In this document: one piece after another, positions 1-64,000 of the stretch
Position numbering within the stretch: the stretch's first letter is position 1
Layout: the number at the start of each line of letters is the position of its first letter
Assembly (NCBI RefSeq): GCF_036429475.1
Contig: NZ_CP144125.1
Location: 2,480,001-2,544,000, forward strand
Length of the DNA stretch: 64,000 nt
Reading direction: 5' to 3'
Source: Halalkalicoccus sp. CGA53
Lineage (GTDB): Archaea; Halobacteriota; Halobacteria; Halobacteriales; Halalkalicoccaceae
Notes under the pieces: generated by a model
What the model was told of the DNA's origin: nothing
Database searches by the model: none
Seen by the model: the letters and a program-made list of their open reading frames with translations, nothing else
Made by a program: the position numbers and the translations under genes

Positions 1-419
1 CCGCCGTCGCGTCGCACCTCGACCTCGAGCCACTTCGAGAGCGCGTTCACCACGGAGACGCCGACGCCGTGGAGTCCGCCCGAGACCTGATACGACTTCG
101 AGTCGAACTTCCCGCCGGCGTGGAGTACCGTCATGATCACCTCGAGGGCGGGCCGGCCGTACTCCTCGTGGGTGTCGACGGGGATCCCGCGACCGTCGTC
201 GGCCACGCTCACCGAGTCGTCCTCGTGGATCGTCACGGTGACCGCATCGCAGTGACCTGCGAGCGCCTCGTCGATCGAGTTGTCGACCACCTCGTAGACG
301 AGGTGATGCAACCCGCGAGAGTCCGTAGATCCGATATACATCGCAGGCCGCTTCTGGACGGCCTCGAGACCCTCCAGGACCTGTATCTGCCCGGCTCCGT
401 ACTCACTGTCCTTGGACAT
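1..419 (-). CDS. gyrB: DNA gyrase subunit B, N-terminal part (cut by window edge)
   Basis: Only the first 139 residues are in the window; the gene runs off the left edge. The translation starts [20 protein letters not shown] and shows the GHKL ATPase features of Gyr[23 protein letters not shown] with the Mg-binding Asn, DDGRGIPVD, and [15 protein letters not shown] with the ATP-lid glycines. GyrB is the ATPase half of the supercoiling type IIA topoisomerase A2B2. A TATA-like run on the minus strand (complement of 447-457) lies about 30 nt before the ATG, so the mRNA is probably leaderless. gyrA should follow outside the window. The gene diverges from top6B-top6A about 2.5 kb away. Confidence 0.95.
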
Positions 420-579
420 AAAACCTACCGGCGCTTCGAACGGCTCGGTTATATGTCTTCCCGTACGCGCGCCCGCGCGAGATGGCTGAAACTCTCGTCG
501 GGACGACACTCGACTCCCGTCCGCCGACCGTCGGTGAAAACCGCAGGCTCTTTCGCTCGTTCACGAGAGAGCCTACGTC

Positions 580-1353
580 ATGGACGCGCTTCCCACCGTC
601 GTTCTGATCTCGCTCGCGGCCGGCTGTGCGACCGGCATCGGGGCGCTTCCGGTCTACGCGAGGACGACGGTGAGCCACCGGGTCTACGACGGCGCGCTCG
701 GCCTCGCCGGGGGGATCATGGTCGGCGCGGCGGTCTTCGCGCTCCTCCTGCCGGGTCTCGAACTCGGCTCGCTCACCGAGGTCGTCGCCGGCTTCGTCGT
801 CGGCGGGGCCGGCCTGCTCGTCGCCAACGCGCTGCTTCCCCACGTCCACCTCCGGTTCCGGCGGGATCGATCCCACGGACCGGTCGACCCCGACGTCGAC
901 GAGTCCTCGCGACGGGCGCTGCTCGTCGGCGGCGCCGTGACGCTCCACAACGTACCCGAGGGGCTCGCGATCGGCATCGCCTTCGGCTCCGGGCTCGATT
1001 CCGTAGGCGTGGCCCTCGCCATCGCCATCGCCTTCCAGAACGTCCCTGACGGCTTCGCCATCGCCGTCCCGGCGAGCCAGACGGGGCTCTCGAACGCGAA
1101 GACCGTCCTCTACACGACGCTCTCCGGCGGCGTTCCGGAGCCGATCGCCGCCGTCGTCGGCTTCCTGCTCGTCGCGACCGTCTCGGGGATCTTCCCGGCC
1201 GCCGCGGGCTTCGCCGCCGGAACGATGATCGCGGTCGTCTTCCGCGAACTCGTCCCCTCCAGCCACGGCCACGGCTACGCCGACACCGCCACCGCGACCT
1301 TCCTCGCGGGCTTCGCGCTGATGCTGGTGGTCGATACGGTGCTCGTGGTGTGA
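580..1353 (+). CDS. ZIP family divalent metal transporter
   Basis: This is a 257-aa integral membrane protein with about eight hydrophobic segments and a short hydrophilic loop near residues 90-110 (DRSHGPVDPDVDE). It carries the ZIP signature HNVPEG in TM4, followed by QNVPDG where classical ZIPs have the TM5 metal motif, and ELVPSSHGHG near the C terminus. ZIP proteins import Zn2+ or related divalent cations into the cytoplasm. The substrate cannot be told from sequence. The gene stands alone with no metal-dependent regulator beside it. Confidence 0.85.
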   Translation: MDALPTVVLISLAAGCATGIGALPVYARTTVSHRVYDGALGLAGGIMVGAAVFALLLPGLELGSLTEVVAGFVVGGAGLLVANALLPHVHLRFRRDRSHGPVDPDVDESSRRALLVGGAVTLHNVPEGLAIGIAFGSGLDSVGVALAIAIAFQNVPDGFAIAVPASQTGLSNAKTVLYTTLSGGVPEPIAAVVGFLLVATVSGIFPAAAGFAAGTMIAVVFRELVPSSHGHGYADTATATFLAGFALMLVVDTVLVV

Positions 1354-1456
1354 CCTGGGCCCGCGGCACTCCGGCGCCGGGTCAGGAGCCGCACGTCGCG
1401 TCCGGTTCGTTCAGGGTCGGTAACCGTTTTGCGATCGGAGCGAGTAGCGCGACCGT

Positions 1457-2020
1457 ATGAGCTCCGACACCCGGGTGCGAGGACCGGAGCGAGACGGGGG
1501 GCTTCCACCGAGGGGCGAGGCTCCCGGCCGGAAGACACGGCCCGCCTACACCGACCGACGACAGATCTGGTACGGGATGGGGAAACGAGGCTCGGACGAG
1601 AAGGGGACCGTCGCCCAGCTCCTCCACGACGTCCCCACCCTGTTCGCGGAGGTGTTCGTCCTCGGCTTTCCGGCGATCGCCTACGTCTACGTCGCCGACT
1701 TCGACGGCGGGGCGGGGCTGTCGGGGCCGACGTTCGTCCTCTGGATAACGATGACGGCGGTCGGGACGGCGATCCACGCCGGGCTGGTCCGCCCGCCGTT
1801 CACCGAGTTCCTCGGGTGGGTGACGCTCTCGCCCTCGCTCGTCGTGCTTCGGGTCGTCTACTACAACCTCGTCCTGATTGGCGGGGTCCACGCGAGCGCC
1901 GCGATCGGCTCCCTGGCGGGTGACGGAACGTCCGGGCTGGTCGCGGCCGTAGCGATCGGGACCTTCGCAATGCTCGTGTTCCCCGCGCTCGCCGACGCCG
2001 TCGCGCGGCGGCGCGGGTGA
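1457..2020 (+). CDS. Conserved membrane protein of unknown function
   Basis: The protein has 187 aa. A hydrophilic N-terminal stretch of about 50 residues, rich in Arg and Gly, precedes four hydrophobic segments beginning near VPTLFAEVFVLGFPAIAYVY. An internal ATG (MGKRGSDEKG, about 1577) would remove most of the basic N terminus and could be the true start. No catalytic motif is recognised. It lies between the ZIP transporter and a convergent Tat-exported protein. Confidence 0.6.
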   Translation: MSSDTRVRGPERDGGLPPRGEAPGRKTRPAYTDRRQIWYGMGKRGSDEKGTVAQLLHDVPTLFAEVFVLGFPAIAYVYVADFDGGAGLSGPTFVLWITMTAVGTAIHAGLVRPPFTEFLGWVTLSPSLVVLRVVYYNLVLIGGVHASAAIGSLAGDGTSGLVAAVAIGTFAMLVFPALADAVARRRG

Positions 2021-2100
2021 GTCGGCTTCCCTCTCGGTACGTCCGGCTCGGAGAGGATTCTACGTCGGTCGGGAAGACGAAGCGGTGAGAGGAACGCGGA

Positions 2101-2628
2101 TCAGAGCTGAATCCACCCCCGGACGGGCCGCCGTCTGACGACGCCGGCGATCTCGCTGGACTGCCCCTCGCCCGTGATGACGTCGACGACGCCGTCGTCG
2201 GCTTCGAGTCCTCTCCAAACGTCTTCTCGAACAGGATCTTCGATCTCGCCGTCGATCTCGATATCGGTGTCCGGTTCGCCCTCGACGATCGCATCGCTTC
2301 CCTCCGGGCCGAAAAGCCTCACCCAAACGGTCCCCTCACCGCTCCGTATCCGTATTTCTGAATCGGGGCTCGACAAACCTCTGACACTCAGTTCGAACCT
2401 GAACGGTAGTCCATTACCCCCCGTCAGGTCCAACCGCCCCTTCGCCCTGGAGGACGCTTTCTCGTGTCCCGGTACCGACGGGTTGTCGGAGAGACGGGCG
2501 AAGAAGGTGGGCTCCGCCTCGGGTCTTCCCCCGCGTGCGCTCGCCGTTCCGGTCCCGAGGACGAGCCCGCCGCCGACCCCGATCCCTTTCAGTACCGCCC
2601 GCCGTGACGTGTGACTTCGAGCTGTCAT
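2101..2628 (-). CDS. Tat-exported hypothetical protein
   Basis: The start at MTARSHTSRRAVLKG gives a classical haloarchaeal twin-arginine signal (SRRAVLKG, hydrophobic GVGGGLVLGTG, then ASARGG as a likely cleavage region). The mature domain of about 140 residues is acidic and beta-rich, with no catalytic motif. A longer frame to 2673 exists, but it would bury the signal. The protein is exported folded; its function is unknown. It converges with the upstream membrane protein and diverges from top6B. Confidence 0.7.
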   Translation of the reverse strand: MTARSHTSRRAVLKGIGVGGGLVLGTGTASARGGRPEAEPTFFARLSDNPSVPGHEKASSRAKGRLDLTGGNGLPFRFELSVRGLSSPDSEIRIRSGEGTVWVRLFGPEGSDAIVEGEPDTDIEIDGEIEDPVREDVWRGLEADDGVVDVITGEGQSSEIAGVVRRRPVRGWIQL

Positions 2629-2918
2629 GACTGTGCCCCCCCGAGACGGCATCTGTTTGGCGTCATTTATCATAACTGTTGCCGAGAAACGGCCAGCGCG
2701 TCTGTTCGACGTTCCGATCGACCCGTCCGTCCGAGAGTAAGCCTACGAGACCACCGTCCTGCCAGGGTCCCACCGGGTCGAACGGGGTCCTCGAACCGGC
2801 GGGAGAGCCGGGTCGTCGGGGCGGTCGGACGGCGAGACGACGGGGCCGATCCGGTCCCGTTTCACTTTCACCGTGGTACCGAAGGGGTTTTCGCCCCCGC
2901 AGAGATAAGGGGAATCAG

Positions 2919-5306
2919 ATGACGTCGCTCCAGTCTACTCTCGGCGACGACGACGTCGCCGCCCGCCTCGCCGCGGGTCAGCGCGAGATCTCCATCGCCG
3001 AGTTCTTCGAGAAGAACAAACACATGCTCGGCTTCGACTCCGGAGCCAGAGCCCTCGTCACCGCGATCAAGGAGGCGGTCGACAACGCCCTCGACGCGAC
3101 CGAGGAGGCCGGCCACCTCCCCGACATCTACGTCGAGATCGAGGAGGCCGGCGAGTACTACAGGGTGATCGTCGAGGACAACGGTCCCGGTATCACCAAA
3201 GAACAGATCCCGAAGGTGTTCGGGAAGCTGCTCTACGGCTCGCGGTTTCACGCCAGAGAGCAGTCCCGCGGCCAGCAGGGGATCGGCATCTCGGCGGCGG
3301 TGCTCTACAGCCAGCTCACGAGCGGGAAGGCCGCCGCGATCACCAGTCGGACCGAGAGCGCGAGCGAGGCCGAGTACTTCGAGCTGATCATCGACACGGA
3401 CACGAACGAGCCGGAGATCGAGGTCGAGCGGACGACGACCTGGGACCGCCCGCACGGCACGCGGATCGAACTGGAGATGGAGGCGAACATGCGCGCCCGC
3501 GCACAGCTCCACGACTACATCAAACACACCGCGGTCGTGAACCCACACGCCAGGATCGAGTTCCACGAACCCCGCGAGTCGGTGAAGTTCGAGCGGGCGA
3601 CCGACGAACTCCCCGCCGAGACCGAAGAGATCCGGCCCCACCCCCACGGCGTCGAACTCGGGACCGTGATCAAGATGCTCGGAGCGACGAACTCGCACTC
3701 GCTGTCGGGTTTCCTCCAGGAGGAGTTCACCCGCGTCGGCCAGAAGACGGCGGCGGAGATCCTCGACGCGTTTCGCGACAACTACTTCGGCCGGGAGATG
3801 GCCTGGCGGCCGCCCGGCGCGCACGAGGAGCGAGACCTCGCGAGCGCGGTCGAGGCGGCGGTCGCGAACAAGGGTCGGGAGGCGACCGCGGCCTTCGCGG
3901 CGGCGGTCGAGGAGGGCGTCACGTCCCGCGACCGGATCGCACACGCCGAGCTCGTCGGGATTGTCGCCGAGGCGGCCGAGACCGCCGAGGAGGACCACGG
4001 GACCGGGTTCGGCGAGACGGTACGGGAAAACGCCGTCGAGGCGGCCTGGGACGTGCTCACGGCAGAGCGAGCGGCCGACCTCTACGCTATCGTCGACGGA
4101 GTGACGAGCAGCCAGAAGGACGAGACGACGGTCGGTGGGCTGGCCGACCGGATCGCCGCGAAGTTCGAGAGCGACGCCGGCGAGCGCGACAGGGCGACCT
4201 ATCGCGAACTCGAGGGCTTCGTCGAGCGGGCGGCGGAGATGACCGAAGAGCGCGAGGAGGTCACCGTGGGAGAGACCGCCCGCGAAAACGTCGTGGAGGC
4301 GATCTGGGCGGAGATGCGGACGGTCCCCGACGACGTCCCGCTGGTGCGCGAGGTCGCCGACGACCGCGACACGGCGAGCTCGTTCGTCGAGGCGATGCGA
4401 ACCGTCGACGTGATGTCACCGCCGACGAACTGCCTCGCGCCGATCACCGCCGACCTGCTCGAAGCGGGGCTGAGAAAGGAGTACGACGCCGACTTCTACG
4501 CCGCGGCGACCCGATCGGCGGGCGTCCACGGCGGCGACCCGTTCGTGGTCGAGGCGGGTATCGCCTACGGCGGCGAACTCGAGGCCGAAGGCGCGATCGA
4601 CGTGCTCCGGTTCGCCAACCGCGTGCCGCTGGTCTACCAGCGCGGGGCGTGTGCGACGACCGATGTCGTGAAACGGATCGGCTGGCGAAACTACGGGCTG
4701 AATCAGCCCGGCGGGAGCGGCACCCCACAGGGGCCGGCGGTCCTGATGGTCCACGTCGCCTCGACGAACGTCCCGTTCACGAGCGAGTCGAAGGACGCCA
4801 TCGCGAACGTCCCCGAGATAGAGGACGAGATCGAACTCGCGATCCGCGAGGCCGCCCGCGAGCTGAAACGCTACCTGAACAGGCGCCAGTCGCTCGAGAA
4901 ACGCCAGCGAAAGCAGTCAGCGCTCGCGACGATCCTCCCGGAGATGGCCGAGAAGGTCGCGGAGGTGACCGAGCGAGAGCCGCCGAATATCGACGGCGCG
5001 CTCGCACGGATCATGAACAACGTCCGGGTCGGTCGCGAGGTCGAGAACGGCACCGTCAGGATCGTGGTGAAGAACTACTCGAGCACCACTGAAGAGCCGG
5101 AAATCACGGACATCGTCTCGATCGAGCCGGGCAACCTCTCGAACGGCGCGCAGGTCGTCGAGATGGACGGCGAGTGGTACGTCCAGTGGTCGCCGTCGAT
5201 CCCGAGCGGCGAGACCGCGGTGCTAGAGTACGCGGTCGGGGACGGTGCGGAGTACGACCTCGCGGTACGTGGGGTCGCCTCGGAGAAACTCACGGTGATA
5301 GAATGA
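2919..5306 (+). CDS. top6B: DNA topoisomerase VI subunit B
   Basis: This 795-aa protein is the ATPase/transducer subunit of type IIB topoisomerase VI, which passes duplexes through a double-strand break made by Top6A. GHKL motifs are clear: [16 protein letters not shown], and GQQGIGIS. The start at [12 protein letters not shown] is preferred because the upstream in-frame extension is Arg/Pro-rich and non-haloarchaeal in composition. Residues of about 340-465 form an acidic, alanine-rich insertion between the ATPase and C-terminal parts, and it contains two similar repeats of about 40 residues ([13 protein letters not shown] and [13 protein letters not shown]). The ATG of top6A overlaps the stop codon (ATGA), so the two are translationally coupled. 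Confidence 0.95.
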
Positions 5307-6394
5307 GCACAGAGACCGACGACGACGCACGAGCGAAACTGATCGACCTCGCCGCCGAGTTCTACGACCAGTTCGATTCGGGGGAGATCCCGGAGATGGC
5401 GGTCCCCACCCGGACGAAGTCGAACATCGAGTACGACGAGGACGAGCGGGTCTGGGTCTACGGCGACCGAGAGAGCACCAGGAGCGCCAACAGCGTCCGC
5501 GGGGCACAGAAGCTCTTAAAGGCGATCTACACGATCGACTTCCTCGCGAAACAGCTCGGCGAGGACCGTTCCTCGACGCTTCGTGAGCTGTACTACCTCT
5601 CGGAGAGCTGGGAGACGAAGGAGGCACAGTTCTCCGATCAGGACGAGTCGAACCAGCTGATCGAGGACCTGGAGATCGTGAGCGACGTCTCCCGGGAGGA
5701 CTTCCACATGCGCCCGGAGGAGTCGGGCGCGACGCTGATGGGGCCGCTGCTCCTCAGGGAGCAGACCCGCCGGGGCGAACGCGAGATCCACTGTCAGGAG
5801 GACGTCGGTGAAGGGGGGTATCAGATCCCGAACAAGCCGGATACGATCGAGTTCCTCTCCCACGACGCGGAGTTCGTCCTCTGTGTCGAGACCGGCGGGA
5901 TGCGCGATCGCCTGGTCGAAAACGGCTTCGACGAGGAGTACGACACGATCGTCGTCCACCTCAAGGGCCAGCCCGCGCGGGCCACCCGCCGGATCACCAA
6001 ACGCCTCCACGACGAACTCGAGTTGCCAGTGCTGGTCTTCACCGACGGCGACCCGTGGTCGTACCGGATCTTCTCCTCGGTGGCCTACGGCTCGATCAAG
6101 TCGGCTCACCTCTCGTCGTACCTCGCGACGCCGGAAGCCCGGTTCGTCGGCATCCAGCCCTCGGACATCGTCGAGTACGACCTGCCTACGGATCCGCTCT
6201 CGGACTCGGACATCAACGCGCTGGAGAACGAACTCGAAGACCCCCGCTTCCAGACGCCGTACTGGCGCGAGCAGATCGAGCTCCAGCTCGAGATCGGGAA
6301 GAAGGCCGAACAGCAGGCGCTCGCCTCACGTGGACTGGACTTCGTCACCGACACCTACCTCCCCGAACGGCTCGCCGAGATGGACGTCCTGTAG
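5303..6394 (+). CDS. top6A: DNA topoisomerase VI subunit A
   Basis: The 363-aa catalytic subunit is Spo11-related. The winged-helix catalytic region has [10 protein letters not shown], with the tyrosine that attacks DNA. The Toprim domain includes [11 protein letters not shown] and [13 protein letters not shown] with the acidic metal ligands. The start overlaps the top6B stop by 4 nt (ATGA), giving a tight top6B-top6A pair. The length is normal for haloarchaeal Top6A. Confidence 0.95.
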
Positions 6395-6396
6395 CG

Positions 6397-6816
6397 TCAG
6401 CCGACCGTTTCGAGTTCCGTCGGGTCCTCGACCGGCGAGAGTCGCCGGGGTTCGAGATCGACGACCCGTCTGACCGTCCGCGCGCCCGCGACGTCCGCGA
6501 GCAGCCGGGGCGTGTCCCCAGGAACGTCCTCGCGGCGCAATCCCAGGAGGCCGGAGAGCGCGGGTCGAAGCTCGAGACAGGCCCGGTGGCCGTCGGCGGC
6601 CGTCGCGAGCAGGTGGGTCGTCGTCGGTGCGACGTCCGCCGCCTCGAGCACGTCGGCGATCGGAACCCCGAGCCAGCGTCCCCGTTCGTGCTCGCCCGTC
6701 GCGCATCGGATGCTGAACGTCGTCGTTTCCAGCGGGAGTCCGTCTACCCGCTCGGGATCGGTCGGCACCGAGAGCGGGCGTCGTCCCCCGACTGTAACCT
6801 CGGCGGTCGGCTCCAT
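6397..6816 (-). CDS. Small protein resembling the oxidoreductase molybdopterin-binding fold
   Basis: The protein has 139 aa. The stretch RWLGVPIADVLEAADVAPTT followed by an A-A-D-G segment and a conserved-looking LLADVAGARTVRRVVDLE tail resembles the second half of SUOX-type molybdopterin-binding domains. It is far shorter than a full enzyme (about 200 aa or more) and lacks a clear cofactor cysteine. It converges with top6A, with 2 nt between them. It may be a non-catalytic relative; function unknown. Confidence 0.5.
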   Translation of the reverse strand: MEPTAEVTVGGRRPLSVPTDPERVDGLPLETTTFSIRCATGEHERGRWLGVPIADVLEAADVAPTTTHLLATAADGHRACLELRPALSGLLGLRREDVPGDTPRLLADVAGARTVRRVVDLEPRRLSPVEDPTELETVG

Positions 6817-6911
6817 GACCGGCGATCCGACGCTCCGAGGGAAAAGCGCCCCGCCGATTCCACGGTCGTGGGAACCGGCCCCGGATCGGTTCCCGGCCGG
6901 CGGATCCGGTA

Positions 6912-7715
6912 CTACTCGGTCGGGGAGTCGATTCTCCCCTCGAGATCGAGGTCGGCCGCGACCGCCGGGGTGAGGGTCGCGACCGAGTCGAGGAAGTTGA
7001 TCCGGTAGCTCGCCGGCCCGTTGTGCGGGAGCTCCGCCGCCCGCTCGCCCGCGATACCGTACGCGAGCGTCCCGCCGAGGCAGGCCTGGAGCGGGTCCTC
7101 GACGGCTCCGCAGAACGACGCGAGCGTGGCCCCGAGCATACAGCCCGTGCCGACCACCTCGCTCATCCGCTCGTGACCGGCGTGGACTCGGTACGTCCTC
7201 TCAGCGGTCGAGACGACGTCCTCGACCCCCGAGGCGACGACGACCGCGCCGGTCGCACCGGCGAGCTCTGCGGCGGTCTCCGCTATCGAGTCGTACTCGC
7301 CGACGGACTCGACGCCTTTCACCTCGCTCTCGACACCGGAGAGCGCGCTGATCTCGCCGTAGTTGCCCTTGATCGCGGCGAACTCGATCGACGCCAGGAG
7401 GCTCCCCGCGACCTCCGTTCGGGTGGGCGTCGCCCCCACCCCGACGGGGTCGAGGACGACCGGAACCCCCAGTTCGTTCGCCCGCTCGCCCGCGTTGTGG
7501 AGCGCCTCGACGTTGCTGTCGGTCATCCGCCCCGTGTTGAGCAGGATCGCCCCCGCGAGTTCGGCCATCTCCGGTGCCTCGCCCGGCGCGTCGGACATCA
7601 CCGGGAGCGCCCCCCACGAGAGGGTGACGTTCGCGAGGTCGTTCTTCGTCACCTCGTTCGTCAGCTGCTGGACCAGCGGCTCCCGCTCGCGGACCGCACG
7701 CAGCGCGTCAGCCAT
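6912..7715 (-). CDS. thiM: Hydroxyethylthiazole kinase
   Basis: A ribokinase-like enzyme of thiamine salvage that phosphorylates 4-methyl-5-(2-hydroxyethyl)thiazole. Diagnostic stretches are PLVQQLTNEVTKNDLAN at the N terminus, MTDSNVEAL, VLDPVGVGATPTR, and the anion-hole region VVGTGCMLGATLASF with the catalytic GTGC. The start at MADALRAV is preferred over one 22 codons upstream because family members begin just before the LVQ.LTN motif. The usual partner thiE is not adjacent. Confidence 0.9.
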   Translation of the reverse strand: MADALRAVREREPLVQQLTNEVTKNDLANVTLSWGALPVMSDAPGEAPEMAELAGAILLNTGRMTDSNVEALHNAGERANELGVPVVLDPVGVGATPTRTEVAGSLLASIEFAAIKGNYGEISALSGVESEVKGVESVGEYDSIAETAAELAGATGAVVVASGVEDVVSTAERTYRVHAGHERMSEVVGTGCMLGATLASFCGAVEDPLQACLGGTLAYGIAGERAAELPHNGPASYRINFLDSVATLTPAVAADLDLEGRIDSPTE

Positions 7716-7794
7716 CGACTCCCCCGAAAGCTCCCCGGACTCGGCGTGATTCACGCGAGATACCACCGACCGATCGGACAAAGCCGCTTCGATC

Positions 7795-8538
7795 TCAGCG
7801 CTCGTCGAGCGCGACCGGGACCGCCCTGCTCGCGACGTCCGCGGCGAAGCTCCCGGAGTCGGACTCGAGCGCCTCGAACGTGTTGTAGTGGATCGGGACG
7901 ACGAGGTCGGGATCGAGCTCCTCGGCGAGGTCCGCCGCGTCGTGGCGGTTCATCGTGAAGCTCTTTCCGATCGGCGGGACGAACAGCGAGACGTCGAGCG
8001 TCCTGTGGTCCTCGAGCGCGTCGGAGTCACCCGGCCAGAGCACCTGTTTCCCCCCGAGCGTGAACAGGAAGCCACAGCCGAACCCCTCCGGGTGCGGGAC
8101 GCTTCCGCTAGAATCGGCACGCGGACCGTCGGGATCGTTGTAGGCGGGTATCACCTCGACCTCGACCCCGTTCACCGTGAGTTCGTCGCCGTAGCCCACT
8201 CGCTCTACCTCGTACGGGAGCTCCTCCGGGGCTTCGACGTCCCGGCCGGTCCGCTCGGCGTCGACGTCCTCGTAGACGACGACCGTCGCGTCGTCGCCCG
8301 CGACCCGACGGACGCCGTCGGAGTCGTAGTGGTGATCGTGGGTGACGAGCACGACGTCGCCGTCTCTCGCCTCGTACTCGCGGACCGGCGGGTGGCCGAC
8401 GCCGGGCGTGTCGGGCTCCCACTCGCCGGTGAGCACGCCGTAGCGGCCGGGGTCGGTGTAGACGACGGTCTCCGAGGCGATCCGGGCGGTCGCGTAGCCG
8501 AGCCAGTCGACGGTGAGCTCGCCGTGTCGGACGGTCAT
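7795..8538 (-). CDS. MBL-fold metal-dependent hydrolase (UlaG-like)
   Basis: A 247-aa metallo-beta-lactamase-fold protein. Metal ligands are visible as VTHDHHYDSDG, GDSDA, and VPIHYNTF. The short length and the N-terminal WLGYATARI strand fit the UlaG-like branch, typically metal-dependent hydrolases of cyclic or phosphorylated metabolites. The substrate is unknown. It sits upstream of thiM on the same strand with a gap of about 80 nt and diverges from the YqeC-like gene. Confidence 0.8.
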   Translation of the reverse strand: MTVRHGELTVDWLGYATARIASETVVYTDPGRYGVLTGEWEPDTPGVGHPPVREYEARDGDVVLVTHDHHYDSDGVRRVAGDDATVVVYEDVDAERTGRDVEAPEELPYEVERVGYGDELTVNGVEVEVIPAYNDPDGPRADSSGSVPHPEGFGCGFLFTLGGKQVLWPGDSDALEDHRTLDVSLFVPPIGKSFTMNRHDAADLAEELDPDLVVPIHYNTFEALESDSGSFAADVASRAVPVALDER

Positions 8539-8613
8539 ACGTAGCTCTCACCTCAGAGGGTGAAAGAGCCTGTCGTTGCGGGCCTTTATGCCGTCGCCGG
8601 GGCCATCGGTGGT

Positions 8614-9348
8614 ATGCAGCTCTCTTCGGCGCTCGACGCCCGCGGCGTCGTCTGTGTGGTCGGCGCGGGCGGGAAGAAGTCGACGCTCTATCGCCTCGCC
8701 GGGGAACTCGACCGGGCGGTCGTCACCGCCACGGTGAGAATCCCGATCTTCGACGACGAGGTCTCGCGGGTGCTGGTCGAACCGGATCCCGTACAGGCGG
8801 CGGCGTCGCTCCGAGAAAACGCGCGCTGGCCGATCGGGGTCGTCTCCGAGCGCGAGCGCGAGGACAGGTATCTCGGGTACGACACCGGGGCAATCGCGAC
8901 GCTCGCCGACTCGCCCGCCGGAGCGGTGCTCGTTAAAGCCGACGGGGCGCGGATGCGGCTGTTCAAGGCGCCCGACGACCGCGAACCGCAGCTGCCGGAG
9001 AGCGCGGAGCTCGTCGTCCCCGTGGCGAGCGTCCGGGCGGTCGGTCAGCCGCTCACCGAGGAGGCCGTCCACCGACCCGAACGGGTCTCCGCGATCACCG
9101 GGCTGGAGATCGGCGATCGGATCGGTGCGGAGGACGTCGCCCGCACTCTCGCGAGCGACCGTGGCGGGACGAAGGACGTCCCCGAGGGTGCCCGAGTCGT
9201 CCCGATCGTGAACATGGTCGACGACTCGACGCTGGAGCGGACCGCTCGCGAGGTCGCAAACGAGGTGCTCTCGGGGTCCGCAATCGACCGGGTCGTCCTC
9301 ACCCGGCTGATCGACGAGGACCCCGTCATCGCCGTAGTCGAGCGGTGA
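8614..9348 (+). CDS. YqeC-like protein (putative molybdenum/selenium hydroxylase accessory)
   Basis: The 244-aa protein opens with a P-loop-like VVGAGGKKSTLYRLAGEL. It continues through VLVKADGARMRLFKAP and VPIVNMVD, the pattern of the YqeC family, annotated as accessory to selenium-dependent molybdenum hydroxylases. The start at MQLSSALDARG is chosen because the upstream in-frame extension is poorly conserved-looking. No molybdenum hydroxylase is nearby, although a small molybdopterin-fold-like protein is encoded about 2 kb upstream. Confidence 0.7.
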   Translation: MQLSSALDARGVVCVVGAGGKKSTLYRLAGELDRAVVTATVRIPIFDDEVSRVLVEPDPVQAAASLRENARWPIGVVSEREREDRYLGYDTGAIATLADSPAGAVLVKADGARMRLFKAPDDREPQLPESAELVVPVASVRAVGQPLTEEAVHRPERVSAITGLEIGDRIGAEDVARTLASDRGGTKDVPEGARVVPIVNMVDDSTLERTAREVANEVLSGSAIDRVVLTRLIDEDPVIAVVER

Positions 9349-9355
9349 GCGGTGG

Positions 9356-9529
9356 TCACTCGACGTCGAGGACGACGACGTCCCACTTCCCCTCGCCCTC
9401 CTTTCGTGGCTCCCAGCCCCCGGTGACGGTGACGCCACTGTCGGTCGCCGACCGGAGCAGGTCGGCCAGCGCCAGCTCGAACGCCTCCTCGGTGTCGATC
9501 GGTCCCTCGACCGTGTGTCGGGATGCCAT
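9356..9529 (-). CDS. Small conserved-looking protein (57 aa)
   Basis: Reads MASRHTVEGPIDTEEAFELA through KWDVVVLDVE. It is acidic, with GC-rich third positions typical of real haloarchaeal genes. The stop lies 7 nt past the stop of the convergent YqeC-like gene, so the two genes abut tail to tail. The N-terminal half is helical and the C terminus is a beta hairpin (GGWEPRKEGEGKWDVVVLDVE). No function is recognised. Confidence 0.6.
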   Translation of the reverse strand: MASRHTVEGPIDTEEAFELALADLLRSATDSGVTVTGGWEPRKEGEGKWDVVVLDVE

Positions 9530-9722
9530 CGGGGTCGATTGTTTCTTCTACACCACCACACGTATCAAATTTCCGGCTTGCTGTCGGAACGGGTATACGA
9601 TGCCGGTGCAGTGCCAGTATGATTATATGTTCTACCGACGACGTTCCGCACAGATCGAACATGGCTCATCATGCCACCTCCCTTTGTCCTCCCCCGCGAA
9701 ACAGCCCCACCGACCCAGAGAC

Positions 9723-10391
9723 ATGACGGTGCTGATGGAGTTCCGTATCCACCCTGATGCGTTCGAGTTGGGACGGGTGTTGTCCGCGATCGGAGAGGAC
9801 GTGACGATCGAGTTCGAGTCGCTCGTCCCGACCGGGGAGTCCCCGATCCCCTTCCTCTGGGTCCACGAGGACGGCGACGAGGAGACCGAGCGACGGATCG
9901 CCGCGCACCCGACCGTCGGGGCCTTCGACCGGGTCGAGCACGTAGAGGGTCGGACGCTCTACGCGTTCGAGTGGAACACCGAGTACGACCACCTCGTCCG
10001 GGCGATCCGTGACGCCGCCGCCCAGCTCCTCTCGGGGGTCAGGGTCGCGAGCGGGTGGCGGTTCACCCTCCGGTTTCCCTCCCACAGCGCCCTCTCGTCG
10101 TTCCGCGAGGAGAGCCAGCACGCCTCCCTCGACATCGACGTGATCCGCGTCTACAACGCCGGTCGGGCCGAGAGCGACCCGCTGTTCGGTCTGACCGATC
10201 CGCAGCGCGAAGCGCTCGTGCTCGCGGTCTCGGAGGGCTACTACGACATCCCCCGTGGCTGTACGACGGTCGAACTCGGCGAGCGCCTCGGCATCTCCGA
10301 TCAGGCGGTGACCGAACGCCTCAGACGGGCGATCGGCACGCTCGTCACGAACACCCTCGTCACGGACGACCACGAGGAGGCGCTCGACTGA
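9723..10391 (+). CDS. Bacterio-opsin-activator-type HTH regulator (HTH_10)
   Basis: The 222-aa protein begins MTVLMEFRIHPDAFELGRVL, the usual opening of haloarchaeal HTH_10 regulators. The C-terminal 60 residues carry the domain: LTDPQREALVLAVSEGYYDIPRG, then LGERLGISDQAVTERLRRAI, the recognition helix region. The N-terminal half is the sensor-like domain typical of the family and has no PAS or GAF motif. It is a transcription factor with an unknown target. The in-frame extension upstream of this ATG is not gene-like. Confidence 0.85.
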   Translation: MTVLMEFRIHPDAFELGRVLSAIGEDVTIEFESLVPTGESPIPFLWVHEDGDEETERRIAAHPTVGAFDRVEHVEGRTLYAFEWNTEYDHLVRAIRDAAAQLLSGVRVASGWRFTLRFPSHSALSSFREESQHASLDIDVIRVYNAGRAESDPLFGLTDPQREALVLAVSEGYYDIPRGCTTVELGERLGISDQAVTERLRRAIGTLVTNTLVTDDHEEALD

Positions 10392-10450
10392 ACCGTCCCG
10401 GAGAACCGGTTCCCCGGCGATAAAACTTGGTAGGCGAGGCCACTAATTGA

Positions 10451-10458
10451 TTTATTTA
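10451..10458 (+). promoter_or_regulatory. TATA box of the winged-helix gene
   Basis: TTTATTTA lies 20-27 nt before the ATG at 10478 in an AT-rich dip within otherwise GC-rich sequence. The spacing implies a leaderless transcript. Confidence 0.6.
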
Positions 10459-10477
10459 CAGGTTACATTAGCAACCG

Positions 10478-10909
10478 ATGTTCGAGCAATTTTTCCGGGA
10501 CTCCTCTCCCGGTGGGCTGTGGCGTCGACTCACCTCGTTCGTCCCAGGGGGACGGGAGGAACTAGACGAGGAACCGGACGACGCTGCGGAGACGTCGGTC
10601 GATCGGGTCGACGGAGCGGGGGCGGTGGACGGCCCCGAGGAGGAACTCGGCGACCTGCTGACGACGAACGAGGGCGAGGTGCTCGAGGTGCTCTCGGAGC
10701 ACGGGGGCGTGATGCGCCAGGGGCGGATCGTCGAGGAGACCGGGTGGTCGGCCTCGAAGGTCTCCTACACGCTCACGAGCCTGGCGGAGGGAGGACGGAT
10801 CGAGAAGCTACGGATCGGTCGCGAGAACGTCATCAGACACGACGGGGTCGACCACCCCATCTTCGACGCGTACACTGATACGGCCCGGGCACGAGAACCC
10901 GGTCGATGA
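10478..10909 (+). CDS. Winged-helix transcriptional regulator
   Basis: The 143-aa protein has an acidic, disordered segment (residues about 20-60) followed by a wHTH of the MarR/IclR kind: LLTTNEGEVLEVLSEHGGVM, then QGRIVEETGWSASKVSYTLTSL as helices 2-3, and the wing at GGRIEKLRIGRENVI. This arrangement is common in short haloarchaeal regulators. The stop overlaps the start of the GCS2-like gene (ATGA at 10906), so the two are probably co-expressed. Confidence 0.8.
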   Translation: MFEQFFRDSSPGGLWRRLTSFVPGGREELDEEPDDAAETSVDRVDGAGAVDGPEEELGDLLTTNEGEVLEVLSEHGGVMRQGRIVEETGWSASKVSYTLTSLAEGGRIEKLRIGRENVIRHDGVDHPIFDAYTDTARAREPGR

Positions 10910-12420
10910 CCGAATCAGAGGTCGCGACCGCGGTCCGCGAGGTGCTCTCGACCGACGCGGACCGGTTTCGCGAGCGTGCGCTCTCGGACGCAGCGGTGCT
11001 CACCGACGAGATCGCGGCCGGGACGTTCGACAACCCGCAGGCGATCGTCGGCTTCGAGTACGAGTTCTACGCGGCCGACGACGAAACCGACGCGCTCCGA
11101 CGGGTCCCCAGACGCCTCCTCAGGTACATCGGCTTCGAGAAGGAGCTCGGGCTTCACAACGCGGAGATGACGACCAGCCCCCAGCCGCTGAACCCCTACG
11201 GGCTGCGCGCACAGGAGATGGAGATCCGCGCCCGGCTCTCGGCGGCGCTCAAGTGTACGAGAGCGGAGGGGATCCACCTCGCGAGCGACGGCATCTGGAC
11301 GATCCCGCCGACCGGCGAGACCACCCGCGAGTACCTGCTGGACAGCGTCGACGACGACGGCATCCGGATCGCGACGAACATGAGCGACAGCGCGCGGTAT
11401 CATGCCATGGCGAACGCGGAAAGCTCCGACGCGGCCATGACGCTGCGCGCACCGCACGTCACGCTCGAGGCCGACACCGTCATGCCCGAGAGCCTGATCA
11501 CCTCCATCCAGCCCCACTACCAGGTCGCACAGGCGACGGCGCTGCCGATCTACTTCAACTACGCGCTCAGGGTGGCCGGACCGCTGGTCGCGCTCGGGGT
11601 GAACTCCCCCTTCTTCCCGCCGGACCTTTACGACGACGTCCCCGCCGAGACGATCATCGAGGAGGCCTGGATGGGCAACCGGATACCGGTCTTCGAGACC
11701 GTGCTCAACCCCCCGACGGGCGAGGGGAAGGTCCGCTTTCCGCGCGACCTCTCGACGGTCGAGGAGGCGGTCGACCGGATCGTCACCGACGACGCGGTCG
11801 TTCCGATGCCGATCTCCGAGACGGGCCGCTTCGACGACTCCTTCGCGACGTTCAGGCGGAAACACGGCACCTACTGGCGCTGGGTGCGCCCGGTGTTCGA
11901 CGGTGCGACCCGCTCGGCGGCGAACGCCCGCATCGAGTTCAGGCCGATCGCCGCACAGCCCACCGTCCGGGACTCGGTCGCCTTTCTCGCCTGCTTCGCG
12001 GGGCTCTTGGAGAGCCTCCCGAACGCCGACCACCCGGTCGGCGACCTCGAGTGGGAGGACGCGCGGGGGAACTTCGAGTCGGCCGTTCGCGACGGCCTGG
12101 GCGCGACGATCCGGTGGATCACGGCCGACGGTGAGGAGACGACGAGTACCGAAGAGCTCTACGCGGACCTCTTCGTCCACGCCGAGGACGGGCTCGTTCG
12201 GCGGGGGCTCTCGGAGGCCGACGCCGCGAGGTATCTCGGCCCGCTCCGGCGGCGCGTGAAGGACGGCCGCTCGCCGGCGGAGTGGAAACGCGACCGGGTG
12301 AGCGCGCGCGTGGCAAGCGGCGAGGAGTTCGCCGCCGCGGTCACCGGGATGCAGGGGGAGTATCTCGAGAAACAGCGGGCGACCCTCGTCGAGGGCAGTT
12401 TTGCCGACTGGCTGGAGTAG
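10906..12420 (+). CDS. Glutamate-cysteine ligase-like protein (GCS2 superfamily)
   Basis: A 504-aa protein. GVR-type GCS2 features include VGFEYEFYAADDETD near residue 45 (acidic metal-binding strand), FEKELGLHNAEMTTSPQPLN, a HYQVAQATALPIYFNYAL helix, and RIEFRPIAAQPTVRDSVAF. GCS2 enzymes ligate glutamate to cysteine or another amine using ATP. Haloarchaea use gamma-glutamylcysteine as a major thiol, but this protein is longer than typical YbdK-like ligases and its substrate is unproven. It is coupled to the upstream regulator and converges with psmB, which ends 1 nt after it. Confidence 0.65.
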   Translation: MTESEVATAVREVLSTDADRFRERALSDAAVLTDEIAAGTFDNPQAIVGFEYEFYAADDETDALRRVPRRLLRYIGFEKELGLHNAEMTTSPQPLNPYGLRAQEMEIRARLSAALKCTRAEGIHLASDGIWTIPPTGETTREYLLDSVDDDGIRIATNMSDSARYHAMANAESSDAAMTLRAPHVTLEADTVMPESLITSIQPHYQVAQATALPIYFNYALRVAGPLVALGVNSPFFPPDLYDDVPAETIIEEAWMGNRIPVFETVLNPPTGEGKVRFPRDLSTVEEAVDRIVTDDAVVPMPISETGRFDDSFATFRRKHGTYWRWVRPVFDGATRSAANARIEFRPIAAQPTVRDSVAFLACFAGLLESLPNADHPVGDLEWEDARGNFESAVRDGLGATIRWITADGEETTSTEELYADLFVHAEDGLVRRGLSEADAARYLGPLRRRVKDGRSPAEWKRDRVSARVASGEEFAAAVTGMQGEYLEKQRATLVEGSFADWLE

Positions 12421-13146
12421 CTACAGCAGGTCGTCGAACGTCTCGTGCTCGTCGATCTCGACGCCGTCGGCGGTGATACGGGCGACGTTGACGCCGTTGC
12501 CGCTGGCAGTGTCGCGCTCGACCGCGCTCTTCACGCTGCGGACCGCGACCGTCGAGGCCTCCTCGATGCTCAGGTCGGGGTCGTACTCCTGTTCGAGCAC
12601 GCCGAGGGCGAACTGCGAACCGGAGCCGGAGACGGTGTAGTCGTCCTCAAGCGTCGAGCCGAGTGGGCCGACGCTGAAGAGGTGGGCCCCCTCGGCGTCG
12701 ACGCCGCCGAGCACCGGCTGGACGATGAGGAAGGCGCCGCTTCGGAGCAGGTTCCCCGTGAGCGTCGAGAGCGCCGTCATGCTCATGTTCTCGCCGCGGC
12801 GTTTCTCGTAGAGGCTCGTCTCGACCTCGAGCGTACTCACGAGCGACTGGGCCGCGCTGACCGACCCCGCGATGGTGAGCGCCGCCGTGGGGTGGATCTG
12901 CTCGACCTTCACGACGTGTTTGTTCGAGACCATATGACCCAAACTCGCCCGGCGGTCGGTCGAGAGGACGATGCCGTCGTCGAGTTTGAGGCCGACCGTC
13001 GTGGTGCCCGTCTTCGTCTCGAGCGCGTCGGCGTCCGCGCTCTCGGGTATCGGCATCGAGCCGAGCTCCGGCTCGAACGGGTTCGGCTGACCGGCCTGCG
13101 AGCTCGAGTCGGCGGGAAACGTAAAGCGGTCGTTCGGGGTTCGCAT
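12421..13146 (-). CDS. psmB: 20S proteasome beta subunit
   Basis: The 241-aa precursor begins MRTPNDRFTFPADSS. A propeptide of about 47 residues ends at KTG, and the mature protein starts with the nucleophile threonine in TTTVGLKLDDGIVL. Further hallmarks are STDRRASLGHMVSNK, LTIAGSVSAAQSLV, and YTVSGSGSQFALGVLE. It forms the proteolytic inner rings of the archaeal 20S particle. The start is placed at MRTPN because the 12 extra residues of the longer frame lie upstream of a convincing promoter gap. Confidence 0.95.
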   Translation of the reverse strand: MRTPNDRFTFPADSSSQAGQPNPFEPELGSMPIPESADADALETKTGTTTVGLKLDDGIVLSTDRRASLGHMVSNKHVVKVEQIHPTAALTIAGSVSAAQSLVSTLEVETSLYEKRRGENMSMTALSTLTGNLLRSGAFLIVQPVLGGVDAEGAHLFSVGPLGSTLEDDYTVSGSGSQFALGVLEQEYDPDLSIEEASTVAVRSVKSAVERDTASGNGVNVARITADGVEIDEHETFDDLL

Positions 13147-13192
13147 TGGATGCCGGTATCGCCCGGAGGGCAATAAACCCACTCGTTCGGGA

Positions 13193-13360
13193 CTACGACG
13201 CGTCGTCGTACGCGCGTCCGAGCGCCACGATCAGCCGGTGGATCGGGAGCGAGATCCCGAACCGCCGCAGGTGGACGGCGAGCGGGAGGACGAGGATACC
13301 GACGAGAAGGCTCGTCTGGTACAGCGCGAACAGCGTCTTCCGGTGCAGCCTGGCGTACAT
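13193..13360 (-). CDS. Small membrane-associated protein (55 aa)
   Basis: Reads MYARLHRKTLFALYQTSLLV then GILVLPLAVHLRRFGISLP, ending ALGRAYDDAS. One N-terminal hydrophobic helix is flanked by basic residues. It lies 46 nt upstream of psmB on the same strand and could share its transcript. Coding bias is good for so short a frame. Function unknown. Confidence 0.6.
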   Translation of the reverse strand: MYARLHRKTLFALYQTSLLVGILVLPLAVHLRRFGISLPIHRLIVALGRAYDDAS

Positions 13361-13655
13361 CTGATCTCACCGGGGGGACGACAGGGGGAGTAGATAAACG
13401 TTGTGTCTCGAACGGAGTATACCGATCTATCATCGACGACTCACCTCGCTTCCCTCGTACGGTTCAACTCGACTTGGGAAAACATCAACTCGCGTGGGAA
13501 GTTCCGTCGGCGACGGCGTACCTACTCGATTCCCGACACGGCTCATCGCCGTAAGTTATGAGAATGGTGACCGTCACGTGCGCACTCGACCCCGTCGCGC
13601 TCGCGGGCCGCGGGAGAACCGGAACGCACTCCACGGTCGGCACACGACGCCCTGT
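13361..13655. other. Intergenic region
   Basis: About 295 nt between two divergent genes. No convincing coding frame was found. The AT-richer patch around 13380-13400 and the sequence near 13550-13562 could hold the two promoters. No long hairpin was seen. Confidence 0.4.
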
Positions 13656-14006
13656 ATGAACTACCTCGTGGTGATGGAGGCGGCGTGGCTGGTTCGGGAC
13701 GTCTCGAGCGTCGACGACGCGATCGGCGTCGCGGTCAGCGAGGCCGGAAAGCGGCTCAACCAGCAGGACATGAAGTACGTCGAGGTCGACGTCGGCGCGA
13801 CCGGCTGTCCCGCCTGCGGCGAGCCGTTCGACTCGGCGTACATCGCTGCGAACACGGCACTCGTCGGCCTCGCCCTCGAGATGACGGTGTTCAACGCCGA
13901 GAACGAAGAGCACGCGAGCCGGATCGCGAAGAGCGAGGTCGGCGGGGCGCTGCGGGACGTCCCGCTCTCGGTCGTCGAGGCGATCGAGGTCGAAGAAGAG
14001 GACTGA
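13656..14006 (+). CDS. UPF0212 / DUF555 family protein
   Basis: The 116-aa protein starts [20 protein letters not shown] and contains one [15 protein letters not shown] zinc-knuckle-like motif in the middle, then an acidic C terminus. This matches the archaeal DUF555 family of unknown function. The start follows from the family's normal N terminus; the longer in-frame extension is Arg-rich and unlikely. It sits 66 nt upstream of the CBS-HTH regulator on the same strand. Confidence 0.8.
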
Positions 14007-14043
14007 CGGGGACGACGGAGAGCCGTCCCCCCGGGCACAACCC

Positions 14044-14054
14044 TTTTGTATAAC
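14044..14054 (+). promoter_or_regulatory. TATA-like promoter of the CBS-HTH gene
   Basis: TTTTGTATAAC lies 19-29 nt upstream of the ATG at 14073. It is consistent with a leaderless start. Confidence 0.55.
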
Positions 14055-14072
14055 TACGGGTAATTCCGGGCT

Positions 14073-14612
14073 ATGAAGCTCCCGACCCCACAGGATCTCC
14101 GCGAGCGTCGGATCGCGCTGGACCTCACTCAGAGCACGCTCGCGGAGCGAGCCGGCGTCTCGCAGCCGCTGATCGCCCGGATCGAGGGCGGCGACGTCGA
14201 CCCGCGGCTCTCGACGCTCCGGCGGATCGTCAACGCCCTGGCGGAGGCAGAAGGCGACGTCGTCCGCGCCGAGGACCTGATGCACGAGGACGTGATCGCC
14301 GTCGGTCCCGACGACGCGATCAGCGACGCCGTCGCCACGATGGACGAGGAGGCCTACTCGCAGCTCCCCGTGCTCCAGAACGGCGTTCCCGTGGGGAGCA
14401 TCAGCCAGGGCGACCTCGTCGGGCTGGACGCCGCCGCCCGGGACGAACCCGTCGTCGAACACATGGCCGAGAGCTTCCCGACCATCTCGCGCGAGGCGAC
14501 GCTGGACGAGATCGGCAACCTCCTAGAGCACTACAAGGCCGTGATGATCACCGACGCCGGCGAGACGGTCGGCATCATCACCGAGGCGGACGTCGCCGCC
14601 CGGCTCTCCTGA
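14073..14612 (+). CDS. XRE-type HTH protein with CBS domain pair
   Basis: In this 179-aa protein, residues 10-65 are a Cro/CI-type HTH (LTQSTLAERAGVSQPLIARI). Residues 70-179 hold two CBS motifs, MHEDVIAVGPDDAISDAVAT and MAESFPTISREATLDEIGNL. CBS pairs bind adenine nucleotides or SAM, so this is probably a ligand-responsive regulator. The architecture is common in archaea. A T-rich run after the stop (14627-14633) may act as terminator. Confidence 0.85.
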   Translation: MKLPTPQDLRERRIALDLTQSTLAERAGVSQPLIARIEGGDVDPRLSTLRRIVNALAEAEGDVVRAEDLMHEDVIAVGPDDAISDAVATMDEEAYSQLPVLQNGVPVGSISQGDLVGLDAAARDEPVVEHMAESFPTISREATLDEIGNLLEHYKAVMITDAGETVGIITEADVAARLS

Positions 14613-14834
14613 AACCCACGAACCTTTTTACTCGTTGGGTGTCCTCGCGCTTCGCGCTGCGGGCACCCTCCTCGCAAAAATCTGCTCCAAAAAGGCCGCT
14701 CATCCCTCGCTTCGTCGCCGGCGCTTCGCGCTGGCTACCTGCGAGACCTTCGGTCTCGCATCGCTCGGGATTCACGGGTGCAGCACTGGACCGTCACCGC
14801 ACGTCGACGCCACCAATTACCGATTCGGGACCGC
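14613..14834. other. Hairpin-rich intergenic segment
   Basis: After a T-run, the sequence holds several GC-rich inverted repeats closed by TTCG-type loops. Examples are the CGCGCTTCGCGC type near 14645-14665, GGCGCTTCGCGCTGG near 14720-14735, and a 9-bp stem GCGAGACC/GGTCTCGC near 14749-14762. There are also short A-runs. It is non-coding in all frames judged by composition. It lies between convergent genes and may terminate both. Confidence 0.5.
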
Positions 14835-16106
14835 TTACGCGAGCGCGCTCGCCGCCCGAACGATCGTCTCCTCGCCGAAGGCCGGTCCGATCAGCTGGAG
14901 TCCGACCGGGAGCCCGTCGGCCTCGCCCGCAGGAACCGATATCGCGGGGAGGTTCGCGAGGTTCACCGGTACCGTGTTCGCGTCGATGAGGTACATCCGA
15001 AGCGGGTCGGCCAGACTCTCGCCGAGTCTCGGGGGCAGGACGGGCATCGTCGGGCTCGCGAGGACGTCCACCTCGCTCAGTGCCACGTCGAAGTCCTCAG
15101 CGATCCATGCGCGGGCGTCCTGAGCCTTCCTGTAGTACTTCTCGTGGTAGCCCGCCGAGAGCGCGTAGGTGCCCAGCAGGATCCGTCGTTTGACCTCCTC
15201 GCCGAAGCCCTCTTCGCGTACCCGCGCGAACGCCTCGTTCCAGTTGCCCTCAGTCTCCGTGGCCGGGCCGTAGCGCACCCCGTCGAAGCGCGCGAGGTTC
15301 GAGGAGGCCTCGGACATCGCGATCACGTAGTACGCCTCGACGGCGTACGAGAGCGAGTCGAGGCTCACCTCCTCGACCGACGCTCCCTCGCTCTCCAGTT
15401 CCGAGAGCGCACCCTCGAACGTCTCGACCACTCGCTCGTCCGCGCCCTCCAGGAGCTCGGTCGGGACGCCGATCGAGAGTCCGTCGACCTCGCCGGTCGC
15501 GGCGTCGGCGTAGTTCCCGGATACTCGGCCCTCGCGCGTCGTCGCGTCCCGCTCGTCGACGCCCGCGATGACGTCGAGCAGTTCCGCGGCCTCCTCGACC
15601 GTGCGTGCGAACGGCCCGATCCCCTCGAGCGAGTTCGCGTACGCGACGAGGCCGTACCGGGAGACTAGCCCGTAGGTGGGTTTGATCCCGACGACGCCGC
15701 AGAACGCGGCCGGACACCGGATCGACCCCCCCGTGTCCGATCCGAGCGCGAGGTCGGCCTCGCCCGCGGCGACCGCCGCCGCCGATCCCCCGGAGGAGCC
15801 ACCCGGCACTCGCTCCGGGTCGACCGGGTTTCGGGTGGGGCCGAACGCGGAGGTCTCCGTCGTGGTCCCCATCCCGAACTCGTCCATGTTCGTCTTTCCG
15901 ACGACCGTCGCGCCCGCCTCACGCAGGCGCTCGATCACGGTCGCGTCGTAGGGGGGGACGTACTCCGCGAGCATCGCCGACCCGCAGGTCGTCCGCAGGT
16001 TCCGGGTGCTGATGTTGTCCTTCACCGCGACGGTCGTTCCCGAGAGCGGACCGGACGTCGGAGACTCGATCGTCTCGCGGATCAGGAAGGCGTTCAGCCC
16101 GCTCAT
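14835..16106 (-). CDS. gatA: Glu-tRNA(Gln)/Asp-tRNA(Asn) amidotransferase subunit A
   Basis: This is the 423-aa amidase-signature subunit that releases ammonia from glutamine for transamidation of misacylated tRNA. The catalytic Lys is in GTTVAVKDNIS. The Ser-cisSer pair lies in GGSSGGSAAAVAAGEADLAL and GSDTGGSIRCPAAFCGVVG. It lacks a long N-terminal extension, as is usual in archaea. Its ATG overlaps the gatC stop (ATGA). gatB is not in the window. Confidence 0.95.
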   Translation of the reverse strand: MSGLNAFLIRETIESPTSGPLSGTTVAVKDNISTRNLRTTCGSAMLAEYVPPYDATVIERLREAGATVVGKTNMDEFGMGTTTETSAFGPTRNPVDPERVPGGSSGGSAAAVAAGEADLALGSDTGGSIRCPAAFCGVVGIKPTYGLVSRYGLVAYANSLEGIGPFARTVEEAAELLDVIAGVDERDATTREGRVSGNYADAATGEVDGLSIGVPTELLEGADERVVETFEGALSELESEGASVEEVSLDSLSYAVEAYYVIAMSEASSNLARFDGVRYGPATETEGNWNEAFARVREEGFGEEVKRRILLGTYALSAGYHEKYYRKAQDARAWIAEDFDVALSEVDVLASPTMPVLPPRLGESLADPLRMYLIDANTVPVNLANLPAISVPAGEADGLPVGLQLIGPAFGEETIVRAASALA

Positions 16107-16381
16107 GAGACCGGGGGCCCCCGGAAGTAGCCGTCCTCGCTCTCGGGGGCGTTCCGAAGCGCTTCGTCGTGGCTGAGCCCCTCGCGGCGCTCGTCGGCGC
16201 GCATCACGTTGACCAGTTCCGCCTCCACCTCGACGTCGGGGACCTCGTCGAGTCGCTCGAACGCGGCGAGGACGTCCGCGAACTGGGCGGCGAACCGATC
16301 GACCTCCTCCTCGGTGAGGGAGACCCGCGCGAGCGCCGCGACGTGTCGGACCTCCTCGGGGGAGACGGACTGATCGCTCAT
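16103..16381 (-). CDS. gatC: Glu/Asp-tRNA amidotransferase subunit C
   Basis: This is the 92-aa chaperone-like subunit: VSPEEVRHVAALARVSLTEE, then FAAQFADVLAAFERLDEV, with the conserved C-terminal LRNAPESEDGYFRGPPV. It wraps around GatA and stabilises the GatCAB complex. It overlaps gatA by 4 nt. Confidence 0.93.
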   Translation of the reverse strand: MSDQSVSPEEVRHVAALARVSLTEEEVDRFAAQFADVLAAFERLDEVPDVEVEAELVNVMRADERREGLSHDEALRNAPESEDGYFRGPPVS

Positions 16382-16424
16382 GGGCGGTGAGAGCCGTGGC
16401 CGGCGAGTAAGCGTTTCGATCCCG

Positions 16425-17255
16425 CTAGCGCTCGATCACGCCGAGTCCCCCAGAGAACGGCTCGCTCTCGAACCACGCCACCCGCCGGTCGCCCCACCGT
16501 TCGGCGTCCGAGAGCGGAAACCGGTGCAGAGTCCCCTCAAAGTCGTCGACGCCGAGCAGGCAGCTACACGGGGCGTCCGGGAGCCCGTCGAGCCGATCCG
16601 CGATGTACCCCGCCCTCGCCGGTTCGGCGAGCACCAGAGGGGTTCCGGGGAACACCGCGAGTTCCGCCCCGAGGCGCTCGCTCTCGTCCCGCTCGGGTCG
16701 CGGGAACCGGAAGAGTCGTCGGAACCGCTCGCTCGCCGTCTCGATCTCGGAGACCGCGACGACGACGCGCTCGATCCCTCGCAGGCCGGTCTCCTCACCC
16801 ACTGTCACGGGCACCCGTCGCTCGATCGGGGTCCGATCCGTGATGAGAAACGGCAGCGCGTTGCGCCACCGTTCGCGGCCGAGGAACGTCGCGTCCCACT
16901 CGATCGGGGTCCCGTCGGGGCGCTCTCGTCCGTCGTTCCATGGTCCGGAGACGCCCGAACCCCGTTCGATCAGTCGGGCGGTCGCGGCGTGGACGTCCTC
17001 GACCCTGACACACCAGGCGCACGGACCGGCCCCCTCGTGGACGAACCGGGGCCAGTACGGCGAGTCCCGTTCCGTGTCGTGGCGGGCGATCAGTTCGACG
17101 TAGCTCCGGTCGGCGAAGCCCGCGAGCGCCATGTGGGTGACGCCGTTGTCGTGTTCGCCGCCGTAGACGGTCTCGAGGCCGAGGTCGGCGAACCCCTGCC
17201 TCGCCGTGTCGAGGCCGGCGACGGCGAACGGGACGTGATCGAGGTCGAGTCGCAT
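16425..17255 (-). CDS. VOC-fold (glyoxalase-like) protein
   Basis: The 276-aa protein starts MRLDLDHVPFAVAGLDTARQ. The opening beta-alpha unit DHVPFAVAGLDTARQGFADL and GGEHDNGVTHMALAGFADRS resemble glyoxalase-like domain proteins. A second VOC-like half begins near GIERVVVAVSEIETA. Metal ligands cannot be assigned with confidence. It diverges from mvk with about 80 nt between starts. Substrate unknown. Confidence 0.7.
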   Translation of the reverse strand: MRLDLDHVPFAVAGLDTARQGFADLGLETVYGGEHDNGVTHMALAGFADRSYVELIARHDTERDSPYWPRFVHEGAGPCAWCVRVEDVHAATARLIERGSGVSGPWNDGRERPDGTPIEWDATFLGRERWRNALPFLITDRTPIERRVPVTVGEETGLRGIERVVVAVSEIETASERFRRLFRFPRPERDESERLGAELAVFPGTPLVLAEPARAGYIADRLDGLPDAPCSCLLGVDDFEGTLHRFPLSDAERWGDRRVAWFESEPFSGGLGVIER

Positions 17256-17333
17256 ACGGGAGGGACGGATCGAGGGGAGAAAAACGCGGCCACGTTCGGA
17301 AAGGGTGATATGCGTGGGTTCGGACCACCCCGT

Positions 17334-18317
17334 ATGGCAGTATCGAGCGCGCCGGGGAAGGTCTACCTCTTCGGCGAGCACGCGGTCGTCTACGACGAGC
17401 CGGCGGTGCCCTGCGCGGTCGAGCGGCGGGCGACCGTCACCGCCGAGGGCCGTTCGGACGGACGGCTCCGGGTCCACGCGGAGGACCTCTCGCTCGACGG
17501 CTTCACCGTCGAGTACGAGGGCGACGGAACGACCCCGCCGGACGTCGACGTCTCGACGCCGCTCGTCGAGGCGGCGATGGGCTACGTGAACGCCTCGGTC
17601 GAGCAGGCCCGCGACGCCGCCGACGCCCCCGACGCGGGCTTCGACGTCACGATCGAGAGCGAGATCCCACTGGGGGCGGGTCTCGGCTCCTCCGCCGCGG
17701 TCGCCGTGGCGGGTATCGACGCCGCGACGAGGGAGTTGGGGGTCGACCTCGGTCGCGAAGAGCTCGCGGAGCGCGCCTATCGGGTCGAACACGAGGTACA
17801 GGAGGGCCAGGCCTCGCGTGCGGACACGTTCTGCGTGGCGATGGGCGGGGCGGTCAGGGTCGAGGGGAGCGAGTGCAAGAGCCTCGAAGCGCCGGAGCTC
17901 CCGTTCGTCGTCGGGTTCGACGGCGGCGCCGGGGACACGGGCGCGCTCGTCGCGGGCGTCCGCGAGCTGCGAGAGCGCTACCCGTTCGCGCGAGCGACCG
18001 TCGAGACGATCGGCGACCTGGTGCGCCAGGGAGAGCGGGCGCTCGAGGAGGCGGACGTCGAGGAACTCGGCACCCTGATGGACTTCGATCACGGCTTGCT
18101 CTCGGCGCTCGGCGTCTCCTCGCGCTCGCTCGACTCGATGGTCTGGGCCGCCCGGGAGGCGGGGGCACTCGGCGCGAAGCTCACGGGGGCGGGCGGCGGC
18201 GGCTGCATCGTCGCGCTCGATCACACCCAGGAGACCGAGACGGCACTCAGATACACGCCCGGCTGTGAGGAGGTCTTCCGCGCTGCGCTCGACACCGAGG
18301 GGGTCAGGGCGGAGTGA
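17334..18317 (+). CDS. mvk: Mevalonate kinase
   Basis: The 327-aa GHMP kinase phosphorylates mevalonate in archaeal isoprenoid lipid synthesis. Family features are SSAPGKVYLFGEHAVVYDEP at the N terminus, the ATP loop PLGAGLGSSAAVAVA, the DTFCVAMGG region, and KLTGAGGGGCIVAL near the C terminus. An upstream in-frame ATG (17310) would add eight residues. The stop overlaps the GTG start of ipk (GTGA), so the pair is coupled. Confidence 0.94.
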   Translation: MAVSSAPGKVYLFGEHAVVYDEPAVPCAVERRATVTAEGRSDGRLRVHAEDLSLDGFTVEYEGDGTTPPDVDVSTPLVEAAMGYVNASVEQARDAADAPDAGFDVTIESEIPLGAGLGSSAAVAVAGIDAATRELGVDLGREELAERAYRVEHEVQEGQASRADTFCVAMGGAVRVEGSECKSLEAPELPFVVGFDGGAGDTGALVAGVRELRERYPFARATVETIGDLVRQGERALEEADVEELGTLMDFDHGLLSALGVSSRSLDSMVWAAREAGALGAKLTGAGGGGCIVALDHTQETETALRYTPGCEEVFRAALDTEGVRAE

Positions 18318-19048
18318 GTTCCAGAGTACTCAAGCTCGGCGGATCGGTGATCACCGAGAAGGACTCGCCGGAGACGGTCGACGACGACCGTCTCGAACGG
18401 GTCGTCGAGGCCCTGCGTGGGACCGAAAACCTCGTGCTCGTCCACGGCGGCGGGAGCTTCGGCCACCACCACGCGCTGACCCACGGCGTGAGTCAGTCGG
18501 AGGGAAGCCACGATTCGGCGGGGGTCCTCGCGATTCATCGGGCGATGAAGCGGCTCAACGATCGCGTGCTCGATCGGCTCCACGCACACGGCGTGCCCGC
18601 GCTGCCGGTCCACCCCCTCTCGGCGGGCTACCGCGACCGGGAGGGAACGCTCTTTCACCCGATCTCGCAGGTGGCGACCATGGTGGACGAGGGGTTCGTC
18701 CCCGTGCTCCACGGCGACGTGATCGTCCAAGCGGAGGCGGGCGCGACTGTCCTCTCCGGCGACGACCTCGTGGTCGCGCTCGCCGACGGACTCGACGCCG
18801 ACCGGGTGGGGCTCTGTTCGACCGTCCCCGGCGTGCTCGACGGCGATGGAGCGGTGATCGATCGGATCGATCGGATCGAGAGCGTCGTCGACGTGCTGGG
18901 CGGGAGCGACTCGACCGACGTGACGGGCGGGATGGCCGCGAAGGTCGAGAAACTGCTCGCGACCGACGCCCCCGCGTGGATCTTCGGACCCGACGACGTC
19001 GAGGCGTTCCTCACGGGCGAGTCCCCGGGAACGCTGATCGACGGGTAG
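18314..19048 (+). CDS. ipk: Isopentenyl phosphate kinase
   Basis: The 244-aa amino-acid-kinase-fold enzyme converts isopentenyl phosphate to IPP, the last step of the alternate archaeal mevalonate pathway. Motifs are LKLGGSVITEKD, LVHGGGSFGHHHALTHG with the catalytic His, and TDVTGGMAAKVEKLL. It begins with GTG overlapping the mvk stop. In many haloarchaea rnj and idsA follow directly; here four minus-strand genes intervene. Confidence 0.93.
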   Translation: MSSRVLKLGGSVITEKDSPETVDDDRLERVVEALRGTENLVLVHGGGSFGHHHALTHGVSQSEGSHDSAGVLAIHRAMKRLNDRVLDRLHAHGVPALPVHPLSAGYRDREGTLFHPISQVATMVDEGFVPVLHGDVIVQAEAGATVLSGDDLVVALADGLDADRVGLCSTVPGVLDGDGAVIDRIDRIESVVDVLGGSDSTDVTGGMAAKVEKLLATDAPAWIFGPDDVEAFLTGESPGTLIDG

Positions 19049-19049
19049 T

Positions 19050-19700
19050 TTACCCCTCTACGTCGCCGTAGCCGCCGATCTCGTAGAGGTACTCCCCTCC
19101 CTCGACCCGATCGAGCAGCTCCGCCTCGGCGTCCAGCTTCTCGCGTGCGCGTTCGAGGACCGACGCCGCCTCGCTCGCGGGGACCACGCACACCCCGTCG
19201 CCGTCGCCCACCACGAGGTCGCCCGGTTCGACGCGTATCCCGCCGCAGGTGACCGGCTCGTCGACCGACCCCTCGAACTCCTTTCCCGGACCGGCGGGGT
19301 GCGTCCCGCGCGCGAAAACCGGGAACCCCATCCGGGCGACCTCCGCACGGTCACGGATCGCCCCGTCGATTACCAGTCCCGCTAGGTCGTGTGCCCGGCA
19401 GGACGCACACATCAGCTCCCCCACGGAGGCCGTCTCGGTGTACCCCTCGCCGTCGACGACCAGCACGTCACCGGGCTCGGCCAGGGTGATCGCCCGGTGG
19501 ATCGCGAGGTTGTCGCCCGGGGCGGCGTTCACGGTCCTCGCACGACCGACGAGTTCGGTACCGGGATCGATCGGTTCGATTCCGGAGTCCATCGCGACCC
19601 CTCGATCGACGACGTCCGAGACGACCGCGCTCGGGACGCCGTCGAACGCGGAGCGTACGTCGGAATCGACGGTCGTCCTCGCGTCGTTCTCGGTGCCCAT
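19050..19700 (-). CDS. RraA-like / HMG-aldolase family protein
   Basis: The 216-aa protein shows ELVGRARTVNAAPGDNLAIH, GDVLVVDGEGYTETASVGEL, GLVIDGAIRDRAEVARMGFP, and EPGDLVVGDGDGVCVVP. This is the pattern of the RraA-like fold that includes HMG/CHA aldolases and RNase E inhibitors. The GAIRDR region holds the usual catalytic Arg/Asp. The in vivo role in archaea is uncertain. The start at MGTENDART is the first ATG compatible with family length. It converges with ipk 1 nt apart. Confidence 0.85.
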   Translation of the reverse strand: MGTENDARTTVDSDVRSAFDGVPSAVVSDVVDRGVAMDSGIEPIDPGTELVGRARTVNAAPGDNLAIHRAITLAEPGDVLVVDGEGYTETASVGELMCASCRAHDLAGLVIDGAIRDRAEVARMGFPVFARGTHPAGPGKEFEGSVDEPVTCGGIRVEPGDLVVGDGDGVCVVPASEAASVLERAREKLDAEAELLDRVEGGEYLYEIGGYGDVEG

Positions 19701-19750
19701 GACACTGAGCGGGACGAGGACACACCTCAACCTACTGGTTCGCGCCCGCG

Positions 19751-20035
19751 CTACCCGAGCACGTCGTCGGGGTCGTGTTCGTCCATCAGGCGTTCGACCT
19801 CGGTGCGGTACCGCGCCCGCTCCTCCGGATCGCTCACGGTTCCGAGGTTCCTGTCGGGAACCGTGAGCGAGAGCGCGACCTCGGGGCTCGGACCCGAGAA
19901 ACTCGTGAGCGCGCGCTCGCGACGGAAGTCGTGTTTCCCGTCGGGCGTCGCGTACGTGAGGATCACGACGTTCTGCTCGTCGTCGGAGTAGGTCCGTTCG
20001 ACGAGCCAGACCCGGCGTTCGCTCTCGTCGGTCAC
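19751..20035 (-). CDS. Conserved hypothetical protein (94 aa)
   Basis: Reads MTDESERRVWLVERTYSDDE, then NVVILTYATPDGKHDFRRER. It looks like a small alpha/beta protein with an acidic C-terminal helix (TEVERLMDEHDPDDVLG). It lies between the MFS gene and the RraA-like gene on the same strand and shows strong coding bias. No function is recognised. Confidence 0.7.
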   Translation of the reverse strand: MTDESERRVWLVERTYSDDEQNVVILTYATPDGKHDFRRERALTSFSGPSPEVALSLTVPDRNLGTVSDPEERARYRTEVERLMDEHDPDDVLG

Positions 20036-20059
20036 GATCGGAATCGGGACCGACGGCGC

Positions 20060-21274
20060 TTAGATCTTCTCCCGGGGGAGCATGACGACGAAGACGGCGC
20101 CGAGGGCGACGACGGCGGCGAGCAGCACGAACGCCTCGTCGAAGTAGTTCGCGTCGGCGAGCACCCCCACGATCGTCGGGCTGGTCGCGCCGAGCAGCAT
20201 GAACCCCGTCCGGAGCACTCCGAGTCCCGTCCCCTTCATGTCCGTGGGGAGGGCGTTCGCGAGGAACGTCTGGGTGATCGGCGTCACGCCGATCATCCCG
20301 CTCAAGAGTAGAGTGAGCGCGAGGAGACCGACGAGCGAGTCGACCAGGGGGAGCGCACCGAGGCCGAGGACGCCGACGACGAGGATCAGTGGCAAGGTCC
20401 GCTTCGCGCCGAAACGGTCGACGCCGGCGCCGGCCAGCGGCTGGACGAGGATGCCAGCGGCGAAGAAGACGCCGTAGAGCGTCGCCGCCGTCGCCGGCGA
20501 GAGTTCCTTGATCTCGACGAGGTAGGTGGGGTAAAAGCCCGTAAACCCCTGCCAGGCGAAGAAAACGAGCAGCTGGACGGCGGTCACGAGCAGTATCGCC
20601 CGCTGGCCGATCGCACGGAGGACGTACCTGAGCGTCTCGATCGAGAGGTCGTCGACGGCGCTCGTCTCCCCGGAGGTCCGGGTCGGGACGTGGATCAGGA
20701 TGCCGACGGCGACCAGCGCGAACAGCGGAACGGTGAGCCCGAAGCCGAGGCGCCAGGTCGCGGCGGCGGCGACGATACCCGCAGTCACGGGGAGGACGGC
20801 GTTTCCGACCTCCCCGGCGGCGAGCGTAACACCGATGGCCGTCCCGTCGCGCGTCTCGTAGATGTCCGAGAGGATGGTGAAACGCACGGGGCCGTAGAAG
20901 GCGGTCGCGAAGCCGAAGAGCGCGACGGCCCCGAAGAGGACGACCGGGCTCCACGCCAGCGCGACGAGCGCGACGAGCAGCCCACAGATCGCCGTGCTCG
21001 CGAAGAGCACGCGCCCCTCGCCGAGTCGGTCGCTCAGGATCCCACCGGGGAGCTGGCCGAGCGCGTAGGCGACCCAGAGGACGCTCACGAGCAGGCCCGC
21101 ACCGGTCAGCCCGAGCGAGAATGCCTCCCGCAGGTACGGGAGCAGCGCGGGAAAGGTGAGCCTGACCCCGAGCGAGAGGAACCACCCCCCGGCGACGAGC
21201 AGCAGGATCCACCCACGACCGTCGCGGGCGAGCTCCGAGATGGCGGTCCCGACGCTGGAAGCCGAACGCGACAC
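20060..21274 (-). CDS. Major facilitator superfamily transporter
   Basis: The 404-aa protein has about 12 hydrophobic segments. The loop 2-3 motif appears as GGILSDRLGEGRVLF, a close match to the MFS G-x3-D-R-x-G signature, and a related motif AGAGVDRFGAKRTLP occurs in the second half. The substrate cannot be inferred; proteins of this look are often annotated as nitrate/sugar or drug-type MFS. It is first in a minus-strand run with the 94-aa and RraA-like genes. Confidence 0.85.
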   Translation of the reverse strand: MSRSASSVGTAISELARDGRGWILLLVAGGWFLSLGVRLTFPALLPYLREAFSLGLTGAGLLVSVLWVAYALGQLPGGILSDRLGEGRVLFASTAICGLLVALVALAWSPVVLFGAVALFGFATAFYGPVRFTILSDIYETRDGTAIGVTLAAGEVGNAVLPVTAGIVAAAATWRLGFGLTVPLFALVAVGILIHVPTRTSGETSAVDDLSIETLRYVLRAIGQRAILLVTAVQLLVFFAWQGFTGFYPTYLVEIKELSPATAATLYGVFFAAGILVQPLAGAGVDRFGAKRTLPLILVVGVLGLGALPLVDSLVGLLALTLLLSGMIGVTPITQTFLANALPTDMKGTGLGVLRTGFMLLGATSPTIVGVLADANYFDEAFVLLAAVVALGAVFVVMLPREKI

Positions 21275-21861
21275 GGTGGTCGTACCCCTCGGAACGGGAT
21301 CAAGCCTCGGAACGAGGCGAACGGGCCCTCCCCATCACGGCGCTCCGGCCGCTGAAGGGCGTCCTCCGGACCGTCCGTTCGGTTCACCACGGAACCGACC
21401 GTCGGGCGCCGATCGTCGGTCCGTCCGTCCACAGTGCGGGCCCGAGCTCATTACAAAAACGATATCGATAAACAAAAATGGGAGTCTCTGCCAGAGCCCG
21501 AGGGTTCCGAGGGGACGACGGTGGTCCGTGTCGACTGTGAGTCGATCTCCCCTGCCTGTCGCTGGACCGACGGTACGGTGTGCGCGATCGGTGCGCCCGG
21601 TGGCTGTTCCTGCGGTGTGACCGAGTTCAGGGGCCTGGCCGCGATCCCTGGCGATCTCCTCACGGCGGTCGAGCCGCGGAGGCGCGACTGACGTCCGCCG
21701 TGACGCGCTGGAGATCGCTGGGAACGGTCCGAGTCGGCGGTCCCTCTCGCGTGACGGTCGCCCGGCGTGATCTCTCCCGCTACCGGTTAATCGGGACCCC
21801 CGGGTCCCGGCTCGTGGCGGATCTCTCTGCCGTCGGAGGTACCGTGCGGTCCCGAGACGAC
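21275..21861. other. Intergenic region with AT-rich patch
   Basis: About 590 nt between MFS and GNAT genes. An unusual AT-rich stretch at 21448-21480 (runs of A with GATATCGAT) stands out from the GC-rich surroundings. Downstream is a possible cysteine-rich reading frame listed separately. The long Arg-rich minus frame here is not gene-like. Confidence 0.4.
21434..21691 (+). CDS. Possible cysteine-rich small protein
   Basis: The frame has 85 codons. Its C-terminal 55 residues contain five cysteines (VDCESISPACRWTDGTVC, then GGCSCGVTEF), a spacing that could bind metal. The first 20 codons cross the AT-rich patch and may be upstream sequence, but no good internal start is seen. GC bias at third positions is weaker than in neighbours. 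It may be a degraded or spurious frame. Confidence 0.25.
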   Translation: MRARAHYKNDIDKQKWESLPEPEGSEGTTVVRVDCESISPACRWTDGTVCAIGAPGGCSCGVTEFRGLAAIPGDLLTAVEPRRRD

Positions 21862-22362
21862 TCACTCGATCGAGCGTTCGTAGACGTTCGCGACGTGGTC
21901 GACACCGCCGATCTCCACGGTTCGCTCCCCGACCTTCTCGAAGCGTGACCCGTAGAACGCGTTGCCGGGTCCGTTCGAGGCGAGCACCGCGTCCCGGATC
22001 TCGCCGACGCCGCGCTCGGCGAGGTGCGTCTCGGCGCGTGCGAGGAGACGCGTGCCGACCCCCTCCCCCCAGCGATCCGGCCGGACGTAGACGTCCATCT
22101 CACCGACCCCGTCCTCCGCGAGCGGGATCGTGCTCGCGTAGCCGACGACCTCGTCGTCGACGGTGGCGACGAACAGCCCCGCGTCATCCGACCCGACCCG
22201 CGCTTCGAGGAGCTCACTCGAGTAGCCCGCGGCAAGCAGCGACGCGATGGTCTCCTCGTCGAGGATCCCGTCGTAGGTCTCGTACCAGGTCCGTTCGGCC
22301 ACCCGTCGGATCGCGTCGACGTCGTTCCCGGTCGCCCGCCGGACGGTCACGCGTTCGCTCAT
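21862..22362 (-). CDS. GNAT family N-acetyltransferase
   Basis: The 166-aa protein starts MSERVTVRRATGNDVDAIRR. The acetyl-CoA site is MDVYVRPDRWGEGVGTRLLA (R/Q-x-x-G-x-G/A), followed by LASNGPGNAFYGSRFEKVGE, the usual motif B. Substrate unknown. The longer frame to 22671 is excluded because its N-terminal part is Arg/Pro-rich and crosses a promoter-like region. Confidence 0.88.
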   Translation of the reverse strand: MSERVTVRRATGNDVDAIRRVAERTWYETYDGILDEETIASLLAAGYSSELLEARVGSDDAGLFVATVDDEVVGYASTIPLAEDGVGEMDVYVRPDRWGEGVGTRLLARAETHLAERGVGEIRDAVLASNGPGNAFYGSRFEKVGERTVEIGGVDHVANVYERSIE

Positions 22363-22673
22363 GCAGGGGGTACGACCGATCCCACAATAACACTGTTCGT
22401 TGCTACCACACACCTCGGACGTGATCGGTCCGCTCAGGGCGCGACCGCCTCGGACCCCGTCTTTCGGGTGGGCGGCCGAACCCACGTAGTTTATACGACC
22501 GGGTCGCGTATCGCGACCTAACGAAACCCGCGGGTAAATGCGGCGTCGCCGCATGCGGGAACTCGAAGCGCTCGGGACCTGTCGACTCACGGCTCTCCGA
22601 CGCCGGAGCACACCGCGGCTTTCGATGAGCACGGCATCGCCATCGGGGCGTTTGACGCTCGGACACGACAACT
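22363..22673. other. Divergent promoter region upstream of rnj
   Basis: There is no gene. A TATA-like TTTATACG lies at 22489-22496, followed by an inverted repeat GGGTCGCG/CGCGACC around 22501-22519. This would leave a leader of roughly 150 nt before rnj, longer than usual for haloarchaea. An open but start-less plus-strand frame runs into rnj. Confidence 0.4.
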
Positions 22674-24020
22674 ATGGAAATCGAAATCGCAACGATAGGC
22701 GGCTACGAGGAGGTCGGACGGCAGATGACTGCCGTCCGCGCCGGCGAAGACGTCGTCATCTTCGACATGGGACTGAACCTGTCGAAGGTCCTCATCCACG
22801 ACAACGTACAGACAGAGAAGATGCACAGCCTTGACCTGATCGACATGGGCGCGATCCCGGACGACCGCGTCATGTCCGACATCGAGGGCGACGTGCAGGC
22901 GATCGTCCCCACACACGGACACTTGGACCACATCGGCGCGATCAGCAAGCTCGCACACCGCTACAACGCGCCGGTCGTCGCGACCCCGTTCACGATCGAG
23001 CTCGTGAAACAGGAGATCCAGGACGAGAACAAGTTCCAGGTCGAGAACGACCTGATCAAGATGGACCCGGGCGAGACGATGTCGATCTCGGACTCGGTCG
23101 AACTCGAGTTCGTCAACGTCACCCACTCGATCATCGACGCGATCAACCCCGTCCTCCACACGCCGGAGGGCGCGATCGTCTATGGGCTGGACAAGCGGAT
23201 GGACAAGACGCCCGTGATCGGCGACCCGATCGACATGAAACGATTCCGGGAGATCGGCCGCGAGGGCCAGGGCGTGCTCGCGTACATCGAGGACTGCACG
23301 AACGCGAACGGGAAGGGCAAGACCCCGAGCGAGGCGGTCGCACGTCGCCACCTTCAGGACGTCATCCACAGCATGGAGGACTACGACGGCGGCATCGTCG
23401 CGACGACGTTCTCCAGTCACATCGCCCGCGTACGTGCTCTCGTCGAGTTCGCCGAGGACATCGGCCGCCAGCCGGTGTTGCTCGGCCGGTCGATGGAGAA
23501 GTACTCCGGGACCGCCGAACGCCTCGACTTCGTCGAGTTCCCCGACGAACTCGGGATGTTCGGCCACCGGAAGTCGGTCGACCGCACCTTCAAACGGATC
23601 ATGAACGAAGGGAAGGAGAACTTCCTGCCGATCGTCACGGGCCACCAGGGCGAGCCACGGGCGATGCTCACCCGGATGGGCCGCGGCGAGACGCCGTACC
23701 AGCTCGACGACGGCGACAAGGTGATCTTCGCGGCACGGGTGATCCCCGAGCCGACGAACGAGGGTCAGCGCTACCAGGCCGAGACGCTGCTGAAGATGCA
23801 GGGCGCACGGATCTACGACGACGTCCACGTCTCCGGACACCTCCGCCAGGAAGGTCACTACGAGATGCTGCAGTCGCTCCAGCCGAAGAACGTCATCCCG
23901 GCCCACCAGAACATGGCGGGCTACTCGGGCTACGTGAACCTCTGTCGGAACCAGGGCTACGAGCTCGGCCGCGACCTCCACGTGACGTACAACGGCAACG
24001 TCATTCCGATCGTCGAGTGA
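22674..24020 (+). CDS. rnj: Ribonuclease J
   Basis: The 448-aa beta-CASP metallo-beta-lactamase nuclease acts in archaeal 5'-3' RNA decay. Zn ligands are [20 protein letters not shown] and the VTHSIIDA and EDCTNANG regions. beta-CASP motifs include [22 protein letters not shown], and [14 protein letters not shown], with PAHQNM at the end. It starts with [15 protein letters not shown] as in orthologues. idsA begins directly after the stop codon, so the two form an operon. Confidence 0.95.
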
Positions 24021-25070
24021 ATGACCGCTAACCACCGACGCGCACAGGTCGTGACCGACGCGGTGGCCGAGCGACGCGACCTCGTGAACGCCGCCGTCGA
24101 CGAGGACCTCCCGGTGGCACACCCGGAACGGCTCTACGAGGCTTCGCGCTACCTCCTCGAAGCCGGCGGGAAGCGACTCCGACCGGCGGTCGTCCTGCTG
24201 GTCGGGGAGGCGCTCTGTGACGTCGAACCGCTCTCGGCAGACTACCGACGGTTCCCGGCGCTCTCGGGCGAGGAGGTCGACCTACTGAGCGCGGCCGTCT
24301 CGATCGAGGTGATCCAGTCGTTTACGCTCATCCACGACGACATCATGGACGACGACGACCTCCGACGCGGAGTCCCGGCGGTCCACCGGGAGTACGACCT
24401 CGAGACGGCGATCCTCGCGGGCGATACGCTCTACTCGAAGGCGTTCGAGATCATGCTCGAAACCGGCGCGCCGCCGGAGCGAGCGATCCGGGCGATCGAG
24501 GCGCTCGCGACGACCTGTACGAAGATCTGCGAGGGTCAGGCGCTCGACGTCTCGTTCGAGGGGCGCGAGGACGTCGGCACCGAGGAGTACATGGAGATGA
24601 TCGAACTGAAGACCGCCGTACTGTACGGCGCCGCGGCGAGCGTTCCGGGCATCCTACTGGGCGCCGACGACGAGACGGTCGAGGCGCTCTGTGGCTACGG
24701 CCTCGACGTCGGCCGTGCGTTCCAGATCCAGGACGACGTCCTCGACCTCACCGTCGCGAGCGACCGACTCGGCAAACGGCGCGGGAGCGACCTCGTCGAG
24801 GGCAAGCGGACGCTCATCACGCTCCACGCGCGAGACCGGGGCGTCGACCTGGAGGGGCTGATCGACGCCGGGAGCGTCGAGGCGGTCACGGAGGAGGACA
24901 TCGACCGGGCGGTCGCCGAACTGGAGGCGGCCGGTAGTATCGACTTCGCCCGCGATCGGGCGGCGTCGCTCGTCGAACGGGGGAAGGGGAGACTGGACGT
25001 GCTGCCCGAGAACGAGGCGCGGGCGCTGCTCTGTGATCTGGCGGACTACCTCGTCGAGCGCGGGTACTGA
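24021..25070 (+). CDS. idsA: Short-chain isoprenyl diphosphate synthase (GGPP synthase type)
   Basis: The 349-aa trans-prenyltransferase makes geranyl/farnesyl/geranylgeranyl diphosphate for archaeal ether lipids. The first Asp-rich motif is IHDDIMDDDDLRRG, and the second is FQIQDDVLDLTVASDRLGKR. LEAGGKRLRPAVVLL is the substrate-binding block. It begins immediately after the rnj stop. No glutamyl-tRNA synthetase gene follows, unlike many haloarchaea. Confidence 0.94.
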   Translation: MTANHRRAQVVTDAVAERRDLVNAAVDEDLPVAHPERLYEASRYLLEAGGKRLRPAVVLLVGEALCDVEPLSADYRRFPALSGEEVDLLSAAVSIEVIQSFTLIHDDIMDDDDLRRGVPAVHREYDLETAILAGDTLYSKAFEIMLETGAPPERAIRAIEALATTCTKICEGQALDVSFEGREDVGTEEYMEMIELKTAVLYGAAASVPGILLGADDETVEALCGYGLDVGRAFQIQDDVLDLTVASDRLGKRRGSDLVEGKRTLITLHARDRGVDLEGLIDAGSVEAVTEEDIDRAVAELEAAGSIDFARDRAASLVERGKGRLDVLPENEARALLCDLADYLVERGY

Positions 25071-25136
25071 ACCCTGACGACGCGCCGTCGACTCTCTTCG
25101 TGGGTCCGGGACACCGGTACCGCGTCGAGAAAACGT

Positions 25137-25201
25137 GGTGTGCGGGCCAATACGGCCCGTCACACCGAGGGGAGTTGGGGGTTGGGGTTGGGTGGGTGGG
25201 G
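25137..25201 (+). other. 12-bp hairpin followed by G-quadruplex motif
   Basis: GGTGTG (25137-25142) and CGGGCC (25143-25148) pair with GGCCCG (25154-25159) and CACACC (25161-25166). The loop is AATAC and there is a single bulged T. Two nt later, six runs of three to five G within 33 nt (25169-25201) fit a G4 motif on the plus strand. It lies 67 nt after idsA and could shape transcript ends or act as a small structured RNA. Confidence 0.6.
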
Positions 25202-25768
25202 TTCGATCACACGGTTCGATGCCATCAACGCAGGCGGGGAATTCGCCCGCGTCAGTTACACGCACGCGATACCCTGTAATATGCTTTGTGTGAGTGGAAA
25301 GATTCACGGATCGAACGGTCGGGAGGGGGGTTCCACGCGATACCCGACGGACGGTCGTCCGGCGGCTTTTCCGTGACGCTTTTCGTGACGCATTTGTGTA
25401 AACGGGCAAGATACCGACCGAACGTCCAAAATATCTACAATTACATCCCTCGAATCACCATTGAACGCAAAGCTTTTTACCCGAATACTGATAGAGAGCG
25501 CTGGCGTGCGACGTTCCGCGGTCGGTCGTTGTCAACCATGCCTGGTCACTCGCACGCTCCTGTCACTCTGCCCACGGCGGCCCGATCCGGCTGCCGTCTT
25601 CTCCGCAGCCACCCCCCGACGGGAGTCAACGGCCCGTCTCCCTCGACCCGGGTCTCGAACCCCTGGATCGCTGTAACTGTATGCTCATTAAACGCACAGA
25701 CATACACGTACAGAGATTATTCGATATGGAAGGAAGATTGATAGTGATCGGTGAAGTACCGACGTGCA
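25202..25768. other. Non-coding accessory stretch
   Basis: About 570 nt with lower GC. AT-rich patches near 25425-25490 (including GCTTTTTACCC) and 25680-25740 look promoter-like. Frames here are rich in Ser, Arg and Pro and lack the acidic bias, so none is called. No tRNA is seen, although a GGGTCTCGAACCCC palindrome occurs near 25650. Confidence 0.4.
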
Positions 25769-25891
25769 ATGGCGATAGCCCAACCCACCGACACGTACAG
25801 CTGTCCGAGATGCCACGGGAGACTCACGCCGGTACGCGAGTCGTGGAACTGTGAGGACTGCGGGTTCGCCCCCCGCCACGGCGCGGACTGA
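25769..25891 (+). CDS. Small CPxCG-type zinc-finger protein (40 aa)
   Basis: Reads MAIAQPTDTYSCPRCHGRLT and ends NCEDCGFAPRHGAD. Two CxxC knuckles (CPRC, CEDC) spaced about 14 residues apart make a compact zinc ribbon, typical of the numerous haloarchaeal zinc-finger mini-proteins. It is shorter than common annotation cut-offs. It stands alone in an accessory region. The role is probably protein or nucleic-acid binding, which is inferred. Confidence 0.65.
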   Translation: MAIAQPTDTYSCPRCHGRLTPVRESWNCEDCGFAPRHGAD

Positions 25892-26120
25892 ACCGACCAC
25901 GAGAACCCGAGAGATCCGACCCCGATAGCGGGATCGGAGAGCGGATCGGTCGAGCTGACGATCGTTCAGCGAGACGAAAAGGAGATACGGGTCCGGACGA
26001 ACCCGTCTGCTGCTCGGGGAACCAGTGGCGTTCGGCACGAGTCCCACGGAGTCCCACGAGCGTTCGTATCCATCGACCGGTCGCAACCATGATATACCGC
26101 GACCGATAGTACGATCCGTG

Positions 26121-26444
26121 ATGTACCGACGGAGATACCTTCTCGGGATAGCAGCGACGGCGGCGCTCGCCGGCTGTAGCGACGACGAGCCCGACGGACC
26201 GGACGACGACCCGGAGGACCCCGACGACGGGGACGCCCCCACGGACGACGAGGACGACGCGCTCGACGACGGTGAGGATGCCGTCGACGACGCCGAGGAG
26301 GTCGACGACGACCCCGAAGAAGTCGAGGACGAGGAGACCGGCGAGGGGGAAGAAGAGGACGAGGACGAGGAACCCGCCCACGACGACCTCGAGGACGACG
26401 ACCCCGACGACGAGGAGGAAGAAGAGGAAGACGACACGTACTGA
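26121..26444 (+). CDS. Tat-type lipoprotein with extreme acidic tail
   Basis: The 107-aa protein starts MYRRRYLLGIAATAALAGCS, giving a twin-Arg signal with lipobox LAGC, so it is exported and lipid-anchored. The roughly 88 residues after the cysteine are almost entirely Asp, Glu, Pro and Gly, without a single Lys or Arg. No fold is expected; it may be a disordered surface polyanion. Its stop codon lies inside the left terminal repeat of the adjacent inverted-repeat element, so the original 3' end may have been altered by insertion. Confidence 0.6.
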   Translation: MYRRRYLLGIAATAALAGCSDDEPDGPDDDPEDPDDGDAPTDDEDDALDDGEDAVDDAEEVDDDPEEVEDEETGEGEEEDEDEEPAHDDLEDDDPDDEEEEEEDDTY

Positions 26445-26544
26445 TAGGGATCGTCGTATGAGTTCGTAGTTCTTCGATTTCCGATCGAACGACGTCGGTG
26501 ACACACGTACCCGAGATCGGGTCGGCTACGACGATCCCTACCAG
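26441..26544. mobile_element. MITE-like inverted-repeat element, copy 1 (104 bp)
   Basis: The ends are imperfect 18-bp inverted repeats, CTGATAGGGATCGTCGTA on the left (26441-26458) and its complement with one change on the right (26527-26544). The interior of about 68 bp is alignable to a second copy at 63785-63890. It contains no transposase. The left repeat supplies the TGA (and a TAG) that ends the lipoprotein gene. Confidence 0.65.
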
Positions 26545-26696
26545 ATCGGTCGCGATCCCTCGGCTCTGAGAACGTGTCGCTCCACGAGTTCGAGACACCC
26601 GGCCGAACGGCGACGTGGTCCAGTACCGCACCACGTGATCCCGTTCTCGGTACCACCGCGACAGGGCTAAGTTCGGATATAGCTTCTAGGGAGACC

Positions 26697-26972
26697 GTGC
26701 CGATCGGACGTTCAGACTGGCGAGACGGTGTACGGCGAGAGTCCAGGTATCACCATATCCTGGAACTGCTGGAGACGAATCAGGACACGGCGTACTCGGC
26801 CAGGGAGATAACCGACCACATCAGTTTCACGACGAACGCGAAACGCTCGCTGATCAGGGACCGTCTCGCTCAGATCCTGGTCGCGAGTATGTTGGAGTAT
26901 CTGGTGTACGACGGTGTGGTCGAGGTTCGTGAAACCCACGGAGAGAAACACTACTGCCTTGCGATCGAGTGA
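26697..26972 (+). CDS. Winged-helix DNA-binding protein
   Basis: The 91-aa protein has a GTG start (VPIGRSDWRDGVRRESRYHH). The fold shows helix HILELLETNQDTAYSAREITDHISF, then a linker TTNAKRSLIRDRLAQILVA, and a wing YLVYDGVVEVRETHGEKHYCL. The GTG follows a TATA-like GGATATAGC (26674-26682) at leaderless spacing. An alternative GTG at 26574 would add 41 Ser/Thr-rich residues. It is a transcription factor with unknown target. Confidence 0.6.
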   Translation: MPIGRSDWRDGVRRESRYHHILELLETNQDTAYSAREITDHISFTTNAKRSLIRDRLAQILVASMLEYLVYDGVVEVRETHGEKHYCLAIE

Positions 26973-27266
26973 TCACTGTTCTCGTTGTAGTCCGACCCTC
27001 TCGGAGAGCCGTCTCCGTAGCGCTCGTCGCTCTGGAGCGGCACCCGGACGGACCCCCGGTGATCTCTTGGTCACCGATCCGTTCGCAGGCGACGACCTCC
27101 TCGGCGCCGACGATCTCTCCGGATCAGTGACCGGGACGACGACACTGCATCCAAAATCCGAAGACGTCGCGACGTCCACCGGAACGAGGGAGTTAATAGC
27201 CCATCCCCTGTACCGGCTGCATGCGTTGCGGTAACACACCCGATTACGCCAGTAGGGAACCAGCCC
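26973..27266. other. Intergenic region
   Basis: About 294 nt between the wHTH and BNR genes. No frame has haloarchaeal coding character. A short AT-richer TTAATAGCCC near 27192 may belong to a promoter. Nothing else was seen. Confidence 0.3.
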
Positions 27267-28271
27267 ATGGCGGGACGTAGCTTCCTGTCGACGACGTCGG
27301 ACGGTGTCGCGCGACTGGTTGAGGGGGACGACTGGATCGTCGACGAACACCTCGGGGGAACCGACGTCTCCTCGCTGGCGACGGGGCCGGTCGGATCCGG
27401 TCTCGTCCTCGCGGGGACCGAGGGCAGCGGTGTCTTCCTGTCCCTGGACCGCGGTGGTGCCTGGGAGTTCCGTGGGCTTGACGGCGAGCACGTGATGGCC
27501 CTCGCGGTTACACCGAGCGATCCGAAGCGACTCTACGCGGGCGTCCGCCCGCCGGCCGTCTATCGATCCGACGACGGTGGTAACTCCTGGGTGGAATGTG
27601 CGTCGTTTCAGGAGGTCCGCGGGCGGCGCATCTGGCGCTCGCCGGCCTCGCCGCCGTTCACCGCCTACGTCAACGGGCTGGCGGTCTCGCCCGGCGATCC
27701 GGATCTCGTCGTCGCGGGCATCGAGTTCGGGGCCGTCGTCCGGAGCACCGACGGCGGCGAGACGTGGTCGAACCACCGGCGGAAGGCGATCCGGGACTGT
27801 CACGACCTGGTCTGGCACGCGACCGACGAGAGATGTGTCTACGAAGGCGGTGCCGGGGTTCCCCGTCGACCGGGTGCCCGGAGTACCGACGGCGGCGAGA
27901 CCTGGCGGAAGCCCGGCGGCGGGCTCGACCGCGGCTACGGCGTGGCGGTCGCGGCCGACCCCGGCGACCCGAACGTCTGGTACGTCTCGGCGTCGACCTC
28001 CCCGTTCGCCGCCGAGAGCGACGAAGACCCGAAGGCCGCCGTGTTCCGTCACGAGGGCGGCGACGCCTGGGAGAAACTCGACGCGTTTCCCGCCGACCGG
28101 ATGCCCTGGGCGCTCTGTACGGACCCCGGACTCCCGGATAACCTCTGGGCCGGACGGGCCGATGGCTCGATCGTCCACTCGGTGGACCGGGGGGAGAGCT
28201 GGCAAGCGCTCGAAGGGGCTCTCCCGGAGGTCGAGCCGGCGATGGTGATGCTCCCCCCGGAGCGAGTGTGA
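27267..28271 (+). CDS. BNR/Asp-box beta-propeller protein
   Basis: The 334-aa protein has five Asp-box motifs: SLDRGGAWEF, RSDDGGNSWVE, RSTDGGETWSN, RSTDGGETWRK and SVDRGESWQAL. These mark the beta hairpins of a propeller as in sialidases and Ycf48-like proteins. No signal peptide is present, so it is probably cytoplasmic. No sialidase catalytic residues were recognised, and the function is probably binding or scaffolding. It may be host or viral in origin; it lies next to the provirus remnant. Confidence 0.75.
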   Translation: MAGRSFLSTTSDGVARLVEGDDWIVDEHLGGTDVSSLATGPVGSGLVLAGTEGSGVFLSLDRGGAWEFRGLDGEHVMALAVTPSDPKRLYAGVRPPAVYRSDDGGNSWVECASFQEVRGRRIWRSPASPPFTAYVNGLAVSPGDPDLVVAGIEFGAVVRSTDGGETWSNHRRKAIRDCHDLVWHATDERCVYEGGAGVPRRPGARSTDGGETWRKPGGGLDRGYGVAVAADPGDPNVWYVSASTSPFAAESDEDPKAAVFRHEGGDAWEKLDAFPADRMPWALCTDPGLPDNLWAGRADGSIVHSVDRGESWQALEGALPEVEPAMVMLPPERV

Positions 28272-28636
28272 CGTCGGTACGTCTTCGACCTGGTTTGCAG
28301 TGTAGTAATATACGAGGTGCAGTCACTACTCTCTCTCTCTCTCTCGGGACTGCACACTCGAACCGCCCCAGCGAGGAAACACTCGAAGAATGAAGGAACC
28401 CTGGACGCAAGATTCGTGATCGTTATGCCCGGCATAGCTGCGGGTGTCGCGGGGCTCGCCGTATTTCTGTCCCTGCACGACGTCTGGACCTTCCCATCCG
28501 GTTCGTCGCCCCGATCGGCCTCCTCGTCGCCGTCCATCTTGTTATCGACGTAGTGGTACGTCCCGTAGAGCACGCCGAACGTCAGCGGGACGATCGCTCG
28601 GTACAGCCGCTCGTTGTCGAGTATGTCCTGTAACAT
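28049..28636 (-). CDS. Truncated provirus gene running into host DNA
   Basis: The N-terminal part is convincing: MLQDILDNERLYRAIVPLTF and GVLYGTYHYVDNKMDGDEEA, one membrane helix followed by an acidic segment. After about residue 50 the composition turns Ser/Arg/Thr-rich, crosses a (TC)n tract at about 28329-28343, and then reads antisense through the BNR gene to 28049. The authentic gene is probably only about 28480-28636 with its 3' end lost at the provirus boundary. It lies just downstream of the tail-spike gene. Confidence 0.4.
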   Translation of the reverse strand: MLQDILDNERLYRAIVPLTFGVLYGTYHYVDNKMDGDEEADRGDEPDGKVQTSCRDRNTASPATPAAMPGITITNLASRVPSFFECFLAGAVRVCSPERERESSDCTSYITTLQTRSKTYRRHTRSGGSITIAGSTSGRAPSSACQLSPRSTEWTIEPSARPAQRLSGSPGSVQSAQGIRSAGNASSFSQASPPS

Positions 28637-28648
28637 GGTTGTGGTCTT

Positions 28649-30499
28649 CTACCGCCAGCGCCCGATCGTCGGGGGAAGCGAGTGACCGACGTCGCCCATC
28701 ACCTGCGCGACGACGGTGAGATGGCGCTGGCTCTGTGCGGTCCAGCCGCCGCCGTGGACGTAGGTCTCCGAGAGGAGTGCCGGGACATTGATGTCGTGAC
28801 AGCGCGTCACGAGCATCCCTCGGTTACCCGCTCCACTCGGGGAGACGACGTTGCCCTCCGACCACGCTTCCCGACCGCTAAAGCCGTGATAGCTGTTCAC
28901 GGCCTCGCACGCCGAACGGGCGAGCCGGCGGGAGTTCCCGCGTCCGTTCGGGAAGATGTTGCGCGCCGGTCCGTCGAGATGCCACGAGGCGTGGAGGTCG
29001 AGCAGGACGTCCGGCGACTCGTCCTCAACGCACGCGAAGATGCCCCGAGAGACGTCGGTCCATCCCTCGTTGTCGAGTTCGCGACGGCTCGGATCGCCTC
29101 CGAACGCCCGGTTGAGATCGGCCCCACACCCGTCGCGCGTCTCTCGACGGTCGTTGCACGTCCACGCCGGGTTGAGGACAACGAGCGTGCCGTTCCGCGG
29201 AGTCCACTCCTCGTCGACCATCCGCTCGGCGGCCCTCGCGGCGGAGCGCTCGTTGCCGTGGATGTTCGCGACGACCATCGTCTTCGGCCCGGACTCGCCG
29301 GAGTCGAAGACGTAGACCTCGCCTTCGGCGTCGCTCCCGAGGTCCTCGTTGATCCGGTAGCTCTCCCTATCTCTCGACGGGCTCGAGCCGCTCGATCCGC
29401 CGCCGGAGCCCGAGGAACCAGAACCAGAACCAGAGTCACCGCCGGACGATCCAGAGCCCGAGGAGGACTCGCTAAAATTCCCGATCGACCCCCCGTCGAT
29501 CCGCCGACAGGTCGATGCCCGGACCGTGTTGTCACTCCCTCGATCCACGACCCGATCCCCGCTGTAGGGACGGAATGTGCATCGCTCGACGGACTGGTAT
29601 TGCCCGCCGAGAACGATCGCGTGGTCCGTGCCGTTACCGAGGTCGTAGAAGTAGCAGTCGGTTATTGACGAACCGAACGACCGATCGAGCCTGACCTCGG
29701 CGTCCACGTCGCAGGACTCGTTGTTGGCCTCGATGTAACAGCCCTTCACGTCGATCATGCCGGAGTTCGAGGCCGTCCCACAGAGTCCGTGCAACTCGCT
29801 GTGCTGGAGCGTCCCCTGATAAAAGTCGACCGAGAACCCGCCGTCGAGCAGCATCCCGTGACCGCCAGCGAAGTTGACGTCCATCTTCGAGAACCGCGTC
29901 GAGTGAGCGGCGTTGTTGTGCGTGCTCGCGAGGTGGATACCGTGTGAGCCGGTCGACTCGATCTTGAGACCGCGGTAGTCGTGCGTGTTGATCGCGCCAC
30001 TCCCGTCGGACTCGAGCAGCAGGCCGACGCCGTCCGTATCCCGGATCATCACGCGCTCCATCTCGCTGTAGCGCGCCCGCGAGACGAGGACGCCCGGGTC
30101 ACCGCCCCGGATCCGGAGGTTGTTGATCCCCGCCCCGAGCGGCCGGACGGCTCCGTAGCAGTGATCGAACACGGGGCCGCTCGTCCCGCGGGCGTCGATC
30201 GTGCTCGCGTATCCTTGCCCTCGGATGCCGATCGCTCTGTCGTCGATCTCGATGGGAAACGAGTCATTTCGTGCGGAGTAGGTCGGCAGGACCATGATCT
30301 CGCCGCCCGCACTCTCCGCGCAGGCGTCGTAGGCGTTCTCCAGGCTGTCGTAGTCGCCACCGTCGCCGACGGTCGTGTACGCCGACTCGCCGCCCTGCCC
30401 CGGAGGTCCGCCCCCGAAGTCTATCTCCCCGAGCACGTCGTCCACGCGCTCGACGATCAATGCCTCTAACGCTTCGTCGTTGATTGATATGTCTATCAT
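28649..30499 (-). CDS. Viral tail spike: beta-helix plus AstE/M14-like zinc peptidase
   Basis: In this 616-aa protein, residues 1-45 form a short coil ending in GGGPPGQGG, like virion-attachment segments. Residues about 50-360 read as a right-handed beta-helix (repeated short G-x-x-L/I units, e.g. GSHGIHLASTHNNAAHSTRF). Residues about 365-400 are a Gly/Ser linker. Residues about 405-616 form a zinc hydrolase with IHGNERSA (His, Glu ligands), ADLNRAFGG, LLDLHASWH (third ligand) and LLSETYVHGG (catalytic Glu), as in aspartoacylase/AstE and M14 enzymes. It may cleave an amide or peptide bond in the host envelope. Confidence 0.75.
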   Translation of the reverse strand: MIDISINDEALEALIVERVDDVLGEIDFGGGPPGQGGESAYTTVGDGGDYDSLENAYDACAESAGGEIMVLPTYSARNDSFPIEIDDRAIGIRGQGYASTIDARGTSGPVFDHCYGAVRPLGAGINNLRIRGGDPGVLVSRARYSEMERVMIRDTDGVGLLLESDGSGAINTHDYRGLKIESTGSHGIHLASTHNNAAHSTRFSKMDVNFAGGHGMLLDGGFSVDFYQGTLQHSELHGLCGTASNSGMIDVKGCYIEANNESCDVDAEVRLDRSFGSSITDCYFYDLGNGTDHAIVLGGQYQSVERCTFRPYSGDRVVDRGSDNTVRASTCRRIDGGSIGNFSESSSGSGSSGGDSGSGSGSSGSGGGSSGSSPSRDRESYRINEDLGSDAEGEVYVFDSGESGPKTMVVANIHGNERSAARAAERMVDEEWTPRNGTLVVLNPAWTCNDRRETRDGCGADLNRAFGGDPSRRELDNEGWTDVSRGIFACVEDESPDVLLDLHASWHLDGPARNIFPNGRGNSRRLARSACEAVNSYHGFSGREAWSEGNVVSPSGAGNRGMLVTRCHDINVPALLSETYVHGGGWTAQSQRHLTVVAQVMGDVGHSLPPTIGRWR

Positions 30500-30624
30500 G
30501 GTATGGAATACTGCATCAACCGGTCGGCGTGGCGTGTGGTGCTCGCCCCGGTGGCTCATCGCTACCGGTCTTTATTCCGGATCGTTAGAGGAGAACCAGC
30601 CGCTCACAACTTCTTCAGGATTGA

Positions 30625-30900
30625 TCAGTGCTTGAGCTCGGCTATCACTTCGAGGTTCTTCGCCTCGGTCCAGATCTCCAGCCCGTCCATCTGCCCCGAA
30701 TCGCCGTTTCTGATGTTCTCGGCGGTCATCCCCCGTTGCGAGCCCCCCTGTACGCGCGCTGAGAACCGGTTCGGCGACGCCCATCCCGTCCAACTCGTGT
30801 CACTGTAAAGGTTGAAGGAGTCGAACTCGACCGTCATAATGCACCCCTCCCGAACGTCGTCGGCGACGGGCCGATGCGGCTGGAGGTGCGGACCCGCCAT
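30625..30900 (-). CDS. Provirus small protein (91 aa)
   Basis: Begins MAGPHLQPHRPVADDVREGC. Its ATG overlaps the upstream stop (TAATG), so it is translated by coupling. An internal start at MTVEFDSFNLYSDTSW is possible. Aromatic and polar residues (DTSWTGWASPNRFSARVQGG) suggest a small beta-structured virion protein. It lies 125 nt before the tail-spike gene. Function unknown. Confidence 0.6.
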   Translation of the reverse strand: MAGPHLQPHRPVADDVREGCIMTVEFDSFNLYSDTSWTGWASPNRFSARVQGGSQRGMTAENIRNGDSGQMDGLEIWTEAKNLEVIAELKH

Positions 30901-31298
30901 TAACCCTGACCTCCCTCGCCGTCGACGAGCTCCCACGCTGGGACGAGGTCCTCGCGTTCCATCCGCTCGAGGGCGTCGTCGAGAACCTGATCGGTCGCCG
31001 GGACGTGTGGGTTGTCGGTCGGCCCCTTCTCCGCGGCGATCCGAGCGGAGACGACCAGCAGGTCCGGGTCGGTCGTCGTCGAGGGAGCAGCACCGAACAG
31101 TGCCGTGAGATCTCGGTCGACCGTCTGTGCCGTGTTCGACGGTCCGGCGATCTTCCGCTTCTCGACCTTCCGTCCGTCGTTGATCTCGTCGTAGTCGGCG
31201 ATGTGGCCGTCTCGATCGAGGTTCTGACGCCGGCGACCGAGCAGCGCTCCGACTCGTCGCTTCGTGACCTCAGCCTTCCGCTCGACTGTCTCAGACAT
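30900..31298 (-). CDS. Provirus hypothetical protein (132 aa)
   Basis: Begins MSETVERKAEVTKRRVGALL. A charged N terminus is followed by a helical region and SARIAAEKGPTDNPHVPATD, ending in WELVDGEGGQG. It could be a structural or assembly protein, but nothing diagnostic is seen. It overlaps the zinc-ribbon gene by 8 nt and the 91-aa gene by 1 nt. Confidence 0.6.
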   Translation of the reverse strand: MSETVERKAEVTKRRVGALLGRRRQNLDRDGHIADYDEINDGRKVEKRKIAGPSNTAQTVDRDLTALFGAAPSTTTDPDLLVVSARIAAEKGPTDNPHVPATDQVLDDALERMEREDLVPAWELVDGEGGQG

Positions 31299-31440
31299 CG
31301 TAGACCTCCTGGACTGGCGAGCGACGCCGGCACCGCGATCGCGAACACTTGAAGGCGGAGCCATCGCGATCGCCGGTCGAGAGGATCCGACCGCACGCGG
31401 GGCAGGTCGGGATCGTCCGCACGTAACGTTCGGCGCTCAC
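31291..31440 (-). CDS. Provirus zinc-ribbon mini-protein (49 aa)
   Basis: GTG start: VSAERYVRTIPTCPACGRIL, then FKCSRSRCRRRSPVQEVYDV. CPAC and CSRSRC form a four-cysteine zinc site, followed by a basic patch that could contact nucleic acid. The GTG overlaps the upstream stop (GTGA) and its own stop overlaps the next ATG (ATGTCTGA). This supports it being real despite its size. Confidence 0.6.
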   Translation of the reverse strand: MSAERYVRTIPTCPACGRILSTGDRDGSAFKCSRSRCRRRSPVQEVYDV

Positions 31441-31631
31441 GCCGACTCCTCCCGATCGGTGATCCGCTCGTAGGCGAGGACCTCCTCGCGTGCTTCGTGG
31501 AGGCGATCAGTCGCGAACGCGAGCGCACCCGCCGAAGCAGCGTTCTCCTCGGCGTCTCGGAGCTCCGCGTACTCCTCAACGAGCACGCCGAGAAGCAGGT
31601 CCGTGCGCTCGGCGGTGGAGATCGCCGTCAC
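31437..31631 (-). CDS. Provirus small helical protein (64 aa)
   Basis: GTG start: VTAISTAERTDLLLGVLVEE. Nearly all residues are predicted helical with heptad-like leucines and alanines (YAELRDAEENAASAGALAFA), so it is possibly a coiled coil. It is the first gene of the remnant, about 90 nt from the tRNA-Glu 3' end. Function unknown. Confidence 0.55.
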   Translation of the reverse strand: MTAISTAERTDLLLGVLVEEYAELRDAEENAASAGALAFATDRLHEAREEVLAYERITDREESA

Positions 31632-31721
31632 GCCGAGATCCCTCCCGTAGAGGGTCCGGAATCAGAACGCCAGGGTTGAGATTCTACACTTTTTACAGAA
31701 GAATGTGAACAAACGTAAGGA

Positions 31722-31796
31722 TGCTCGCTGGGGGATTTGAACCCCCGTCATCGGCTCGAAAGGCCGATATGATTGGCCGGGCTACACCAAGCGAGC
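31722..31796 (-). tRNA. tRNA-Glu (UUC)
   Basis: The 7-bp acceptor stem is GCTCGCT/AGCGAGC. The anticodon stem TCGGC/GCCGA closes loop CTTTCGA, giving anticodon TTC. The T arm GGGGG-TTCAAAT-CCCCC is perfect, and the discriminator is A at 31722. No CCA is encoded. Its 3' end faces the provirus remnant. Confidence 0.93.
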
Positions 31797-31850
31797 GTAC
31801 GCACGGATCAGTTCTTGGCAGACGGGTTTAACCGTTCCGTTCCCGTCCGG

Positions 31851-33809
31851 TTACTTCCCCTCGAACTCCGGCTCCCGGTCGCTCTGGAACGCCGAGAGCC
31901 CCTCCCACATGTCGTCGGTGGTGAAGAGATGCCCGAAGGAGACCGACTCGACTTCGAGACCCGCGTCGGTGTCGTCGCGACCGGCGAGCATCGCACGCTT
32001 CGTGAACTTCTGGGCGATCGGCGGGCCGGCGGCGAGGTCGGCCGCGAACTCCTCGGCACGCTCGGAGAGCGCGTCGTTCTCGACCAGTTCGTTCACGAAA
32101 CCGTAGGACTCCATCGTCTCGGCGTCGTAGTGCTCGGCGGTGAAGATGATCTCCTTCGCGCGACCCTCGCCGACGACGTGGCGCAGCCGCTGGGTGCCGC
32201 CCCAGCCCGGCAGCAGACCGAGGTCGTGCTCGGGCTGGCCGAAGGTGGATCGCTCGCTCGCGATCCGGAGGTCCGCACAGGTCGCGAGCTCCATCCCCCC
32301 GCCGAGACAGTAGCCGTCGATCGCGGCGAGCACCGGCATCGGGAGCTCCTCGAACCGTCCGAAAGCCTTCTGGCCGAGCCGAGAGAGTTCGGCCGCCTCG
32401 ATCCCGGTTTCGGCCGCCTCGGTCGAGGCGTCGAAGCCCGCGGAGAACGCACGGTCGCCGGCACCGGTGAGGAGGATCGCCCTGACCTCGCGCGCTTCGA
32501 ACTCGTCGATCGCGTGGTCGATCTCCTCGATCATCTCGGTCGTGATCGTGTTCATCCGGTGTGGGCGGTCGATCGTGAGCCGTGCGACGTCATCCTCGAT
32601 ATCGACGGCGATCGCCTCGTACTCGAAGCTCCCTCCGTCGTCGTCGCCCCCGTAGAACCCACCCTCCTCGGCGGCCTCGCGGAGGTACTCCGCGGGCTCG
32701 TACCGCTCGGCCCCGGTCTCTTCCTGGAGCGTCTCGAGCGTCTCGACCAGCGAGTCGAGCCCGTAGGAATCGGCCACCTTCGCCGGCCCCTCCGGCCAGC
32801 CGCCGCCGAGCGTCGTCGCCTCGTCGATCGCGCTCGCGTCGGCGACGTCGTTACCGATCAGTTTCGCGACCTCGTTGGCCATGACGGCCGTGAGGCGGGC
32901 CTCCACCTCCTCGCTCCCCTCGTCCGGGGGGATCTCCACGCCGTCACCGTCGTAGTCGTAAAAACCCTTTCCGCTCTTCTTCCCGAACTCCTCGGCCTCG
33001 ACCTTCTCGACGAGCAGCGGACACGGCTCGTAGGCGTCGCCGAGCGTCTCGTGCATGTACTCGAGGACGTGGTAGCCGACGTCGATGCCGACCTGATCCG
33101 CGAGTTCGAAACTTCCCATCGGCTGACCCATGTCGTAGGTCACCGTGGAGTCGACCTCTTCGATCGTCGCGTCGTCCGAGTGGACGATCCAGGCCGCCTC
33201 GTTCATCAGGGGGACCAGCACGCGGTTGACGATGAAGCCGGGGCTGTCCTTGTGAACTCGTACCGGCGTCTTCCCGAACGCCTCTGCGAGCTCTTCGGTG
33301 AGTTCCAGGGTCTCCTCGGCGGTGTGCGCGCCCGAGATCACCTCGACGAGGTCCATTCGTACGGGTGGATTGAAGAAGTGCATCCCGCAGAACCGTTCGG
33401 GGCGCTCCGTGACCTCCGAGAGCTCGGTGATCGAGAGGCTCGAGGTGTTCGTCGTGAACACCGCATCCTCGGGGGCGTGGCGTTCGACCTCCCGGTAGAC
33501 CTCCTTCTTGATCTCCATCTTCTCCGGCACCGCCTCGATGAGGAAGTCGGTTTCACTCACTGCCTCTTCGACCTCGACGACGGGCGTCACCCGCGAGAGG
33601 GCAGCCTCTGCCTCCTCCTCGCTGATCCGCTCGCGTTCGGCGAGCTTCCCGAGGCTCCACTCGATCCCCTCGTAGCCGTTCCGGACGAACTCCTCGTTGA
33701 TGTCGCGCATCACGACGTCGTAGCCCGCGAGCGCCGCCACCTCGGCGATTCCGTGACCCATGTTACCCGCGCCGAGAACGGTTACGGTGTTGATCTCCTC
33801 GATATCCAT
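31851..33809 (-). CDS. Fused 3-hydroxyacyl-CoA dehydrogenase / enoyl-CoA hydratase
   Basis: The 652-aa bifunctional beta-oxidation enzyme has an NAD-binding N terminus ([20 protein letters not shown]), a dehydrogenase catalytic region ([17 protein letters not shown]), and the dehydrogenase C-terminal domain to about residue 385. The crotonase domain is at about 400-652, with DRAFSAGFD and [20 protein letters not shown] forming the oxyanion hole. The order (dehydrogenase first) is the reverse of bacterial FadB but is the usual haloarchaeal fusion. It diverges from an acyl-CoA dehydrogenase, consistent with shared control. Confidence 0.92.
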
Positions 33810-33924
33810 ACGCACCACTGTGGCAGGCAGCCAGTTCAACGTTTCCGTTGCCGTCGGAATAAACTCGAAGGAAGTTCATCTCGGGTTACGAACGTTTTTC
33901 ACCGGGAGCGTGTTCTTCGCTCAC

Positions 33925-35079
33925 ATGGAGTTCGGACTCACCGAGGAGCAGGAGGCCGTCCGCGAGGAGATCAGGCGCTTCGCGGAGAACGAGATCGCGC
34001 CCGTCGCGAGCGAGCACGACGTCGCCGAGAGCTACCCCCAGGAGGTGATGGACGCCGCCGCGGAGATGGGGCTCACCGGCGCACACCTCCCGATGGAGTA
34101 CGGGGGTGCCGGCTACGACCCCGTCGAGATGGCGATGATAACCGAAGATCTGTTCGCCGTCGACCCCGGCATCGCGCTCTGTATCACCTCCGCCGCGTTC
34201 GGCGCGGACGCGATCATGGAGTTCGGCACGGACGAGCAGAAAGAGCGGTATCTCGAACCGATCGCCACCGGGGAGGCGGTGATGGGCACGGCGATCAGCG
34301 AACCCGACACCGGTTCGGACGTCTCCTCGGTCTCGACGACCGCCGAGAAAGAGGACGACGAGTGGATCATCGACGGAAACAAGATGTGGATCACGAACGG
34401 TTCCGTGGGCGAGTACTTCGTCGTGATGTGTCTCACCGATCCGGAGGTCGAGGATCGCTACTCGGGGTTCTCACAGATCCTCGTCGAGTCGGATCGGGAG
34501 GGGTTTTCGGCCGAGAAGATCACCGGGAAGCTCGGGATCAGGGCCTCCGATACGGCCGAACTCCGCTTCGACGGCGTCCGGGTACCGGAGGAGAACCTGA
34601 TCGGCACCCGCGGGATGGGATTCCTCCAGCTGATGCAGTTCTTCGACGAGACACGGACGATGGTCGCCGCACAGGGCGTCGGCATCGCGAAGGGCGCCTG
34701 CGAGCGTGCCCTCGAGTACGCCACCGAACGCGAGCAGTTCGGCCGCTCGATCTCGGAGTTCCAGGCGATCCAGCACAAGCTCGCGGAGATGCACACGGGG
34801 ACGGAGGCGGCGCGCAACCTCACGTACAAGTCGGCGTGGGCGGTCGAGAACGAGGGCGGAGAGCTCACCGCGCTCGCCTCGATGGCCAAGGAGTTCGCCT
34901 CGCGGGTCGCCGTCGAAGTCGCCGACGAGGCGGTCCAGATCCACGGCGGGGCCGGCTACGTCAACGACTTCGACGTCGAACGTCTGTACAGAGACGCGAA
35001 GATCACCCAGATCTACGAGGGGACGACGGAGATCCAGAAAAACATCATCGCGCGCGAACTGCTCGGCAAGGGCTTCTGA
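33925..35079 (+). CDS. Acyl-CoA dehydrogenase
   Basis: The 384-aa flavoenzyme carries out the first oxidation of beta-oxidation. It starts [20 protein letters not shown]. Signatures are [20 protein letters not shown] and [20 protein letters not shown], with [20 protein letters not shown] containing the catalytic Glu region. The adjacent divergent fused dehydrogenase/hydratase gene completes a fatty-acid degradation unit. The electron acceptor ETF is not nearby. Confidence 0.93.
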
Positions 35080-35127
35080 TAGGGAGTATCGTAGTCGACC
35101 GAAGATCTCGGAGTTCGAATCGTGATC

Positions 35128-35229
35128 ATGGTCGTCGTCGCCACCGGCTTCGCCGTGATATTCGCGTGGTGGAGCGGGTTCGCCGAGGCGGGGGTCGGTG
35201 AGCCGGCGGAGTCCCCGATCCGTGGCTGA
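35128..35229 (+). CDS. Small membrane peptide with in-frame continuation after TGA
   Basis: The 33-aa frame MVVVATGFAVIFAWWSGFAE ends at TGA (35227-35229). The same frame then continues LVVLFVLVVAWRRFAAMDVS for a second hydrophobic helix. The two helices look like one two-TM protein interrupted by a single stop (a TGG-to-TGA change would do it). It may be a pseudogene. It lies just after the acyl-CoA dehydrogenase gene. Confidence 0.35.
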   Translation: MVVVATGFAVIFAWWSGFAEAGVGEPAESPIRG

Positions 35230-35300
35230 CTCGTCGTCCTCTTCGTCCTGGTCGTCGCCTGGCGTCGGTTCGCGGCGATGGACGTGTCCCGAGGCGACCG

Positions 35301-35891
35301 TCACTCCGCTTCGTACTCCGCCCAGAGGTATCGCGTCGCCATCGACCGGTAGGGTCGCCACCGTTCGGCGATCTCGCACATCTCCGGGCGCGTGAGCTCC
35401 TCGCCGTTCCCGTAGAGCGCCGTGATCGCCCGACGGACCGCGAGGTCGCCGAGCGGGAGCACGTCCGGGCGTTCGAGGACGAACAGGAGGTACATCCGGG
35501 CGGTCCACTCCCCGATCCCCGTGATCTCGGTCAGGCGGTCGACGACCTCCTCGTCCGAGTACCCGGAGAGCCCCGTGCGGGTGTAGTCGTTCTCCCGGAA
35601 GGTCTCCGCTGCGTTGCGCACGTACGCGACCTTCTGACGCGAGAGTCCCGCCTCGCGGAGCGCCGACTCCTCGGCCGCCAGCACCGTCTCGGGGGTCACC
35701 TCGCCATCGAGCACCTCGAAGGTGCGCTCTCGCACCGCCGCCGCACTGGCCGTCGAGAGCTGCTGGTTGATGATCGAGATGCACAGACGCTCGTACTCGG
35801 TCCAGTCCGGCTCGCGATACGGGTCGTGGCGGTCGACGAGTTCGGCCATCACTGGGTCTCGACGCAGCACCGGGAGGGCCTCGTCCATCAT
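35301..35891 (-). CDS. HhH-GPD DNA glycosylase (AlkA-type)
   Basis: The 196-aa base-excision enzyme has IINQQLSTASAAAVRERTFE (helix entry), and the HhH LTEITGIGEWTARMYLLFVL. The catalytic Asp follows in LPLGDLAVRRAITALYG. It lacks the 4Fe-4S cluster cysteines of EndoIII/MutY and the AlkA N-terminal domain, so a 3-methyladenine-type glycosylase is most likely. It starts at MMDEALPVLRRD. Confidence 0.88.
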   Translation of the reverse strand: MMDEALPVLRRDPVMAELVDRHDPYREPDWTEYERLCISIINQQLSTASAAAVRERTFEVLDGEVTPETVLAAEESALREAGLSRQKVAYVRNAAETFRENDYTRTGLSGYSDEEVVDRLTEITGIGEWTARMYLLFVLERPDVLPLGDLAVRRAITALYGNGEELTRPEMCEIAERWRPYRSMATRYLWAEYEAE

Positions 35892-36028
35892 CGGAGGGGG
35901 AGACGGGGCGAGCCGAAATAGGCGTCTCGATACCGACGTGGTCCCGGCCGGCGGGTGTCGACCTCCTTCTCAGAACGGCAGCGAGAGCGACAACCAGGAC
36001 GAGGAGGACGACGGGAACGGCGACGGAG

Positions 36029-37366
36029 CTACTCCTCTTCGGTCTCCAGTTCGGCGTCCTGGCGGTCGGCCATCCGGCGGACGTCGACCCGGTAGTGTTT
36101 GAGGATGTCCCGGCCGAGCAGCAGCGGGTAGTCCATGTGGCTCCGGTCCTCGATGCTCGCGGTGACGGTGTGCTGGTTGCCGCCGACGCCGACGACGAGG
36201 TCGACGACGGGTCGGGACTTGCTCGACTTCATGCTCCCAGACCGCACCCGCGTGATCGACTTTATCGGTCCGGCGCCGATCTTCGCGGCGAGTCCGGTGT
36301 CGATGCTCGTCCGGCTCGCACCGGTGTCGGACTTCGCCAGGACCGTCTCGGAGCCGCTCGTCCCAGAGACCATCACCTCCTCGGTGTAGCCGATCGTGAC
36401 GACCTCGTCCTGGGCCTCCTGGAAGGCCTGGGGGGCACACCGTGGCATCGAGTCGTCGAGCGTCGCCGAGAGGTCTCGCACGCGCTCGTCGTCGACCTGG
36501 CCGCCGACGCGCTCGATCGCGAGCTTCGCGATGTAGGGCGCCGGCGAGACCTGCGCGGCCTTGTAGAGCCCCCTGAACCCTGCCGTCGGGTTCACCTCGA
36601 GGACGAACCAGCCCTCGTCACCCTCGACGAGGTCGACGCCCGCGTAATCGAGGCCGACGATCTCCGCCGAGCGCGTCGCCATCTCGGCGACCGTCTCGGG
36701 GATGCGGTCGCTCGCGTTCTCGACGTCGCCACCGAGGTGGACGTTCGTTCGCCAGTCGTTCTCGGGAGCGTAGCGGTTCATCGCGCCGACGATCTCGTTG
36801 CCGACGACGTAGACCCGGAGGTCGCGGTGGCGCTCGCCGTCGCGCTCGATCAGCTTCTGGAGGAACGCCTGTCGGTTGCCGACCCGGGGGTTCACCTGCT
36901 CGCCCGCACCGACCTTCCAGGTGCCGCCGCCGTGGGTGCCGATCGCCGTCTTGTAGACGGCCTCCTCGCCGAACGCGTCACGGCCGTCGTTGAGCCGCCG
37001 GTTGTCGAGCGCGAGCAGCGCGTCGGGGACCTGCACCCCTTCGGCGGTGAGCGCGGTCGCGGTCGCGTACTTGTGGATCGCCGAGAGCACCGCGATCGGG
37101 TGGTTGAGGATCGGACGGACGTTCGCGAACGTCGCGGCGAGGCCGAGCTCCTCGGAGGGCGTCTCGGAGTTCGAGAGCAGCAGCCGGTTCGCGATCACGT
37201 CGACGTCGGGTTCGAGGAGGACCTCCCCGTCCCGGATCTCGATCGCGGTGTTCTCGTGTCTGAACCACTCCGCCTCGTGGCCGAGGTCCTCGACGGCGTT
37301 ACAGATCGCTTTCGTCTCCTTGCTCTCGTGCAGGCTGAGCACGCCGACACGGACGGTATCGCTCAT
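36029..37366 (-). CDS. RimK-like ATP-grasp ligase fused to retropepsin-like domain
   Basis: In this 445-aa protein, residues 1-300 are a RimK-type ATP-grasp ligase: VRVGVLSLHESKETKAICNA, AIGTHGGGTWKVGAG (ATP loop), GLDYAGVDLVEGDEGWFVLE and VNPTAGFRGL with metal ligands. Residues about 340-435 are a RimK-associated protease-like fold with AKSDTGASRTSIDTG (retropepsin DTGA) and YPLLLGRDILKHYRVDVR. RimK enzymes add glutamates or related amino acids to proteins or cofactors. It is divergent from an AstE-like hydrolase 93 nt away. The substrate is unknown. Confidence 0.85.
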   Translation of the reverse strand: MSDTVRVGVLSLHESKETKAICNAVEDLGHEAEWFRHENTAIEIRDGEVLLEPDVDVIANRLLLSNSETPSEELGLAATFANVRPILNHPIAVLSAIHKYATATALTAEGVQVPDALLALDNRRLNDGRDAFGEEAVYKTAIGTHGGGTWKVGAGEQVNPRVGNRQAFLQKLIERDGERHRDLRVYVVGNEIVGAMNRYAPENDWRTNVHLGGDVENASDRIPETVAEMATRSAEIVGLDYAGVDLVEGDEGWFVLEVNPTAGFRGLYKAAQVSPAPYIAKLAIERVGGQVDDERVRDLSATLDDSMPRCAPQAFQEAQDEVVTIGYTEEVMVSGTSGSETVLAKSDTGASRTSIDTGLAAKIGAGPIKSITRVRSGSMKSSKSRPVVDLVVGVGGNQHTVTASIEDRSHMDYPLLLGRDILKHYRVDVRRMADRQDAELETEEE

Positions 37367-37459
37367 ATACGCTATCGGACACACGGGGAGTCTAAAAGCG
37401 TTATCAGTGCGTCCGCACGTGCCGGATCGCATTTATAGCTCGGGGGCGGAGCCCGAGCC

Positions 37460-38491
37460 ATGAGCGAGGAGACGACCGCCTTCACCTACCACGGTGGGAC
37501 GGTCGGACCCGGCGAGACGGCCAACGTTCGGTACACGGTCAGCGAGACGTACCTCGGCGACCCGATCCGGATCCCCGTGACGATCATCAACGGCGAGCGG
37601 GCGGGGCCGACGGTCTGTCTGACGGCGGCGCTCCACGGTGACGAACTGAACGGCATCGAGGTGGTCCGCGCGGTCGCCCACGAGTGGGCTCACGACGACC
37701 TCCGGGGGACGATCGTCTGTCTCCCCGTCCTCAACGTCCCCGGCTTCCTCGCCCAGCAGCGCTACCTCCCGATCATCGACCGTGACCTCAACCGCTCGTT
37801 TCCCGGCATCGAGAGCGGGACGAGCGCGAGCCGGATGGCACATCGCATCTACACCAACTTCATCCAGCCGTGTGACTACGTCCTCGACTTCCACACCTCC
37901 ACGCGCGGGCGGAACAACATGCTCCACGTGCGGGCGGACATGAGCGACGAACGCGTCGACCGCCTCGCGCGCGCGTTCGGCTCGAACGTCATCCTCGACA
38001 GCGAGGGGCCCGAGGGGACGCTCCGTCGGGAGGCGACCGAGGACGGAGTCGGTGCGATCACGATCGAGATGGGCGAGGCACATCGCTTCCAGAGAGACCT
38101 GATCAACGAGGCGCTCCACGGCGTCGAGAGCGTCTTCGCGGAGTACGGGATGCGGCCCTCGGAGGCGGTGCGCTGGCCCGGCTGGCGCACGATCATCCAC
38201 GACGACCTGGAGAAGACCTGGCTGCGCGCGGATTCGGGTGGGATCGTCGACATGCACCACGACCGCGGCGCGCTCGTCCACGAGGGCGACGCGATCTGTA
38301 CGATCACAAACCCCTTCATGACCGAAAAGGACGTCGTCGAGGCCCCCTTCACCGGCCTGCTCGTCGGCCTGCTGGAGAACCCGGTCGTCTTCCCGGGCAA
38401 CCCGCTCTGTCACCTCGTCGAACTCGACGAGTCGACCAGACGGGTCGTCGAGTCGACCCAGTCGGGCGTCCAGCGCAACGGCGCGACCTGA
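37460..38491 (+). CDS. AstE/aspartoacylase family zinc hydrolase
   Basis: The 343-aa enzyme has Zn ligands in LTAALHGDELNGIEVVRAVA (His, Glu) and LDFHTSTRGRNNMLHVRADM (His). RDLNRSFPG and ITIEMGEAHRFQRD are the substrate Arg region and catalytic Glu. The C-terminal beta domain (GIVDMHHDRGALVHEGDAIC) fits the family. Such enzymes cleave N-acyl or peptide-like amides. The divergent RimK-like ligase suggests a paired role. Confidence 0.85.
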   Translation: MSEETTAFTYHGGTVGPGETANVRYTVSETYLGDPIRIPVTIINGERAGPTVCLTAALHGDELNGIEVVRAVAHEWAHDDLRGTIVCLPVLNVPGFLAQQRYLPIIDRDLNRSFPGIESGTSASRMAHRIYTNFIQPCDYVLDFHTSTRGRNNMLHVRADMSDERVDRLARAFGSNVILDSEGPEGTLRREATEDGVGAITIEMGEAHRFQRDLINEALHGVESVFAEYGMRPSEAVRWPGWRTIIHDDLEKTWLRADSGGIVDMHHDRGALVHEGDAICTITNPFMTEKDVVEAPFTGLLVGLLENPVVFPGNPLCHLVELDESTRRVVESTQSGVQRNGAT

Positions 38492-38509
38492 GTTCGCTGG
38501 CTTAGTAAC

Positions 38510-38520
38510 CTCTATACCGC
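38510..38520 (+). promoter_or_regulatory. TATA-like promoter of the sdh operon
   Basis: CTCTATACCGC lies 25-35 nt upstream of the sdhC ATG at 38545, giving a near-leaderless transcript start. Confidence 0.5.
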
Positions 38521-38544
38521 GGGAGGCTAAGGGCAGAGTACAGC

Positions 38545-38937
38545 ATGAGTCAGTCGTACAACCGTGGCCTCGTCGAGGACTTCGGCAGGTGGACGGAGTT
38601 CTCCGCCGGCATGTGGGCGTGGATCTTCCACAAGTTCACCGGCTGGGTCCTCGTCGGCTATCTGTTCACCCACATCGCCGTCCTCTCGACGGCGACGGTC
38701 GGTCCCGAAACGTACACCGCGACGATCCAGGGCTTAGAGAGCCTCTTCATCGTCCGTGTCCTCGAGGTCGGCCTCCTCGCGGTCGCGGTCTTCCACATCT
38801 TAAACGGCACCCGCCTGCTGCTGATCGACCTCGGGGTCGGACTGGACAGCCAGGACAAGAGCTTCTACGCCTCGCTCGTTCTCACCGGCGTGATCGCCGT
38901 CGCGAGCGTGCCGACGTTTCTCGCGGGGGTCTTCTAG
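38545..38937 (+). CDS. sdhC: Succinate dehydrogenase, membrane subunit C (cytochrome b)
   Basis: The 130-aa protein has three membrane helices. The first, [20 protein letters not shown], carries the heme-ligand-type His. [20 protein letters not shown] has another conserved His. It anchors complex II and binds quinone. First gene of sdhCDBA; sdhD follows after 1 nt. Confidence 0.9.
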
Positions 38938-38938
38938 C

Positions 38939-39310
38939 GTGTCCGAACACTACTCCTCGTTCGATCGGTCGGGAACGCTCTGGCTGCTCCAGCGGATCAC
39001 CGCGGCGTTCCTGATCGTCGTCCTCGCCTTCCACTTCTTCCTGTTACACTTCGTGAGTCACGCCTCCGAGATCACCTTCGCCGGGAGCCAGTGGCGGATG
39101 CAATCGATCGGCTACTACTCGCTGATGGTCCTCTTTCTCGTCACCGCGACGTTCCACGGCGTCAACGGCGTCTACAACGCGATCGTCAACCAGGGGCTCA
39201 CCGGCACGCCGCTTCGGGCCGTGAAGTGGCTGCTGATCCTCGCGAGCGCGCTGTTGATCGTCCAGGGGATCCGAACGGCGAACGCGATGGCGGGCATCCC
39301 GCTTTACTGA
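38939..39310 (+). CDS. sdhD: Succinate dehydrogenase, membrane subunit D
   Basis: The 123-aa protein has a GTG start right after the sdhC stop. Three hydrophobic helices include LLQRITAAFLIVVLAFHFFL and LVTATFHGVNGVYNAIVNQG, which carries His-x-x-Asn-Gly as in SdhC/D. It is the second membrane anchor of complex II. Confidence 0.9.
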   Translation: MSEHYSSFDRSGTLWLLQRITAAFLIVVLAFHFFLLHFVSHASEITFAGSQWRMQSIGYYSLMVLFLVTATFHGVNGVYNAIVNQGLTGTPLRAVKWLLILASALLIVQGIRTANAMAGIPLY

Positions 39311-39330
39311 TCGGAGACCAACCACCACCA

Positions 39331-40215
39331 ATGAGCACACAGATCCAACGCACCGAGGAACCGGAGATCGAGACGGAAGACGAACCCGAGGCGGAAACGG
39401 AGTCGGCGGGCGACCGCCGCCGTCGGGAGAAGGTCGACCGCGAGACTGCCCTGCGGAAGGAGGCCGAGGAACGACTCGACGAGAGCGACGACGACGTCGT
39501 GATCAAGGTGTTCCGCTACGACCCCGAGGTCGAGGGGAAACAGGAGCCGCGCTTCGACGACTTCCGCGTGCCGATGGAGAAAGGCACCTCCGTGCTCGAC
39601 GCGCTGATGTTCGCGCGCGATCACTACGACTCCTCGCTCACGTTCAGACACTCGTGTCGACAGGCGATCTGCGGCTCGGACGCCTTCTTCATCAACGGGC
39701 GGCAGAAACTCGGCTGCAAGACTCAGCTATCGGAGCTGGAAACGCCGATCCGGATCGAGCCGCTTCCCCACCAGGAGGTCGTAAAGGACCTCGTCGTGGA
39801 GATGGAACACTTCTACGAGCAGATGCACTCGGTCGAGCCGTACTTCCAGACGAACGACTTACCTACTGGTGAGCTCGAAGAACAGCGCCAGAGCCGGGAG
39901 AACAGGGAGAAGGTGAAGATGTCGACGCGCTGTATCTGGTGTGCGGCGTGTATGTCCTCGTGTAACATCGCGGCGGGCGACGAGAAGTACCTGGGACCGG
40001 CGGCGATCAACAAGGCCTACCGGTTCGCGATGGACGAACGCGAGGGCGAGGAGATGAAAGACCACAGGATGAGAGTCCTCGAACAGGAACACGGCGTCTG
40101 GCGGTGTCAGACGCAGTTCTCCTGTACCGTCGTCTGTCCGAAGGAGATCCCGCTCACCGAGCACATCCAGGAAGTGAAACGCGAGGCAGTGAAGCGAAAC
40201 CTGAAGTTCTGGTGA
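39331..40215 (+). CDS. sdhB: Succinate dehydrogenase iron-sulfur subunit
   Basis: The 294-aa protein has an acidic extension of about 55 residues (ETEDEPEAETES...). The 2Fe-2S site is HSCRQAICGSDAFFINGRQK then LGC, with Asp in place of the third Cys, as in E. coli SdhB. The 4Fe-4S/3Fe-4S clusters use CIWCAACMSSC and CQTQFSCTVVCPKEIP. It passes electrons from SdhA FAD to the quinone. Confidence 0.95.
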   Translation: MSTQIQRTEEPEIETEDEPEAETESAGDRRRREKVDRETALRKEAEERLDESDDDVVIKVFRYDPEVEGKQEPRFDDFRVPMEKGTSVLDALMFARDHYDSSLTFRHSCRQAICGSDAFFINGRQKLGCKTQLSELETPIRIEPLPHQEVVKDLVVEMEHFYEQMHSVEPYFQTNDLPTGELEEQRQSRENREKVKMSTRCIWCAACMSSCNIAAGDEKYLGPAAINKAYRFAMDEREGEEMKDHRMRVLEQEHGVWRCQTQFSCTVVCPKEIPLTEHIQEVKREAVKRNLKFW

Positions 40216-40255
40216 GCGACGAACGACTGAAGTAACCACGACCTCAACGAAAATC

Positions 40256-42112
40256 ATGTACGAACACGACGTTCTGGTGGTCGGCGCGGGGGGCGCCGGC
40301 CTTCGAGCCGCGATCGCCGCCCACGAGGAGGGCGCGGACGTGGCGATGGTGACGAAGCTCCACCCCGTGCGGAGCCACACCGGCGCCGCCGAGGGTGGCA
40401 TCAACGCGGCGTTGCGCGACGGCGACGACTGGGAGCTGCACGCCTACGACACGATGAAGGGCTCGGACTATCTGGGTGACGCTCCCGCCATCGAGACGCT
40501 GGCGACGGACTCCCCCGAGGAGGTCGTCCAGCTCGAACACTGGGGGATGCCCTTCTCGCGCGAGGAGGACGGCCGGATGTCCCAGCGGCCGTTCGGCGGG
40601 CTCTCGTTCCCCCGGACGACGTACGCGGGTGCGGAGACGGGCCACCACCTGCTGCACACGCTCTACGAGCAGGTCGTCAAACGCGGGATCACGGTCTACG
40701 ACGAGTGGTACGTGAGCCGACTCGCGGTGACCGACCACGACCGCCCCGAGGATCGGGTCTGTCACGGGCTGGTCGCCATCGACATCAAGAGCGGAGAGAT
40801 CGAGGGGTTCCGGGCGCGAAACGGCGTCGTCCTCGCGACAGGCGGACCCGGACAGGTCTACGACCACACGACCAACGCCGTCTCCTGTACCGGCGACGGC
40901 CCCGCGATGGCCTACCGAGCGGGCGCACCGATGGAGGACATGGAGTTCATCCAGTTTCACCCGACGACGCTCCCCTCCACGGGTGTTCTCATCTCCGAGG
41001 GCGTCCGCGGGGAGGGCGGCGTCCTCTACAACGCGCTCGGCGAGCGGTTCATGTTCGAACGCGGCTACGCGAACAACGACGGCGAGCTCGCCTCCCGTGA
41101 CGTCGTCTCGCGGGCCGAACTGACCGAGGTGAACGAGGGCCGCGGGGTCAACGACGAGTACGTCCACCTCGACATGCGGCATTTGGGTGCCGAACGGATC
41201 GTCGATCGACTCGAGAACATCCTCCACCTCGCGGCGGACTTCGAGGGCGTCGACGGGTTGGAGGAGCCGATGCCGGTGAAACCCGGCCAGCACTACGCGA
41301 TGGGCGGCACCGAGACCGACGAGCACGGAGAGACCTGCATCTCGGGGCTCTACGCCGTCGGCGAGTGTGCCTGTGCGAGCGTCCACGGTGCGAACCGGCT
41401 GGGCGGGAACGCGCTGCCCGAACTCATCGTCTTCGGCAGGCGTGCCGGCCAGCACGCCGCCGGACGCGACCTCGGCGAGGCGAAGATCGGGACCGGGCAG
41501 GTCGGCGAGTACGAGGTCGGCGAGGTCGACACGCCGGTGACCCCCGGCGAGATCGGAACTCCCGAGGACGTCGTCGCCGACGGCGGCGAGTCGGCCCGGA
41601 CCGACGGTGCGGGGGCGCTCGTTGAGGCGGGTCCGGTCCTCGAGAACGCCGTCGAGACCGAGCGCGAGCGCGTCGCACACCTGATGGGGCGCGACGAGGG
41701 CGTCCAGCAGGCCGAGATCCGCGAGATGCTCCAGAAGTCGATGACGCGGAACGTCAACGTCTTCCGGAACGAGGAGGGGCTCAAACAGGCGCTCCGAGAC
41801 ATCCGGACGGCCCGCGAACTCTACCGGGACGTCTACGTCGACGATCCCTCGCGCACGTTCAACACGGACCTGATCCAGACGATCGAGATGCGCAACCTGA
41901 TCGACACGGCCGAAGCGATCACGCTCGGCGCGCTCGCCCGCGAAGAGTTCCGCGGCGCCCACTGGCGCCAGGAGTTCCAGGAGCGAGACGACGAGAACTG
42001 GCTCAAACACACGCTGCTCTCGTGGAACGACGGCACCCCAGAGGTCTGGTACCGCCCGGTCCACCTCGAGGGCAGGGAGAAGACCTACGAGCCGAAGATC
42101 AGGAGCTACTGA
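40256..42112 (+). CDS. sdhA: Succinate dehydrogenase flavoprotein subunit
   Basis: The 618-aa protein has the FAD-binding VLVVGAGGAGLRAAIAAHEE and the covalent-flavin His region RSHTGAAEGGINAALRDGDD. Substrate-site segments are HPTTLPSTGVLISEGVRGEG and HGANRLGGNALPELIVFGRR. The C-terminal helical domain has the usual RDIRTARELYRDV. Last gene of sdhCDBA. A TCA-cycle and respiratory enzyme. Confidence 0.96.
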   Translation: MYEHDVLVVGAGGAGLRAAIAAHEEGADVAMVTKLHPVRSHTGAAEGGINAALRDGDDWELHAYDTMKGSDYLGDAPAIETLATDSPEEVVQLEHWGMPFSREEDGRMSQRPFGGLSFPRTTYAGAETGHHLLHTLYEQVVKRGITVYDEWYVSRLAVTDHDRPEDRVCHGLVAIDIKSGEIEGFRARNGVVLATGGPGQVYDHTTNAVSCTGDGPAMAYRAGAPMEDMEFIQFHPTTLPSTGVLISEGVRGEGGVLYNALGERFMFERGYANNDGELASRDVVSRAELTEVNEGRGVNDEYVHLDMRHLGAERIVDRLENILHLAADFEGVDGLEEPMPVKPGQHYAMGGTETDEHGETCISGLYAVGECACASVHGANRLGGNALPELIVFGRRAGQHAAGRDLGEAKIGTGQVGEYEVGEVDTPVTPGEIGTPEDVVADGGESARTDGAGALVEAGPVLENAVETERERVAHLMGRDEGVQQAEIREMLQKSMTRNVNVFRNEEGLKQALRDIRTARELYRDVYVDDPSRTFNTDLIQTIEMRNLIDTAEAITLGALAREEFRGAHWRQEFQERDDENWLKHTLLSWNDGTPEVWYRPVHLEGREKTYEPKIRSY

Positions 42113-42295
42113 GCGGTCGGTCGACCCGGACTCCCTTCCCGAGTCGCTGCGTTCGGAGACGCCCACCGGGACCACGAGGAGACCGGCTTCGTTCGTCCCC
42201 ACCCGATCCGTCAGTAACCGGCAACACCTAGGACGGATGGCAGTACCGGCCCGCACGTGTTATGTCGTGCGCTGGCGTACCACGATCGAACAGTC

Positions 42296-43111
42296 ATGGC
42301 CCTACCGTTCGACGACATCGAGCCACCGCTCGAGGAGATTTCGTTCCTCGCTCGCTCGCCGAACCGACCCAGGGCGCTCGTGGCGCTCGGAGCGGGGCCG
42401 GTGGAACGACGGGACGTGGAGGACGAAACCGGGATCTCGAGAGCGACCCTCGCTCGCATCCTCGACGACTTCGAGGAGCGGGGGTGGGTGACCCGGAACG
42501 GCCGCCTGTACGAGCGAACGCCCGTCGGTGAGTACGTCGCCCGGGAGTTCACGGCACTCCTGGAACGTTTCGAACCGGTCCCTGCGCTCAACGGGGTAGC
42601 CGACTGGCTTCCCGAGGCGGGGTTCGACTTCGACCTCGGCCGTCTCGCCGGGGTGGAGGTCGTCCGGCCGAGCACGAGCGACGCCCTGGCGCCGACGACG
42701 CACATCACTCGGCGGCTCCGGGAGGCAGAGCGGGTCCGAACGGTCTCGTACGCCCACCTCCCCGACGTGATGGACGCCTGCTGGCGGGGAACGGTCGAGG
42801 GCTCTCTCGAACTCGAGAGCGTCCTCGATCGGGACGTGCTCGAACGGATCGGGACCGATCCACGAACGGCCGACCGGGCGCGCCAGATGGTCGACTCCGG
42901 ACGGGCCGAGCTGTTCCTCTACCCGGGGACGATCCCGTTCACCGTGTTCGTCGTCGATGAGATCGTGCTGCTGTGTCTGTCTGGCGGCGAGGGCGCTCCA
43001 CACGCGGTGATCGAAACCCGAGACCAGGGGGTTCGCTCGTGGGCGACGTCCACCATCGACGAGTACCGTCGCGAGGGGGACCGACTCGAAATGGGGTCGC
43101 TCACGGGCTGA
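42296..43111 (+). CDS. Haloarchaeal winged-helix regulator (FilR1/DUF1724-like)
   Basis: The 271-aa protein starts MALPFDDIEPPLEEISFLAR. The wHTH is SPNRPRALVALGAGPVERRD, then ETGISRATLARILDDFEERG. The long C-terminal domain of about 180 residues, with SYAHLPDVMDACWRGTVEGS and PGTIPFTVFVVDEIVLLC, matches the methanogen/haloarchaeal regulator family with a ligand-like domain. It lies 74 nt upstream of the acetamidase gene and could control it. Confidence 0.8.
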   Translation: MALPFDDIEPPLEEISFLARSPNRPRALVALGAGPVERRDVEDETGISRATLARILDDFEERGWVTRNGRLYERTPVGEYVAREFTALLERFEPVPALNGVADWLPEAGFDFDLGRLAGVEVVRPSTSDALAPTTHITRRLREAERVRTVSYAHLPDVMDACWRGTVEGSLELESVLDRDVLERIGTDPRTADRARQMVDSGRAELFLYPGTIPFTVFVVDEIVLLCLSGGEGAPHAVIETRDQGVRSWATSTIDEYRREGDRLEMGSLTG

Positions 43112-43184
43112 GAGCCGCTCGCGGTGCGGGAGGTTCCCGGCGCGCGTCTACATCAGGCCGGAGCGCCTCCCTCCGGGTGGCCTC

Positions 43185-44156
43185 ATGAGCATCACGTCAT
43201 CGAACGTTCGGGCGGATCACACGGTACCGAAACGGGACGGCAACGTCCACTCGGACTGGAACAAGGGTCGGGAGCCCGCGCTCGTCGTCGACCCCGGCGA
43301 CGTGGTACGGGTGGAGTGCCGGGAGCCGTTGAACGACCAGATCACGCCCGAGAGCGGCGTCGAGGACCTCCTGGCGGTCGACATGGATCGCGTTCACGCA
43401 CTGACGGGGCCGATCTCGGTCGAGGGGGCGGCGCCGGGCGACGTGCTGAAAGTCGAACTGCTGGAGATAACCCACGAGGGATGGGGCTGGACGGGGTTCT
43501 TCCCCGGGGAATCGGGAATCGGGCTCCTTCCGGAGAGGTTCCCGGAGCCCGATCTGTACGTCTGGGACCTGCACGAAGACACCGGGGTCTTCAGACACGG
43601 GATAGAACTGCCGTTGGCCCCGTTTCCGGGCGTCGTCGGCGTCGCTCCGGCAGAGGTCGGACCGCACTCGACGATCCCCTCGCGATCGGTCGGCGGGAAC
43701 CTCGACGTAAAGCACCTGACCGAGGGCTCGACCGTCTACCTCCCCGTCGAGGTCGAGGGAGGACTGTTGAGCATCGGCGACTGTCACGCCGCACAGGGCG
43801 ACGGGGAGGTGTGTTCGACGGGTATTGAGGCACCGATGGACGTCACGGTTCGGGTGAGCGTCGAGCGGGGCAGACGGATCCGACAGCCCCAGTTCGAATC
43901 GACCGGGCCGTTCGCTCCCGGGGGAGCGGACGAACCGATGTACGCGACGGCCGGGGTGAGCGACGACCTGATGGACGCCGCGAAGAGGGCCGTCTGGCAC
44001 ATGATCGAGTACCTCTCCGACGAGCACGGGCTCTCGAAGGCCGACGCGTACCTCCTGAGTTCGGTGGGTGTCGATCTGAAGATCAACGAACTGGTCGACA
44101 GGCCGAACTGGGTGGTCTCGGCGTACGTCTCCGAAGGGCTGTTCGGGGAGGGGTGA
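43185..44156 (+). CDS. Acetamidase/formamidase family protein
   Basis: The 323-aa protein belongs to the FmdA/AmdA family. Hallmarks are VKHLTEGSTVYLPVEVEGGL and LSIGDCHAAQGDGEVCSTGI, with the HAAQGDGE metal site, plus GPISVEGAAPGDVLKVELLE. It hydrolyses short-chain amides to ammonia and acid. It follows a wHTH regulator and precedes an amidohydrolase gene on the other strand, consistent with nitrogen scavenging (inferred). Confidence 0.9.
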   Translation: MSITSSNVRADHTVPKRDGNVHSDWNKGREPALVVDPGDVVRVECREPLNDQITPESGVEDLLAVDMDRVHALTGPISVEGAAPGDVLKVELLEITHEGWGWTGFFPGESGIGLLPERFPEPDLYVWDLHEDTGVFRHGIELPLAPFPGVVGVAPAEVGPHSTIPSRSVGGNLDVKHLTEGSTVYLPVEVEGGLLSIGDCHAAQGDGEVCSTGIEAPMDVTVRVSVERGRRIRQPQFESTGPFAPGGADEPMYATAGVSDDLMDAAKRAVWHMIEYLSDEHGLSKADAYLLSSVGVDLKINELVDRPNWVVSAYVSEGLFGEG

Positions 44157-44218
44157 GGACGGCGACGAAGCGCACAGCGGTATCGGAGATAGCCAGCCAG
44201 AGGACGAGGATCCCCGAG

Positions 44219-45511
44219 CTACCCGAACGATTGGGCGATCCGTCGTGCCTTCTCCACGATCTCTTCGCTATCGACCGTCAGGTGCACGTCCTCCTCGTAG
44301 AGTACCCGCCCGTCGACCATCGAGAACCGGACGTCGTCGCCGCGAGCCGCGTAGACGAGGTGCGAGTGGACGTCGTGGATCGGTGTCGATCGGGCTCTCT
44401 CCGTTCCGAGCCCGATCACGTCCGCCTTTTCGCCCTCTCGAAGCCTGCCGACGTCGTCGAACCCGGCGGCCCGTGCACCGGTTTCGGTCGCCATCTCGAA
44501 GACAGTTCGCGCGGGGAGCGAGGTCGGATCGAACGATCGGCTCTTCGCGAGCAGGCTCGCCTCCCGCATCTCGGTGAACGGGTCGAGCGTGTTGTTACAC
44601 GGCGGGCCGTCGTTGCCGAGCGCGACGGGGATCCCTCGACCCAAGTACTCCTCGACCGGCGCGACGCCGCTCGCGAGCTTCATGTTCGCGGAGGGACAGT
44701 GGACGACGTTCGTTCCCGTCTCGGCGAGGATCTCTCGCTCCGACTCGTCGGTGTGGACGCAGTGGGCGAGCAGGACGTCCTCGCCGGTGAGGCCGACCTC
44801 GTCGAGCCACTCGACGTTCCGCATTCCAGTCTCGGTCGCGACCCGGTCGACCTCGGATCGGTTCTCGCTCGCGTGGGTGTGGAGCCTGACACCGTACTCG
44901 TCGGCGAGGTCGCGGGCGCCACGCAGACACTCCTCCGAACAGGTGACGGCGAAGCGAGGGGTGACGGCGTAGCGTATCCTGTCGGAGAACGCGCCGTGGT
45001 AGCGTCGGATGAGTCGCTCGCTCTCTCGCAGACCCTCCTCCGTGTTCTCCAGGAGCCCCTCCGGCGAGTCCCGGTCCATCAGCACTTTCCCGAGCAGACC
45101 CCTGATCCCGACCTCGCCGGCGGCCTCGAACGCCTCCTCGGCGTGGTTCACCGAGAGGTGGTCGACGCAGCTCGTCACGCCGCTCTCGATCAGTTCGAGG
45201 TAGCCGAGCGTCGCCGCGACCCTCGTCGCCTCGGCGTCCATTTCCGCCTCCATCGGGAGGACGTGCTCGAAGAGCCAGGTGAGCAGCGAGGTATCGTCGG
45301 CCATCCCGCGCCCGAGGCTCTGAACCGTGTGGACGTGTGCGTTGACGAGCCCCGGGAGCACGAGGTCGAACGTCCGGCGCTCGTGATCCGGGTATCGATC
45401 CAGCAGTTCCTCCGCGTCCCCGACGGCCGCGATGCGGTCGTCCCGGGTGACGACTGCACCGTCCTCTACGACCGTCGCCGAGTCCGCGACGACGGTCCCT
45501 CGGATAAGCAT
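44219..45511 (-). CDS. Amidohydrolase (MtaD/SsnA/TrzN-type deaminase)
   Basis: The 430-aa metal-dependent hydrolase has PGLVNAHVHTVQSLGRGMAD (metal HxH), RLHTHASENRSEVDRV and LAHCVHTDESEREILAETG, then LGNDGPPCNNTLDPFTEMRE with the catalytic Asp. This pattern fits S-adenosylhomocysteine/5'-methylthioadenosine or chlorohydrolase-type deaminases. Substrate uncertain. It converges with the acetamidase gene. Confidence 0.85.
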   Translation of the reverse strand: MLIRGTVVADSATVVEDGAVVTRDDRIAAVGDAEELLDRYPDHERRTFDLVLPGLVNAHVHTVQSLGRGMADDTSLLTWLFEHVLPMEAEMDAEATRVAATLGYLELIESGVTSCVDHLSVNHAEEAFEAAGEVGIRGLLGKVLMDRDSPEGLLENTEEGLRESERLIRRYHGAFSDRIRYAVTPRFAVTCSEECLRGARDLADEYGVRLHTHASENRSEVDRVATETGMRNVEWLDEVGLTGEDVLLAHCVHTDESEREILAETGTNVVHCPSANMKLASGVAPVEEYLGRGIPVALGNDGPPCNNTLDPFTEMREASLLAKSRSFDPTSLPARTVFEMATETGARAAGFDDVGRLREGEKADVIGLGTERARSTPIHDVHSHLVYAARGDDVRFSMVDGRVLYEEDVHLTVDSEEIVEKARRIAQSFG

Positions 45512-45593
45512 ACCCTCTCTGTCCGGCGCGCGGACAAAACCCTCACGTATCCGACCGACGGATTTTTTCGTTGCACGGCCGTAGTCCGTCCGA

Positions 45594-45671
45594 GGAAGGG
45601 TAGCTCAGAGGGAGAGCGCCCCCACATACCGTGGGCGGAGGCTTCGCGTGGTTCGAATCCCGCCCCTTCCG
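45594..45671 (+). tRNA. Degenerate tRNA-like sequence, probably a pseudogene
   Basis: The acceptor stem GGAAGGG/CCCTTCC is perfect, the D stem GCTC/GAGC is perfect, and a T loop TTCGAAT is present. The T stem needs one bulged T (GCGTGG against CCCGC). The anticodon arm cannot be folded with a 7-nt loop: CGCCC/GGGCG gives 11 nt, CCCAC/GTGGG gives 5 nt. No anticodon is assigned. A second GGTTCGAATC block occurs 65 nt downstream (45715-45724). Confidence 0.4.
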
Positions 45672-45736
45672 CTTCTACGACGAACGGACGTGAGGAGCGA
45701 AGCGAGAAACGGAAGGTTCGAATCTCGCTCTACCCT

Positions 45737-46333
45737 CTACACCTCGCCGCGCTTTCGCCTCCAGTTCCGCACGTGCCGGTTGAGCCCGGCGAGCCACCGC
45801 GCCCAGTCCTCGGAGACGTTCTCGACGAGCCCGAAGTACCACGGCGGACGCCAGAACAGCGACTCGACCTCTAACGGGAGCCCGTCCGGGTACTCATCGG
45901 TTCTGCACTCCGAGAGGAGCTTCCGTGTCGTCTCTACCCCTCGCTCGGTGCTCAGCCCCTCCTTTTTCACGTGACCGATCGGGTGGCGGATCCACGAGCG
46001 TTCCCAGTGGGCGTAGACCTCGACGTGGCCGTCGACCTCGTGGAACATCACGTGTAGCTGGCCGTCACCCAGCACCCATTTCCGCCAGACGTACGAGCCG
46101 TCGGAGACGTTGCCGTCCACGCGGATCTTCAGCGCGGAGAAGACGCTCCGGGAGAAGCCGAGTTCCGAGAGCACCGCTGCCAGTTCCTCACAGCTCATCT
46201 CGACGGTGCCGACGTACTCGTCCTCCGTGTTGCTGGACATCGCGTACCCGCCGAACGCCCAGCTGAAAGCCCGGTGGATCGGTGGTTTGATCGTCCGCCG
46301 CGTGGCGTTCAGCAGGTCCCCTGACTGTCCCAT
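45737..46333 (-). CDS. Hypothetical protein with broken paralogue nearby
   Basis: The 198-aa protein starts MGQSGDLLNATRRTIKPPIH. This start is supported by a related but decayed sequence at 48060-48262 that aligns from this ATG and upstream. Domain features: VEMSCEELAAVLSELGFSRS, WRKWVLGDGQLHVMFHEVDG, and aromatic-rich SLFWRPPWYFGLVENVSEDW. No catalytic motif. A second possible start is MSSNTEDEYVG. Function unknown. Confidence 0.65.
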   Translation of the reverse strand: MGQSGDLLNATRRTIKPPIHRAFSWAFGGYAMSSNTEDEYVGTVEMSCEELAAVLSELGFSRSVFSALKIRVDGNVSDGSYVWRKWVLGDGQLHVMFHEVDGHVEVYAHWERSWIRHPIGHVKKEGLSTERGVETTRKLLSECRTDEYPDGLPLEVESLFWRPPWYFGLVENVSEDWARWLAGLNRHVRNWRRKRGEV

Positions 46334-46554
46334 CTCGCTGGTGAGAGGGGAGTGAGCGGCTAACCGGTTTCGGTGTCCGTCCCGGTACGTTCGTTGCTGC
46401 TCTGAAATCGTACGGGTGGACAGTTCGTGTCTACCCTACTCGGATTCGTGACGAGGTCCGATGCCGGACGACAGTATTCGGCCAGCCGTTCTCTCGATGA
46501 TCGAGCCGATACTCTGAATCGCCGTCACTTCGATTGCCGAGTGGGTGTGATCCG

Positions 46555-47796
46555 TTACGAACGAGTGTACTCCTGGCAGTCTATCAGGAACACGGGGTCC
46601 GTTCGGGTAGCGCTGGACGGGTACTCCGCCTCTCCGAGGTGTTCGACCTCGACACGTCCATCGAATACCGACAGCAGGAGAGAGGTATAGTACTCGACTA
46701 TCGATTCGTCGGCCGCGATCGGCCGTTCACCGATGTACTGGAATCGGTGACTCGCCTCTCCGGGCGGCTCGAAGAAGATCTTGTTCGATCTCGTGGCGAG
46801 CTCTCGCAGCATCCCTTCGGCGCTCTCACGTCCGAAGTGCTCACACCAGTGGTGATAGACGGTCAACAGGAGAACGACGTCGACCGGTGGAAGCTCGGAT
46901 ACGTTCTCCGGATCGAGACGCTCGACGACGAATTCGATCCCCTCGGTCCCCTCCCAGGTTCGTTTCGCGGTCTCGATTCGCTCCCGGTCGACATCGATAC
47001 CGGTCACCGTCAGACCTTCGTTCCCCAACTTCGCCGTGAAAAAGCCGCTCGCGCAACCGATATCGACGGCGGTCTCGTCAGTTTCCGCCAGTTTTGGGGC
47101 CATCATCTCCCACCGATCGTCGCTGTCCGTCCGTTTCCGTTCGTGATACGGTCGCTGGTGACGGAGTCCTACGTCCACCAGCGTACGTGCGACGAACCTC
47201 CGTGACGAAGCGGCCAGCGGTCGGAGCCCCTCGCGCCGATAGATCCCCGCTGCGTCGGTCAGCAGCGCCACACCTGGAATCCCGAGTCCGAGATCCGGAC
47301 GCTCTTGCCCCACCGTCTTCTGTGAGGACGATCCGACACCATCGGTGTTCGTCCAGTCTTCGTCGGGGTACGCGGCATCCGGAACGCGATACCGACGCTG
47401 GGTCGAAATCACGGCGAGTAGCGCGGTGACTGACCCACCCAACGCCCCGAACAGAACCAACTGCTCGAACTCGGTGACGAGTCCGCCGCTGAGCTGTTCG
47501 CTGAGGACGTACCCGACGACGAGCGCGACCGCGATCCCGCCGCCACCGAGCGCCCAGCCCGCGACGATCCAGCGATCCACCCGATTCGGTGAGTGCGTCG
47601 CGATCCAGTATCCGCCGTAGACGATGATCGCCGCCGGCGTGACGACGAGAAGGCCCTCGAGCACCCAGATCCACAACGGTTCCGGATGTGTGATCAGGTA
47701 CGCGAGACCGAGCGATCCGAGACACAAGCCGAGGACCGTCACGACCCACGCGGGCGTGTCGTAGTGCGCTCCCGGGCGGTTCGTTATCTGTGACAC
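46555..47796 (-). CDS. Membrane-anchored class I SAM methyltransferase
   Basis: In this 413-aa protein, residues about 15-140 hold four membrane helices (AWVVTVLGLCLGSLGLAYLI to LVLFGALGGSVTALLAVIST). Residues about 220-400 are a Rossmann methyltransferase: AVDIGCASGFFTAKLGNEGL (motif I), VTGIDVDRERIETAKRTWEG, and VDVVLLLTVYHHWCEHFG (motif IV region). No recognised substrate domain. Such a membrane fusion could methylate a lipid, quinone or surface glycan (inferred). An AT-rich promoter patch lies upstream at 47798-47830. Confidence 0.75.
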   Translation of the reverse strand: MSQITNRPGAHYDTPAWVVTVLGLCLGSLGLAYLITHPEPLWIWVLEGLLVVTPAAIIVYGGYWIATHSPNRVDRWIVAGWALGGGGIAVALVVGYVLSEQLSGGLVTEFEQLVLFGALGGSVTALLAVISTQRRYRVPDAAYPDEDWTNTDGVGSSSQKTVGQERPDLGLGIPGVALLTDAAGIYRREGLRPLAASSRRFVARTLVDVGLRHQRPYHERKRTDSDDRWEMMAPKLAETDETAVDIGCASGFFTAKLGNEGLTVTGIDVDRERIETAKRTWEGTEGIEFVVERLDPENVSELPPVDVVLLLTVYHHWCEHFGRESAEGMLRELATRSNKIFFEPPGEASHRFQYIGERPIAADESIVEYYTSLLLSVFDGRVEVEHLGEAEYPSSATRTDPVFLIDCQEYTRS

Positions 47797-48059
47797 GACG
47801 TCAGTTTGTCATCCATTCACAAGAATGTTTACACTAGTCCCGAAGTTCGTGTCCCGACTCCGAGTCACTCGCGTCCCCTCGACCGAGACCTTCCCGAGCG
47901 CGACCACGACACTTCACACCAGTCCCATCCACACTCGTCGTGAGAACGATATGCCACACCCTCTCCGAGAGAGCCGAGCGGAGCGGTGCGTCGACGTGCG
48001 TTCTGTAGTGTTTCGAGACGAGCGTCGACGGGTCGTCGGGTCACGCTCGGCCGTCTTTC
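47797..48059. other. Intergenic region
   Basis: The promoter of the membrane methyltransferase lies here (AT-rich 47798-47830). The frames are Arg/Ser/Thr-rich and not gene-like. Nothing else was seen. Confidence 0.3.
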
Positions 48060-48262
48060 GAGACGTTTTTGAAGGGATGTCCGAACTGCTTCGGGCTGGT
48101 CGCTTCTTCTCAACTCGACCACGGAAATCCGAGCGAACCCTTCTCCAGCGCGATGGTGTTTCCTAACGCGAGCCTCATCGCCCGGTGCAGCGGCGGCTCG
48201 ACCGTCCGACGGGTCGCGCTCAGCTGGCCCCTCCGACAGTCCCAACTCGATGGTGGAGGGGA
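48060..48262 (-). pseudogene. Decayed paralogue of the 45737-46333 gene (5' part)
   Basis: About 200 bp aligns with the start and first codons of the gene at 46333, including a nearly identical upstream block (GGGGAGTGAGCGGCTAACCG). The ATG has become TTG and one extra base shifts the frame within 20 codons. The readable remnants LSATRRTVEPPLHRAM and NATRRTIKPPIHRAFS correspond. Downstream similarity fades. A dead duplicate. Confidence 0.6.
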
Positions 48263-48404
48263 GTGAGCGGCTAACCGATTTCGGTGTCGGGGCGAGGGGC
48301 TGTGGAGGCTGTCGAACACCGTCGCGACGAGCCGTTTCCCTCGACGTTCGGATCGAATCTCGTTCGAACACTCGCGTGAACGAGGGTGCGAGGATCTCAA
48401 CCCA

Positions 48405-49298
48405 TTAGAACGTCGTCACGAAGCGTGAGTTTCGAACGATAACCGCCTTCCTCCGACGGGTGAGCCTCGTTCCTGGCGGGGTGTGCATCAAATCGGTGCA
48501 GTTGCTGGAATGCCTGTTGAACGGGCTCAGCCCGCACATGTGACCGATCTCGTGTGCGAGATGGCGGTGAGCCGTTTTCTCGTCCTCGTGAACGAGGACC
48601 GAAGCCAAGTCGTCGGCCTTCTCAACGAGTCGGGACCGGACCGACGCCCCACCCCCATGAACGACGATCGGGGGATCGTCATCGTCTTCTTCGTCGGGCG
48701 GGCCAGGGGCCGGCTCCTCCGACGCAGTGCCGCAGGAATCGCGTCTACTTTCCAATCCGTCGACACTGACGATCGCGTACGAGACTGACGGACCGAGAGC
48801 GCACGCTTTCGGCCCCTCAATCTCCTTCACGATAAAAATCGTAAGCGGTGTCGCATATCCCACGAAGAAGCTACTCGCGCTTCGTGCCGTGTATCGCTTG
48901 AAGTACCTGCCGGCTTTGGTGATCTCGTCGCGAAAAGCACCGAAACTACAACGTGTGTACAGCGCCTCCGAGGGTGCAGGGCTCGGTACGGGGAGGATGA
49001 ACTCGTTGTCGGCCGGTTGCATCCGTACGTTGGCCTCGCGTCTGAATATCTCTCGTGCCTCCTCGATCGACGGCATGACGTCTTCGGGCTCCGCGACGAG
49101 CTCGCCGTTCTCGTCCCGCAGGATCACCACTCTGAGACGCATCTTCATCGGCCACCGGATACCTATCAAACCGAGAACGGCGCCCGGGATCCCGATGAAA
49201 CGATTCACACCCTCCTTGACGAGGTTCACACCCTGTCTGACAACGCTCGATACGGCTCTACCCACCGCCCCCGCCGCCCGTCTAACGCGTGAAAACAT
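48405..49298 (-). CDS. Metzincin-like zinc metalloprotease
   Basis: The 297-aa protein has the site LAHEIGHMCGLSPFNRHSSN, the metzincin consensus HExxHxxGxxxxxH, with a Met-turn-like CTDLMHTPPG about 12 residues later. The N terminus is Val/Arg-rich with a hydrophobic patch (FIGIPGAVLGLIGIRWP) that may be a membrane or signal segment. An acidic loop DEEDDDDPPIVVHGGG precedes the catalytic part. No family assigned beyond the fold. Location (cytoplasm or exported) is unclear. Confidence 0.7.
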   Translation of the reverse strand: MFSRVRRAAGAVGRAVSSVVRQGVNLVKEGVNRFIGIPGAVLGLIGIRWPMKMRLRVVILRDENGELVAEPEDVMPSIEEAREIFRREANVRMQPADNEFILPVPSPAPSEALYTRCSFGAFRDEITKAGRYFKRYTARSASSFFVGYATPLTIFIVKEIEGPKACALGPSVSYAIVSVDGLESRRDSCGTASEEPAPGPPDEEDDDDPPIVVHGGGASVRSRLVEKADDLASVLVHEDEKTAHRHLAHEIGHMCGLSPFNRHSSNCTDLMHTPPGTRLTRRRKAVIVRNSRFVTTF

Positions 49299-49490
49299 GC
49301 CTTCGGCCTCTTGCCTCGTTCACACCCTCCCACTGTCGAGTGGTAACGGATAACATGGTATAGTTGCGGAGGATGTCTTAGTTCTTTCTGGCGATATTCA
49401 TACATTTTGGGACGGTCATTCACTTCGTTCGCGCCACGCTTCGTCTCCATCGTCATCTTCCCGTAGCTCACGAACGGGTTTCCGCGATAA

Positions 49491-49563
49491 AGCCAGTGGA
49501 GGGATTTGAACCCTCGGCCTAATCCTTACGAAGGATTCGCTCTGCCGGCTGAGCTACACTGGC
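49491..49563 (-). tRNA. tRNA-Thr (CGU)
   Basis: Acceptor GCCAGTG/CACTGGC, D arm GCTC/GAGC, and anticodon stem AATCC/GGATT with loop TTCGTAA (anticodon CGT). The T arm GAGGG-TTCAAAT-CCCTC is perfect, and the discriminator is T at 49491. No CCA is encoded. Confidence 0.93.
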
Positions 49564-49604
49564 GCTACTCGAAGTAGGCCCGACAGACTGTTTAAGCGTT
49601 GTGA

Positions 49605-50585
49605 TCAGGTTCGCACTAGCCGGACGTCGAGACAGACGTTCAGTTCGTGTGGGGCGTACGACCGGACCTCTCTGCGCTCTTCGACGGTCACCTCGTACTC
49701 CGGATCGGCAACGGCTCGAATCGCCCGCTCGCCCGGCCCGAACGGGTCCTCGTCCGACTGGATGTCGTAGAAGTGAATCACGCATTCCTCGCCACAGAGC
49801 GCGACGGCGCTCTCGAGGAACTCGTCCGCGCTGTGAGGCAGGTTCATGATCACCCGATCCGCCCAGTCTTCATACCGTGGAGCGACCTCGCGGACGTCAC
49901 CTGAGATCGCCGTGACCCGATCCGCCACGCCGTTCCGGTGGGCGTTCTCCTTCAGGTACTTCACCGCGCGGCCGTTCAGATCCACCGCGACGACCTCCGC
50001 GTCCCGTGCGGCCGCGGGGATCGCGAACGGGCCCACACCGGCGAACATATCGAACACCCGTTCGCCCTCGCGCACCTGCTCGGTCACCCGGCGGCGCTCG
50101 GTCGCGAGCCGGGGCGAGAAGTAGACCGTAGAGAGGTCGAGCGCGTACTCGAGGCCGTACTCGCGGTGGACCGTCTCCGTGCTCTCGCCTTCGAGTACGT
50201 CCCACTCACGGACACGCAACTCGCCTCTGATCTCCGAGGCACGGTTCACGACCGTGCTCACTGGTAGATCGGAGTCGACCACGGCTCGCGCGATCGCTCG
50301 CGCACGTTCGGCGTCCTCCTCGTGGAGGATCACGACGTCGCCGAGACGCTCGTAGCTCGGCTCCTCGCCCAGCAGGTCACCGGGTGTCGTCTGCCGGTCC
50401 CTCGCCGCCACGTCACGGTAGCTGATCTCGAACTCCTCGATCCCCTCGGGATCGCTCACCGGGATGTAGAGCCAGCCCCCCTCGGATTCGATCTCGTGGT
50501 CGGAGTCGAGCAGGCCGCGGTCGGCGAGCGCCGTCCTAGCGGCCTCGCCGCGCTCTCGCTCGACCTTGACACACGGCGTCTCCAT
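49605..50585 (-). CDS. trm5: tRNA (guanine37-N1)-methyltransferase Trm5
   Basis: The 326-aa protein starts METPCVKVERERGEAARTAL. The N-terminal domain precedes STVYFSPRLATERRRVTEQV, then SAM motif I GERVFDMFAGVGPFAIPAAA, motif II VVAVDLNGRAVKYLKENAHR, and catalytic NLPHSADEFLESAVALC. It modifies G37 of tRNA for frame maintenance. Aligned well with archaeal Trm5b-type length; TYW2-like activity is possible but less likely. Confidence 0.9.
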   Translation of the reverse strand: METPCVKVERERGEAARTALADRGLLDSDHEIESEGGWLYIPVSDPEGIEEFEISYRDVAARDRQTTPGDLLGEEPSYERLGDVVILHEEDAERARAIARAVVDSDLPVSTVVNRASEIRGELRVREWDVLEGESTETVHREYGLEYALDLSTVYFSPRLATERRRVTEQVREGERVFDMFAGVGPFAIPAAARDAEVVAVDLNGRAVKYLKENAHRNGVADRVTAISGDVREVAPRYEDWADRVIMNLPHSADEFLESAVALCGEECVIHFYDIQSDEDPFGPGERAIRAVADPEYEVTVEERREVRSYAPHELNVCLDVRLVRT

Positions 50586-50660
50586 ACCGGCGAGAACCCC
50601 CCATACCGGTTATCGCTGACGGTTCGGTGGCGTTATTCCCCTCCCTCGCTCAGCCCCCGT

Positions 50661-51461
50661 ATGCTCACGTTCATCGGTCTCGGCCTCTACGACGAGCGCT
50701 CGATCACCGTCGAGGGCCGCGAGCGCCTCCGGGCCGCCGACAGCGCCTACGCGGAGTTCTACACGAGTCGGCTCGTCGGCACCGACGTCGGAACGCTCGA
50801 AGCCGAGCACGGGATCGAAATCGAGGTGCGGGACAGGGAGGGCGTCGAGCAGCACCCCGGGGAGATACTGGACGCCGCCGAGACCAGGGAGGTCGCCTTC
50901 CTCACCGCGGGCGACCCGATGATCTCGACGACGCACGTCGACCTCAGGCTCCGTGCGGAAGAGCGCGGGATCGAGACGCGGATCGTCCACGGAACGACCG
51001 CGGAGGCGGCGGCCAGTTCGCTCACGGGTCTCCAGAACTACCGCTTCGGCTCGGCGACGACGCTTCCCTTCCCGTACGCCCACGGCGCGGAGGGCGTCCC
51101 GTCGAACGTGACGAACACGCTCTCGGCGAACCGAGAGCGCGGGCTACACACGCTCGTCTACCTCGACATCAAGATCGGGCGAGGCCCGGACGGGGAGGAT
51201 CCCGACCACGAGGAGTTCATGACCGCGGATCTCGCGGCCTCTCACCTCTCCGAGGAGTACGAAGACGTGCTGGGTGTGGCCGTCGCCCGTGCGGGGAGCC
51301 CGGATCCGCTCGTCGTCGCCGATCGTCTCTCGGAACTCGCGGAGGGTGAGTTCGGCGGGCCGTTGCACCTCCTCGTCGTGCCTGGTGACCTCCACCACAT
51401 CGAGAGCGACGCGCTCCGGGCGTTCGCCGGCGCTCCCGAGTCGCTCACCGAACCCGTCTGA
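50661..51461 (+). CDS. dphB: Diphthine synthase
   Basis: The 266-aa SAM-dependent methyltransferase makes the diphthamide precursor on elongation factor 2. It starts MLTFIGLGLYDERSITVEGR. Motifs are FLTAGDPMISTTHVDLRLRA, IVHGTTAEAAASSLTGLQNY and TLVYLDIKIGRGPDGEDPDH. The upstream in-frame extension is excluded as Arg-rich. It diverges from trm5. Confidence 0.94.
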   Translation: MLTFIGLGLYDERSITVEGRERLRAADSAYAEFYTSRLVGTDVGTLEAEHGIEIEVRDREGVEQHPGEILDAAETREVAFLTAGDPMISTTHVDLRLRAEERGIETRIVHGTTAEAAASSLTGLQNYRFGSATTLPFPYAHGAEGVPSNVTNTLSANRERGLHTLVYLDIKIGRGPDGEDPDHEEFMTADLAASHLSEEYEDVLGVAVARAGSPDPLVVADRLSELAEGEFGGPLHLLVVPGDLHHIESDALRAFAGAPESLTEPV

Positions 51462-51469
51462 CTCCGCCG

Positions 51470-51838
51470 ATGGACGAACGCAGCCGGTGGCTCGTAGTCG
51501 GCCTCCTCGCACTCGCAATCCTCGTGGCTTCCGTCGTTCCGATACCGGGAGCCGTACCCGAAGAGAGCGCCGGACTCTCGACGAACATGCTCTTTCACCT
51601 CGTGGGGTACGCGATCCTTTCGACGGCCCTCTCGGTCGCGTTTGAGACCCGGCGGACGATCGGACGCTCGGTCGCCGCGGCCGTCGTCTGTGCCACCGGC
51701 TACGGTGCGGTGATCGAGGGCGTTCAACTGTTCGTCCCGTATCGGACGGGCGACCCGGTCGACGTGGCCGTCAACGCCTTCGGCGCGCTCGTCGGCGCGT
51801 GCGCGTGGTGGGTATCGCGGCGGGCGGAAGGACTATGA
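51470..51838 (+). CDS. VanZ-like membrane protein
   Basis: The 122-aa protein has four hydrophobic segments. STNMLFHLVGYAILSTALSV and GYGAVIEGVQLFVPYRTGDP, then DVAVNAFGALVGACAWWV, are the VanZ-like signature. Role unknown; family members are small polytopic proteins. The Usp gene overlaps its stop (ATGA). Confidence 0.8.
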   Translation: MDERSRWLVVGLLALAILVASVVPIPGAVPEESAGLSTNMLFHLVGYAILSTALSVAFETRRTIGRSVAAAVVCATGYGAVIEGVQLFVPYRTGDPVDVAVNAFGALVGACAWWVSRRAEGL

Positions 51839-52248
51839 CGGAGAGCGCTCGTGTACCCGACATGTACCACGTGCTCCTCGCGGTCGCCGGGGACGACGAA
51901 CGCGTCGGCTCACAGATCGAGGCCGTACGCTCGCTACCGGAGGCGGCGAGCGAGGTCGAGGTGACGGTGTTTCACTGCTTCGGGGAGAACCCATCGGGGG
52001 CGTCGGTCTCGCAGGTCGGTTCCGCACGCCGGGCGCGAGACGAGCTGGAGGCCGGAGGCGTGACGGTCCACCTCGACGAGTCGAGCGGCGATCCCGCGGA
52101 GGCGATCATCGACGCCGCCGAGAGGTGTGACGTCGACGCGATCTGCCTCGCCGGACGGAAGCGGACCCCAGCCGGGAAGGTGCTCTTCGGCAGCGTCACC
52201 CAGGGCGTGATCCTCGGCACCGACCGGCCGGTGATCGTCTGCGGCTGA
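51835..52248 (+). CDS. Universal stress protein (UspA family)
   Basis: About 137 aa from an ATG overlapping the VanZ-like stop. A typical Usp start MYHVLLAVAGDDERVGSQIE begins nine codons later (51862). The nucleotide-binding C terminus is AGRKRTPAGKVLFGSVTQGV, the G-x2-G-x9-G-S/T pattern, so ATP binding is expected. Stress-related role is inferred from the family. Confidence 0.85.
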   Translation: MTESARVPDMYHVLLAVAGDDERVGSQIEAVRSLPEAASEVEVTVFHCFGENPSGASVSQVGSARRARDELEAGGVTVHLDESSGDPAEAIIDAAERCDVDAICLAGRKRTPAGKVLFGSVTQGVILGTDRPVIVCG

Positions 52249-52309
52249 TCGGTGCTCGAACCACGACGTACGGGGGAAGGCACTCGGGGAATCGTCGAGA
52301 ACCCGCGAC

Positions 52310-52696
52310 ATGGATCCGGATCGGCTCCGATCGAAGGCCGCGGAGTGGGTCGAGGAGGGGCTGATCACGGGAGAGCAGGCCGACGCGATCCTCGCTCGGT
52401 ACGAAGGGACCACCCACTCACGGCTCACGCTCGCGCTCGTCGCCATCCACGCCCTCTCACTCGCTCTCGTGCTCGCGACGGTGGCCGCGGGCTATCACAC
52501 CCGTCAGTCGGCGTTCGTGAACCTCGCGGCGCTCGCCCTGTTCGTCCAACTGCTGCTCGTTTCCGGCGCGGAGATCCCGGACACGGGAGCGTTCGCACTC
52601 GTCGCCGTCGGACTCGCGCTGCTCGCGGTCGGCCTCGACCGTGGCCGACGCCGACTGCTCGACGGGATGGCCGGGGGTGAGGGTCGAACCGGCTAG
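52310..52696 (+). CDS. Membrane protein with DUF2157-like N terminus
   Basis: In this 128-aa protein, MDPDRLRSKAAEWVEEGLIT and ITGEQADAILARYEG resemble the start of DUF2157 proteins. Three hydrophobic helices follow (LTLALVAIHALSLALVLATV onward). It is much shorter than typical DUF2157 proteins. It converges with the VOC gene by 4 nt. Function unknown. Confidence 0.65.
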   Translation: MDPDRLRSKAAEWVEEGLITGEQADAILARYEGTTHSRLTLALVAIHALSLALVLATVAAGYHTRQSAFVNLAALALFVQLLLVSGAEIPDTGAFALVAVGLALLAVGLDRGRRRLLDGMAGGEGRTG

Positions 52697-53481
52697 AACG
52701 GGAACAGCGAGTCGGCGTTCGGGTCCCGTGGGAGCAGTTCGATCTCGTGGCCGTTCTGGTCGGTCGTGAAGGCGTACATGTCGTCACAGGACTCGGGATC
52801 GCGGTACTCCGGGGCCTCGCGCTCCATTAGCGTCTCCCAGTCGTCGTGCAGGTCGTCGAGACGCACGCAGAGGTGGCCCCAGGCGTCGCCCATCTCGTAG
52901 GAACGACCGTCGTAGTTGTAGGTGAGTTCGACGGTCATCGCCTCGTCCGCGGCGCCCTCCGGCGCCATGAAGTAGTTCGCGAACGAGTCGGACTCCCAGC
53001 GACCGACGTGTTCGTACTCGAACTTCCGAGTCCAGAAGCCGAGCGCCTCGTCGGCGTCCTCGACGCGGATCATCGTGTGGTCGAGACTCCAGAGCGAGCC
53101 CTGATCGCGCTGGACGATCTCGATCTCGTGGCCGTCCGGGTCCTTCACGAACGCGTAGCGCCCCCCACAGGACTCCGGATCGCGGTAGTCTTCCACACCG
53201 TCGTCCATCAGCCCCTGGTACTCCGACTCGAGCGCGCCCTCCGGTACGCGCACCGCGATGTGACCCCAGGCGTCGCCTACCTCGTAGCTCTCGCCCTCGT
53301 TCCAGGTGAGTTCGAGCATCGCCCCCTCCTCGTGCATGTCCTCGGGACCGAGGTAGACGATGGTGAAGCCGTCGCCCTCGTAGCGGTCTTTCTCCTCGTA
53401 CTCGAGGTGAGTCCGGTACCACTCGAGCGAGGTATCCAGGTCCTCGACGCGCATCATGACGTGGTCGAGCGTGCCGTCCAT
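52693..53481 (-). CDS. Two-domain glyoxalase/VOC protein
   Basis: The 262-aa protein contains two similar VOC domains: DHVMMRVEDLDTSLEWYRTH and DHTMIRVEDADEALGFWTRK. Each has a metal-site pattern (AWGHIAVRV and AWGHLCVRL with His) and a terminal Glu in HEIEIV/HEIELL. This duplicates the glyoxalase I module; lactoylglutathione-lyase-like activity is likely, but the thiol cofactor in haloarchaea is not glutathione. Confidence 0.85.
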   Translation of the reverse strand: MDGTLDHVMMRVEDLDTSLEWYRTHLEYEEKDRYEGDGFTIVYLGPEDMHEEGAMLELTWNEGESYEVGDAWGHIAVRVPEGALESEYQGLMDDGVEDYRDPESCGGRYAFVKDPDGHEIEIVQRDQGSLWSLDHTMIRVEDADEALGFWTRKFEYEHVGRWESDSFANYFMAPEGAADEAMTVELTYNYDGRSYEMGDAWGHLCVRLDDLHDDWETLMEREAPEYRDPESCDDMYAFTTDQNGHEIELLPRDPNADSLFPF

Positions 53482-53600
53482 GCACGCGTCGACGGAACGG
53501 AGGTCGAAAAGCGTACCGGAGAGTCCGTGGGGCTCTCAGTCCCTCGATTTCCCGAGCTCGAAACCGTCGGCCGTCGCCGATCCCGATCCGCCCTCGCCGC

Positions 53601-54311
53601 TCAGCCGGGTCGGTTCCAGGACCCACCGAACCAGACCGAGAGCGAGAACAGGACGACCGACACCGATAGCAGCGCCACGGGTTCGAGCCGGAGGCCGGCG
53701 ACGAGCACGCTCGTCCCGGCGAGCACGACGCCGAGTCCCAGCGCGACGGTCCGCTGGCGGGCGGGAGTCCGGTACCGAGCGAGGAGCCACCGGGTTCCGA
53801 CGAGGAGGGCGAGCCCGAGTGCGATCCCGACGACGACGTCGACGAGATAGTGTAGCCCGAGGACGATCCGGGAGAGCCCGACGAGCGCTATGACCGTCAC
53901 CGCGACGGCGTATCGGTTGCGTCTACGGCTCACAGGGAGGCGCTCTGCGAGCGCGAGGTAGACGACCGTCGTCACGACCGCGTGCCCGCTCGGGAATCCG
54001 TAGCCGCTCGCGTACCCCGTCAGTCCGTAGATCGGCCGAGCTACCGCCGGGAGCGCCTCCAGTGCGATCAGCGGCAGGTCCGGCCGGGGCAGGACGAACA
54101 GGTACTTCAACGCGAAGGTGAGCGCGATCGCTCCGATCGCAAGCCCGCCGACGGTCGCGATCCGGTCGCGGTCGAACCGAACGAACAGTGCGAGCAGACA
54201 CAGGGTGACGAACCAGACGTCGCCCAGCTGCGTGAGCAGCGCGACGAGGAGCGCGAGGGCGTCGGGGACGGCACCCTGTAGCAGGTCGAACTCGCCGACA
54301 CCACGGGACAC
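53601..54311 (-). CDS. PAP2-type membrane phosphatase
   Basis: In this 236-aa protein with six predicted helices, the acid-phosphatase motifs are all present: KYLFVLPRPDLPL (K-x6-RP), GFPSGHAVVTTVVY (PSGH) and SRIVLGLHYLVDVVVG (SR-x5-H-x3-D). Probably dephosphorylates lipid or polyprenyl phosphates at the membrane. Confidence 0.88.
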   Translation of the reverse strand: MSRGVGEFDLLQGAVPDALALLVALLTQLGDVWFVTLCLLALFVRFDRDRIATVGGLAIGAIALTFALKYLFVLPRPDLPLIALEALPAVARPIYGLTGYASGYGFPSGHAVVTTVVYLALAERLPVSRRRNRYAVAVTVIALVGLSRIVLGLHYLVDVVVGIALGLALLVGTRWLLARYRTPARQRTVALGLGVVLAGTSVLVAGLRLEPVALLSVSVVLFSLSVWFGGSWNRPG

Positions 54312-54479
54312 GATCGAGGTCGCGCCGCGACGGTGTTAGCTGTTTCTCCCGACACCGTGCGGCGACTCCCCCGAGTGAGGTCTCCCTGGCCTCGGACCGT
54401 GGTCGGAATCCGGGCCGAGAGACCACACGCTCCCCGCCAGGGAAGGTTTAACCGTTCGAGGGTTGTCTAGTGGTATACC

Positions 54480-56075
54480 ATGTCGGAGTTCGGCGCGCTC
54501 TCGCTGGTCCCACCACTGCTCGCGATCGTGCTCGCCATCGCGACGCGGAAGGCGGTGCTCTCGCTCTTCCTCGGGGTCTGGGCCGGCGGCGTCATCATCA
54601 CCGGGGGGATCGGCCTCGGCCAGACGTTCGACTGGATCGCGGCGGCGATCGGCGAGAGCGTCTTCCACGCCCAGATCATCATCTTCACCCTCCTCCTGGG
54701 ATCGGCGGTCGCGATGATCTGGCGGCTGGGGGGCTCGCACGCGATCCGGGACTGGGCGATCGAACGGATCGACACCCAGCGAAAGGCAGGCCTCGCCACG
54801 TGGGGTCTCGGCCTGCTGCTCTTCTTCGACGACTACGCCAACTCCGCGGTCGTCGGGAGCACGATGAAGGACGTCTCCGATCACCTCCGGATCTCGCGGG
54901 AGAAGCTCTCCTATCTCGTCGACTCGACCGCCGCGCCCGTCGCGACGCTCATGATCTCCTCGTGGGTCGCCTTCCAGCTCTCGATGATCGAGGCGGGCTA
55001 CGAGGCGACGGATCTCCCCGCTGAGGAGGTCCCCGGCACCTTCTCGGTCTTCCTCGAGTCGATCCCGTACAACATGTACGCGATCCTCGCGATCGTCATG
55101 GTCGCGATCGTCGTGCTCACCGGTCGCGACTACGGCGAGATGCTCACCGCCGAACACCGCTCGGCGACGACCGGCCTCGTCACCCGCGAGGACGCGCAGC
55201 CGATGCAGGACGTCGAGAGCGAACTCGGCGAGCCGAACGTCTCGAACCCGCGACTCGCCTCCTTTTTCGTCCCGATCGCCGTCCTGATCGTCGTGACGAT
55301 CGGTTCGGCGCTCTGGACCGGTCTCGAGCCGGGCGCCTCGCTCTACGACATGGTCGTGAACGCCGACTACGCCGTCGCGCTCATCTTCGGCTCGTTCGCG
55401 ATGGTGCTCTCGACCTACGTCCTGGGCTACGTCTACAGCGTCCTCTCGCTCTCCGAGAGCGTCGACACGACGATCGACGGCTTCGGGATCATGCTCACCG
55501 CGGTGACGATCCTCGTCCTCGCGTGGTCGATCGGGAACGTCGTCGAGGCGCTCGAGACCGGCGAGTACGTTGCGGGTCTCGCCGACGAGGTGCTCACCCC
55601 CGAACTCCTGCCCGTGGTGGTGCTCTTCACCGCCGCGTTCATCGCCTTCTCCACCGGGACCTCCTGGGGGACGATGGCGATCGTGACACCGATCGCGGTG
55701 CCGGTCGCCTGGAGTCTCACCGGGGATCACACGATGGTCGCGGCTATGGTCGGGATGGTCTTCTCGGGGGCGATCTTCGGGGATCACTCCTCGCCGATCT
55801 CCGATACGAGCGTCCTCTCCGCGACCTTCACCGGCGCGGACCTGATCGACCACGTCCGTACACAGCTCTACTATGCGGTGACCGTCGCGCTCGTCGTCAC
55901 CGTCCTCATGCTCGTCTGGGGGTTCACCAGGGTCTCGCCACTGCTCCTGCTCCCGCTCGGGGTCCTCGCGCTCGTCGGGCTCGTCTACGGGCTCTCCGAG
56001 TTCGATTCGAACCGGCGCGGGATCGAGCCGAGGCAGGTGCGGGACTCGCCGAGGGCGGCGGCCGACGACGACTGA
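54480..56075 (+). CDS. NhaC-family Na+/H+ antiporter
   Basis: The 531-aa protein has about 12 membrane segments. The antiporter motif LLFFDDYANSAVVGSTMKDV carries two adjacent Asp residues; ISTGTSWGTMAIVTPIAVPV-like and SGAIFGDHSSPISDTSVLSA segments match the NhaC family. It is likely to export Na+ in exchange for protons or a metabolite. It starts MSEFGALSLVPPLLAIVLAI, preceded by a T-rich promoter-like patch near 54445. Confidence 0.88.
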   Translation: MSEFGALSLVPPLLAIVLAIATRKAVLSLFLGVWAGGVIITGGIGLGQTFDWIAAAIGESVFHAQIIIFTLLLGSAVAMIWRLGGSHAIRDWAIERIDTQRKAGLATWGLGLLLFFDDYANSAVVGSTMKDVSDHLRISREKLSYLVDSTAAPVATLMISSWVAFQLSMIEAGYEATDLPAEEVPGTFSVFLESIPYNMYAILAIVMVAIVVLTGRDYGEMLTAEHRSATTGLVTREDAQPMQDVESELGEPNVSNPRLASFFVPIAVLIVVTIGSALWTGLEPGASLYDMVVNADYAVALIFGSFAMVLSTYVLGYVYSVLSLSESVDTTIDGFGIMLTAVTILVLAWSIGNVVEALETGEYVAGLADEVLTPELLPVVVLFTAAFIAFSTGTSWGTMAIVTPIAVPVAWSLTGDHTMVAAMVGMVFSGAIFGDHSSPISDTSVLSATFTGADLIDHVRTQLYYAVTVALVVTVLMLVWGFTRVSPLLLLPLGVLALVGLVYGLSEFDSNRRGIEPRQVRDSPRAAADDD

Positions 56076-56262
56076 TCACCCGCGGTCGAGACCCTGGTAC
56101 ATGCCGAAAGCAGCCTCCGGATCTCCTCGGCGTGAGACCACCGGACGCAGACGACCGTCCCGACCGCCTCCAGCGCGACGACTGTCGGGTCGGTCCGAGA
56201 CCGTTCCCACCACGTCCGGCGGTTCGCGGGCAGGAGAGCAAAGCGCCGGCTGGCGGCTCCGC

Positions 56263-57378
56263 TCACCGCCTGAGGATCAGCTTCAGGACGTCTTCGTCCG
56301 CGAGGACGTGGTCCTCGCCGACCTGCTGTTCGTCGTGTTTCGCGCTCGGACCCGAGACCCGGGCGAACCGAAAGCGCCGTTCGAACTCGCCGCCGAGTTT
56401 CTCCATCGCGTCGCCGACGGTCGACCCCTCGCGGACCACGAGCGGCTCCTCGTAGTCGATCCCGCGACCGGGTTTGTCCATGTAGACCCGGATGAGCCGC
56501 AGGTCCTCCCAGAGCCGGTCTTTGAGCGCGTCGAGACCCTTCTCCGCCTCTGCCGAGATGAACGTCACCTCCTCGGGGTCGAGTCCGTGGCTTCGCAGTT
56601 CGGCTCTCACCGTCTCGGCGTAGGTCGGGTCGATCAGGTCGACCTTGTTCACGGCGACAGCGGAGGGGAGATACACCCGGTTCTCCATTACGGCGTCGAT
56701 CAGCAGGTCGATGTCGATCGGCTCCCTGATCGTGACGTCCGCGTTGACGATACCGTACTCGCGGAGCACCTCCTTTACCACCTCCTCGCTGAGTCCGAAG
56801 TCGATGTTGGAGGTGATCCGGATCCCGCCACGGCCCTTCTTCGAGACGGTGACGTCGGGGGGTTCGGTGTCCAGTCGGACCTTGTTCTCGTAGAGTTCGT
56901 TCCGCAGGCGCTCGTAGCGGTCGATCTCGAACGCCGAGAGCAGGAACAGCACGAGGTCGGCGGTCCGGACCACCGAGAGCACCTCGCGACCGCCGCCACG
57001 GCCGCCCGCCGCACCCTCGATCAGCCCGGGGACGTCCATCAGCTGGACGTTCGCCCCGCGGTACTGGAGCATCCCTGGCTGGACGTTGAGCGTAGTGAAC
57101 TCGTAGGCGCCGACCTCGCTCTCGGCGTTCGTGAGCGCGTTCAGCAGGGTGGACTTTCCGACGCTCGGGAAGCCGACGAGCGCGACCGTCGCGTCGCCGG
57201 TCTTCGAGACGGCGTAGCCGTCGCCGCCGCCGCCGGAGGACTGGTTCTCGAGTTTCTCCTTCTTCTCGGCGAGTTTCGCCTTCAGCCGACCGATGTGGCT
57301 CTCGGTCGACTTGTTGTACGGCGTCGAGGAGATCTCCTCCTCGATCGCCTCGATCTCCTCTTCCAGTCCCATCGTCAC
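56263..57378 (-). CDS. Obg/DRG-family GTPase
   Basis: The 371-aa GTPase has G1 GFPSVGKSTLLNALTN, G3 DVPGLIEGAAGGRGGGREVL, G4 AVNKVDLIDP and G5-like ISAEAEKG. A helical N-terminal domain with KLAEKKEKLENQ precedes the G domain, and a C-terminal TGS domain (IRVYMDKPGRGIDYEEPLVV) is present. This is the DRG-like archaeal type, likely acting in translation or ribosome function. A start three codons later (MGLEEE) is also possible. Confidence 0.93.
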   Translation of the reverse strand: MTMGLEEEIEAIEEEISSTPYNKSTESHIGRLKAKLAEKKEKLENQSSGGGGDGYAVSKTGDATVALVGFPSVGKSTLLNALTNAESEVGAYEFTTLNVQPGMLQYRGANVQLMDVPGLIEGAAGGRGGGREVLSVVRTADLVLFLLSAFEIDRYERLRNELYENKVRLDTEPPDVTVSKKGRGGIRITSNIDFGLSEEVVKEVLREYGIVNADVTIREPIDIDLLIDAVMENRVYLPSAVAVNKVDLIDPTYAETVRAELRSHGLDPEEVTFISAEAEKGLDALKDRLWEDLRLIRVYMDKPGRGIDYEEPLVVREGSTVGDAMEKLGGEFERRFRFARVSGPSAKHDEQQVGEDHVLADEDVLKLILRR

Positions 57379-57523
57379 TCCCTCGTCGCCTCGGCGGAAA
57401 ATCCCTTTCGTTCAGCGACGAACCGTTCCCCAAGGCGGTCACCTCGTGGCCGGCGGTCGGTCGGGGACGGTTCCCGACGGTGAACCGACAGGATAATAGG
57501 GCCCCCTCGCAGACGGTAGCACC

Positions 57524-57727
57524 ATGCCGGATCCCGCGCGGCTGCGCGACAGCACGCAGATAGTGCTCCCACGCTCCGCGCTGTCGGGGCTCGGCGAGCA
57601 ACTGGAGGCGGAGTTCCCCGTCACTCTCTTCTCCGAGGGCGGGAGACGGGTGCGGATCATCGGCAGCCCGGTCGTCATCAAGGACGTGACGGAGTTCCTC
57701 GTGCGAAACGGCGTGGCGCTCCCCTAG
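57524..57727 (+). CDS. Small conserved-looking protein (67 aa)
   Basis: Reads MPDPARLRDSTQIVLPRSAL, ending VIKDVTEFLVRNGVALP. It looks like a compact alpha/beta protein with an RVRIIGSPVVIKD beta hairpin. It converges by 4 nt with the HTH gene. A TATA-like ATAATAGGG lies about 30 nt upstream. Function unknown. Confidence 0.65.
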   Translation: MPDPARLRDSTQIVLPRSALSGLGEQLEAEFPVTLFSEGGRRVRIIGSPVVIKDVTEFLVRNGVALP

Positions 57728-58080
57728 CCGGAGAGTGCAGTCTGTGGTGGGTGAAGGAGGCCGATCGCCGCGTCAGCGTGCTCCGCACGGGAGACCGTAT
57801 CGCCCTGTCTGTCGTACTCGACGATGCCGGCGTCGGCGAGCTTCGGGAGGTGGACGTGATAGAGCGAGGTGTAGACCTCGTCGACGGCCTCCGAGTTCGG
57901 CCTCTCGGTCCCCGCCGAGTGCTCCGCGCTGGCGAGGACGTCCGCGAGCACGTCGAGTGTGAGCGGCGACCCGTGGTCGGCGAGACAGCGAACGATGGAT
58001 CGACGGCGTTCGGTCGCGAGCGCACCGAAGATCGCGTCGAGTCCCGACTCCGAGAGCGGGGACTCGTCAGTCAGCTCCAT
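57724..58080 (-). CDS. ArsR-like winged-helix protein (DUF7344-like)
   Basis: The 118-aa protein starts MELTDESPLSESGLDAIFGA. HTH: LATERRRSIVRCLADHGSPL, TLDVLADVLAS, then VYTSLYHVHLPKLADAGIVE (recognition helix and wing), characteristic of haloarchaeal small regulators. Target unknown; it diverges from rpl11 by about 110 nt. Confidence 0.85.
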   Translation of the reverse strand: MELTDESPLSESGLDAIFGALATERRRSIVRCLADHGSPLTLDVLADVLASAEHSAGTERPNSEAVDEVYTSLYHVHLPKLADAGIVEYDRQGDTVSRAEHADAAIGLLHPPQTALSG

Positions 58081-58188
58081 GGCATCGGTGATCCCTCGCC
58101 GGAGGAAGGACTGGTGCCTGCCCTCGCAGGCTCCCGTCACGCTCCGGAGAAAGCAAGCCTTAAAGCCGGCGCGAAGGTTCGTTCCCGT

Positions 58189-58677
58189 ATGGCTGGAACG
58201 ATCGAGGTGCTCGTTCCGGGCGGCGAGGCCAACCCCGGCCCGCCGCTCGGTCCCGAGCTGGGCCCGACGCCCGTGGACGTACAGGCAGTCGTATCGGAGA
58301 TCAACGAGCAGACCGCGGCGTTCGACGGCACCGAGGTCCCCGTCACCGTCACCTACGAGGACGACGGCAGCTTCGAGCTCGAGGTCGGCGTGCCGCCGAC
58401 GGCCGCGCTGATCAAGGACGAGGCCGGCTTCGAGACGGGAAGCGGCGTCCCCCAGGAGGAGTTCGTCGCGGACCTCTCGATCGACCAGGTCAGACAGATC
58501 GCCGAGCAGAAACACTCCGACCTGCTCAGCTACGACGTGAAGAACGCCGCGAAGGAGGTCGTCGGCACCTGCGTGACCCTCGGCGTCACGATCGAGGGCG
58601 ACGATCCCAGAGAGGTCGCGGCGAAGATCGACGACGGCGAGTACGACGACGCGCTCGCCGAGGCCCCGGCAGCGTAA
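58189..58677 (+). CDS. rpl11: 50S ribosomal protein L11
   Basis: The 162-aa protein starts MAGTIEVLVPGGEANPGPPL. Canonical motifs are PPLGPELGPTPVDVQAVVSE and VGTCVTLGVTIEGDDPREVA. It binds the GTPase-associated 23S rRNA with L10/L12. TATA-like AGCCTTAAAG lies 23-32 nt before the ATG. It is separated from rpl1 by the amphi-Trp gene. Confidence 0.96.
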   Translation: MAGTIEVLVPGGEANPGPPLGPELGPTPVDVQAVVSEINEQTAAFDGTEVPVTVTYEDDGSFELEVGVPPTAALIKDEAGFETGSGVPQEEFVADLSIDQVRQIAEQKHSDLLSYDVKNAAKEVVGTCVTLGVTIEGDDPREVAAKIDDGEYDDALAEAPAA

Positions 58678-58720
58678 GCAGCGTCTGGTTTTATTCGGAT
58701 TTCTCCCCTACCCCGAGAGG

Positions 58721-58999
58721 ATGATAGAGATCGAGGAGGAGACCGAGATGAGCCGCGAGGAGATCGCCGAGTACTTCGAGGCGCTCGCCGAAGGCTTCCG
58801 GGGAGACGGCGAGTTCGAGGTCGTCGTCGGGAAGGCACGGATCGACGTCGATCCGAGCGACCCCTCCGAGGTCGAAGTCGAGTACGAGGACGACGGCAGC
58901 GAGGCCGAACTCGAGATCGAAGTCGAGTGGTACTACGGCGAGGAGGACGACGAAACCGGGGCCGAGGGCGACGACGGGGACGAGGAGTCCGAGGAGTAG
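58721..58999 (+). CDS. Amphi-Trp domain protein
   Basis: The 92-aa protein begins MIEIEEETEMSREEIAEYFE. A helical N-terminal part and a beta hairpin ending in LEIEVEWYYGEEDDE match the small amphi-Trp domain, named for its helix and conserved Trp. The tail is very acidic (GDDGDEESEE). Function unknown. It lies between rpl11 and rpl1. Confidence 0.8.
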   Translation: MIEIEEETEMSREEIAEYFEALAEGFRGDGEFEVVVGKARIDVDPSDPSEVEVEYEDDGSEAELEIEVEWYYGEEDDETGAEGDDGDEESEE

Positions 59000-59016
59000 A
59001 CGGTTCCGGTTCGACG

Positions 59017-59110
59017 GGTTTAAGTCTCGCATCCGTCTTCTCGTGAACGAGACAGGCGTAGCCTGTTTCACACCGTAGTAGCCAGACGGCTGCGACTACG
59101 GAGGTGAACG
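59017..59110 (+). promoter_or_regulatory. rpl1 leader with probable L1-binding site
   Basis: TATA-like GGTTTAAG (59017-59024) is followed by a leader of about 65 nt. The first hairpin is 59052-59066 (ACAGGC/GCCTGT), extended by GTGAA/TTCAC. The second, 59073-59101, has stem CCGTAGT/ACTACGG and AGCC/GGCT with an asymmetric GCG bulge. This is the shape of the L1 site on 23S rRNA, consistent with known L1 autoregulation of archaeal L1-L10-L12 operons. Confidence 0.65.
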
Positions 59111-59749
59111 ATGGCAGATCAGGAACTAGAGGAAGTGGTCTCTCGCGCGCTCGAGGACCGACCGAAACGGAACTTCCGTGAGACGGTCGACCTCGCGATA
59201 AACCTGCGCGATCTGGATCTCAACGACCCGTCGAACAGAGTGGATACCAGCGTCGTCCTCCCGTCGGGAACGGGCCAGGACACGAAGATCGCCGTCTTCG
59301 CGGACGGCGAGACCGGCGTTCGCGCCGAGGAGGTCGCCGACGAGGTGCTCTCGGGCGACGACATCGCCGACCTCGGCGACGACACCGACGCCGCGAAGGA
59401 TCTCGCCGGCGAGATCGACTTCTTCATCGCCGAGCAGGCGATGATGCCCCGCATCGGTGCGAACCTGGGGACCGTCCTCGGCCCGCGGGGGAAGATGCCG
59501 ACGCCGCTGTCGCCCGACGACGACGTCGTGGAGACGGTGAACAGAATGAAGAACACCGTCCAGTTGCGAAGCCGCGACCGGCGGACGTTCCACACGCTGG
59601 TCGGCGCCGAGGACATGGAGCCCGAGGAGATCGCCGACAACATCGACGTGATCCTCAGACGGCTCTACGCCGACCTGGAGAAGGGGCCACAGAACATCGA
59701 CTCCGTCTACGTGAAGACGACGATGGGCCCGTCGGTGGAGGTGGTCTGA
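59111..59749 (+). CDS. rpl1: 50S ribosomal protein L1
   Basis: The 212-aa protein has [40 protein letters not shown] and [15 protein letters not shown]-like segments of archaeal L1. It binds the L1 stalk and, in archaea, its own mRNA leader. First gene of the L1-L10-L12 operon; rpl10 follows after 1 nt. Confidence 0.96.
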
Positions 59750-59750
59750 G

Positions 59751-60785
59751 ATGGCCGCAGAGGCCGAACGAAAGACCGAGAACCTCCCCGAGTGGAAGCG
59801 ACACGAGGTCGATGCGCTGACCGAGATGATCGACTCATACGAGTCGGTCGGAATCGTGAGCATCACCGGCATCCCGAGCCGGCAGCTCCAGAACATGCGA
59901 AACGGCCTGTACGGCACCGCACAGCTCCGCGTGAGCCGGAACACGCTCGTCGAGCGCGCGCTCGAGGCCGCCGAGGACGACGTCCAGGAGCTGATCGTCC
60001 ACGTCCACGGCCAGATCGGCATCGTCGGGACCGACGCCAACCCGTTCGCGCTCTACCGCGAACTCGAGGCGTCGAAGACGCCCGCGCCGATCAACAAGGG
60101 CGAGGTCGCCCCGAACGACATCGTCATCCCCGCGGGGGATACGGGGGTCGACCCGGGTCCGTTCGTCGGCGAGCTCCAGCAGGTCGGCGCGGCCGCCCAG
60201 ATCAAAGAGGGCTCGATCCACGTCACCGAGGACAGCACGGTCCTGGAAGAGGGCGAGGTCGTCTCGGCCCAGCTCGCGAACGTGCTCTCCGAACTCGGCA
60301 TCGAGCCGAAGGAGGTCGGCCTCGATCTGCGAGGCGTCTACTCCGAGGGGACCGTGTTCGCTCCGGAGGACTTAGACCTCGACCTGGAGGCCTACGAGGC
60401 CGACATCAAGGCCGCGGTCACGGGCGCGAGAAACCTCTCGATCAACGCGGTCTACCCGACCGAGGCGACCGCGCCGGCGCTCATCACGAAGGCGCTCGGC
60501 GAGGCGAAGAGCCTCGGACTCGCCGCGGCGATCGAGAGCCCCGACCTGGCCGGAGACCTCGTGAGTAAGGCCGACGCCCAGGTCCGCGCGCTCGCCGCGC
60601 GGATCGACGACGAGGAGGCGTTGCCGGAAGAGCTTCGTGGCCTCGACACCACAGCCGAGACCGACGAGGAAACGCCTGACGAAGACGACGAGCCCGACGC
60701 CGAAGCCGAGGCGGAAGCCGACGACGAAGACGACGAAGACGACGAGGGAGACGGCGCGGAAGGGCTCGGAGCGATGTTCGGATAA
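59751..60785 (+). CDS. rpl10: 50S ribosomal protein L10 (P0)
   Basis: The 344-aa protein has [20 protein letters not shown] and [40 protein letters not shown], and an acidic C-terminal tail ending [11 protein letters not shown]-like, shared with L12. It anchors the L12 dimers of the stalk. Second gene of the operon. Confidence 0.95.
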
Positions 60786-60802
60786 CAACGGAGACAACAC
60801 CA

Positions 60803-61123
60803 ATGGAATACGTTTACGCAGCACTCATCCTGAACGAGACCGGCGCAGAGATCAACGAAGAGAACCTGACCGCGACCCTCGAGGCCGCGGGTGCGGAGGT
60901 CGAGGAGTCCCGTGTGAAGGCGCTCGTCGCCGCACTCGAGGACGTCGACATCGACGAGGCGGTCGCCGAGGCCGCCGCGGTGCCCGCGGCGGCGCCCGCA
61001 TCGGGCGGCGAGGCCGAGGAAGCCGAGGAGGAGGCCGACGAAGAGGAGGCCGCCGAGGAAGACGACGACGAGGAGGACGAAGAGGACACCTCCGGCGAGG
61101 GCCTCGGCCAGCTCTTCGGTTAG
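60803..61123 (+). CDS. rpl12: 50S ribosomal protein L12 (P1)
   Basis: The 106-aa protein starts [20 protein letters not shown]. An alanine-rich hinge and very acidic region ([15 protein letters not shown]) lead to the conserved tail GLGQLFG, which recruits translation factors. It ends the L1-L10-L12 operon. Confidence 0.95.
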
Positions 61124-61210
61124 AGCGAACCCGATAGAACGCGGATTTCTTCCGACGCGACCCGGTGAGCGGCGGTGTCGTCCGCACGAGTGTCCGAGTG
61201 TTCAAGTACG

Positions 61211-62482
61211 ATGGGGCGACCAGCGGGGGCGATGGTCGCGCCCGGTATCGAGGTGTCCGCCGATCCCGGGCTGGCAGGCCCGGCGCTGGCGTTCGTCCTC
61301 GGCGGCGCGGCGCTGGGAACGATCAGCGGGCTGATCCCTGGGCTTCACGCGAACAACTTCGCGCTCTTTCTCGCCGGCGTCGCACCGATGGTGCCAGGTC
61401 CACCCCTCTTCGTCGGCCTCGCGATGCTCTCTGCGGGCGTCGTCCACACCTTCCTCGACGTGGTGCCCGCGCTCGCGCTCGGGGTGCCCGACGCCGATAT
61501 GGCCGCAATGGCGCTGCCGGGTCACAGAATGGTGATCGAAGGGCGAGGGAGGGAAGCGCTCAGGCTCTCGGCGATCGGGAGCGGGCTCGCAGTACTGTTG
61601 GCGATCCCGCTCGCACTCCCCGTGACGCTCGCGATGGTCCACGTGTGGCCGACGCTCTCGGCGAACATGACGATCGTCCTCGGCTCGGTCGCAGCAGTAC
61701 TCCTAGTGACCGAACCCACACGGTTCGCTCGTGTCGGCGGCGCACTCTCGTTCGGCGTGAGTGCGGTTCTCGGCTATCTCACCCTCGACATCGCGACCGA
61801 GAGCGCCCCGATGGCGCTCGACGGCGGCGACATGCTCGCGCCGTTGTTCGCCGGGCTGTTCGGCGCACCCGTGCTGATCGACGCGATGGGTGGCGCGGGC
61901 GTGCCGCGTCAGCGGGGATCGGAGATAACGGTCTCCCGGCGAGCGGTGTTGCTCCCGGCGGTCGCGGGTGCGTGCGCCGGGGCCGTCGTCGGCTACCTGC
62001 CCGGTGTGTCGAGCGCGATCGCCGCGGTCATCGCGCTCTTGCTGGTGCCCGGGAACTCCGGCGATCGGGGGTTCATCGTCGCGACGAGCGGGGTGAACAC
62101 GGCCAACACGATCTTCGCACTGTACGCACTCGTCGCACTCGGCGCTCCCAGGACTGGCGTGCTCGTCGCGTTCAACGAGGCGCGCGTCCCGCTCAACCTC
62201 CCGATGCTGCTCGGCGCGGTGGCGATCGCCGCCGCCATCGCGTTCCTGCTCGTGCTCGTGATCGGTGACCGGTACTTAGAGACCGTCGGCTCGCTCGACT
62301 ACACCAAGCTCTGTCTCGCCGTGTTCGCCCTCCTGATCCTCCTCTCGTTCCTGTTCGCCGGTGCGGTCGGCGTCGGGGTCTTCCTCGTGAGCTGTGTGAT
62401 CGGATTTATACCGGTTCGGTTCGGAGCGAAGCGAGTACATTTGATGGGTGTGTTGATGGGTCCTATCATGATCGGGATCTGA
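61211..62482 (+). CDS. TctA-like (tripartite tricarboxylate permease/DUF112) membrane protein
   Basis: About 423 aa from MGRPAGAMVAPGIEVSADPG; an ATG at 61232 is also possible. Ten or more hydrophobic segments. GAALGTISGLIPGLHANNFA and LALGVPDADMAAMALPGHRM resemble the paired glycine-rich loops of TctA/DUF112, and VVGYLPGVSSAIAAVIALLL is its symmetric partner. No TctB or TctC gene is present, so substrate and mechanism are uncertain. Confidence 0.75.
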   Translation: MGRPAGAMVAPGIEVSADPGLAGPALAFVLGGAALGTISGLIPGLHANNFALFLAGVAPMVPGPPLFVGLAMLSAGVVHTFLDVVPALALGVPDADMAAMALPGHRMVIEGRGREALRLSAIGSGLAVLLAIPLALPVTLAMVHVWPTLSANMTIVLGSVAAVLLVTEPTRFARVGGALSFGVSAVLGYLTLDIATESAPMALDGGDMLAPLFAGLFGAPVLIDAMGGAGVPRQRGSEITVSRRAVLLPAVAGACAGAVVGYLPGVSSAIAAVIALLLVPGNSGDRGFIVATSGVNTANTIFALYALVALGAPRTGVLVAFNEARVPLNLPMLLGAVAIAAAIAFLLVLVIGDRYLETVGSLDYTKLCLAVFALLILLSFLFAGAVGVGVFLVSCVIGFIPVRFGAKRVHLMGVLMGPIMIGI

Positions 62483-62608
62483 TGGGAGCAACGCGGTTAA
62501 CAGGTCGAGGGGAGGGACAGACACCGGCAGTAGCCTGTGAAGTATTCTATCGTCGACTGCTGACTAGATACGGGACTAATGTCACGCTCCGAGTGAGCGA
62601 GGTGGTAG

Positions 62609-62745
62609 TTATTCTATCGTGATGACGACATTGGCCGTTTTGTGCCCGTGTTCGACGTATCTGTGTGCTTCGGCGCTCCATTTCAAGGAATTGCGTCTGT
62701 CGATAAACGTCGTAGCTCCACCGCTTCGAGGAGTTCTGTGAGCAA
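62609..62745 (-). pseudogene. Fragment of a zinc-type dehydrogenase/quinone reductase
   Basis: The last 31 residues read FIDRRNSLKWSAEAHRYVEH then GHKTANVVITIE, the C-terminal end of medium-chain dehydrogenases. Upstream, TELLEAVELRR continues it in another frame, so a frameshift lies near 62715. The rest of the enzyme is missing. Confidence 0.5.
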
Positions 62746-62839
62746 TCACGGACAACGACGAGCAAGGTGTGGATGATCTCGTGCAGGAAATAGACCACTC
62801 TTCGTTCACTAACGGCTGAGACCAACGTGCAAAGCCGAG

Positions 62840-63535
62840 TGTGATTGGTCGAGTTAACAGCTATGGCACGGGTGGTGTTACTGGGAGAGCGCTCCCGGTC
62901 GATGATCACGCCGGAACCGTTCGTCCGGTGGCCCATTCGGTCGGAGATGGTGGTGAGGGATACCACCGGCATTATCACCCAGTGAGGATCGAAAGGACCT
63001 CGACGGTGGACAGATTGCGGACGCGACCAGACGTCCAGGAGAGCGGAGCTCTCGTGCGGCCAATCAGAACGCGGAACCCTCTGAGGACGGTGAAGCCGAC
63101 AGGGATCGCGCTCGCCGAGACCGATATCGCGATGAACGGCGAGCGGACTTGTCTGTATACTGCAATATACGCCGGCACCGAGATGATCCTCGATGTCGCG
63201 CTACTCGGTCGACATACCACCGATCCGGCAGCCGTGTTCGTGTCTCGACTCACAGAGAAACACGATCTCTCCGATGCCCACTTCTCGTCTATCAGTTCGG
63301 ATATCGAGCTTCAACCACCTGCTCAGGTGTGGACTGTCGACTCGACTATACCGACCGACACCTCGTTGAAAGTGGGGTCGGATCCTCACAGTCCGAGTCG
63401 ACCGCTTCCAGAGTTCGTGGGTGGATATCGAGGCAAGCGTGCGACAGAGAATTGAACGGCTCGTGCATTAGTCCGAGTGCCGAAGCCGCATCGATCACTC
63501 GATGGACGAGCACCAACCGAGGTGGTGTGTAACCA
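62840..63535 (+). pseudogene. Frameshifted IS6-like transposase remnant
   Basis: Pieces of a DDE transposase occur in all three frames. They are IALAETDIAMNGERTCLYTA and DPAAVFVSRLTEKHDLSDAH (catalytic core), then RLDYTDRHLVE (frame change), then VRVDRFQSSWVDIEASVRQ, and finally RSLDGRAPTEVV near 63500. Their order matches IS6-family haloarchaeal transposases. At least two frameshifts and a lost start make it inactive. Confidence 0.6.
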
Positions 63536-63680
63536 GACTGTGCTCCGCTAGCGAATCGATTTTTGTGGGGGTATGGCTATCGTTTCGTGTGAATGTAGGT
63601 CACCAACGATCGAAGGCGCCACCGACTTTATACTAGTCAGTACAGCTAATGAGACATTCGGCTCTCTCCCACTTAAATCT
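63536..63680. other. Intergenic region
   Basis: Contains an AT-rich TTTATACTAG near 63628, probably a promoter for the 36-aa frame. Nothing else was seen. Confidence 0.3.
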
Positions 63681-63791
63681 ATGTCAGACACCCCCGACGA
63701 TCTCAGTTCGACACCGGTCTCTTCCTGTTGGTTCTCGATCCGCTATCCGTTCACCCCGTCACCCGAAGTGGCCTCGGTGGGGTTCTCATAG
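63681..63791 (+). CDS. Possible 36-aa peptide truncated by an inverted-repeat element
   Basis: Reads MSDTPDDLSSTPVSSCWFSI, ending SVGFS. A promoter-like TTTATACTAG lies upstream. Its TAG stop is part of the left repeat of the element at 63785, so the gene may once have been longer. Low confidence because of size and Ser/Pro bias. Confidence 0.3.
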   Translation: MSDTPDDLSSTPVSSCWFSIRYPFTPSPEVASVGFS

Positions 63792-63890
63792 GGATCATCG
63801 TAGAAGTTCATACTTTCTCGAACGCGAATCGAGCGACGTCGGTGGCGTGTAAGCCTGGGAGATCCAGTCGGCTACGACGATCCCTATCAG
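63785..63890. mobile_element. MITE-like inverted-repeat element, copy 2 (106 bp)
   Basis: The right end (63873-63890) is, in reverse complement, identical over 18 bp to the left end of copy 1, CTGATAGGGATCGTCGTA. The left end CTCATAGGGATCATCGTA differs by two bases. The interior aligns along its length with copy 1, including GCGACGTCGGTG. No transposase inside. Stops of both flanking frames fall in the repeats. Confidence 0.65.
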
Positions 63891-64000
63891 TATCCATCTG
63901 TCGATCGATGTCCTCCCACGTCTCCGGCGTATCGTCCGAGCGTCCCCCACTCGACGGTGTCCCCCGCACCGACGATCACTCTCGTACGGACGGTCACAAT
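63887..64000 (-). CDS. C-terminal end of an unknown protein (cut by window edge)
   Basis: Thirty-seven codons reading IVTVRTRVIVGAGDTVEWGT, then LGRYAGDVGGHRSTDGY, ending at TGA (63887-63889). The stop is provided by the right repeat of the inverted-repeat element. Beta-rich composition; identity cannot be told from this piece. Confidence 0.35.
   Translation of the reverse strand: MVTVRTRVIVGAGDTVEWGTLGRYAGDVGGHRSTDGY

Follow-up and report, generated by a model that had tools for sequence, protein, structure and literature searches.

A strong hairpin followed almost at once by a dense series of G-runs, directly past an idsA-like gene, raises the question of what such an element does and on which strand it acts. 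The sequence-only reading of this window (the whole 64-kb stretch of DNA analysed) had offered a transcription terminator, a structured 3' UTR or an sRNA. The sRNA proved the best fit of the three, but with its strand and limits changed: the candidate lies on the minus strand, extends to about 25253 and has a promoter-like box at 25276-25290. Judging from sequence, we consider it likely that the locus encodes two divergently arranged intergenic sRNAs restricted to the genus, here called RNA A and RNA B, and that the hairpin and G-runs are a part of RNA A. What looked like a G-quadruplex or terminator feature thereby becomes a pair of putative small RNA genes open to testing.

The hairpin and its G-runs

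The element itself had been described accurately. The 12-bp stem with one bulge is found at 25137-25166 (GGTGTGCGGGCC-AATAC-GGCCCG(T)CACACC), and the six G-runs in 33 nt, each of at least three Gs, follow 2 nt past the hairpin at 25169-25201; the location is non-coding, the hairpin starting 66 bp past the idsA stop. The folding energy of 25125-25170 is -26.2 kcal/mol (z -5.3), matched by none of 200 shuffles. The claim of a density above expectation has to be divided: it stands for the six runs, as six-run sites occur on average 0.01 times per shuffled window and 25169-25201 is the sole site with more than four G-runs in the 64-kb window, but not for four-run sites, which are not enriched there (3 seen vs 4.0 expected from shuffles). 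Three GGGG runs with loops of 1-5 give 31 overlapping matches in the 4.04-Mb genome. The number six is peculiar to this species; with five and four runs in its relatives, a G-quadruplex motif (at least four runs of at least three Gs, loops 1-7) is nevertheless present in all three.

A conserved, putative transcription unit on the minus strand

Our comparison within the genus comprised three genomes, this one (G000) and two relatives (G001 and G002); two of the three assemblies are incomplete (61% and 70% complete). The sequence-only reading had made its case depend in part on conservation in relatives, and the element is indeed present in both other genus genomes compared; among 39 other relatives searched for DNA similarity, these two alone gave matches. 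The intergenic region from idsA to a downstream microprotein gene is 698, 804 and 662 bp long in the three species, and its alignment contains two conserved blocks, A (about 25133-25305) and B (about 25424-25605), the rest having diverged. Block A, about 175 bp in length, is 81-88% identical to G002 and G001, while the stretch between the blocks is 47-54% and that after B 52-55% identical; as a yardstick, the fourfold sites of idsA are 68-71% identical. The region 25137-25201 is merely the 3' part, about half to two-thirds, of a longer conserved element predicted on the minus strand:

24021-25070, plus strand: idsA-like gene (NCBIfam: geranylfarnesyl diphosphate synthase; isoprenyl diphosphate synthase), convergent with RNA A
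25276-25290, minus strand: A box, BRE/TATA-like CACAAAGCATATTAC, 22 nt before helix 1 in all three species; conserved upstream to about 25305
25129-25253, minus strand: RNA A, predicted noncoding RNA of about 121-125 nt (5' end about 25253, 3' end about 25129), from conservation in all three genus genomes and the minus-strand fold z-score
25227-25253, minus strand: helix 1 of RNA A, 10 bp, with a variable loop sequence
25205-25226, minus strand: helix 2 of RNA A, 7 bp, weak in G002
25167-25204, minus strand: C-rich unpaired linker of RNA A, the G-run motif of the plus strand, with 6, 5 and 4 C-runs of at least three
25137-25166, minus strand: helix 3 of RNA A, 12 bp with one bulge, the hairpin described above; predicted terminator stem
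25129-25133, minus strand: TTTTC after helix 3 (TTTTA in G001, TTCCG in G002)

Read on the minus strand, block A thus runs from a promoter-like box through a 22-nt spacer, two stem-loops, the C-rich linker and the hairpin to a T-run. The strands differ in how well they fold: the z-scores of the three species are -4.93, -3.77 and -2.31 on the minus strand vs -1.89, -1.21 and +0.39 on the plus strand, and a 29-pair structure retains 29, 28 and 26 pairs on the former and 25, 23 and 23 on the latter, a difference due mainly to G-U pairs that turn into C-A mismatches on the plus strand. Only on the minus strand does helix 3 keep its full 12 bp and one bulge, the position of which shifts, in all three species; the plus-strand hairpin, complete in this species, loses pairs in G001 and G002, and its energies in the relatives are -14.9 and -16.2 kcal/mol vs -18.8 and -20.1 kcal/mol on the minus strand. 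Among the three sequences, no base pair has changed on both sides in a compensatory way, so classical covariation support is absent, and a pair-shuffle control on the helices carries no information, there being too few changes among three sequences. With frames read by eye, a 5-nt indel between species breaks the frame of RNA A; a short ATG frame seen in the minus-strand linker was rejected as it is not kept between species.

These comparisons fit poorly with a plus-strand terminator or structured 3' UTR of idsA, to which we now assign very little probability. The element does sit just after idsA, in this species the plus strand can form the whole hairpin, and one hairpin terminator reported from Haloferax volcanii stopped 59% of transcripts (PMC7237163, as far as that account goes). 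However, a G-run stretch and no T-run lies past the hairpin on the plus strand, the plus-strand hairpin is the weaker one in both relatives, and the distance from the idsA stop to the block varies between species, the intervening 3' flank being only 38-55% identical; a terminator scan of 24500-26500 returned no plus-strand terminator-like site. On the minus strand, the hairpin with its TTTTC suits a terminator, and helix 3 would then end RNA A. In H. volcanii, a T-stretch ending at C is given as the main intergenic terminator signal, and with the haloarchaeal T-stretch and hairpin terminators of that account (PMC7237163) the present one shares a hairpin followed by TTTTC; it differs in lying inside a conserved putative transcription unit rather than at a stand-alone gene end, and in its weak tail in G002. 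The minus-strand sequence past helix 3 is ACGTTTTC in G000, CCCTTTTA in G001 and ACTTCCGC in G002, the last not a clean T-run.

A second alternative places the function in the DNA: a G-quadruplex on the plus strand, the template of RNA A, would pause polymerase or replication, the hairpin being incidental or cooperating. We regard this as unlikely. The retention of 6, 5 and 4 runs of at least three Gs despite a change in length (the C-run core measures 33, 28 and 24 nt) and the rarity of more than four runs in shuffled windows are in its favor, and with archaeal G-quadruplex motifs, as far as they are described in PMC12873603 and PMC7565180, the predicted motif shares at least four runs of at least three Gs and short loops. 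Yet RNA A is least conserved in its G-run part, which has a pairwise identity of 81-85% and 4-9 gapped columns; helix 3 reaches 90-93% and the remainder 85-92%, and the promoter region, separated from the RNA by a spacer of 68-82%, 87-97%. A quadruplex leaves the conservation of the promoter box and helices 1-3, far beyond the G-runs, unexplained, and in contrast to the published motifs, an RNA on the opposite strand accounts better for the conservation seen across the entire block. Within the linker, the G-quadruplex and C-run readings are inseparable by sequence; a quadruplex is possible, no result here requires one, and it is because of the remainder of the block that we favor the RNA. Before a G-rich motif in a GC-rich genome is called a quadruplex, it should be established which strand keeps its helices in related genomes.

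Predicted RNA B and the paired promoter-like boxes

Block B resembles block A in its layout and runs in the opposite direction:

25466-25480, plus strand: B box, BRE/TATA-like CGCAAAGCTTTTTAC, 22 nt before the RNA B helix in all three species; conserved upstream to about 25424
25503-25605, plus strand: RNA B, predicted noncoding RNA, from its identity and folding
25503-25558, plus strand: 5' stem-loop of RNA B, from the fold
25574-25597, plus strand: terminator-like hairpin of RNA B, from the fold
25769-25891, plus strand: gene of a 40-aa CxxC...CxxC zinc-finger-like microprotein, downstream of RNA B, in all three genus genomes

RNA B is the better conserved of the two, with 94-96% pairwise identity in the three species; its upstream part is 81-86%, the promoter 80-93% and the spacer 59-82% identical. 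Its frames, again read by eye, are broken by 1- and 2-nt indels between species, so that neither A nor B has a conserved reading frame; each candidate has a conserved BRE/TATA-like box in all three species, apparently a promoter of its own. The A and B boxes differ at 3 of 15 positions, and box and first helix are 22 nt apart in six of six cases although the spacer sequences vary; this fixed spacing makes transcription likely to start at the helix. Haloarchaeal promoter elements have been described, as far as PMC4983044 states, as CGAAA (BRE) and TTWT (TATA).

A joint pattern of the two boxes, with at most one mismatch, occurs at three sites in the genome and its reversed control at none; as the pattern was written from sites A and B themselves, the information lies only in how few further sites there are. 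The third site (L182, about 1376-1516, minus strand) precedes the start of an S-layer-like gene by about 125 nt; the product of this gene has a surface-glycoprotein signal peptide scoring above the curated cut-off and a partial match to S-layer glycoprotein that falls far short of its cut-off. Searched alone with three mismatches, the A box has 13 genome sites vs 20 for the control, and the B box is no outlier by that measure; the resemblance of the boxes therefore rests mainly on position and spacing. The likeness of the box to one at an S-layer-type gene suggests that transcription of A and B would perhaps be strong.

The features of a putative transcription unit also bear on a third alternative, that the blocks are conserved protein-binding or replication-related DNA without an RNA product. 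Almost no variation is seen on the loop side of helix 3 or in the flanking GAGGGGAGTTGGGG, as one would expect of DNA-binding sites, but the strand asymmetry of the fold z-scores and the constant 22-nt promoter spacing are characteristic of transcription units, and we give this explanation almost no credence. The sRNA pair finds its support in comparisons of sequence: conservation in three genus genomes, helices kept on the minus strand, similar boxes at a fixed spacing and the lack of a conserved frame. We infer from these that both RNAs are transcribed. RNA A would start near 25253, about 22-23 nt past its BRE/TATA box, and run leftward along the minus strand in convergent orientation to idsA; the transcript would pass two stem-loops and a C-rich single-stranded linker and reach the terminator-type hairpin and short T-run near 25129. 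RNA B (about 25503-25605) would leave the same intergenic region in the opposite direction from its similar box.

Distribution and possible role

Both RNAs appear restricted to the genus. At the gathering threshold, Rfam 15 matched only tRNAs in the window and neither RNA, and at permissive E-values the best sub-threshold match in the region scored 17 bits vs 37.8, giving no credible family. A tRNA-Ala (cgc) called by ARAGORN at 19508-19595 is absent from the Rfam tRNA model matches and is possibly a false call. Covariance models of A (R1) and B (R2) had strong matches only in G000, G001 and G002 among 392 Halobacteriales genomes (137.6-153.7 bits for A, 132.9-142.3 bits for B); outside the genus, the best scores were 29.0 bits (R1) and 26.1 bits (R2) and none exceeded 30, in scans with strict filters able to lose weak matches. 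At E-values of at most 0.1 per genome, R1 had weak matches in 70 further genomes and R2 in 18, and among the best 17 weak loci of each, 16 (R1) and 15 (R2) lay inside open frames of at least 200 codons; we set these matches aside as background. With laxer settings, an R1 scan of 40 relatives added two weak matches outside the genus and left the picture unchanged. Plasmids (by blastn) and viral contigs (by exact patterns) held no relative of either block, and the haloarchaeal sRNA and archaeal G-quadruplex literature surveyed, a partial coverage, contains no description of the element.

Among known systems, the nearest are the intergenic sRNAs of H. volcanii (sRNA132, s479 and rancRNA_s194; PMC6560208, PMC8155600 and PMC6104027), and we assign RNA A provisionally to that kind. 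To the extent that these sources describe them, they are, like the predicted RNAs A and B, short and intergenic, with their own promoter-like box and without a conserved reading frame. Unlike them, A and B form a divergent pair with similar boxes and, in A, a C-rich linker, and they have no sequence or covariance relative outside the genus in the 392 Halobacteriales genomes. If transcribed, genus-specific sRNAs with an unusual C-run linker would join the poorly understood haloarchaeal sRNA repertoire.

The linker is unpaired and rich in C-runs in all three species while its length changes, which makes it the likely contact surface; RNA A would act as an sRNA, the exposed C-runs binding a protein or a G-rich RNA. 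A bolder and decidedly tentative proposal is that A and B are founders of two new noncoding RNA families in one divergent co-expressed unit, with a BRE/TATA variant found otherwise only at an S-layer-type gene in this genome, and the linker a length-tolerant platform for a protein or G-rich RNA. Complementarity gave no target: genome sites complementary to a 14-nt invariant piece of the linker are not in excess (38 vs 41 in the control), all of 100 shuffles of RNA A paired at least as well with 16S rRNA, and 18 of 100 matched its pairing with RNA B, indicating no special complementarity. Separately, a resemblance of the hairpin to the part of bacterial 16S around GCCCGTCACACC was considered and rejected, the 16S of this genome having GCCCGTCAAAGC at that place.

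The surroundings of the blocks differ from those of related loci. In six Halalkalicoccus-side loci, a gene read by eye as gltX closely follows idsA and neither block is found; since idsA has a different, closely spaced neighbor there, the region seems genus-specific. In this genus, the place after idsA (25071-25768) holds the two RNA blocks and then the microprotein instead of a gltX-like gene. The microprotein is 80-83% identical in the two relatives and has a weak, sub-threshold Pfam match to DUF7129. Further downstream, an Asp/Glu-rich ORF at 26025-26444 has a lipobox-like N-terminus (Pfam LPAM_1, below cut-off).

Follow-up and report, generated by a model that had tools for sequence, protein, structure and literature searches.

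A short, multi-copy inverted-repeat element of haloarchaea that duplicates TGA and is concentrated at stop codons

Two element copies and a probable remnant in a 64-kb window

The window analyzed here is a 64-kb stretch of the home genome G000 (C2:2480001-2544000), and it contains two copies of a short element with terminal inverted repeats (TIRs), together with a probable remnant of a third (Table 1). The original prediction had placed two copies at 26441-26544 and 63785-63890, and both are present at these coordinates with the ends proposed for them. The predicted repeat is real but its length of 18 bp is not, as the first four letters are target, consisting of a C and a 3-bp target-site duplication (TSD). 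The triplets flanking the element on the left and right agree with each other (TGA with TGA, TCA with TCA) and not with an inverted repeat, and the element proper is therefore TAGGGATCRTCGTAG…CTACGAYGATCCCTA, about 98 bp long with TIRs of 15 bp, plus a 3-bp duplication. The outer CTGA/CTCA letters thus correspond to a duplicated TGA in a CTGAG-like site and lie outside of the element. At 96-98 bp the element is too short for a gene and has no coding capacity, and there is no partner gene near the copies.

The lipoprotein frame upstream of copy 1 has a coding score of 58.7 with 161 open codons, and ends exactly on the TSD. Copy 2 is located in intergenic DNA and belongs to a recent subfamily, being 99% identical to a copy at C2:3191311 and 96% identical to one at C2:2643603, with unrelated flanks. 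Two short frames end at copy 2, a plus frame with a TAG stop and a coding score of -2.9, and a minus frame with a TGA stop and a score of 5.2 over 38 codons, and neither is probably a gene. Of three stop codons that the element had been proposed to supply, the one at 26444 therefore stands, in a coding-biased lipoprotein frame, whereas those at 63791 and 63887 close frames whose coding bias is weak or absent.

A further segment (35077-35138) is probably a decayed third copy. Its TGA is the stop codon of an acyl-CoA dehydrogenase-like gene, and the match (at 35076) has three mismatches to the 18-mer and scores 18.4 bits with the sequence model, a weak value genome-wide (E=0.006). The variant end TAGGGAGTATCGTAG is also present in an intact copy, L105, of genome G004. 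Allowing up to three mismatches, the 18-mer has five matches in the window against 0.05 expected, and none of 100 shuffled sequences reaches five.

Table 1. Coordinates of the element copies and adjoining features in the window.
Feature	Coordinates	Strand	Details
Small acidic lipoprotein gene (MYRRRYLLGIAATAALAGCSDDEP...DDTY)	26121-26444	+	From ORF list and coding score; longest ORF starts at GTG 26025
TSD upstream of copy 1	26442-26444	+	TGA, the lipoprotein stop codon
Element copy 1	26445-26540	+	96 bp; TIRs 26445-26459 and 26526-26540
TSD downstream of copy 1	26541-26543	+	Decayed to CCA
Probable third-copy remnant	35077-35138	+	TGA stop 35077-35079, then TAGGGAGTATCGTAG 35080-35094; right end lost
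TSD left of copy 2	63786-63788	-	TCA (TGA on the minus strand)
Element copy 2	63789-63886	+	98 bp; TIRs 63789-63803 and 63872-63886
TSD right of copy 2	63887-63889	-	TCA/TGA, intact

Copy number and distribution

The repeat is not limited to the window, and searches of the home genome (4.04 Mb) and its relatives reveal a family of elements. With copy 1 as query the home genome yields about 30 copies, and about 63 are identified by a sequence model derived from 28 copies. Many copies are also detected by this model in two congeners (G001 and G002), with fewer elsewhere in the family. In 392 genomes from the order, an exact match to the 15-base end is almost restricted to the genus. Other families have elements of the same length with slightly different ends and other interiors. 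A broader model (E<=1e-5) has matches in at least 47 of 293 genomes and at least 24 of 87 sampled haloarchaeal genera, counts that are lower bounds as few candidates were scored per genome. Relatives were also found by blastn on named plasmids of Natronosalvus, Halorarius, Halomarina, and Natronorubrum, and in partial and weak form in Haladaptatus. The occurrence of the element across haloarchaea is thus wide but patchy. Viral contigs contain 22 exact matches to the 18-mer, none of which has a partner end at element distance, and we therefore take these to be chance matches; no element was found in the phages searched.

Target, ends and interior

The anticipated target-site duplication was found as TGA/TCA throughout the genus, in a target conforming to [A/T]C-TGA-G[A/T]. 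Among 131 pooled copies (from G000, G001, and G002, together with two of G004), the TSD pair read on the TGA strand is TGA/TGA for 67, with TGA/CGA the next commonest (23 copies). A TA duplication in the style of IS630 and a 5-bp duplication of CTGAG were both considered and are ruled out, as each empty site contains a single TGA and lacks TA. In Natrarchaeobius chitinivorans three near-identical copies (L303, L310, and L318) lie between ACT duplications rather than TGA, suggesting that the mobilizer accepts a second 3-bp target format.

Within the interior, a central box, RAYCGA..GAC (alignment positions 42-52, RAYCGA....AC), is conserved across genera and the rest is variable; the box may be a binding site. 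One copy, L145 (C2:2863005-2863190), is enlarged to about 186 bp by added internal sequence.

Mobility and empty sites

Several subfamilies contain copies that are 96-99% identical to each other at unrelated places, which indicates recent movement. Two empty sites are informative. A copy in L248 of G001 is missing from G000, where the sequence reads ..GCGAACTAC TGA ACCC.. (..CTAC-TGA-ACCC..), and G002 lacks the G000 copy at 1162116, with ..TTCGGC TGA GAACC.. in its place; each empty site has a single TGA and is otherwise collinear. Other insertions are common to the congeners and are therefore old. With multiple copies, TIRs, a TSD, clean empty sites, and no coding capacity, the element behaves as the mobile, MITE-like element that had been predicted. 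It had also been argued that mobility would be undermined if orthologous loci lacking the element had identical gene ends and bore no insertion scar; the gene ends are indeed the same, but the insertions are not free of scars, the duplicated TGA being one.

At two orthologous stop codons the element is present in opposite orientations in two species, namely at that of a probable guaA gene (C2:687332 in G000 and L270 in G002) and at the one at C2:25738 in G000 and L229 in G001. Either the same site was hit independently in each pair, or the element was inverted.

Position in stop codons

Using one fixed criterion, with coding ORFs judged by codon bias trained on the window, 83 of the 131 copies (63%) provide the exact in-frame stop codon of a coding ORF, and the suspected bias for gene ends is thus borne out. 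The stop is on the upstream TSD triplet for 74 of these, and for the other nine it is a TAG in an element end, either the initial TAG of the element where the TGA has been lost (six copies) or the TAG at the inner repeat end (three copies). Both orientations relative to the gene are represented (39 and 44 copies). The C-termini of the host genes resemble those of ordinary complete proteins, and from them we tentatively take some of the products to be GMP synthase, aspartate kinase, and pyrophosphatase. Copies in other families often coincide with the ends of coding ORFs too, and in public annotations a chemotaxis protein gene of Natronosalvus amylolyticus and a dihydrolipoyl dehydrogenase gene of Natronorubrum aibiense both end on a TGA at the element.

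Truncation of genes by the element, the other possibility raised at the outset, is not what we observe, as orthologues lacking the element have the same stop position and the duplication regenerates the upstream TGA. Because the TSD is TGA and the element starts with TAG, the protein stays intact when a TGA stop codon receives an insertion, and a tandem TGA-TAG stop is created. Where the first TGA has later mutated to CGA, the TAG of the element takes over as the stop codon.

The two copies of the TSD differ in their decay. Among TSD pairs with a single CGA, the downstream triplet is the changed one in 23 (TGA/CGA) and the upstream triplet in one (CGA/TGA), a pattern that fits with survival of stop-codon insertions. 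Decay of the downstream triplet is almost exclusively T to C (TGA to CGA, 23 copies); neither TGG nor TAA was observed, and most upstream losses likewise give CGA. The change from TGA to CGA also removes an ATG formed by CCCTA and TGA, and may reflect either mutation bias or selection.

Probable retention at stop codons and alternative explanations

In 384 kb of the home genome, three quarters of the CTGAG sites are inside genes, where copies are almost never found. By the criterion used for the copies, 34 of 78 non-genic CTGAG sites (44%) are stop codons; this figure replaces an earlier gene-caller background of 31%, such that the raw bias is weaker but the contrast with age stays. When a copy is classed as recent if its nearest relative is at least 90% identical, 20 of 44 recent copies (45%) are at stop codons, no different from the background, compared with 63 of 87 older copies (72%; binomial p=9e-8 against background, and p=0.004 for recent against old), although gene calls and age, taken as nearest-neighbor identity, are both proxies and the set of 131 includes a few sites shared by descent, so that its members are not wholly independent. 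The trend is evident in G000 (6/19 recent and 33/44 old copies at stops, p=0.002), whereas G001 by itself shows no significant difference (12/23 and 14/24, p=0.77). With rank tests the effect is weaker (p=0.018 for the pooled identities), and significance is not reached in any genome taken alone. As recent copies match the background and older copies exceed it, the bias reads as survival rather than aim.

We therefore favor the interpretation that these are non-autonomous, MITE-like DNA elements that are mobilized in trans and whose concentration at stop codons builds up by retention, to which we assign a probability of roughly 80%. Insertion is into CTGAG-like targets and duplicates TGA, and a DDE-type transposase presumably acts in trans to move the element. 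Insertions in coding sequence would be lost, and those in stop codons, as the least harmful, would persist the longest and so accumulate. The competing explanation is that the mobilizing machinery favors stop codons or the ends of genes in their own right, a safe-harbor strategy that could operate through, for example, transcription termination or translation-coupled DNA exposure. Such targeting would account for the 63% of copies lying exactly in stop codons, and for the two orthologous sites occupied in opposite orientations, as if hit twice. We consider it unlikely, however, as recent copies show no excess over the non-genic CTGAG background (20/44 against 44%), several of them, including copy 2, are intergenic, and chance would produce roughly two such coincidences given an estimated 300 or so CTGAG stop codons per genome. 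A further reading, in which the CTGAG target and TGA duplication of an order-wide family constitute an evolved safe-harbor strategy, with a mobilizer tuned to a common context of stop codons, every insertion restoring the stop codon that it enters and bringing the TAG as a backup, is a tentative proposal that we doubt, but with somewhat less conviction.

Two further explanations were weighed. The element could be a domesticated 3'-end element, kept as a transcription terminator, an mRNA-stabilizing hairpin, or a roadblock, in keeping with the persistence of old copies at stop codons, the potential of the TIRs to pair over 15 bp, and the conservation of the central box across genera. The stem pairs, however, decay one-sidedly with almost no compensation: pairing of the TIR arms is 89.8% compared with 88.4% when shuffled, the excess coming mainly from one subfamily position (columns 13/96), six stem pairs are changed on both sides compared with 5.1 when shuffled, and neither the RNAalifold consensus nor the pair counts reveal real compensation. 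The arms thus decay nearly independently, as DNA ends do, arguing that an RNA hairpin is not being kept. In addition, many copies are intergenic, those at stop codons are in both orientations, empty sites at orthologous genes show that the element is dispensable, and an Rfam search with both window copies returned no matching family, all of which make a 3'-end role improbable, more so than targeting. The short length, mostly intergenic location, palindromic ends, and high copy number also suggest a functional RNA, or a palindrome of the REP/BIME kind mobilized by a Y1 (REP-associated) transposase. This we find barely credible given the 3-bp TSD, the precise empty sites, and the lack of maintained pairing; such a TSD is not known from REP elements.

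A target that is equal to a stop codon, combined with a 3-bp duplication, renders insertion silent at the protein level, a simple rule by which dozens of insertions can be accommodated in a compact genome. The roughly 60 copies per genome, the matched empty sites, and the gradient of ages make the family a natural system in archaea for telling a bias of insertion from one of survival. For annotators, many 3' gene ends in these genomes adjoin a mobile element, and the family itself points to a transposase acting on it.

Search for a mobilizer and relationship to known elements

An insertion sequence with the same ends, which the prediction had led us to look for, was not found in the home genome among matches to DDE_Tnp_1, DDE_Tnp_1_2, and DDE_3 or among unpaired TIR matches. 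None of 15 DDE_Tnp_1 matches has the ends of the element, no DDE_3 locus has matching ends, DDE_Tnp_1_2 is absent, and there is no unpaired strong TIR match, the strong paired ends all belonging to short copies. The viral and genome-contig loci examined contain no autonomous transposon sharing the TIR. The behavior is MITE-like, and we do not assign the element as a MITE of a particular IS.

IS1031-type elements of the IS5 superfamily have a TNA target duplication, and the 3-bp TNA-type duplication here is similar, the TSD format being the only link. No such IS with TAGGGATC ends was found in the home genome, and some of the Natrarchaeobius copies have ACT.

Prokaryotic MITEs have been reviewed (PMC10969869), and those of haloarchaea described (PMC3119063). 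The elements reported here resemble them in being short, lacking a transposase, and having TIRs, a TSD, many copies, recent subfamilies, and empty sites, but differ in that no parent IS was found, the TSD is a fixed TGA in CTGAG, and the majority of copies are in stop codons. The text of the review does not mention stop codons, and in the openly accessible literature we found no haloarchaeal element described as living in them. RUP, Correia/NEMIS, and similar elements are about 100 bp long, have TIR ends with TA, and have been proposed to depend on an IS transposase supplied in trans (PMC2229807); their target is TA (RUP being of the IS630 type), whereas in the present element TA is internal and, as the empty sites show, the duplicated triplet is TGA.

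The nearest described elements, compared by description only, are the SMR-A repeats of Haloquadratum walsbyi (HqIRS42/43/55), which measure about 110 bp, have prominent inverted repeats, and number up to 54 per genome (PMC3119063). They have no related transposon and their mobilization was called enigmatic; they are reported to lack a target duplication and to hit palindromes of PATEs and IS605-type elements (PMC3119063). The likeness is in size, prominent inverted repeats, copy number, and the lack of a related transposon, and the difference is that the elements reported here generate a 3-bp duplication at CTGAG targets that include stop codons.

Follow-up and report, generated by a model that had tools for sequence, protein, structure and literature searches.

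The window (the whole stretch of DNA analysed, 64,000 nucleotides of the Halalkalicoccus sp. CGA53 genome, C2:2480001-2544000) contains a gene, here called the spike gene, that is predicted to join a right-handed beta-helix to a zinc amidohydrolase domain through a Gly/Ser-rich linker (Table 1). Its frame has two candidate starts: the upstream ATG gives a protein of 636 amino acids and an internal ATG at 30499 one of 616 amino acids. The preliminary description, made from the DNA alone, had placed the gene at 28649-30499; the frame was right, and the upstream ATG extends it to 30559. Sequence comparison confirms that beta-helix, linker and a complete zinc amidohydrolase domain lie in one undamaged open reading frame, as had been proposed from the HGNE, DLNR, DLHAS and SETY motifs, all of which are present and are accompanied by matches to Pfam families for both halves.

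Table 1. Coordinates of the spike gene, its predicted domains and active-site residues, and the neighbouring features of the provirus remnant
Feature	Coordinates	Strand	Basis
Spike gene	28649..30559	-	ORF; Pfam; 83% identical paralogue in complete provirus; dN/dS 0.31
N-terminal part, residues 1-135, with predicted helix 29-45	30155..30559	-	Near-identical to provirus copy
Right-handed beta-helix, residues ~136-349	29513..30154	-	PF13229; model strands pLDDT 65-85
Gly/Ser-rich linker, residues 350-397	29369..29512	-	Sequence; pLDDT < 50
Predicted zinc amidohydrolase domain, residues 398-636	28652..29368	-	PF24827; pLDDT 88; pTM 0.90; Csd4 Z 25.1
HGNE, residues 434-437 (H434 and E437, predicted zinc ligands)	29249..29260	-	64/64 rows
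H523 of DLHAS (521-525), predicted third zinc ligand	28991..28993	-	63/64 rows
E598 of SETY (597-600), predicted general base/acid	28766..28768	-	62/64 rows
5' part of post-spike gene (MLQDILDNERLYRAIVPLTFGVLYGTYHYVDNK...), truncated in window	28526..28648	-	Provirus DNA homology stops at 28526
240-bp foreign segment at deletion junction	30615..30855	-	Absent from complete provirus (blastn)
Left-end provirus genes: 64-aa ORF 31437-31631, zinc-finger-like ORF, ~132-aa ORF 30900-31299	30856..31651	-	
tRNA-Glu(ttc) bordering island	31722..31796	-	ARAGORN

Pfam places PF13229 (Beta_helix) at residues 198-349, where it exceeds the cut-off with E 2.3e-6, and PF24827 (AstE_AspA_cat) at residues 424-524 (E 2.1e-7; 31.1 bits versus a cut-off of 25); a second copy of the spike, in a complete provirus, matches PF24827 with 29.9 bits (gathering cut-off 25). 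The N-terminal part, which has low model confidence, is probably the trimerization region and, we infer, the region of attachment to the tail. The Gly/Ser-rich linker is of unequal length in the two copies. All catalytic residues are present (H434, E437, H523, E598, R475, N483, and R484), and H434, E437, H523, E598, N483, and R484 reproduce the PF24827 site pattern of HxxE plus a histidine, a catalytic glutamate, and an NR pair. In a catalytic-domain alignment of 64 rows from haloarchaea and bacteria, N483 of the DLNR motif (residues 481-484) is invariant and R484 is found in 62-63 rows. The family profile, in a search of PDB sequences, pairs the motif of H523 with “LHDGGG” of Csd4.

Structure prediction of the catalytic domain, which had been suggested as a check, returned a Csd4-type fold with a pLDDT of 88 and a pTM of 0.90 (AlphaFold, with the 64-row alignment supplied). 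Among solved structures Helicobacter pylori Csd4 is closest (Z 25.1; rmsd 2.6 A, 214 residues aligned); M14 carboxypeptidases come next (Z ~20) and DoeB/AspA-type deacylases after them (Z ~19). The profile search of PDB sequences ranked Csd4 together with DoeB-like enzymes, with the zinc-ligand motifs aligned, and phage M14 peptidases are among the BFVD matches. In the full-length model, beta-strands at residues 136-330 (pLDDT 65-85) are followed by a disordered linker (349-397) and a catalytic domain at ~90; the beta-helix is modeled with medium confidence, and the pTM of only 0.50 makes the relative placement of the domains meaningless.

In the profile comparison that the preliminary description had also proposed, PF24827 is reached, but the named NCBIfam equivalogs for aspartoacylase, succinylglutamate desuccinylase, and DoeB are not (at best 13 bits versus 180 for PRK02259), and neither PF17033 (Peptidase_M99) nor PF05908 (gamma-polyglutamate [PGA] hydrolase) matches the window spike in Pfam at an E value of ≤1. 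PF17033 is matched by cellular homologues and by a halovirus gene described below. The original assignment to an AstE/M14-like family is broadly correct (AstE/M99, M14 clan), but the nearest fold is of the Csd4 type (M14/M99) and not AspA/AstE proper.

A viral origin had also been claimed; the window by itself does not reveal it, but it is confirmed by a spike paralogue of 83% identity at C2:2069925-2071781 of the same genome, where it lies at the tail-module end of a complete provirus ~437 kb from the window locus on the same contig. This provirus encodes a large terminase, a portal, a head morphogenesis protein, a major head protein, a tail protein, and an integrase (at C2:2087702), and its TerL is 55-62% identical to those of HSTV-1, HRTV-28, and BJ1; judged by its genes, it is a head-tailed provirus with BJ1/HSTV-1-like packaging genes (Caudoviricetes). 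Its gene order (L038/L033) runs from tail-fibre-like genes to the spike and then to a holin-like gene, so that the spike ends the tail module. Among the features of a tailed-virus tail spike, the right-handed beta-helix is present, and location in a tail module is seen in the provirus copy, the module being deleted in the window. No signal peptide is visible in either spike, in contrast to the Tat signal of a cellular homologue. Immediately ahead of the provirus spike lies a gene of 363 amino acids (L033:6783-7871; G000:C2 ~2068782-2069870) with PHP-phosphoesterase-like motifs (DHHYHT, GMEQG, EHPSR, and FSHDDPH), a weak NCBIfam match to nucleoside bisphosphate phosphatase, and no Pfam or PHROG match; it could possibly be a second metalloenzyme of the tail module.

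By DNA homology, window positions 31651-30856 correspond to the complete provirus at its left end (87% identity with L038:2117-3031) and 30614-28526 to its spike region. On this comparison the island in the window, which adjoins tRNA-Glu, arose by deletion from a BJ1/HSTV-1-like provirus and has lost ~25 kb. The post-spike gene, truncated in the window, is holin-like in the complete provirus, where its full version has 202 amino acids (L033:9798-10406). The tRNA-Glu(ttc) gene is possibly the former integration site; no convincing att repeats were found at the ends of the island or of the complete provirus. The window copy of the spike may not be expressed in the deleted provirus. Adjoining the remnant, positions 27267-28271 encode a BNR/sortilin-like repeat protein (NF045728-like, below cut-off). 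Positions 26025-26444 of the window encode an Asp/Glu-rich lipoprotein with a long acidic low-complexity repeat, similar to one at L034:1871-2359.

The two spike copies have diverged unevenly. There are no synonymous changes in residues 1-57, and dS rises to 0.7-1.1 toward the C terminus; dN/dS, 0.31 overall, is 0.28 for the catalytic domain and falls to ~0.18 over most of the helix. The values for the catalytic domain and helix show purifying selection on the C-terminal half. Together with the second full-length copy of matching architecture, the overall and catalytic values indicate that the single intact gene is more than chance. With a near-identical N terminus and a diverged C terminus, the two copies form a mosaic pair of the kind that host-range change would produce in a receptor-binding protein, and the N-terminal part has presumably been exchanged recently.

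At the level of sequence, the fusion of beta-helix and AstE domain is rare: it is found in the two spikes and in a cellular Tat-secreted homologue of three congeneric genomes. The homologue, with both domains in 713-733 amino acids, has a Tat signal and no viral neighbours and occurs in the host and in two congeneric metagenome-assembled genomes (MAGs); the pair of domains is therefore not exclusively viral. At L034, the gene for the cellular fusion (8854-10992) is divergent from one for a Tat-secreted polysaccharide-deacetylase-like protein (7457-8740), an arrangement conserved in the MAG locus L036. The preliminary description had held that separate genes in relatives would speak against the fusion. 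The outcome is divided: in other haloarchaea the halves are indeed separate secreted proteins, the helix in Tat proteins that lack the enzyme (L040-L044) and the AstE/M99 domain in Tat-secreted enzymes that are widespread, but they are fused in the cellular Tat protein. The helix homologues of other haloarchaea lack an AstE domain, and no tail genes adjoin them. A class-wide profile search, in which two candidates per genome were scored, gave no fusion, which at that depth is not proof of absence. In a tree, the spikes, the cellular fusions, and Tat-secreted enzymes with extra C-terminal sequence form one clade of 14 rows (99/96). The spike domain may derive from the cellular fusion, with which it shares this clade, but the spikes sit on a long branch and the tree gives no direct sister relation. 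At a contig end of a congeneric MAG (L024; G008:C444) lies an AstE domain of the spike type that has decayed and contains a stop, which suggests another provirus remnant.

Screening viral genomes for the same fusion, as had been recommended, recovered none in phage records or IMG/VR. The whole protein, helix, and catalytic domain had no relevant match by tblastn among 50,697 phage records (a Staphylococcus phage at E 0.5 was disregarded), and IMG/VR searches for the fusion or the catalytic domain returned no second viral fusion and one viral AstE/M99 gene. This gene, on L069 (IMGVR_UViG_3300007038_000001; 7995-8630), is free-standing, encodes 211 amino acids, and sits downstream of baseplate-J and tail-fibre genes in an unrelated halovirus. 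As an IMG/VR query it found only itself, and the tail protein of the complete provirus found nothing there.

The baseplate-type protein of the provirus led to related tail modules in six other haloarchaeal genomes. The distal tail of one provirus (G234) has a PF05908 gamma-PGA hydrolase (E 2e-14) and a PF01522 polysaccharide deacetylase-domain protein (E 1e-12), encoded by adjacent genes (L169:6137-7027 and 7034-8524), and its host has two capC loci (PGA synthesis). Another (G377) has a deacetylase-like domain that barely exceeds the cut-off, and others have beta-helix proteins without AstE in this region. With one case each, swapping of enzymes at the distal tail to match the host polymer is only suggested. 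Haloarcula viruses HCTV-1 and HCTV-16 encode an annotated PGA hydrolase, and the turrets of HFTV1 bear a deacetylase-like domain proposed to modify host surface glycans (PMC12494034). Deacylase or amidase enzymes of haloarchaeal viruses therefore have precedents, in HFTV1, in HCTV-1/HCTV-16, and in the NodB-type deacetylase and PGA hydrolase of related proviruses. The functional role suggested in the preliminary description is plausible and has gained support from the present comparisons.

We consider it reasonably probable that the spike is an adsorption protein of a temperate tailed virus whose Csd4/AstE-type domain cuts an amide bond of a host surface polymer. The N-terminal region would fix the spike to the tail, the beta-helix would form the shaft, and the zinc amidohydrolase, at the end of the flexible linker, would act on the polymer; in the simplest case it would remove N-acyl groups from an aminosugar glycan or release an amino acid or peptide that is attached through an amide bond. 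Zinc would be bound by H434, E437, and H523, water would be activated by E598, and R475 with N483/R484 would hold a substrate carboxylate or the oxyanion. The surface layer might thereby be thinned or remodelled during adsorption, as proposed for the deacetylase-like turrets of HFTV1. We infer the presence of the spike in the virion, its trimeric state, its activity, and its substrate.

A narrower and overlapping version of this proposal, which we regard as rather doubtful, is that the domain does not N-deacylate glycans but works as a peptidase in the strict sense (carboxypeptidase or isopeptidase), trimming the S-layer protein or else a peptide or amino-acid cross-link of a rigid wall. It would agree with the structural ranking of Csd4 and the M14 carboxypeptidases ahead of the DoeB/AspA-type enzymes, with the placing of Csd4 alongside DoeB-like enzymes in the PDB profile search, with the PF17033 matches of the cellular homologues, and with the phage M14 peptidases found in BFVD. 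However, Csd4, DoeB, AstE, and carboxypeptidase A share the fold, so that the choice between glycan N-acyl and peptide or isopeptide substrates cannot be read from it, and what related proviruses carry in its place in the distal tail region are deacetylases and a gamma-PGA hydrolase. The latter, with capC in its host, and the likeness to carboxypeptidases that their authors saw in PghP and PghL, zinc enzymes of phage origin (PMC6506827), might point to gamma-PGA hydrolysis on a PGA capsule. For the spike this is very improbable: it has no PF05908 match, and capC (PF14102) was not found in the window genome or its two incomplete congeneric MAGs, which argues against gamma-PGA as the substrate.

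Where the enzyme acts, and whether the window copy still acts, are separate matters. The Tat-secreted two-domain protein conserved in three genomes of the genus invites the view that both spikes are host-surface enzymes expressed from proviruses (in lysogenic conversion or superinfection exclusion) and not virion parts, but this is unlikely given that neither has a visible signal peptide and that the provirus copy is embedded in the late tail module, with tail-fibre-like genes on one side and a holin-like gene on the other. Opinion is evenly balanced on whether the window copy is a relic with no present function, simply the last gene to stay well preserved while its provirus decays; such a relic would be compatible with an adsorption spike. 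The missing ~25 kb, the truncated post-spike gene, the foreign sequence at the junction, and the decayed spike-type domain with stops in a congeneric MAG all favor a relic; the full-length frame, the complete set of catalytic residues, and the low dN/dS of the catalytic domain (0.28) and most of the helix (~0.18) do not, although selection in the viral ancestors of the remnant, prior to the deletion, also contributes to these values.

The adsorption-spike proposal bears on the passage of tailed viruses through the archaeal surface, where peptidoglycan is absent. A spike with an M14-clan amidohydrolase would imply that an amide bond in some polymer of the host surface is important for infection. 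The presence of other deacylases and a PGA hydrolase at the corresponding proviral position makes the question testable, since the viral enzyme would read out the host polymer, and the wide occurrence of the catalytic family as Tat-secreted haloarchaeal enzymes means that the spike substrate would inform cell biology too. We postulate, very tentatively, that haloarchaeal tailed viruses swap amide-cutting enzymes (AstE/M99, gamma-PGA hydrolase, and NodB-type deacetylase) at the distal tail according to host polymer. The AstE/M99 spike would then be the first viral tool known, and a probe, for a so far uncharacterised surface polymer with amide linkages in the Halalkalicoccus family, one that is also the target of homologous enzymes secreted by haloarchaea themselves.

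Among known enzymes, the D,L-carboxypeptidase Csd4 (M14/M99, PF17033) resembles the spike domain in its whole catalytic fold, active-site order, and amide hydrolysis, but the two are 14% identical, Csd4 has extra domains and trims peptidoglycan, which archaea lack, and the spike domain is carried on a viral beta-helix. The AspA/AstE/DoeB deacylases (PF24827) share the above-cut-off Pfam match and the zinc-site motifs but are intracellular metabolic enzymes, whose equivalog cut-offs the spike does not reach and whose fold match is weaker than that of Csd4. The cellular Tat fusion (L034, L036/L072, and L037/L071) has the same domains in the same order, with a catalytic domain 41-44% identical, and differs in its Tat signal, the lack of virus neighbours, and chromosomal conservation. 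Among viral systems, the HFTV1 turret head protein carries a zinc deacylase-like domain on the particle of a tailed virus of haloarchaea and is proposed to modify host surface glycans, much as is predicted for the spike; it has a polysaccharide-deacetylase fold on capsid turrets and not an AstE/M99 domain on a beta-helix. PghP and PghL (PF05908) are also virus-encoded zinc amidohydrolases and remove a surface polymer, as is predicted for the spike, but they belong to another family, act on gamma-PGA, and showed no beta-helix fusion here.

Enzymatic tail spikes are already known. In phage tailspikes the activity usually resides in the helix (lyase or hydrolase) or in an esterase or deacetylase domain. 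Tailspike depolymerases and deacetylases share with the spike a beta-helix shaft and an enzymatic function, whereas the spike has a predicted M14-clan amidohydrolase on a flexible linker.
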